Below are positions 1 to 25,846 of a stretch of 25,846 nt of DNA, one piece after another (position 1 is the stretch's first letter; the number at the start of each line of letters is the position of its first letter). The position numbers were made by a program, and so were the translations under genes. The stretch spans positions 1 to 25,846 of the IMG/VR virus record IMGVR_UViG_3300025108_000339. One strand, 5' to 3'. The DNA is from a virus. The notes beneath the pieces were generated by a model, which saw only the letters and a program-made list of their open reading frames with translations, searched no databases and was not told where the DNA came from.

Positions 1-192
1 TCTCACGATATCTGCTGCTCGCAGCTTGCCTTTATACATGACGAACTCCAATACGAATGCCACGGGCTCCACGCAGACCGTTTGGCAGCATCCTTGGTAT
101 CAAGCGCAGCTGAGGCTGGGGCTTACTACAACCTCAGATGTCCAATCGGAGCCGAGTCCAAAATCGGAGACAACTGGGCAGATGTGCACTAA
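1..192 (+). CDS. DNA polymerase, family A, T7 gp5-like (C-terminal end only)
   Basis: Partial gene, cut by the window start, read in frame 1 with TAA at 190-192. The 63 residues seen include FIHDELQ (codons 11-17), which matches the family A polymerase motif C (the HDE block holding a catalytic acid), and the protein ends in NWADVH, much like the NWAICH end of T7 gp5. It is the replicative polymerase of the phage. The next gene starts inside its last codons. I infer the family from these two motifs and from the gp6-like exonuclease that follows; the rest of the protein is outside the window. Confidence 0.88.
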   Translation, partial: SHDICCSQLAFIHDELQYECHGLHADRLAASLVSSAAEAGAYYNLRCPIGAESKIGDNWADVH

Positions 193-514
193 ATGTGGTG
201 AGATAAAACCACTCAATGAGTTCCCTAAACAGGATGGACCTACACGTGCACCTCGAAGAGTCTGTCGTGACTGTAGAGGCAAACATGATAAAACCATACG
301 TAACTTAAAAAAGGCACACCCCAAACCTGAACCAGGTCCATGTCCTATTTGTGGTACACATACGGAAGTATGGGTTCTAGATCATAATCATGAGACCATG
401 GAGTTCAGAGGGTACATATGTAAGCATTGTAATGCTGGTTTAGGTTTATTAAAAGACTCACCTAGCATTGTGTCAAATGCACTAAAATACTTAAATAGTG
501 AAACTACTGATTGA
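182..514 (+). CDS. Recombination endonuclease VII-like (HNH, two zinc sites)
   Basis: 110 residues. An N-terminal zinc knuckle has Cys pairs C2/C5 and C28/C31, followed by a basic linker. The nuclease core has a second pair set, C54/C57 and C80/C83, flanking LDHNHET (D67, H68, N69, H70), the catalytic HNH-type motif of T4 gp49-like endonuclease VII. Such enzymes cut branched DNA (Holliday junctions) before packaging, a job done in T7 by the unrelated gp3. The frame is open upstream to an ATG at 26, but that stretch lies fully inside the polymerase gene, so I chose the ATG at 182, which overlaps the polymerase stop by 11 bases and starts just at the first zinc pair. It overlaps the next gene by 17 bases. 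Confidence 0.85.
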   Translation: MCTKCGEIKPLNEFPKQDGPTRAPRRVCRDCRGKHDKTIRNLKKAHPKPEPGPCPICGTHTEVWVLDHNHETMEFRGYICKHCNAGLGLLKDSPSIVSNALKYLNSETTD

Positions 515-1259
515 TGCAGATTATATTGTCTATAAATCCTGTGCCGCATGTGAATCAGAGATTGACTGGGGTGATGATGTCATCATGGTTATCTCAAAGT
601 TCAGTGAGGCTTACAAGGCTGTAAAACGCGAACTTAAAAAGATTGAAGATGCTTTCTTTTCTAGCACCGGTACTATTCTGTTCTTTAGTGATAGTGTCAA
701 TTTTAGGAAGTCTATCCTTGACTCCTACAAAGGTCACCGCCAAAGAAAGAAGCCCTGCGGATATAGACGTGTAATCGAAAAACTAAAAACTGAATATGAA
801 GTAATCAGGATGCCACAGTTGGAAGCAGATGATGCCATGGGAATCTATGCGACACTGCATCCAGGCAACTGTATTGTCAGTCCTGATAAAGATATGAAAC
901 AGATCCCTGGTCTTCTCTACAACCTAGCAGAAACCATGGAGATCACTGAAGAAGAAGGAATGCAATGGCATTTTATTCAGACACTGGCAGGTGACCAAAC
1001 AGATGGTTATGCCGGCGTTCCTGGATTAGGCGTAAAACGTGCTGCTGCTATTTTTGATAAAGACGGATACACTTGGGAAACGATTGTCAAAGCCTTCGAT
1101 GAGAAGGACTTGGATGAGTCAGTTGCCTTACAGAATGCACGTCTGGCAAAGATACTCACTATCGAGAACTATGACCTCACCGAACACCGACCCATCCTCT
1201 GGACTCCCGCCGATGCCCGTAACCGAACCCACAATGGAGCAAGAGTTCCAACTGCGTAG
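498..1259 (+). CDS. 5'-3' exonuclease, T7 gp6-like (FEN family)
   Basis: 253 residues from a GTG start (498) that overlaps the endonuclease stop. FEN-type active-site acids are visible: D6 and D8 in LLIDADY, D65, E109/D111/D112 in LEADDAMG, D130/D132 in SPDKD, and D166/D169 in GDQTDG. A helix-hairpin-helix DNA-binding stretch VPGLGVKRA follows at about 174-182, and FRKSILDSYKGHR (69-81) is the usual basic arch region. In T7 this enzyme removes RNA primers and degrades host DNA to nucleotides. The last residues (about 240-253) look like read-out sequence because the next gene starts inside them in another frame. Confidence 0.9.
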   Translation: MKLLIDADYIVYKSCAACESEIDWGDDVIMVISKFSEAYKAVKRELKKIEDAFFSSTGTILFFSDSVNFRKSILDSYKGHRQRKKPCGYRRVIEKLKTEYEVIRMPQLEADDAMGIYATLHPGNCIVSPDKDMKQIPGLLYNLAETMEITEEEGMQWHFIQTLAGDQTDGYAGVPGLGVKRAAAIFDKDGYTWETIVKAFDEKDLDESVALQNARLAKILTIENYDLTEHRPILWTPADARNRTHNGARVPTA

Positions 1260-1455
1260 GTTGAAAGACCTCCTGCCTAATGCTCAGAAGGAAGACATCA
1301 TTACTATCTTCATGGCATTGCAGCGGCAGAACTTTGCTCTGACCAATACAATTAAACAACTATTAAAAGAATGGCCCACTCGCCAGACTACTACCGAAGG
1401 GGAACCATCGAAGTATGGGACTTTATTCGTGATCAAGGACTTTCCTACCACCTAG
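1213..1455 (+). CDS. nblA: NblA-like phycobilisome degradation adaptor
   Basis: 80 residues (73 if the ATG at 1234 is used). Residues 9-54 align without gaps to the NblA pattern: EQEFQLR near the N-terminus, a first helix, NAQKED where NblA has N-x-S-x-E-Q, LQRQ where NblA has LYRQ, and a closing QLLKEW where NblA has ELLKHxW. NblA is a small helical dimer that links phycobilisome proteins to the Clp protease so that the antenna is degraded. The gene begins in the exonuclease 3' end (47-base overlap), and its last 26 residues, beyond the NblA core, overlap the next gene. No clear ribosome binding site helps choose between the two starts; 1213 gives an N-terminal arm of usual NblA length. Family call made by eye. 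Confidence 0.72.
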   Translation: MPVTEPTMEQEFQLRRLKDLLPNAQKEDIITIFMALQRQNFALTNTIKQLLKEWPTRQTTTEGEPSKYGTLFVIKDFPTT

Positions 1456-1649
1456 GTAACGCTGTAAAATACATTTGCAGAGCAGGCTACAAAGAAAACT
1501 ATGTAGAAGACCTAGAAAAAGCCATTCATTATCTCACCAACGAATTGCAATATGTCACTCCTGAGCAACCAAGCGATCGAGTTCCGCCGAGCGTACAGTA
1601 TACCGAACGATTTGAGCCTTCGGACTACTCAAAAGAATTTGATCGTTGA
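1371..1649 (+). CDS. DUF3310 family protein
   Basis: 92 residues. The first 60 fit DUF3310, a small phage family of unknown biochemical role sometimes called SaV-like or nucleotide-kinase-like: SPDYYRRGTIEVWDFI, then GNAVKYICRAGYK at 29-41 and EDLEKAIHYL at 46-55. The start lies inside the NblA-like gene in a different frame (85-base overlap). The family core begins right at PDYY, so no later start is likely. Residues 61-92 have low complexity, run under the MazG gene in another frame and are probably read-out. Its place between NblA and MazG suggests a middle-gene, metabolism-related role, but that is only context. Confidence 0.8.
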   Translation: MAHSPDYYRRGTIEVWDFIRDQGLSYHLGNAVKYICRAGYKENYVEDLEKAIHYLTNELQYVTPEQPSDRVPPSVQYTERFEPSDYSKEFDR

Positions 1650-1920
1650 GGAATTCAAAGAGTTCCTACAAGCTGATTTAGAGATGGCTCTGATGCATCC
1701 CCCTGATCGTGAAGCTTGCTTGAAAGAGCTGGCTGATCTTGTCTATGTCTGTGCTCAGTACGCTGAAAACATGGATTGGGATCTTGAACAAGCTCTACGC
1801 CGTGTACACAAATCAAACATGTCCAAGCTAGGCAATGACGGCAAGCCTGTTAAACGCAAGGACGGCAAGGTTCTTAAAGGACCTAACTACAAACCACCCG
1901 ATTTATCTGATTTAGTATAA
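1552..1920 (+). CDS. mazG: MazG-like nucleotide pyrophosphohydrolase
   Basis: 122 residues, all-alpha. The metal-binding motifs of the MazG/dUTPase-like superfamily are present: EEFKE (E33, E34, E37) and KELADLVY (E59, D62). The C-terminal NMSKLGNDGKPVKRKDGK segment (89-106) is typical of phage and HisE-like members. These enzymes hydrolyse (d)NTPs to the monophosphates and pyrophosphate with Mg2+. Cyanophage MazG was once thought to act on ppGpp, but work on cyanomyophage MazG favoured deoxynucleotides; which applies here cannot be read from the sequence. The first 33 codons overlap DUF3310 out of frame, yet AIEFRRAYSIP belongs to the family core, so this start is sound. TAATG couples it to RNR. 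Confidence 0.85.
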   Translation: MSLLSNQAIEFRRAYSIPNDLSLRTTQKNLIVEEFKEFLQADLEMALMHPPDREACLKELADLVYVCAQYAENMDWDLEQALRRVHKSNMSKLGNDGKPVKRKDGKVLKGPNYKPPDLSDLV

Positions 1921-3296
1921 TGTCTAAACTCATCTCTCGCACAGGACGTGTACAGTCCTGGATGGACAACCCCCAGTCCAGATTGCCAGTATCGTGCACG
2001 GTTATGTCGGTTGATGACAGCATGACCGGTGTCAATGGGATCGAATCCTCATGGCGATTCGTAAGCCACGCTTTACGCCATGGGGCTGGTGTCGCAGTAC
2101 ACCTGTCCAATCTTCGACCCAAGGGTACTGTTACTACAAAAGGACCAGATGAATTAGTGGCCAGTGGACCCGTGTCATTTGGACGCATCTACTCTATGCT
2201 CAATGAAGTGTTACGCAGAGGTGGCACCTTCCGTAATGGGGCTTGCGTTTTGCATCTCGACATCGACCACCCTGACTCACTCGAATTCATTCAAACACCC
2301 CGACATGAACTACCCTGGGTTAAACGCTGCATCAATCTCACTGAAGAATCCTGGCATGAGTTCCCCTACAAAGAAGAACTCCTCCAAGGGATTCGGAAAG
2401 GAGACATCTGGCTGAATAAAATTAGGTACGACAAAGATGGAAACCGCATCAGAGGAAACGTCTGTCTTGAGGTTTACCTGCCTTCACGAGGCACATGCTT
2501 GTTGCAGCATGTCAATCTCGCTGCCTGTACTCTCTCTGACATCCCAAAAGCTTTCGTTGAGGGTATGTCCGAGTTGTGTGCGCTCCATCCTACGACAGGT
2601 GTCGGAGAATCTGGGGAATACCTCAGCCCAGACGTTGATAAGCAAGTCGGGCTTGGAATGCTTGGACTTGCCAACTTGCTCCGCCAAAATGGAGTCAAGT
2701 ATGGAGAGTTTGGAATAGCTCTCCGTGATATTAATCAAGAGAAGGTAAACTTCTCAACCGCTCATGATATCGCTCAGTCCATCAGAGATGGCATTGAGCA
2801 GGCTGCAGCCATCGCCAAGAGTCATAACATGGTAAGAGCCTTTGCCATCGCTCCTACGGCCTCCTGCAGCTATCGTAGCGTCGGTCTAGACGGGTTCACT
2901 TCCTGTCCTGAGATCGCTCCACCTATTGCTCGGTCAGTTGACCGGGACAGTGGCACCTTTGGTGTCAATACCTATGAATATGGCGATGTTGAGATCGCCT
3001 CTGAAGTAGGCTGGGAATCGTACAAACTTGTAGCGGACCAGCTTATGATAATGCTTGAAAAAACAGGACTTCTTCACGGATACTCGTTCAACTCATGGAG
3101 TGATCAGGTAACCTATGACAATGCGTTCATTGAAGAGTGGCTATCGTCTCCTCAAACAAGCCTCTATTACAGTTTGCAGGTAATGGGAGACGTCCAGGAC
3201 AAGACTAGTGCATACGCTGCACTTGATGAGTCTGATGTTGATGATTACCTTGCGGACTTGTTAACTCCTGAACCTCAATGTGATTGCGCAGAATGA
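1920..3296 (+). CDS. Ribonucleotide reductase, class I-like alpha subunit (compact)
   Basis: 458 residues, against about 700-760 for cellular NrdA/NrdE; there is no ATP-cone and the N-terminus begins almost at the catalytic barrel. Visible catalytic residues: C26 in PVSCTV (first redox Cys), N180/C182/E184 in NVCLEV (Asn, thiyl-radical Cys, Glu), C193 as redox partner, the PTASCSYRS loop, the radical-transfer Tyr pair Y416/Y417 in LYYSLQ, and a C-terminal Cys pair C454/C456. It reduces ribonucleotides to deoxynucleotides. Cyanopodovirus RNR was long annotated as class II, but the Tyr pair and the beta-subunit gene next door support class I. The start overlaps the mazG stop (TAATG) and the stop overlaps the beta start (ATGA). 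Confidence 0.87.
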   Translation: MSKLISRTGRVQSWMDNPQSRLPVSCTVMSVDDSMTGVNGIESSWRFVSHALRHGAGVAVHLSNLRPKGTVTTKGPDELVASGPVSFGRIYSMLNEVLRRGGTFRNGACVLHLDIDHPDSLEFIQTPRHELPWVKRCINLTEESWHEFPYKEELLQGIRKGDIWLNKIRYDKDGNRIRGNVCLEVYLPSRGTCLLQHVNLAACTLSDIPKAFVEGMSELCALHPTTGVGESGEYLSPDVDKQVGLGMLGLANLLRQNGVKYGEFGIALRDINQEKVNFSTAHDIAQSIRDGIEQAAAIAKSHNMVRAFAIAPTASCSYRSVGLDGFTSCPEIAPPIARSVDRDSGTFGVNTYEYGDVEIASEVGWESYKLVADQLMIMLEKTGLLHGYSFNSWSDQVTYDNAFIEEWLSSPQTSLYYSLQVMGDVQDKTSAYAALDESDVDDYLADLLTPEPQCDCAE

Positions 3297-4009
3297 CCCC
3301 GTATGATAAACTAATCTCCAGGAAACGGACCTGGACTCCTGTTCAAACTGAAGCAGGTACACTTAAATCTGGCGCGGAAGAAGCTGTTTACCGCGCCTTA
3401 GCTCTCCGCTGTCTCGAACTGCCGGTGGGTGACTTTATATCACACTCATTAAAAGGTGAGATCCCTGATGCAGCACGTCAGATCCTAGAAATGAACATCA
3501 AGGATGAAGAAAACCATGATTTGGCTCTGAACTACGCTGTAAATGCACTCGGTACCGATGAAAAAGCAGAACGAGAAGCACAGATCTTGAAAAAAGCATG
3601 GGAAGAGCATGAAGACCACACAATTGTCAAGGCTATGGTAGCCGAACGTAGTGTTTTCTTCTGTTTGCTCCCATTCTTTCGCTATGCCGGAGATGCTGGC
3701 CTGAGGACGATTTCCGCAGATATTAGCCGTGATGAACAGATTCATGTTGCTACGAATTCTCTTGTATGCCGTGAGCTGGGTCTTAATCCTTCTAAGTCTC
3801 TCAACAAACTGAGAAAAGCAACTGTAGACTGGGTTTTCCAGCCTCTACAAGCTGAAAACACCGATAAGTTTTTAGCGAAAAATTTTTGGCACTCACAGAG
3901 CGATTCACTTTTTGAAAAGGGTATCGCAGAGGGCTTTTCTAACACCAGGTCGGCACGTATGCCGGCATTCTTTGAACATTCCAATGTCAATCTCCCTCAA
4001 TACGCTTGA
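3293..4009 (+). CDS. Ribonucleotide reductase beta subunit-like (ferritin-like, no radical Tyr)
   Basis: 238 residues. Ferritin-like metal ligands are present in the right order: probably E42, then E72 and H75 (EENH), E119 (VAERSVF), and E148 and H151 (DEQIH). It would generate the radical used by the alpha subunit. The Tyr that normally follows the first ExxH by four residues is Leu79 here, so a stable tyrosyl radical at the classical place is not possible; a metal-based (Mn or Mn/Fe) oxidant or another residue such as Tyr81 must be used. The frame is open to a TTG at 3284, but the ATG at 3293 overlaps the alpha stop as ATGA and is the better start. Shorter than usual NrdF (about 320 residues). 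Confidence 0.82.
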   Translation: MTPYDKLISRKRTWTPVQTEAGTLKSGAEEAVYRALALRCLELPVGDFISHSLKGEIPDAARQILEMNIKDEENHDLALNYAVNALGTDEKAEREAQILKKAWEEHEDHTIVKAMVAERSVFFCLLPFFRYAGDAGLRTISADISRDEQIHVATNSLVCRELGLNPSKSLNKLRKATVDWVFQPLQAENTDKFLAKNFWHSQSDSLFEKGIAEGFSNTRSARMPAFFEHSNVNLPQYA

Positions 4010-4019
4010 GACTTACGGC

Positions 4020-4172
4020 ATGTCCGTCAAGTCTATCTTAGCAGAGATGGAAGAAAACTTTCCACCCACAAACCCAGGTCCAGGTGATAGCATCTCAACT
4101 ATCATGTATCGATCTGGACAACGCTCCGTAGTGGAGTGGTTACTCAATCGATTAGAACAAGATGGCATTTAA
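4020..4172 (+). CDS. Small conserved-type phage protein, function unknown
   Basis: 50 residues: an N-terminal helix (SVKSILAEMEENF), a Pro/Gly turn (PPTNPGPGDS) and a C-terminal helix with SGQRSVVEWLLNRLEQ. The frame is open from an ATG at 3912, but that part lies inside the RNR beta gene; the ATG at 4020, 10 bases after the beta stop, gives a compact protein. It overlaps the next gene by 11 bases. I recall similar small proteins upstream of the portal in other cyanopodoviruses, but I cannot assign a function. Confidence 0.65.
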   Translation: MSVKSILAEMEENFPPTNPGPGDSISTIMYRSGQRSVVEWLLNRLEQDGI

Positions 4173-4563
4173 TCAAAACTTTTATAACCAAGTCATTGCC
4201 ATGGGTGGTTCTGCCGCCTCAGCGAACAACGTAGCCCGTGCCTCTCGCCCCGGTCGTGCATTTCAAAACTTTGCTAGTGCATTTAGTGCACAGAAAGCTT
4301 CAGCTGATGCTTCATACCAGGCTAACCTAGCACAGCAACGCATGGCTGAGCGTCAACAACAGTTGATGGCACAGATTGCACAGGGACCACCAAAAGCAAA
4401 CAAAGCTTTACGTGGTTCTGACTACAAACCTAAGTTTAGGTCTTCAGTTTCCAAGACTGAATCTAAGCGTGCAGTATCCAAAGGCACCTATCAGTTCTCT
4501 AACCCACTTGGCATGGGTGGTGCTGCAGGTAGCCGTACAGGTGGCATGGGTGGTCTAGCATAA
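4162..4563 (+). CDS. Small Ala/Gln-rich protein upstream of the portal, possible gp7.3-like virion protein
   Basis: 133 residues. The N-terminal half is Ala/Gln/Ser-rich and helical (a run of AQQRMAERQQQLMAQ at about 54-68); the C-terminal half is basic, with SDYKPKFRSS, and ends in a Gly/Met-rich tail (GMGGAAG, GGMGGLA). No enzyme motif is visible. The place, just before the portal and ending in TAATG with it, and the basic plus Gly-rich tail recall T7 gp7.3, a small ejected virion protein, but sequence similarity is not clear by eye, so this is inference from position. Confidence 0.7.
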   Translation: MAFNQNFYNQVIAMGGSAASANNVARASRPGRAFQNFASAFSAQKASADASYQANLAQQRMAERQQQLMAQIAQGPPKANKALRGSDYKPKFRSSVSKTESKRAVSKGTYQFSNPLGMGGAAGSRTGGMGGLA

Positions 4564-6146
4564 TGAAAGCAAAGGAACGGTATGATAAACTGCGTTCACG
4601 TCGAGATAATTATCTTGACATGGCAGTTGAATGCTCACGTTTGACTCTGCCTTACCTTATCCGACAAGACGAATCACAAGACCGCAAGTCTCTTACTACA
4701 CCATGGCAAGCAGTTGGTTCTAAAGCTGTCACAACGCTGGCAGCTAAGCTGATGCTTGCCTTGCTCCCTCCCCAAACCACGTTCTTTAAACTACAGGTTA
4801 GGGATGACAAGCTGGGTGAAGAACTTGACCCACAGATTAGAAGTGAACTTGATCTCTCTTTCTCTAAAGTAGAAAGGATGATCATGGATTACATCAATGC
4901 GTCAAGTGATCGTGTGGTTGTACATGAAGCTGTACGACATCTCATTGTTGGTGGTAATGCACTGATCTACATGGGTAAAGAAGGGTTGAAACATTACCCA
5001 CTGAATCGATACGTTGTCAACCGTGATGGTAATGGTAACGTGATCGAGATTGTAACTAAAGAAAAAATTAGTCGTGAGGTTCTTGGCGATGTGCTGAAGG
5101 AACCACTTCCTAATCACGTAGGACGCGAAGGCACAAAGGACCAGGAGGTTGAGGTGTACACCTATGTCCATCTGGATAGTAAGAACGGTCGCTGGAACTG
5201 GCATCAGGAAGCCTTTGATAAGGTGATCCCTGGTACCAAAAGCACAGCCCCTAAGAATGCTAGTCCATTTTTGGTCCTCAGATTCAACACTGTTGACGGC
5301 GAAGACTATGGTCGTGGCAGAGTAGAGGAGTACCTCGGTGATCTCAAATCACTTGAAGCACTGTCACAAGCCCTGGTTGAAGGGTCAGCAGTTGCTGCTA
5401 AGGTAGTGTTCTTGGTGTCACCATCATCGACAACCAAGCCTCAGACTCTAGCCAAGGCAGGAAACGGTGCTATTGTACAAGGACGTCCAGAGGATGTGCA
5501 GGCTGTCACTGTGGGTAAGCAAGCGGACTTCGCTACTGCTGCACAGATGGCACAGACAATGGCACAACGAATCAGTGATGCATTCCTGGTGCTTAACATC
5601 CGACAGTCAGAACGTACAACAGCTGAGGAAGTCAGGCTTACACAGCTTGAACTTGAGCAACAGTTAGGAGGTATCTTCTCGTTGCTTACAATTGAATTCC
5701 TCATCCCTTATTTAAACAGGACGCTGCTAGTACTACAACGGTCGGGTCAGATCCCTAAGATACCACGTGATCTGGTCCGTCCGTCTATCGTTGCTGGTGT
5801 GAATGCACTAGGACGTGGACAAGATCGAGAATCTCTTACACAATTCCTGATGACCATCGCACAAACGATGGGACCACAGGCTATCATGCAGTACATTGAT
5901 CCCAGTGAGTACATCAAACGACTCGCTGCTGCACAAGGTATTGACACGCTGAACCTCATCAAGTCTCAAGAGCAGCTGCAAGCTGAGCAAGAGCAAGCGA
6001 TGAATCAACAAGCTAACATGGAAGTTGTGAAGCAGGTTGGTCAACTGGCAAGCGCTCCTGGAAATGACCCAAGTAAAAATCCCGCCCTAAATCCTGAGTT
6101 AAATGACGGAACCGAAGAAGCCCCGCCGCCGCAAGGCGCAGGCTAA
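4563..6146 (+). CDS. Portal protein (head-tail connector), T7 gp8-like
   Basis: 527 residues, close to T7 gp8 (536). The N-terminus RYDKLRSRRDNYLDMAVECSRLTLP followed by TPWQAVGSKAVTTLAAKLMLALLPP at about 46-70 is the usual signature of T7-like portals. The middle VSPSSTTKPQTLAKAGNGAIV and the long helix RTTAEEVRLTQLELEQQLGG (about 355-374) also fit. The last 40 residues are Gln/Asn/Pro-rich. Twelve copies form the DNA channel at one head vertex, the base for gp11/gp12 assembly and for DNA packaging. Starts with TAATG overlap to the gene before. Confidence 0.93.
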   Translation: MKAKERYDKLRSRRDNYLDMAVECSRLTLPYLIRQDESQDRKSLTTPWQAVGSKAVTTLAAKLMLALLPPQTTFFKLQVRDDKLGEELDPQIRSELDLSFSKVERMIMDYINASSDRVVVHEAVRHLIVGGNALIYMGKEGLKHYPLNRYVVNRDGNGNVIEIVTKEKISREVLGDVLKEPLPNHVGREGTKDQEVEVYTYVHLDSKNGRWNWHQEAFDKVIPGTKSTAPKNASPFLVLRFNTVDGEDYGRGRVEEYLGDLKSLEALSQALVEGSAVAAKVVFLVSPSSTTKPQTLAKAGNGAIVQGRPEDVQAVTVGKQADFATAAQMAQTMAQRISDAFLVLNIRQSERTTAEEVRLTQLELEQQLGGIFSLLTIEFLIPYLNRTLLVLQRSGQIPKIPRDLVRPSIVAGVNALGRGQDRESLTQFLMTIAQTMGPQAIMQYIDPSEYIKRLAAAQGIDTLNLIKSQEQLQAEQEQAMNQQANMEVVKQVGQLASAPGNDPSKNPALNPELNDGTEEAPPPQGAG

Positions 6147-6333
6147 ACCAGTTGAACCTGTAGAAACACAGGTCGAAAAAACTGAAGAAGAAATCCCAAT
6201 CAACAAGTATGCTCCCAAAGATAAACTGGGTAAGCCGTTGGTGGGTCGCAGTCCTAACTATGTTACTAGCGTAGGGCTGGGTAAACTAAACGTAGTCCAC
6301 GCCAAAGGAGTGAAAGATAATGGCAACTCTTAA
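6103..6333 (+). CDS. Small charged protein between portal and scaffold
   Basis: 76 residues, in another frame from the portal, overlapping its end by 44 bases and the scaffold start by 14 bases. The first 18 residues are strongly basic and Pro-rich (PKKPRRRKAQAKP), the middle is acidic (EKTEEEIPINK), and the end holds a conserved-looking block VGRSPNYVTSVGLGKLNVVHA. Function unknown. The position between portal and scaffold suggests a head-assembly role, but nothing in the sequence shows it. Confidence 0.7.
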   Translation: MTEPKKPRRRKAQAKPVEPVETQVEKTEEEIPINKYAPKDKLGKPLVGRSPNYVTSVGLGKLNVVHAKGVKDNGNS

Positions 6334-7060
6334 TTATGATCCTACAGATGTGAATGCACCTGAGTTCACAGAATCAGAGCAAGAAGCTATTCAGGTTGGA
6401 GAACAGGCGTTCCAAGAGGAACAAGCAACCTTTGCAGGTAAGTTCAAGTCTGCTGAAGACCTAGAGCAAGCCTACATTGAACTGCAGAAGAAACTCGGTG
6501 ACCCCGAAGCTCGTACTGAGCAAGAGGCACCAGAGGCTGAGCCTGAGGCTGAGCAAGATCCTGTGTCTAGCCTGGTTAACGACGTCCTGAATGCTGAGAA
6601 CCCTGATGAGCTGATGGCTCAGTTCGCAGAGATGGACTCACAAGAGGTTGCCAAAGCATTCCTGAATGCAGACTACAACCCCGCCGCTGTAGAACTAGAA
6701 GATGCTGACATCAGCACCATCCAGAACTCAGTTGGTGGGGAGGAAGGCTACGCAGAACTCATGCAGTGGTCTAACGAAAACTTCCCTCCTGAACTTGTGG
6801 AGGGATTCGATCAGTTGGTAGCAACTGGTAATCGTTATGCTATTCAGCTTGCAGTCAACGGACTCATGGCAGCTTACCAAAACCAGAATGGTATGGAAGG
6901 TGAGATGCTCACAGGCAAAGGTACTGCACAAACTGCTGATGTATTCCGGTCCCAGGCTGAGGTTATTCAAGCTATGAATGACCCACGCTATGACGCTGAT
7001 CCAGCTTATCGTCAGGACATCTTCAATAAACTAGATCGTTCTGACCTCAACACTTATTAA
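6320..7060 (+). CDS. Capsid assembly scaffolding protein, T7 gp9-like
   Basis: 246 residues, very acidic (Glu/Ala repeats EAPEAEPEAEQDP at about 73-85), rich in helix, with a C-terminal half GYAELMQWSNENFPPELVEGFDQLV-type sequence that resembles T7 gp9 and a polar C-terminus. Scaffold directs capsid protein into the procapsid shell and leaves before maturation. The ribosome binding site AAGGAG lies nine bases before the ATG. It stands between portal and, after the photosynthesis insert, the capsid gene, the T7 order 8-9-10. Confidence 0.88.
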   Translation: MATLNYDPTDVNAPEFTESEQEAIQVGEQAFQEEQATFAGKFKSAEDLEQAYIELQKKLGDPEARTEQEAPEAEPEAEQDPVSSLVNDVLNAENPDELMAQFAEMDSQEVAKAFLNADYNPAAVELEDADISTIQNSVGGEEGYAELMQWSNENFPPELVEGFDQLVATGNRYAIQLAVNGLMAAYQNQNGMEGEMLTGKGTAQTADVFRSQAEVIQAMNDPRYDADPAYRQDIFNKLDRSDLNTY

Positions 7061-7067
7061 TTAAACA

Positions 7068-8147
7068 ATGACAGCTACTATCGCACTTCAGAAGCGTTCC
7101 TCTTTGTGGGATCGCTACCTCCAGTGGGTTAGCAGCACTGAGAACCGGCTCTATGTGGGACACTTCGGTGTCCTCATGGTACCTTGTCTACTGGCAGCTA
7201 CCACTTGTTTTATCATCGCATTCATTGCAGCACCCCCAGTTGATATCGATGGAATCAGAGAACCAGTCGCAGGCTCCCTCCTGTACGGAAACAACATCAT
7301 CTCTGGAGCGGTTGTCCCCTCCAGCAACGCAATCGGACTACATCTCTACTCAATCTGGGAAGCCGCTTCCCTCGATGAGTGGCTCTACAACGGAGGACCA
7401 TACCAACTTGTGGTGTTCCACTTTCTCATCGGTGTCTTCGCTTACATGGGACGCGAATGGGAACTTAGTTACCGACTCGGAATGAGGCCCTGGATCTTTG
7501 TCGCATACTCCGCACCAGTTGCTGCTGCAACAGCTGTATTCCTTGTCTATCCTTTTGGACAAGGTAGTTTCTCTGATGGAATGCCGTTGGGCATCTCGGG
7601 TACCTTCAACTACATGTTGGTATTCCAAGCTGAGCACAACATTCTTATGCATCCCTTCCATATGCTTGGGGTCGCTGGTGTTTTTGGTGGCAGTTTGTTT
7701 AGCGCCATGCACGGTAGCCTTGTTACTTCTTCTCTGGTTCGTGAGACTACTGAAAGCGAGTCACAGAACTATGGTTACAAGTTTGGGCAAGAAGAAGAGA
7801 CGTATAACATCGTAGCTGCACACGGTTACTTCGGACGTTTGATCTTCCAATATGCATCTTTTAATAACTCACGTAGCCTTCACTTTTTCTTGGCTGCTTG
7901 GCCTGTGGTGGGTATCTGGTTCACTGCACTTGGTGTGAGCACCATGGCATTCAACTTGAATGGCTTCAACTTCAACCAGTCTATTCAGGCTGCTGATGGT
8001 CGTGTGATCAACACCTGGGCTGACATCCTCAACCGAGCTGGTCTTGGTATGGAAGTCATGCACGAGCGTAATGCACACAACTTCCCTCTTGACTTGGCAA
8101 CTGCTGAGTCTGCACCTATCGCACTTACTTCACCCGCTATCGGTTAA
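7068..8147 (+). CDS. psbA: Photosystem II reaction-centre protein D1
   Basis: 359 residues, full length and intact, no intron. Key D1 residues are all at their usual numbers: E130 (the high-light form; low-light D1 has Gln), Y161 (redox-active Tyr Z), D170 and E189 (Mn cluster side), H190, H198 (P680), H215 (non-haem iron). The mature end is at Ala344 (NFPLDLA) and a 15-residue C-terminal extension follows, as in cyanobacteria. It replaces light-damaged host D1 in the thylakoid membrane so that energy supply continues during infection. It starts 7 bases after the scaffold stop, with an AT-rich leader and no clear Shine-Dalgarno, and ends in TAATG with hli. An auxiliary metabolic gene of host origin. 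Confidence 0.98.
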
Positions 8148-8317
8148 TGAACGACACTCAAATCTGGCCCACCGAACCACGTATGTACATCGACGAAAAC
8201 TCTATTCCTCATAACGAACGCGCCGAGCGTCTTAATGGCAGGCTTGCCATGCTCGGCGTGATGGCTGCGCTTGGAGCGTATGCACTCACTGGTCAAATTA
8301 TCCCCGGAGTATGGTAA
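8147..8317 (+). CDS. hli: High-light-inducible protein (HLIP)
   Basis: 56 residues, one membrane helix (about 33-50). The chlorophyll-binding signature ExxNGRxAMxG is complete (E27, N30, G31, R32, A34, M35, G37). HLIPs bind chlorophyll and carotenoid near photosystem II, help assemble and repair it and dissipate excess energy. The ATG overlaps the psbA stop (TAATG), so the two photosynthesis proteins are translationally coupled. The N-terminal 25 residues are polar and of phage-HLIP type. The signature codons also form a long RNA hairpin (see 8221-8258). Confidence 0.93.
   Translation: MNDTQIWPTEPRMYIDENSIPHNERAERLNGRLAMLGVMAALGAYALTGQIIPGVW
8221..8258 (+). other. Long hairpin inside hli
   Basis: CGCCGAGC (8221-8228) pairs with GCTCGGCG (8251-8258), and directly inside ATGGCA (8235-8240) pairs with TGCCAT (8245-8250) around a GGCT loop. 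That makes 14 Watson-Crick pairs with one six-base bulge (GTCTTA) on the 5' side. It covers the codons of the chlorophyll-binding signature. Whether it folds in the cell or has a role (mRNA stability, processing after psbA) is inference. Confidence 0.6.
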
Positions 8318-8400
8318 TGCCTCAAGGTAAAGGAACTTATGGATCCAAAAAGGGTCGCCCACCTAAAAAGAACAAACCGATGAAACCGGTTAAAAAATAA
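8317..8400 (+). CDS. 27-residue lysine-rich peptide
   Basis: A very short gene: MPQGKGTYGSKKGRPPKK and a second Lys/Pro cluster, ending KPVKK. Eleven of 27 residues are Lys. Its ATG overlaps the hli stop (TAATG) and its TAA overlaps the next ATG (TAATG), so it sits in a chain of coupled genes, which supports it being translated. Short peptides beginning with a KGTYGSKxGRPPKK motif are, as I recall, found in many phages, without a known function. A nucleic-acid-binding role is guessed from charge only. Confidence 0.6.
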   Translation: MPQGKGTYGSKKGRPPKKNKPMKPVKK

Positions 8401-8636
8401 TGGCTAAATCCGTTAGTCTACGGATGGGGAAGCACAAGTCACGGTCTGGCGGCTTGACAAAAGCAGGTCGCGAGAAGTATAATCGTGAAACAGGTTCAAA
8501 CCTGAAAGCTCCCCAACCAGGTGGCGGTCCTCGTAAGCGGTCCTTCTGTGCCCGAATGAAAGGTAACAAAGGACCGATGAAAAAGAACGGTAAGCCCACC
8601 CGGAAGGCTCTAGCCCTACGTAAATGGAAATGTTAA
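8400..8636 (+). CDS. Small basic phage protein, DUF6321-like
   Basis: 78 residues, strongly basic, rich in Gly and Lys, with LTKAGREKYNRETGSNLKAP (20-39), a PGGGPRKRSFCARMKG block (about 40-55) and an end KALALRKWKC. This pattern is widespread in phages and matches what I know as DUF6321, of unknown function. The ATG overlaps the preceding stop by one base. Only two Cys (one the last residue), so no zinc site is evident. It may bind nucleic acid, but nothing proves it. Confidence 0.78.
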   Translation: MAKSVSLRMGKHKSRSGGLTKAGREKYNRETGSNLKAPQPGGGPRKRSFCARMKGNKGPMKKNGKPTRKALALRKWKC

Positions 8637-8795
8637 ATGGCTAAACAAGGATTGTATGCCAACATCCACGCCAAGCGTAAGCGTATCGCTGCTGGCAGTG
8701 GTGAAAAAATGAGGAAGCCTGGGGCTGCTGGAGCACCTACGGCTGCTAACTTCAAACGCTCCGCAAAAACTGCAAAGAAACCAAAGAAAGCTTAA
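8637..8795 (+). CDS. 52-residue lysine/alanine-rich protein
   Basis: Starts at the base directly after the previous stop (TAAATG). Sequence features: GLYANIHAKRKRIAAGSGEK, then RKPGAAGAPTAANFKRSAKT and a Lys-rich end. Thirteen Lys and four Arg against one Glu, so very basic. The opening LYANIHAKRKRIAAGSGEKMRKPG is a pattern I recognise from small hypothetical proteins of many marine phages; function unknown. Third in a row of tiny basic genes. Confidence 0.72.
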   Translation: MAKQGLYANIHAKRKRIAAGSGEKMRKPGAAGAPTAANFKRSAKTAKKPKKA

Positions 8796-8805
8796 ACTAA
8801 TTACT

Positions 8806-9177
8806 ATGAAAACTATCGCTCTTTCCACCCTCGCGCTGTCTTCTTTCGCCCTGCCTGCTATGGCTGGTGCATACTTGAACGTCGAAGCTAACCAAGGCTG
8901 GTCCGGTGAGGACTACCAAGGTGCTTTGTTGGAGACTCACGTGGGCTATGAAAACTCCCTGGGTGACAGCGCAAGCTGGTACATTCAAGGGGGTCCTGCC
9001 ATCTCCTTCCCGGATGACGCTGAGCAAGTCGGTGCTGCCTCTGGCAAAGTCGGTCTCGGTGTCGATGTGACTAAGAAACTCTCCGTCTATGGTGAAGTCT
9101 CTGCCATCACGTCTGAAGGCTTGGAGCTTGAAGGTCTCGGCGTTGGTGCCAAGACCGGTGTTAAGTACAAATTCTAA
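8806..9177 (+). CDS. Secreted outer-membrane beta-barrel-like protein
   Basis: 123 residues. A clear Sec signal peptide: K2, hydrophobic core to about residue 16, and an Ala-x-Ala site (PAMA) with likely cleavage after A20. The mature 103 residues alternate polar and non-polar, with repeated short strands separated by Gly/Asp turns (AYLNVEANQGW, LLETHVGYENSL, SWYIQGGPAISF, SGKVGLGVDVTKKLSVYGEV, GLGVGAKTGVKYKF) and the last residue is Phe in YKF, the usual sorting signal for outer-membrane barrels. Picocyanobacteria have similar small proteins. It would sit in the host outer membrane, perhaps as a receptor mask or pore; role is inference. Confidence 0.75.
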   Translation: MKTIALSTLALSSFALPAMAGAYLNVEANQGWSGEDYQGALLETHVGYENSLGDSASWYIQGGPAISFPDDAEQVGAASGKVGLGVDVTKKLSVYGEVSAITSEGLELEGLGVGAKTGVKYKF

Positions 9178-9197
9178 AGTAACGTACGTTCATCCTC

Positions 9198-9380
9198 ATG
9201 GAAGACAACATCTACGAGCTACAATTTACAGCCACCTCTCTCCGCATGATGCACAAAGCAGTGAACTTCGCACTTGACCAATGGCCAGGTGGGGATCCTG
9301 TGGAGCAGCAATACTATACGTATCTGAGAGATAGCCTGCAACGTGTACTCCTAGAGGAGACTTTCATGTTGGACGCATGA
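9198..9380 (+). CDS. Small helical protein of cyanophage type
   Basis: 60 residues, mostly helical and acidic: YELQFTATSLRMMHKAVNFAL, then a WPGGDPVEQQ turn and DSLQRVLLEETFMLDA. No catalytic motif. The WPGGDP turn between two amphipathic helices looks conserved; similar small proteins occur in cyanophages as far as I recall, without function. It starts 20 bases after the barrel-like gene, behind a short AACGTACGTT palindrome (9181-9190), and is followed by a hairpin. Confidence 0.65.
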   Translation: MEDNIYELQFTATSLRMMHKAVNFALDQWPGGDPVEQQYYTYLRDSLQRVLLEETFMLDA

Positions 9381-9382
9381 CG

Positions 9383-9406
9383 CCACACCATGGAACGGGG
9401 GTGTGG
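9383..9406 (+). other. Intergenic hairpin
   Basis: CCACACC (9383-9389) pairs with GGTGTGG (9400-9406) around a 10-base loop. No T-run follows, so it is more likely an RNA processing or stability hairpin than a classical terminator. It lies between the 60-residue gene and the 34-residue gene; a GGAG ribosome binding site for the latter comes directly after (9413-9416). Confidence 0.5.
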
Positions 9407-9423
9407 TACTTCGGAGAAATTCA

Positions 9424-9528
9424 ATGCCTACCGTTGAACTGCAAGCTCGCGTTAAAGAGCAAAAGGCTGCTGTCAAGCAAGCCAAGCTGAAGTATCGCGG
9501 CGTTACTTACATTAAATCTGGCAAGTAG
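9424..9528 (+). CDS. 34-residue protein with DUF4278-like motif
   Basis: Very short gene with GGAG placed seven bases before the ATG. A basic helix ELQARVKEQKAAVKQA is followed by KLKYRGVTYIKSGK. The LKYRGVTY string resembles the core of DUF4278, a small cyanobacterial family (LxYRGVxY) of unknown function. Because only eight residues carry the match, the link is tentative. It lies between two hairpins. Confidence 0.6.
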   Translation: MPTVELQARVKEQKAAVKQAKLKYRGVTYIKSGK

Positions 9529-9534
9529 ACTTTT

Positions 9535-9555
9535 GGGGAGGTGCAATTCCTCCCC
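9535..9555 (+). terminator. Hairpin, terminator-like, before leader element 1
   Basis: GGGGAGG (9535-9541) pairs with CCTCCCC (9549-9555) around a seven-base loop, preceded by TTTT but with no T-run after it. It begins seven bases after the stop of the 34-residue gene and ends 12 bases before the TTGGCCCTACGGGA element. It closes the small-gene block, by analogy with the hairpins at 10275 and 12043, but termination is not shown. Confidence 0.5.
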
Positions 9556-9562
9556 TGCCTAT

Positions 9563-9604
9563 TGGCGTTGGCCCTACGGGACACCCTTCGCCGTCTAGAC
9601 GGTG
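9563..9604 (+). promoter_or_regulatory. Leader element copy 1 (possible phage promoter or leader RNA)
   Basis: TTGGCGTTGGCCCTACGGGA (9563-9582, core TTGGCCCTACGGGA at 9568-9581) is followed by a hairpin CGCCGT-CTAG-ACGGTG (9589-9604). The same arrangement recurs at 10311-10353. The 12-base core CCGTCTAGACGG is a perfect palindrome. The element lies 34 bases before the ATG at 9639. It could be a phage RNA polymerase promoter, an operator or a structured 5' leader; the sequence alone does not decide. Confidence 0.55.
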
Positions 9605-9638
9605 GGAATAGACCACATTAAAATCTATTATTAACAAC

Positions 9639-9881
9639 ATGTCTCGATCACGTTTCGGAAAAGGCAGCACAAATGACATGCCTGCTACTTTCCGTGTTCT
9701 ATATGTGACCAATGCATCTGATGATCCTCTCTTTATCCCTGGTAATCAGGCGGAAGGAGACAACCCCGACAGTGGCAGTAAAGCACAAAGGCTAGCTGAC
9801 TGCCGTAATCTTGTCGGTGTTGATACTGGAGATGCTAACATTGGTGTAGCTGTTCAACCTAATACTCTTGCTGATTGGTAA
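9639..9881 (+). CDS. 80-residue protein upstream of the capsid gene, function unknown
   Basis: Begins MSRSRFGKGSTND and continues with ATFRVLYVTNASDDPLFIPGN, then a polar, Asp/Gly-rich half with ADCRNLVGVDTGDANIGVAVQ. Short predicted strands, no catalytic motif, no signal peptide. There is no Shine-Dalgarno; the leader is AT-rich (ATTAACAAC before ATG). First gene of a unit that opens with leader element 1 and ends at the terminator at 10275. A minor virion protein is plausible from its place beside the capsid gene, but this is inference. Confidence 0.75.
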   Translation: MSRSRFGKGSTNDMPATFRVLYVTNASDDPLFIPGNQAEGDNPDSGSKAQRLADCRNLVGVDTGDANIGVAVQPNTLADW

Positions 9882-9887
9882 TTAATT

Positions 9888-10268
9888 ATGCGCGTACCTG
9901 CAATCTATGAAACTTCCCGTGGTGAACCCACGGATGAAAATCCCCTTGGTCAACCGGTTTCAACCGTGACTGACTACGGTCGTGACCTGGGTGTCGGTTA
10001 TGTCGAAGGTGACACCTCCCTGGCTGTCTCCACTAACAGTGACTACACTGCTAACAACTTCCCTGCTACTGTGAATGGCGTTGCCACCACTTATGCTTGG
10101 ACTAAGACTGACACCACCACTGGCACTACGTTGACTAACAACACTGCACGTGTGTGCAACCTGGCAGCTAATGCTACTGGTGGTTCTTGTGTCCTTCAGG
10201 TTGTTGCTACTAACGCACAAGCTGACAACTCCCCTCACACTGAAACCCTTACTATCACTGTTGCGTGA
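9888..10268 (+). CDS. Beta-rich protein, possible Ig-like capsid decoration protein
   Basis: 126 residues, rich in Thr, Ala and Asn. After an irregular N-terminal arm (about 1-35), residues 45-126 look like an Ig/PKD-type beta sandwich: TYAWTKTDTTTG with the central Trp, ARVCNLAANATGGSCVLQVVATN with two Cys 12 residues apart, and a final strand TETLTITVA. Such domains decorate capsids and fibres of many tailed phages. It sits just before the major capsid gene, six bases after the previous stop, without a clear ribosome binding site, and is followed directly by a terminator. Fold assigned by pattern only. Confidence 0.72.
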   Translation: MRVPAIYETSRGEPTDENPLGQPVSTVTDYGRDLGVGYVEGDTSLAVSTNSDYTANNFPATVNGVATTYAWTKTDTTTGTTLTNNTARVCNLAANATGGSCVLQVVATNAQADNSPHTETLTITVA

Positions 10269-10274
10269 TACGTT

Positions 10275-10310
10275 GGGAGAGCACCTCAGAGTCGGACTCT
10301 CCCTTCTTTT
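10275..10310 (+). terminator. Rho-independent-type terminator before the capsid gene
   Basis: GGGAGAG (10275-10281) pairs with CTCTCCC (10297-10303) around a 15-base loop, followed by TTCTTTT (10304-10310). A good intrinsic terminator shape that ends the unit 9639-10268. Leader element 2 starts directly after it. Confidence 0.7.
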
Positions 10311-10353
10311 GGCTTTTGGCCCTACGGGATAACCAATTGCCGAACGTTCGGTA
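10311..10353 (+). promoter_or_regulatory. Leader element copy 2 (upstream of the capsid gene)
   Basis: GGCTTTTGGCCCTACGGGA (core TTGGCCCTACGGGA at 10316-10329) followed by a hairpin TGCCGA-ACGT-TCGGTA (10338-10353). Compared with copy 1 the 14-base core is identical, and the hairpin keeps a six-pair stem with changes on both sides of pair 1 (C-G to T-A) and pair 6 (T-A to A-T). The core CCGAACGTTCGG is again a perfect palindrome. Lies between a terminator and the most highly expressed late gene, as T7 phi10 does. Confidence 0.58.
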
Positions 10354-10440
10354 AGACGTTGAATTTTACCACAAAAAAAATTTTCAACTTAATATCTTAG
10401 AGCTCTAAGAGACTGTAAAACATACACTCTCTACATTACA
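10354..10440 (+). promoter_or_regulatory. Capsid gene leader: A/T tract and 16-base palindrome
   Basis: Contains GTTGAA (10358-10363) and TTCAAC (10383-10388) as inverted arms around an A8T4 tract (10373-10384), then the perfect palindrome TCTTAGAGCTCTAAGA (10395-10410), which can fold as a six-pair stem with an AGCT loop, 30 bases before the capsid ATG. No convincing sigma-70 pair and no Shine-Dalgarno is seen before the ATG. Likely a structured 5' leader. Confidence 0.5.
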
Positions 10441-11535
10441 ATGGCAACTTTTAACGTACCTACTTTTGCGAACAATGAAGTTCGCGGTACTTCTTTCGGT
10501 TCTGTAAACCGTAACCCTGGTCTGGGTCGCACCGGCTTCGGTGATACCGTCACCATCAATGGTCAGACCGTTAGTGCATACGACGCTAAGTATGCAACTT
10601 ACCTGAAGCTCTTTACGGGCGAAATGATCAAGGCGTATGAAAGCGCTACGATCGCTAAGGGCACCGTTCAAAGCCGTCAGCTCCGCAACGGCAAGGCTGC
10701 TCAGTTTATCTTCACCGGTCGCATGTCGGCTGAGTACCACACCCCTGGTCTGCCTATCCTCGGTTCCGCTGATAACGCAGCTGGTCTGGGTAGTGGTATC
10801 CCTGTGGCTGAGAAGACCATCGTCATGGATGATCTGCTGATCTCCAGCGCATTTGTCTATGACCTCGATGAGACTCTGGCTCATTACTCCCTGAGGAGTG
10901 AAATCTCTGCCAAGATCGGTCACGCTCTGGCTGAGGCTTATGACAAGAAGATCTTCCGTACGATTGCTCTGGCAGCACGTGAAGCTCATCCTATCTCTGC
11001 CGCTCCTGGTCCTGAGCCTGGTGGTTCTGTGATCCGTCTGGGTGACAACAACGAGTACAACGCTCAAGCCCTGGTTGACGCCTTCTTTGAAGCCGCTTCC
11101 ATTCTTGACGAAAAGAATATGCCTAAGAACGGGCGTACCGCTGTCCTCTCCCCTCGTCAGTATTATGCGTTGGTCTCACAAGTAGACACCAACATCTTGA
11201 ACCGCGACAGCCAAGGTACTAACCTGCAGGCTGGTAACGGTGTGTACAGCATTGCTGGTATTGACATCAAGCGTTCCAACAACCTGCCTTTCCTGGCTGG
11301 TACCGTTGCAACCGTCGAAGGTGAGAACAACGATTACAGTGGTGACTTCTCTAGTCACGCTGGTCTGATCTACTACCGTGATGCTGCCGCTTGTGTGGAA
11401 GCCATGGGTCCTTCGATCCAAACCTCTGGTTCTGACATCAAGACCATGTACCAAGGCGATCTTGTCGTCGGCCGTATGGCTATGGGCTGTGGCACTCTGA
11501 ACCCTGCTGCTGCTATCGAACTGCAAGCTACCTGA
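10441..11535 (+). CDS. Major capsid protein, T7 gp10-like
   Basis: 364 residues, close to T7 gp10A (345). Recognisable stretches: LKLFTGEMIKAYESATIAKG (about 56-75), RQLRNGKAAQFIFTGRMSAEYHTPG (80-104), KTIVMDDLLISSAFVYDLDETLAHYSLRSE (about 124-153), and a late ALVDAFFEAASILDEKNMP helix, all matching the HK97-fold capsid proteins of T7-like phages. Forms the icosahedral shell with scaffold. Codons are rich in C-ending forms, as expected for high expression. No ribosome binding site; the leader is AT-rich and structured. I see no sign of a T7 10B-type frameshift product (a stop in the -1 frame follows at 11538). Confidence 0.95.
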   Translation: MATFNVPTFANNEVRGTSFGSVNRNPGLGRTGFGDTVTINGQTVSAYDAKYATYLKLFTGEMIKAYESATIAKGTVQSRQLRNGKAAQFIFTGRMSAEYHTPGLPILGSADNAAGLGSGIPVAEKTIVMDDLLISSAFVYDLDETLAHYSLRSEISAKIGHALAEAYDKKIFRTIALAAREAHPISAAPGPEPGGSVIRLGDNNEYNAQALVDAFFEAASILDEKNMPKNGRTAVLSPRQYYALVSQVDTNILNRDSQGTNLQAGNGVYSIAGIDIKRSNNLPFLAGTVATVEGENNDYSGDFSSHAGLIYYRDAAACVEAMGPSIQTSGSDIKTMYQGDLVVGRMAMGCGTLNPAAAIELQAT

Positions 11536-11549
11536 TTTAGGAGATTAAC

Positions 11550-11726
11550 ATGGCTATTACTCCTGGAACTAGCCGGATTGTCACTCAAACTAATGCAATG
11601 CTTCCTGGTGATCACATCGCTAGCCTCACTTTGAACCCTCCCTCTCCTGTAGAGATTGGGCGTACAGTGTCTGGTGGTGTGCAGGACAAAGCTGCTAATG
11701 GTGACGAACTAGGCGCAACTAACTGA
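11550..11726 (+). CDS. 58-residue protein downstream of the capsid gene
   Basis: Starts 14 bases after the capsid stop with a good AGGAG ribosome binding site, unlike its neighbours. Sequence MAITPGTSRIVTQTNAMLPG, then DHIASLTLNPPSPVEIGRTV and a polar tail ending DELGATN. Uncharged, Thr/Pro/Gly-rich, likely beta. No known motif. In the same transcription unit as the capsid gene, so a small capsid or head-completion protein is possible; not shown. Confidence 0.75.
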   Translation: MAITPGTSRIVTQTNAMLPGDHIASLTLNPPSPVEIGRTVSGGVQDKAANGDELGATN

Positions 11727-11744
11727 TCTTAATCAATTAATACT

Positions 11745-12035
11745 ATGGCAAACGCTGCAACTGCTGCCGGTGATAACGGTGTAGCTGGAACCCTTGACGC
11801 TGGTCTGGGTAACGACTACGGTGCTATCACTGGTACCTTGGCTGCAGGTGACAAAGAGTGCGAAGGCTTTGATGAAGCCATCCGCCACTCCGTTGCCCGT
11901 ACCCAGGGCGGCACTTTTTCTGGTGCTACCAACTCGGGCGGTAACCGCTCTGAAGTGTTCTCTGTGACCCAGGGACTCCGATTCGCTTACACTGGTGTTG
12001 AGGCTGATAGCCCCGCTATCGACCGCACCACCTGA
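11745..12035 (+). CDS. 96-residue Gly/Ala/Thr-rich protein downstream of the capsid gene
   Basis: Low-complexity start (ANAATAAGDNGVAGTLDAGLG), then DYGAITGTLAAGDKECEGFDEAIRHSVART and a strand-rich end SEVFSVTQGLRFAYTGVEAD. No signal peptide or catalytic motif. It lies 18 bases after the 58-residue gene with an AT-rich leader and is followed within eight bases by a strong terminator, so it closes the capsid unit. Probably a virion-associated protein by position; function unknown. Confidence 0.75.
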   Translation: MANAATAAGDNGVAGTLDAGLGNDYGAITGTLAAGDKECEGFDEAIRHSVARTQGGTFSGATNSGGNRSEVFSVTQGLRFAYTGVEADSPAIDRTT

Positions 12036-12042
12036 TTATACT

Positions 12043-12070
12043 GGGGAGTCTTATGGCTCCCCTTTTTCTT
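12043..12070 (+). terminator. Rho-independent-type terminator after the capsid unit
   Basis: GGGGAG (12043-12048) pairs with CTCCCC (12057-12062) around an eight-base loop, followed by TTTTTCTTT. A textbook intrinsic terminator, placed like Tphi after T7 gene 10. It would lower transcription of tail genes relative to capsid genes. Confidence 0.8.
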
Positions 12071-12077
12071 TAAAACT

Positions 12078-12722
12078 ATGACCGTTTCTTCTTCCACATT
12101 TAAGACCGATACCGAACTATCCGCAGTCAATCAAGTGCTGGGAGCGATCGGTCAAGCACCTATTACTACACTTGATTACGCTAACCCTGAGATCTCCTAC
12201 ATCTACCAACTGTTGCAAGAATGTAACCGAGATGTACAGAGTGAGGGCTGGTCATTCAACACTGAGACTCACATCACCAAGACCCCTGATGCAAACGATC
12301 AGATCTTAATTACTGATGATGTGTTGCAGGTTGATATGTCAGGTGACTTTGCTAACCGTAATGTCAACGTTATTATCAAAGATGGTAAGCTGTATGACAA
12401 AGTGCAGCACACTAACGAGTTTACTAAAGCCAAAGGTCTACTGAACAATGACGGTACTATTGATCTTGATTATGTCTACCTTCTAGAGTTTGATAATCTA
12501 CCCCAACCTTTTAAACGTCTAGTTATCTACAGAGCAGCAACCCGTGCAGCAGCACAGCTTGTCTCTAACCCACAACTAGTCCAGATGCTACAACAGAATG
12601 AAGTCCGAGCCCAAGCATATTGCATGGAATATGAGTGCAACCAGGGTGACTACAGCATGATGGGTTGGCGTGATGGAACTGTGTGGCATTCTTTCTCTCC
12701 TACTGATGCATTGCAGCGATGA
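12078..12722 (+). CDS. Tail tubular protein A, T7 gp11-like (adaptor)
   Basis: 214 residues (T7 gp11: 196). N-terminus TELSAVNQVLGAIGQAPITTLD (about 12-33), followed by LLQECNRDVQSEGWSFNTE (48-66), is the standard signature of the T7-like gp11 family; a helical C-terminal half KRLVIYRAATRAAAQLV also fits. Twelve copies form the adaptor ring between portal and nozzle. It starts right behind the terminator with no clear ribosome binding site and overlaps the gp12-like gene by four bases (ATGA). Confidence 0.92.
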   Translation: MTVSSSTFKTDTELSAVNQVLGAIGQAPITTLDYANPEISYIYQLLQECNRDVQSEGWSFNTETHITKTPDANDQILITDDVLQVDMSGDFANRNVNVIIKDGKLYDKVQHTNEFTKAKGLLNNDGTIDLDYVYLLEFDNLPQPFKRLVIYRAATRAAAQLVSNPQLVQMLQQNEVRAQAYCMEYECNQGDYSMMGWRDGTVWHSFSPTDALQR

Positions 12723-15700
12723 GTTCTATTAGTCAAACAATCCCGAGCTATGTTGCGGGTATCTCAGAACAACCTGACCAACTTAAACTTTCGGGTCAGG
12801 TTAAAGATTGTGTAAACGCTCTACCTGACGTCACCAGGATGCTGGGTAAGCGTCCAGGATGTGAATTTCTACGTGAAGATACAGGAGCTAATGCACACCT
12901 GGGTAAATGGTTTGACATTTATCGTGATCCTAACGAGCAGTACATTGGTTCTGTTCGCACTGGTGGTACCGTGGATGTGTTCCGTGTTATAGATGCACCA
13001 CTGCGTACCTACCGTAACAACGCTAACAATGCTGATGTTCAATCACGTGAGTACGTTGTAGTCACTAATCATGGGTCTGGTTTCACACCTGGCACTACAA
13101 CTAACATTGCCACTACTAACACAACAGATGGTGCTGCTACTGGATTGACAGTTAACGTTACTGTTAATGCTGCTGGTTTAATTTCATTCGTTGGGATTAA
13201 CCGTATGGGTGATCCATCTGCTAATGCTTATGAGCACGGTGATGTTATTACTATCACTGGTTTTGCAGCTGGTGCACAGATTACCTACTTCACTGGCTTA
13301 GCTGGTGAACAACTTAATGTTAAGTATGATGATGTTGGTCACAGCATCAATGACTTGAATGAAGCAGGTACCATTGCTCCTACTACTTCTGACACTAACT
13401 GTGAGTACCTAGAGCACACAGATAGTGACCGTATTAAAACCCTAACTATCAACGACACCACTGCGTTTGTCAATAGGGACACAGTAACAGCAATGACTGC
13501 TGATGTAGAACCTGCTGCTATTGCTGAGGGTTTCGTAGAGATCACTACTCTAGCATTTAGCCAAATCTACCAGTTTAACATTCTCCGTGGTGGTAACACT
13601 ATTGAGATTATCTCTGCTCAAACTGGTGCTACTACTGCTACCGTTGAGGCATTGCTGGATGATTTGAGAACTAAGGTACTGGCTGAAGGTTTTGGTGTTA
13701 AGAAGATTGGTAACGGTCTTTACTTCTCTAGTGGTACTGGTGTAACGACGTTTGATCTTTCAGCTCTGCCTACCACAACAGGTAATTACAACCATGTTCC
13801 AACTACAGCAATCTCACCTACCACTAGCGGTGATGGTGAAGATCTGACTGTAACTGTTCAACACCATGCTAATAACATCACTGGTATCACAATTGTTGAC
13901 CCAGGTTTTGGGTATGCTGTTGGTGATACGATTACGTTGACTGGTGATCAGCTGAACACTTCTACTAACTCTGATCCCCCGGATCTTACCTTTACTATCA
14001 CAGCTCTAAACGATGCAACTACGTTCTCACTAGAGACACCAGAACGTCAGATCATGAATGTCTTCACCGATGAGGTGCAGGACATTACCCTGCTGCCTGA
14101 CCAGGCTAGGCATGAGTACAGACTGCGTATTGCAAACAGTGGTAACCTTGAAGATGATTACTACGTTAGGTTTGCTGGTGCTAACGGTGATGATGGACAG
14201 GGCACGTGGGAAGAGTGGCGTGAAGCAGGTGTTGCAACTACGATTGATAACACCACGATGCCACACATTATGTTCCGTCAGAGTGATGGTTCATTCCTTG
14301 TGTGTCCTACAGAGTATGCACAACGTACAGTAGGTGACACGCTCACCAACCCTACACCGTCTTTCATCGGTAATACAATCAATAATGTGACTCTGTTTAG
14401 AAACAGGCTTGGCTTGTTGTCTAGGCAGAACTTGATCCTCAGTCGCCCTGGTGACTTCTTTAACTTCTTTGTATCGACTGCACTAGCTATCACTGCAAAG
14501 GATCCTATCGACCTGTCAGCTGCGTCTCCTAACCCAGCTACCCTGTTCGACTCTATCGAAGTTAACACCGGTCTTGTCCTGTTCAGTCGTACTGAGCAGT
14601 TCATGCTGACTACTGATAATGATGTGTTGTCACCTGAGACAGCTAAGATTAACTTTGTGTCGTCGTTTAACTACAACGAAAACGTTAGTCCTTTCTCTCT
14701 TGGTACTACTATTGGATTCCTAAATGATGAAGGTAGTAACACCCGGCTATATGAGATGGCTAACCCTCCTAGAGAGGGACAGCCTGAAGTTATTGAACAA
14801 AGTAAAATTATATCTAACCTATATCCAACTGGTATTAACCGGATTGCTACATCTAAAAACAATACTATTGTACTAACTGTGGCTTCTGGTACTCCAGATA
14901 TCTTTGGCTATCGATACTATAACACCACGGAGAGACGCCTACAGTCCGCCTGGTTCAAGCTTAGGATGAGTGGAGATGTGATCTACCACACCATCATTCG
15001 AGACACCTACTGGGCCGTTATACGCAACTTAGACACGGCTGCTAATCCTGACGTTAATATCGTTACCATCCAAAAGATGGAACTAAAACAGAACGATGGT
15101 ACTGTAACAGTTAACAACGCTACCCAAGGTATTATTACGTACCTTGATAATAAGCGTGAAGTTCCTAGTGCTGACATGACTTATGATGCCGGTACAGATA
15201 CTACCACGTTTACTCTGCCTTGGACTTACGATCAAACTAAATTAAATGCAACTACTTTTGCAACTGGTCTAACTGTATTCCAACTTGGAGATGGTGCTGA
15301 TGGTCTTGCTGTTGATATTGTATCAGCCGGTGGTACTCCTGCTCGCATTAATACAATTGATGCAACTTTCCAAACCGTTACGTTGCGTGGACGATGGAAT
15401 GAGCAAACCGAGATTGCAGTTACTAATGCTGCTGTTGGCTCTAACCTAAGCACGGGTAAATTCGTCGGTCTTGGCACTACAGGTGGTACAGGCACAGGTC
15501 TATTGCTAGCTGGTGTGGTGGATGTAGACGGTAACCTGACTAAAGTACAGATTGTAAACCCTGGTTCAGGGTATACCACAGGTGATGTGGTCACTATCCA
15601 GGCTTCTGTTGGCACGGCTACTACTGCTACATGCACACTTACAATTACTCCACAAAGTATATTTGTAGGTTATGCTTATGAAATGGATGTACAGTTCCCT

Positions 15701-16045
15701 GTTATCTATCCTGTTAAAGGTGCGGGTGATTCAGCTAGATCTGATGTCCAATCCAGTTTGATTATCCATCGTTTTAAAGTGAATACTAACTCTACGGGCA
15801 CTTTCCAAATGGAACTTGGTCGTAAATATAGAGATACATTCTCAACCACACATGAAGCAAAGACGTTTGACTCTTATCTAGCAGACGATATTGCTATCGG
15901 TGATGTCGATGAAACCGTAGTCGCGTGTTATGACCGAAATACTAATGTGGATTTACATCTTAAATCTTCTTATCCCCTGCCAGTTACACTTATTTCTATG
16001 ACTTGGGAAGGAGAATATACCAACAAGAATTATAGGAGAGCGTAA
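12719..16045 (+). CDS. Tail tubular protein B (nozzle), T7 gp12-like, with inserted modules
   Basis: 1108 residues against 794 in T7. The start SSISQTIPSYVAGISEQPDQLKLSGQ and NALPDVTRMLGKRPG are diagnostic of gp12. The centre (TPSFIGNTINNVTLFRNRLGLLS, about 544-566) and C-terminus also match the family. Three extra beta-rich stretches are recognisable at about residues 117-185, 354-414 and 916-962; two share the string xVxPGxGYxxGDxxTI (VDPGFGYAVGDTITL and VNPGSGYTTGDVVTI) and the first has HGDVITITG. The protein forms the hexameric nozzle that carries fibres and touches the cell. Inserts explain most of the extra length. Confidence 0.92.
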   Translation: MSSISQTIPSYVAGISEQPDQLKLSGQVKDCVNALPDVTRMLGKRPGCEFLREDTGANAHLGKWFDIYRDPNEQYIGSVRTGGTVDVFRVIDAPLRTYRNNANNADVQSREYVVVTNHGSGFTPGTTTNIATTNTTDGAATGLTVNVTVNAAGLISFVGINRMGDPSANAYEHGDVITITGFAAGAQITYFTGLAGEQLNVKYDDVGHSINDLNEAGTIAPTTSDTNCEYLEHTDSDRIKTLTINDTTAFVNRDTVTAMTADVEPAAIAEGFVEITTLAFSQIYQFNILRGGNTIEIISAQTGATTATVEALLDDLRTKVLAEGFGVKKIGNGLYFSSGTGVTTFDLSALPTTTGNYNHVPTTAISPTTSGDGEDLTVTVQHHANNITGITIVDPGFGYAVGDTITLTGDQLNTSTNSDPPDLTFTITALNDATTFSLETPERQIMNVFTDEVQDITLLPDQARHEYRLRIANSGNLEDDYYVRFAGANGDDGQGTWEEWREAGVATTIDNTTMPHIMFRQSDGSFLVCPTEYAQRTVGDTLTNPTPSFIGNTINNVTLFRNRLGLLSRQNLILSRPGDFFNFFVSTALAITAKDPIDLSAASPNPATLFDSIEVNTGLVLFSRTEQFMLTTDNDVLSPETAKINFVSSFNYNENVSPFSLGTTIGFLNDEGSNTRLYEMANPPREGQPEVIEQSKIISNLYPTGINRIATSKNNTIVLTVASGTPDIFGYRYYNTTERRLQSAWFKLRMSGDVIYHTIIRDTYWAVIRNLDTAANPDVNIVTIQKMELKQNDGTVTVNNATQGIITYLDNKREVPSADMTYDAGTDTTTFTLPWTYDQTKLNATTFATGLTVFQLGDGADGLAVDIVSAGGTPARINTIDATFQTVTLRGRWNEQTEIAVTNAAVGSNLSTGKFVGLGTTGGTGTGLLLAGVVDVDGNLTKVQIVNPGSGYTTGDVVTIQASVGTATTATCTLTITPQSIFVGYAYEMDVQFPVIYPVKGAGDSARSDVQSSLIIHRFKVNTNSTGTFQMELGRKYRDTFSTTHEAKTFDSYLADDIAIGDVDETVVACYDRNTNVDLHLKSSYPLPVTLISMTWEGEYTNKNYRRA

Positions 16046-16047
16046 CT

Positions 16048-16941
16048 ATGGATCCAGGAACAGCCGCGATTATCGCTGGTAGTCTGCAGGCGGCTGTGGG
16101 TACTGCCAAGGGTATCTTTGGTGACTCACAACGTGATAAGGCAGCTGCTCGTGCTAAGAGCGCTGCAATGAAAAAGTATAGAGCGCAGAAGAAATCGCTC
16201 TATGCTGGTTTTTACCGTGATTTAGATAAGTATAATGCCAATGTTCAGTACACTGAGCAGATGTGGAATGCTAAGTTCCAACAAGGCATGGCTGATATTG
16301 ATTTCACTAATCAACATGCAGCTGAAACTTACTACTTACGGCAACAACAACTTAACCAACAGTTCCAACAACTAGCATTTGAAGACCAAGACCGAGCTGT
16401 ACGCCATGCTAAATCACAAGGTGTAGCTGCTGCTAAGGCACAGACAGGTGTTACAGCTGGTCGTTTTGACATAGCTAATGCTGCTATTAAAGGTCGTAAC
16501 GAGGCTATCCAAGCCCGTGAGGTGACTGGTTTGATTGATTCGTTTGATCTGCAGAGCAAGCGTGACAACCGTATTGCTGAGCACAGACTGAATAACATCG
16601 GTAGGAGCATGTCTATCCTACCTCAACTTGGTCGTGCACCTATGATGCCTACTATGCCTGAGCGTCCTACTGGTTTCACACAGAATAACAATGCGTTGTG
16701 GATGGATATCACAGGTTCTGTGGTAAGTGGAGCTATGACTGCACTTGGTGGACAGGGTAAAGACCCAGGTGATATTAAAGTCCCTGATTACTCTACGTCT
16801 GGTACTGATTTTAGCAAGATAGGTGACGTGGGTCAAGGAGTTGATCTTGGTGGTATTGCTACACAACAGTTTGGTACAGCTCCAAATTTAAACGCAGCAG
16901 CTCCGTTATTTGGTACAGGAGGATTTAAATTACAACAATGA
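16048..16941 (+). CDS. Internal virion protein, T7 gp14-like
   Basis: 297 residues. The N-terminus PGTAAIIAGSLQAAVGTAKGIFG is a hydrophobic, Gly/Ala-rich helix like the membrane-entering start of T7 gp14. Then come long Gln/Ala-rich helices (TYYLRQQQLNQQFQQLAF at about 95-112) and the TAGRFDIANAAIKGRNEAI region. In T7, gp14 is ejected first and forms a pore in the outer membrane. A good AGGAG site lies before the ATG; the stop overlaps the next ATG (ATGA). Confidence 0.85.
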   Translation: MDPGTAAIIAGSLQAAVGTAKGIFGDSQRDKAAARAKSAAMKKYRAQKKSLYAGFYRDLDKYNANVQYTEQMWNAKFQQGMADIDFTNQHAAETYYLRQQQLNQQFQQLAFEDQDRAVRHAKSQGVAAAKAQTGVTAGRFDIANAAIKGRNEAIQAREVTGLIDSFDLQSKRDNRIAEHRLNNIGRSMSILPQLGRAPMMPTMPERPTGFTQNNNALWMDITGSVVSGAMTALGGQGKDPGDIKVPDYSTSGTDFSKIGDVGQGVDLGGIATQQFGTAPNLNAAAPLFGTGGFKLQQ

Positions 16942-19900
16942 AACCATTTGAAGGCCAGCGTAGATTTACTCCTGCTAAACTACCAGATGCTGGTCAACCG
17001 TTAAAAACACTAGACATTACTCCTCAGATCTCCCGTGCTTTCCAAGAGCAACAACGGATGGATCAGGAGTATTTCCGTTCTATTGATCGAAACGAAAGGC
17101 AGGAACTAGAAAACCTACAAACACAGTATGAGAATCAGCAACGTAGTGCTGCTCTCGAAGACGCAAACCTCAATAAGCTGGTAGCATTTGCTCCAACAAT
17201 TCAAGATCTTGCTGAGAAAAAGTTAAAGGCTGAAGTTGATGAGGCTGGTTTACGTGGTAAAATGAAGTATTTTAATCAGGACTTTAGTGACCTGCAAAAT
17301 ACTGAATACTACAATCAACAGATGGCTCTACTGCAAACTAGCATTGCAGATGCAGATGAACGAGCTGCCACTGCCTGGGAACGTACAAAAAATTATGAAG
17401 TAGCTAAGCTATACAAGACATTGCCAAATGGTGAGCGTCTTGAGTTTGCTAAGCAATTTCTTGCATCTATGCAGGCTGAGTTCCCATCAGTTCTGTCAGA
17501 GAGAATGACTAGTGATAATACCACACAAATTAATGTGGGTCCTATAACATTCACACCGGCTGGTGCTAGAGGCAGGTCACAAACTGGTGCCGCTGCTGCT
17601 GAAATTTATAAGCAATTTATTGTTGACCGTGGTGCAACAGGCATCAATCCTTATTTCTTTGAACAGTTCTTTGCTGGTGGTGAAAACGGTGCTCGTGCTG
17701 CTACTCAGAAAATTCTGAACAAACGTAATAATTATGATGATCAGCAGGATTCGTACGACAGATTGCAGCGGGTAATGGCTGGAAAACCTGCCGATTTTAA
17801 AAACAATGCAAGCGCTAATTTAACTGATGTAATTAACGCTACTCGCATGTTGACAAATGGTAATGGTGATCAATTACCACCTGAAAAAAGAACTGAAATT
17901 CTACGTGATTATATCAAGGACTCACTTGAATCTGGAGTCATCGACTCGATCCCTACTCTTTATCGTATTTTAGGTAACACTCCTGATCCGTCTGCTCCTG
18001 GTAAAAGCCTACTTAACCGTAAAACTTTACTAACTGAACTGAAAGAACATAAGTTTACTGCTGATCATGACGCTCATCTAGACCGTGAGAAAGGCAAGAA
18101 AATGGCTTGGGAACGTGAAAACGGTTTGCGTGATCAAACTATCACTGACTTTAATCGTCAACAAGCTACTGGTGATGACGTTACTTTCAAAGAGATTGAA
18201 GAAGCTCAAAGTAAAGCAATCTACTACACCGGTAAACGTGACCCTCAGATTGATCAGTGGGTCAAGATGAACCACAAGCTGACACATAACAAAGAAGATA
18301 ACCTAGTTGCCTTGCAACGCGCTGGAGCTGCTGGTGACCTGTCTACAGGAATGGTTATTAGTGCTGGTTATGGTAGTGATGAAAACCTGATGAACCTTGC
18401 TCGAAACCAAGAGAAGCATCGAAAATCTAGGGAACAAGCTGATGCTGAAGTTAAATCAGGATTTACACGTGACATTAGGAATGTTTCGGGTGACAAATAC
18501 AAAAGTATTACTGGTGAAGATATCACAACCAAAGATGCTGTCCTTCGCCAGCACATGATACGATTGTATGTAAAATCACGGCAAAAATTACTTGCTACGG
18601 GTAGATATACTGATGATGCTGGACAGATTATAGATGAAGCACTTTTAGATGCTGACACCCTTACTGATGTTGATCAGTATATGAAGAATAAAGGGTTTCA
18701 ACCAGGTGAAAAAGTAGGTTTGTATGCACCAGGATCTGATGGTGATTTTGCTAACTTTTTCCGTGATAGATTAAGTTACACTACTGAGGTAAATCGACAA
18801 ATTAGTTTATCTGAAAAAGAACAAGAACAATGGGAAGCAGGTGTGGCTGCTAACCAAGGAAAGACTAATATCGCTAATGTTGATTCTTACTTTCCTAAAG
18901 GACAAATTGAGGCTGCTGCTAGAGCCTACTACAATGATGACGGTACAATTAACAAAGATTTTGTTCTGCCTTATGGTGTCCGTAAATGGGCACGTAGGAA
19001 CCCATCTCAAACTCCTTTACAAATTTTCCAAAGCCTTGTTACTGCCAAAGGTATTGTTGACAGTGCAGGCAACCCTCTAGAAATTAAAGCACCTGCTGTA
19101 CTAGATTATGTCTTTAAGGATGTTTCTGGCAGCGGTGGTATATCCCCCTCACTCGCTAATATTTATTTAAATGCTGAATCCCCCCATCAAGCTCTTAGGG
19201 CTGGTGTTACCAATAGCACTGGTTTCCAAGATATCCGTGTCCCCCAACAATACAGCGTCCCACTTGGGGAAGTAGCTCAGGGTTCAGGTATGCCATATCA
19301 AACACTGGTTGCAGCTGCACAAGCTGTGTCTGGTTTTGACACGTCTATTCCTGAACCCTTAAGTCAAGACCCTCAACGTAGTATTGAACGGTTTGCAAAG
19401 GTTAACCAATACCTGTCATCAAAAGGTATCTATAGTGATAACCCTGACCATGAAGATGCTATGATGCTTGGGTTTAAATATGGTGACAACCTTACATTTA
19501 ATGGTGGTATCTTAGAACCCACCCCTGAACAAGATGCTTATCTTAACAGTATCTCTGCAGCCAAAGCTGGTCTTGGTGACCGCTCACAGCTGACAAACCC
19601 AGCGTTGCTGAACCCCCGACTGGCTGCACAAGTGCGTCAGAACAGAGGTGGTGGTTCAAGACAAGTTATAGACCGTCCGCAAATTGAAGATGTCATGAGG
19701 CAGGCTGGTTGGCCTTCACAATTGATTAAAAAAGGTTCTGGCATTGCGTTGTTAGAAACTGATGGTCGCGTTGGTATTGACACGGTTCAATCTGGTTTAG
19801 ACCCTCAAATGCGGAATGAATATTCTATTGGTTTGTTCCAGATTAATTATCAAGCACATAAACCTATGCTAGATGAAATGGGTATTTCTGAACAAGATCT

Positions 19901-20018
19901 TCGGGATCCTATGATTAATGCACGTGTAGCATTACGTATCTATAATATGCAGGGTTGGAATGCTTGGTATAACTCTAATAAAAAATATGAAAGTGGTGCA
20001 CGTGGCTACAAACAGTAA
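16938..20018 (+). CDS. Internal core protein (gp15 position) with C-terminal lytic transglycosylase-like domain
   Basis: 1026 residues; T7 gp15 has 747. Mostly helical and polar, with a coiled-coil-like start (EQQRMDQEYFRSIDRNERQELENLQ). The last ~110 residues look like a lysozyme/SLT domain: IALLETDGRVG with E940 as the likely catalytic Glu, then YSIGLFQINYQ, INARVALRIYNMQGWNAWY. Such a domain cuts peptidoglycan so that the ejected core can cross the cell wall. In T7 the transglycosylase is at the N-terminus of gp16, so here the activity sits in a different core protein. Starts in ATGA overlap with the gp14-like gene. Confidence 0.82.
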   Translation: MKPFEGQRRFTPAKLPDAGQPLKTLDITPQISRAFQEQQRMDQEYFRSIDRNERQELENLQTQYENQQRSAALEDANLNKLVAFAPTIQDLAEKKLKAEVDEAGLRGKMKYFNQDFSDLQNTEYYNQQMALLQTSIADADERAATAWERTKNYEVAKLYKTLPNGERLEFAKQFLASMQAEFPSVLSERMTSDNTTQINVGPITFTPAGARGRSQTGAAAAEIYKQFIVDRGATGINPYFFEQFFAGGENGARAATQKILNKRNNYDDQQDSYDRLQRVMAGKPADFKNNASANLTDVINATRMLTNGNGDQLPPEKRTEILRDYIKDSLESGVIDSIPTLYRILGNTPDPSAPGKSLLNRKTLLTELKEHKFTADHDAHLDREKGKKMAWERENGLRDQTITDFNRQQATGDDVTFKEIEEAQSKAIYYTGKRDPQIDQWVKMNHKLTHNKEDNLVALQRAGAAGDLSTGMVISAGYGSDENLMNLARNQEKHRKSREQADAEVKSGFTRDIRNVSGDKYKSITGEDITTKDAVLRQHMIRLYVKSRQKLLATGRYTDDAGQIIDEALLDADTLTDVDQYMKNKGFQPGEKVGLYAPGSDGDFANFFRDRLSYTTEVNRQISLSEKEQEQWEAGVAANQGKTNIANVDSYFPKGQIEAAARAYYNDDGTINKDFVLPYGVRKWARRNPSQTPLQIFQSLVTAKGIVDSAGNPLEIKAPAVLDYVFKDVSGSGGISPSLANIYLNAESPHQALRAGVTNSTGFQDIRVPQQYSVPLGEVAQGSGMPYQTLVAAAQAVSGFDTSIPEPLSQDPQRSIERFAKVNQYLSSKGIYSDNPDHEDAMMLGFKYGDNLTFNGGILEPTPEQDAYLNSISAAKAGLGDRSQLTNPALLNPRLAAQVRQNRGGGSRQVIDRPQIEDVMRQAGWPSQLIKKGSGIALLETDGRVGIDTVQSGLDPQMRNEYSIGLFQINYQAHKPMLDEMGISEQDLRDPMINARVALRIYNMQGWNAWYNSNKKYESGARGYKQ

Positions 20019-20033
20019 TCTACGGAAACTTAA

Positions 20034-23000
20034 ATGGATTTAGAAGAATATTCAGCAGAAGACAGACTGGCGGACCTAGAAAAGGAACGTGAAGAACTTC
20101 GAGAGCAAGTGTTTAAAGATGCACAGCTTGACAAGTTAGACAACCCTGAAGGTCCTACAGTTGTCAATAGCCCTGCTGAAGAAACTGCTACGGCAGAGAA
20201 GACAGAAGAACCAAAAGAAAAATCTGCTACGGCAGATGGTCCTACTTTCGATGAAGCGTTCCCTGGGTCTACGGACACAGAATCATTTAACTACAGAGAT
20301 GTCAATCCTGATGGTACTACACGCTTGCGTCCTAAAGCCGGACCTAATCGTGAAGATGAGATCATCGGTCCTACACGCGAGCCTGGGCGCTATGAGCCGG
20401 GTGGTTACCAACCGGGTACAATCATGGACCCAGAGGTTGGAAGCCCCTTGCGGGGTGTTGCAGAGGCCACACAGGGCATTTCTGCTGGCCTAGGTGATTG
20501 GTTTACTTCTGAGATTAACAAACTACAATGGGCTGGGGTTCAAGTACCTCGCCCTGCAAATGTAAATAGTGAACTGCAGGACGCCATGCGTGACGCTACT
20601 GCAGTGCTTGCTCCTACTCTTAGTTATTTCTTTGGTGCTAAGCGTGGTTTGAAAAACATCCATGCTAAAGGTATTGCACCTAAAAAACTACAAGCATTGG
20701 GTAATGACCCTGCTTTTAAAATGCTTTCAGACTTTGGTCTTTCACAAGGTGTTGGTGCTTACGTAGATTCTACATCTTACCAATCATTAGAAGACCATAA
20801 CATAGCTGGTATGTTGAAAAAGAACTGGCCAAAGTTCTGGCAAAACAAACTACCTAACTGGCTAGCTACTTCTGACGCTGAAGGTACTGATAGTTTTCGC
20901 CATAAAAACCGGTTGGAAAGTGGTGCACTCGGTACTGTTACAGAAGCTATTGGTTCTCTTGCACGTTTGACTAAAGCTGTTGTTAAAACAGAAGCCTTCT
21001 CTATGAAATGGCTTCCACGTAGCGAGCGGTCTTCTATGCTCAATCGCTTGGCTGGCCGTAGCAAAGAGACAGTACACGAGACTAATTTGCGCACGCTGGC
21101 AGATGCTGCTGACGCTAAGAACAAAGCTCTTGATGATCTTGGTGCCTATTACTTGTCTAAAGTAGACCCCGATGCACCTATCACTAAGCCAATCAAAGGT
21201 GTACACCGTCTTTGGGACATGGCTGATGAAGCTATGCGTACCGTTGACGACGGTGGTATCCCTGGTGCTATGACTGACATGGCACGTGTTGCACGTAGTG
21301 CTGGTACACAAAACGGACGTCTGCGTAGTGTTGTTTCTTCCGTGACTCTCAAGTATGGTCTAGAGCCAGAGAACATGGCTAGAGGATTCCTGCTTGATGA
21401 AGCTACTAAACAGCTAGCTGAAACAGATGGTTGGGATGTAGTGATTGCTAACTATGGTAAACTTAGTTATGAAGACATCACTAAGACTGCTACTAGCGTA
21501 GCTGAAACCCTGTTGGAACCCGGTGCAGAACCAGGTTTCCTTGTTAAGATCCTAGATAAGTTCTCACAAGTTACTGAAGAAGGTGTAAAACGTCTTGATC
21601 CTATTGGTCAAAGTGCTCTTAAAAAGGCAATTAAAGGCTATGAGAATAAGATGTACACCCTTGCTCGTCACATTGCAGGTGCTACCTTAGACACCTCACT
21701 GGCTGGTCAGGTATCAGATACTGCTGAAACTGTTTTGGAAAACTTGTCTGCAGACTCTGCTAAGCATTTGCTTGAAGAGATGTTTGACCGCTTTGAAGTT
21801 TTGATGGTTCATCAACGTATGAATCAATGGGCTGGTAAAAACACAATGTTAAATCCTGATCGCATGGATTCATTCAAAACATTGATGAAGAACAACCCTG
21901 AAGAAATGAAGCGGGCACTTAAGGCTGAGGAAATAGCTCAAGTGCAAGCATTGCAGAATACCATGGCTGAAGCTAAAGACATGGTTGGTAAGTTCCGTGA
22001 GATTGCTGAAGAGAATCCTGCGTATCTTAAACCATTCCTAGAACAGTCCGATTATGCTAATGGTAATGTAGCTAACCTACGTAATTTGTATGCAGAATAC
22101 AAAGAACTGATGGGTACTTGGCATAAAGCGTTCTATGATGGTAAACCTGAGATCCCTAGCATGGTTGTCCAGGCTGGTTGGTCTAACGTTATGAACTCTA
22201 AGCTTAGTGCATTCTCTACTCCACTATCTGCAAAGATTGGTAACACTGGTGGTCTGCTGCAAAAGTGGACTGGCATGTATAGTGGTGCACTTATGTCAGG
22301 TGATATGTACAGTTTACGACGTGCTCACCACGCCTATGGTGCTATGTCTGAAACCTTTGGACTAGCACAGAAAGCTTACAATGAAACGTTGTACAAACTT
22401 TCTACTCAACCAGCTAAGGCATTCCAAGAAATGCGCCCTGACGTTGCTCTTAAAATCGATGACCGTATGTCATTTGTAGAGAGCATGGCAGAAGCTGCTA
22501 TGGAAGAGGGTAACGATGGTCCAATGATCTTGGTCCAACAGCTTAAAGCTATGCAAGACTTTGCACTGCACCCTGTAATGAGGTTTAACAGCAATGTAAT
22601 GTCTGCTGATGATGCTTGGGCTCAAGCGTACCTTGCTAATATTCAAGCTAGGTTTGATGCCTTTGATGCTGTACATGGTAAGATTCAACTGAAGGATTTT
22701 GTTAAAGAAGGTCTGAACAAAAAAGAGATGTTTGATGAGGCATATAAAATTGCCTCCGCTAAAATCTTTGATGAAAACGGTAGGGTTGTTGACAAACGTG
22801 TTATCTTTGACACTAAAGAGGTTGCTATGCAGCTCGATAATAGTGTGTCAAAAGGTTTCTCGTGGTTAACACGTCGTTTGCCTATCCTACGATCCGTCTT
22901 TACATTCCCTCGTAACAACGGTAATGCACTGTCTCTCTTTGCTAAAAAGTACAATCCCATTTCTCCTTTGGTAGCTGGGTTTGGAGATGATCTTTATAAC

Positions 23001-24215
23001 TATGCTTTTAAACCTTATAGTAAATATGATGATGCAGAGATTCTAGAAGCGTTAAGCAAGAAAGGTATAACTGATCTGCCGATTGAACAAGCTCATCAGA
23101 AGTTTATCAGTCTTCGACATGAGGCTAAAGGTAGACTTGCTGCTGCTAGTTTCTTTACTATGGGTGCTTACAACGCATTCATTAATGATCGTATTACTGG
23201 TGATGGTCACTGGGATCCAAAAGTTCAACGTGCTAGAGAGAAGAATGGTAACTGGAAATCACGTACCTACACCTTCCCTACTGGTCACCAAGTTAGCTAT
23301 GCTGGTTTAGGACCTATTGCTGACCTGGTTGCTACTGCAGTCAACGCTTTGGATAACTATGAGACCCTAGGTGAAGAAGGTATTGAAACTATTGGTCAAA
23401 AGATCTCGTTCTTCTTAGGTGCTAACCTAAAAGAGAAGGTCATGATGGATAGTCTCAAGACAACTCTTGACATGTTTAGTGGTAACGAGGGTGCTATTAA
23501 CCGTTGGACAGCAGGTATGATGAATGATTTTATTCCTGGTGCTGGACAACGTACTGAATGGGGTCGTTTGATGACGCCTGAGCGTCGTGAACTTAACCGT
23601 ACTATGGATGGTTACTTCCGTAATAAGAACAAGTTTGCTGATACGTTTGTCCCTGAAGAACAACGCTTGCCTATTTCTTACGACTGGTTGCATGGTGATA
23701 AAGTGGATGGCACTGAGTCCTTCTTGATTCGTTTGAACAACACTTACAACCGTGGTTTTACTATTAGTGAAAAAGAAAGTCCTGAGCACCGGTTCTTAAC
23801 AGCAGTTGAGTATAATGCTGAACCTGCTTTTAGCACTGATCCTAGCACTGGTATTGAATACACTAATACCGAACGTTCTGAACTAAAACGTCTTGTAGGA
23901 CAAGAAAAGAACTTCCTTAAGGCTGTTCGTCGTATCATGGACAAGCACGTTGATTCTCTTGATAAACTGGAGGATTACCGTAAACAAGGTTATAACAACA
24001 CACAGCTACCTGTAGATAAGTTCCTGTTTATACATATTGAACTAGATGAAGAACTTAATCGAGCTGTAAAAGACGCACGTGACCGACTCTCAACACGTGA
24101 TCGTTTACAGACTGAAGCTTGGATTCGCGATGCGAATGTCCAACGTGCAGCAAAAGGTGAGCCGCCATTAACCTTTGAAGCACAGCAGTTCTTACGCGAC
24201 TCTGTAAACAAGTAA
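20034..24215 (+). CDS. Large internal core protein, T7 gp16-like
   Basis: 1393 residues (T7 gp16: 1318). The N-terminal 100 residues are acidic and low in complexity (EKEREELREQVFKDAQ, then EETATAEKTEEPKEK), without the N-terminal transglycosylase of T7 gp16. The rest is long helical segments; the PRNNGNALSLFAKKYNPISPLVAG region and later GYFRNKNKFADTFVPEEQRLP resemble the C-terminal half of gp16-like proteins. It would be ejected to build the trans-envelope channel and help DNA entry. Identified by size, position and general composition rather than by a sharp motif. Confidence 0.8.
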   Translation: MDLEEYSAEDRLADLEKEREELREQVFKDAQLDKLDNPEGPTVVNSPAEETATAEKTEEPKEKSATADGPTFDEAFPGSTDTESFNYRDVNPDGTTRLRPKAGPNREDEIIGPTREPGRYEPGGYQPGTIMDPEVGSPLRGVAEATQGISAGLGDWFTSEINKLQWAGVQVPRPANVNSELQDAMRDATAVLAPTLSYFFGAKRGLKNIHAKGIAPKKLQALGNDPAFKMLSDFGLSQGVGAYVDSTSYQSLEDHNIAGMLKKNWPKFWQNKLPNWLATSDAEGTDSFRHKNRLESGALGTVTEAIGSLARLTKAVVKTEAFSMKWLPRSERSSMLNRLAGRSKETVHETNLRTLADAADAKNKALDDLGAYYLSKVDPDAPITKPIKGVHRLWDMADEAMRTVDDGGIPGAMTDMARVARSAGTQNGRLRSVVSSVTLKYGLEPENMARGFLLDEATKQLAETDGWDVVIANYGKLSYEDITKTATSVAETLLEPGAEPGFLVKILDKFSQVTEEGVKRLDPIGQSALKKAIKGYENKMYTLARHIAGATLDTSLAGQVSDTAETVLENLSADSAKHLLEEMFDRFEVLMVHQRMNQWAGKNTMLNPDRMDSFKTLMKNNPEEMKRALKAEEIAQVQALQNTMAEAKDMVGKFREIAEENPAYLKPFLEQSDYANGNVANLRNLYAEYKELMGTWHKAFYDGKPEIPSMVVQAGWSNVMNSKLSAFSTPLSAKIGNTGGLLQKWTGMYSGALMSGDMYSLRRAHHAYGAMSETFGLAQKAYNETLYKLSTQPAKAFQEMRPDVALKIDDRMSFVESMAEAAMEEGNDGPMILVQQLKAMQDFALHPVMRFNSNVMSADDAWAQAYLANIQARFDAFDAVHGKIQLKDFVKEGLNKKEMFDEAYKIASAKIFDENGRVVDKRVIFDTKEVAMQLDNSVSKGFSWLTRRLPILRSVFTFPRNNGNALSLFAKKYNPISPLVAGFGDDLYNYAFKPYSKYDDAEILEALSKKGITDLPIEQAHQKFISLRHEAKGRLAAASFFTMGAYNAFINDRITGDGHWDPKVQRAREKNGNWKSRTYTFPTGHQVSYAGLGPIADLVATAVNALDNYETLGEEGIETIGQKISFFLGANLKEKVMMDSLKTTLDMFSGNEGAINRWTAGMMNDFIPGAGQRTEWGRLMTPERRELNRTMDGYFRNKNKFADTFVPEEQRLPISYDWLHGDKVDGTESFLIRLNNTYNRGFTISEKESPEHRFLTAVEYNAEPAFSTDPSTGIEYTNTERSELKRLVGQEKNFLKAVRRIMDKHVDSLDKLEDYRKQGYNNTQLPVDKFLFIHIELDEELNRAVKDARDRLSTRDRLQTEAWIRDANVQRAAKGEPPLTFEAQQFLRDSVNK

Positions 24216-24227
24216 TGCTAATTTCTG

Positions 24228-25787
24228 ATGGCAACTACACAAAATGAACATAATGGAAACGGTACACTACGCCGTTTCTCTTTTACTTTCCCATATATTA
24301 AAGAAGATGATGTAAAAGTTCAGGTCCGTACCTCAAACGCTGACGTTACAGACATCGCATCTAATACCTATACGTTCCCTTCTGCCACTGAAATCCAATT
24401 TAGTGCTGTTACTGAAACTACTTTTCAAGAATCTACGGGTGCACCTAAATCAGGTGTAACTGTCCGTATCTTTAGAGACACTGATCTTGATACTGAGCGT
24501 GTTACGTTCTTCCCTGGTTCTTCTATTAGAGCACAGGATTTAAATGATAACACGCTGCAAAACCTGTATGCTAGCCAAGAACGTCAGAACCGAGCGGTAG
24601 ATAGTACCGGTGGTACAATGACTGGTGACTTGTTAATGCTCCAGTCAAACCTTAGATTTGAAGGTGCAACTGCTGACGATTTTGAAACTACACTGACGGT
24701 TACTGATCCAACTGCTGATCGGACAATTACTCTGCCTAACCAATCTGGCACAGTTCCTGTCTTAGCAGCTGCATCTAATACTCAGATTACTGCTACCCCA
24801 GAAGAACTAAATACCCTTGATGGTTATACTGGTGACCATACCGATCTCAACAAACTTGACGGTTTTACTGATGGCACTGTTACTGCTTCAAAAGTAGTAA
24901 TAGTTGACGGAAATAAAGATATTGATGGATTCCGCAATGTAACTGCAACTGGCGAAATCGCTGGTTCTACTGGTAATTTTAGTAGCACTGTAACTGTTGC
25001 TACTCCTACTGCTGATGGACATGCAGCAACTAAAGAATATGTTGACGATGTTGCAATTGCCGCTATTCCAGATAGTGACAAAGGTGATATTACTGTTACC
25101 AATAGTGGTGCTACATGGACTATTGATAATGGTGCAGTCACCTACGCCAAAATGCAGGACGTTTCTGCTACAGACCGTCTACTTGGTCGTGATACTGCAG
25201 GAGCTGGTGATGTAGAGGAGATTGCACCTGCTGCAGTTCGCACTATGTTGAACGTAGCCGATGGTGCTAACAACTACAGTCACCCAAACCACAGTGGTGA
25301 TGTAACTTCTACTGGTGACGGTGCAACTGTAATTGCTGACGATGCAGTTACCTACGCTAAATTACAGAATGTAGCTGCAAATAGCATTCTTGGTAATAAC
25401 ACTGGTAGTGCTGCAAATGCTATTGAACTTACAGCTGCACAAGTTAGAGCTTTAGCTGCAGCAGCTGGTACTGGTACTGTTAACACCTTTAGCCGCACTC
25501 AATCCGTTACTCCTGAAGTAGAAGCAACGGGTGCTATTGATTTTACTCAAAGCAACTTTATTGAACTTGGCACTGGTGATTATTCTAGTGCAACTGTCAC
25601 TCAAACAGTAATTGGCACATCTGGATTACTTTATTGCGATACTGCTGCTCCTAGTGCTTTACCTGCTGTTTTAAAACATCCAGCTGGTACTTATACTGCT
25701 CCCACTGCATTTCCAGCTGTTGCTCCTTGGTATCAAGCTGAAACCGATGAAATCCTCGTGGGGAGTTGGACACAGGGGATTGCCTAA
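24228..25787 (+). CDS. Tail fibre, T7 gp17-like N-terminus
   Basis: 519 residues. The first ~150 match the T7 fibre anchor: RRFSFTFPYIKEDDVKVQV, FFPGSSIRAQDLNDNTLQNLYASQERQNRAVD, then GGTMTGDLLM. A shaft follows with TADRTITLPNQSGTVPV and ATPEELNTLDGYTGDH. Two diverged repeats are seen, AVTYAKMQDVSATDRLLG and AVTYAKLQNVAANSILGN, common in phage fibres. The C-terminus (about 430-519) has a different, hydrophobic/Thr-rich composition and could be the receptor-binding tip or the attachment point of the next protein. The stop overlaps the next ATG (TAATG). Confidence 0.88.
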   Translation: MATTQNEHNGNGTLRRFSFTFPYIKEDDVKVQVRTSNADVTDIASNTYTFPSATEIQFSAVTETTFQESTGAPKSGVTVRIFRDTDLDTERVTFFPGSSIRAQDLNDNTLQNLYASQERQNRAVDSTGGTMTGDLLMLQSNLRFEGATADDFETTLTVTDPTADRTITLPNQSGTVPVLAAASNTQITATPEELNTLDGYTGDHTDLNKLDGFTDGTVTASKVVIVDGNKDIDGFRNVTATGEIAGSTGNFSSTVTVATPTADGHAATKEYVDDVAIAAIPDSDKGDITVTNSGATWTIDNGAVTYAKMQDVSATDRLLGRDTAGAGDVEEIAPAAVRTMLNVADGANNYSHPNHSGDVTSTGDGATVIADDAVTYAKLQNVAANSILGNNTGSAANAIELTAAQVRALAAAAGTGTVNTFSRTQSVTPEVEATGAIDFTQSNFIELGTGDYSSATVTQTVIGTSGLLYCDTAAPSALPAVLKHPAGTYTAPTAFPAVAPWYQAETDEILVGSWTQGIA

Positions 25788-25846
25788 TGGATTACGCAAA
25801 TTATTGGGCGTCTGCTACAGCAACAGCAGACCTTGGCGACACTATT
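25787..25846 (+). CDS. Start of an unidentified gene downstream of the fibre (partial)
   Basis: Twenty codons, MDYANYWASATATADLGDTI, open to the window end. The ATG overlaps the fibre stop as TAATG, which supports translation by coupling. Too short to name; the place suggests another fibre or adhesion component. Confidence 0.55.
   Translation, partial: MDYANYWASATATADLGDTI

Follow-up and report, generated by a model that had tools for sequence, protein, structure and literature searches.

A probable NblA-type proteolysis adaptor encoded between overlapping genes in a T7-like marine cyanophage

Results

Gene content at the locus

Analysis of the window (the whole 25,846-nt stretch of IMG/VR record IMGVR_UViG_3300025108_000339) revealed the gene content and order of a T7-like marine cyanophage (Autographiviridae), including genes for an exonuclease, MazG, ribonucleotide reductase (RNR), connector, scaffold, psbA/hli, capsid and tail tube. 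Near the start of the window, on the plus strand, a T7-like 5'-3' exonuclease gene (498..1259; PF02739, E 1.2e-9) is followed by an open reading frame (1213..1455) that is open from ATG to TAG and encodes the 80-residue product MPVTEPTMEQEFQLRRLKDLLPNAQKEDIITIFMALQRQNFALTNTIKQLLKEWPTRQTTTEGEPSKYGTLFVIKDFPTT; by a DUF3310 gene (1371..1649; PF11753, E 3.7e-14); by a gene for a MazG-like/PRA-PH pyrophosphohydrolase (1552..1920; PF01503, E 1.8e-7); and by the gene for the RNR large subunit (1920..3296; PF02867, E 1.8e-20). The short frame overlaps the genes on both sides, as an earlier sequence-only reading of this DNA had described, sharing 47 nt with the exonuclease gene and 85 nt with the DUF3310 gene. 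Directly after the RNR large subunit, a 241-residue ORF (3284-4009, plus strand) showed a weak likeness to the RNR small chain (PF00268, E 0.031, below the cut-off), although several sister-phage records describe the RNR as class II.

The same reading had placed psbA and hli alongside the short gene, and both were found on the plus strand 6 kb downstream: psbA, encoding the photosystem II D1 protein (7068..8147; PF00124, 292 bits), and a gene for an hli-type (high-light-inducible) protein of 56 residues (8147..8317), whose PF00504 score of 22.1 bits is just under the curated cut-off of 22.3 and whose assignment also uses the motif ERLNGRLAMLG. Placed between psbA/hli and the capsid gene is a 123-residue protein with a signal-peptide-like start (8806-9177, plus strand), which matched PF24653, the cyanophage outer membrane protein-like beta barrel, with 136.9 bits. 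A 78-residue basic protein (8400-8636, plus strand) matched DUF6321 (PF19846), and no family was matched by the 52-residue lysine-rich ORF beside it (8637-8795).

Match to the NblA family and predicted structure

The product of ORF 1213-1455 matched the NblA family (PF04485) in hmmscan with 31.3 bits and an E-value of 2.9e-7, above the curated Pfam cut-off of 25 bits, and a six-frame scan showed this ORF to be the only matching place in the whole window. The score is modest compared to the approximately 47-93 bits of cellular NblAs above the cut-off. Residues 7-53 aligned to profile positions 3-49 with equal lengths, and all four motifs of the ungapped NblA pattern noticed in the sequence-only reading are present (EQEFQLR at 9-15, NAQKED at 23-28, LQRQ at 36-39 and QLLKEW at 49-54). 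Profile-profile comparison (hhalign) of the phage family with an alignment of 25 cyanobacterial NblAs gave an E-value of 1.6e-6 and a probability of 90%, and phmmer matched PDB entry 3cs5, the NblA of S. elongatus, with an E-value of 0.021.

AlphaFold2 modelling of the single chain predicted a conserved core (residues 2-55; 1216..1377, plus strand) consisting of a helix at residues 8-20, a turn and a helix at residues 26-53, followed by W54-P55, with a mean pLDDT of 85 for the core. This helix-loop-helix fits an NblA subunit of about 55-65 residues. The claim of an NblA-like gene in a T7-like cyanophage was therefore upheld by the Pfam score, by the two predicted helices and by the codon-level conservation described below. 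Like the cellular NblAs of Anabaena (1ojh) and S. elongatus (3cs5), the phage protein combines this helix-loop-helix length with an N-terminal (P)xELTxEQxF and a C-terminal LLKxxW. In contrast, identity to the cellular proteins is only about 27%, the central helix contains KEDIITIFMALQRQ where cellular NblA has REQAQDFLVKLYEQ, and the C-terminal Trp comes one residue earlier in the phage protein.

Ten residues were invariant in the 37 phage sequences (E9, Q10, L21, A35, L36, Q37, Q39, N45, L50 and W54). The first two of these lie in the phage segment TMEQEF, which aligns with cellular LSLEQQF, the ClpC-binding end of NblA. At the other end of the core, the invariant L50 and the variable K52 align with L51 and K53 of Anabaena NblA, which were reportedly identified as phycobiliprotein-binding residues by Bienert et al. 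2006.

A Foldseek search against the PDB returned only matches with E-values above 4, none of them NblA, and VIA-align and Foldseek searches with the full and core models gave no meaningful match. Because short two-helix models make poor queries, this silence says little for or against NblA. It is one of two observations that could be read as favoring an unrelated small helical phage protein whose likeness to NblA is coincidental, the other being that phrog_27006, the group to which each of the 37 aligned members is assigned, carries the label 'unknown function'. However, coincidence would have to account for a significant Pfam match and an independent profile-profile match, for an N-terminal PxxELTxEQxF in common with cellular PIELSLEQQF, and for two predicted helices of the right lengths, and we consider it highly improbable.

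Selection on the reading frame and its start

Codon-by-codon comparison of 13 close relatives (the window and IMG/VR loci) revealed strong constraint in the nblA frame. Within the 108 nt free of other genes (1261-1368), pS was 0.657 and pN 0.069, giving a dN/dS of 0.047; third codon positions accounted for 33 of the 49 variable columns, and stops were present in both alternative frames. The exonuclease overlap (1213-1259) gave a dN/dS of 0.11 in the nblA frame versus >1 in the exonuclease frame, and a wider set of relatives repeated this pattern in three groups. This pattern indicates that the C terminus of the exonuclease is shaped by nblA and not the reverse, so that the short gene appears, from these comparisons, to dictate the end of its larger neighbor.

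The situation is different at the other end, in the C-terminal tail (residues 56-80; 1378..1455, plus strand). Over the DUF3310 overlap, dN/dS was 1.08 in the nblA frame compared to 0.195 in the DUF3310 frame, indicating that the last approximately 25 residues are a by-product of DUF3310, shaped by that gene and unconstrained as NblA. Most of the tail has an AlphaFold pLDDT below 50, and the homologues of S-TIP37, S-RIP2 and S-SBP1 end at about residue 65.

The overlaps on both sides and a tail unconstrained in its own frame are what would be expected if the ORF were no gene at all and reflected the exonuclease and DUF3310 genes read out of frame. The codon-level test rejected this explanation, which we regard as almost certainly wrong, since the constraint and the excess of third-position changes were found in the 108 nt without overlap and nblA was the constrained frame within the exonuclease overlap. 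The codon-level conservation in related phages on which the sequence-only reading had staked its claim is thus present. Taken with the Pfam E-value and a frame kept at 45 related viral loci, this dN/dS places ORF 1213-1455 beyond chance.

Three in-frame ATG codons on the plus strand could serve as the start. S-TIP37 and the close relatives share the ATG at 1213, which most other homologues lack; where it is missing, translation could usually start in frame from an ATG at codon -12/-13. In the window this ATG lies at 1171..1173 (codon -13); it is the sole nearby start in several homologues, and the annotation of the P-SSP7 gene PSSP7_019A begins at the equivalent codon. However, this ATG is formed within adjacent Tyr and Asp codons of the exonuclease, and its conservation may therefore be that of the exonuclease. 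Some annotations (e.g. KBS-P-1A CYZG_00043) begin at the internal ATG encoding M8 (1234..1236), in place of which certain homologues have CTG, ATA, ATC, TAT or ACA. Each of three groups of relatives showed constraint on codons 1-7 in the nblA frame, and these codons align with PIELS of cellular NblA, indicating that translation begins upstream of codon 2. On this basis the ATG at 1234 was rejected and is probably not the true start; the ATG at 1213 is the simplest start for the window, and that at 1171 is possible.

Homologues in other cyanophages and the host

Homologues were found by tblastn in 37 phage records and at 45 IMG/VR loci (contigs), at the same locus in the records examined. In most of these records the gene is unannotated or a 'hypothetical protein', in keeping with the earlier remark that it is easily missed, and we attribute its routine omission to its nesting between two overlapping genes. 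The NblAs of the marine T7-like cyanophages S-TIP37, S-RIP2, S-CBP1/3/4 and S-SBP1 also lie after the exonuclease and before MazG-RNR, with a core of equal length and about 44-58% protein identity to the window. In the Synechococcus phage S-TIP37 the shared order extends through exonuclease, nblA, the MazG region and RNR to hli/psbA. In contrast to S-TIP37 and S-RIP2, which stop at about residue 65, the window lineage reads on to residue 80. The freshwater cyanophages Ma-LMM01, MaMV-DC and PaV-LD likewise carry an NblA, whose proposed role is to remove the antenna of the infected cell (PMC4103541); PMC9602691 describes this freshwater group as lying far from the marine and estuarine one in phylogeny.

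Scores against PF04485 varied across the family. The window, S-TIP37, S-SRP01 and MedDCM-OCT-S28-C3 exceeded the cut-off, some same-locus homologues scored below it, and a scan of those in P-SSP7, NATL1A-7, P-SSP2 and S-B28 found no match. A search of 151 genomes from the family to which a Prochlorococcus genome belongs yielded few PF04485 matches, and for at least one of them (L076) the surroundings are phage-like and include a neighboring exonuclease.

The sequence-only reading took the gene to predict a host with phycobilisomes, namely Synechococcus. This did not hold, because same-locus homologues are present in the Prochlorococcus phages P-SSP7, P-SSP3 and NATL1A-7, and homologues also occur on contigs assigned to Prochlorococcus genomes; Prochlorococcus has chlorophyll a2/b2 antennae and lacks phycobilisomes and nblA (PMC7439483). 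Thus, nblA alone is no predictor of a phycobilisome host. For the window phage itself a Synechococcus host is plausible, judging from its NblA score and from its psbA, which at the DNA level is about 78-80% identical to the psbA genes of cyanomyoviruses with Synechococcus as their recorded host.

Seven same-locus homologues of Prochlorococcus-type phages (L048, L049, L062, L063, L066, L070 and L072) keep the NblA-like EQ...W layout, and this group showed no PF04485 match where scanned. One of them, P-SSP2 (L062, record GU071107.1), has Synechococcus sp. WH8017 in its host field; for P-SSP3, a close sister, the host given is Prochlorococcus MIT9312, and the host field of the P-SSP2 record may be wrong. 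A clean link between low PF04485 scores and a Prochlorococcus host was rejected, as the score is also low or absent in the Synechococcus phages S-CBP1, S-CBP3 and S-B28.

Discussion

We conclude that ORF 1213-1455, which lies among the replication genes of a T7-like cyanophage (Autographiviridae), very probably encodes a phage NblA, a small helix-loop-helix proteolysis adaptor. The gene and its locus, its membership in the family, the predicted two-helix shape, the purifying selection and the co-occurrence with psbA and hli were established directly for the window. NblA is a ClpC adaptor that hands phycobilisome proteins over to degradation (PMC7966870), with an N-terminal motif that binds ClpC and a C-terminal motif that binds phycobiliproteins (PMC4103541). 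By analogy with this family, the phage protein would dimerise, and most likely it would bind the ClpC chaperone of the host through its N-terminal EQxF region and phycobiliproteins through LLKEW at the C-terminal end of its second helix. The host Clp protease would then dismantle the phycobilisome, and the resulting breakdown could benefit the phage by freeing amino acids and reducing the input of light, with photosystem II kept at work by the psbA and hli that the phage supplies.

The occurrence of the gene in phages of Prochlorococcus suggests that at least part of the family acts elsewhere, or not on phycobilisomes. One such alternative is that the protein is an NblA descendant whose present role as a ClpC adaptor concerns different host proteins, or consists in redirecting Clp more generally, with phycobilisome degradation lost or of secondary importance. 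Such a change of role would account for the retention of the gene by P-SSP7, P-SSP3, NATL1A-7 and the Prochlorococcus-assigned contigs in hosts without phycobilisomes, and it is consistent with purifying selection on the P-SSP7-type frame (pN/pS 0.27) and with a middle section of the phage family (KEDIITIFMALQ) strongly unlike cellular NblA. Nevertheless, the window protein itself has kept a score above the NblA threshold, a marine phage NblA is reported in the literature as cited here to be active on phycobilisomes, and low PF04485 scores track phage clade as much as host, and we therefore consider this alternative unlikely for the window. Somewhat less doubtful, though still improbable, is that the whole cyanopodovirus NblA family, once dedicated to phycobilisomes, drifted towards a wider role as a ClpC adaptor, with the window copy at the NblA-like end of the range. 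Because purifying selection maintains the gene at a single locus in Synechococcus and Prochlorococcus phages alike, its targets may extend beyond phycobiliproteins.

A phage-encoded NblA remains our preferred reading, and the gene as such is not new. Earlier reports of nblA in marine cyanophages, to which the sequence-only reading had alluded, do exist: as described in PMC9602691, Nadel et al. 2019 predicted nblA for 14 cyanopodovirus isolates from marine and estuarine waters and found nblA from marine viral metagenomes to be active on expression in S. elongatus, and Nadel et al. 2025 (Nature 648:434-442; 10.1038/s41586-025-09656-x), as cited in PMC12892361, dealt with viral NblA and oceanic photosynthesis. 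The removal of the antenna by viruses is reported there to affect light capture in the ocean, with a loss estimate, quoted in PMC12892361, of up to 5%. With the window, the oceanic phages that may dismantle the antenna of their host gain a further environmental lineage.
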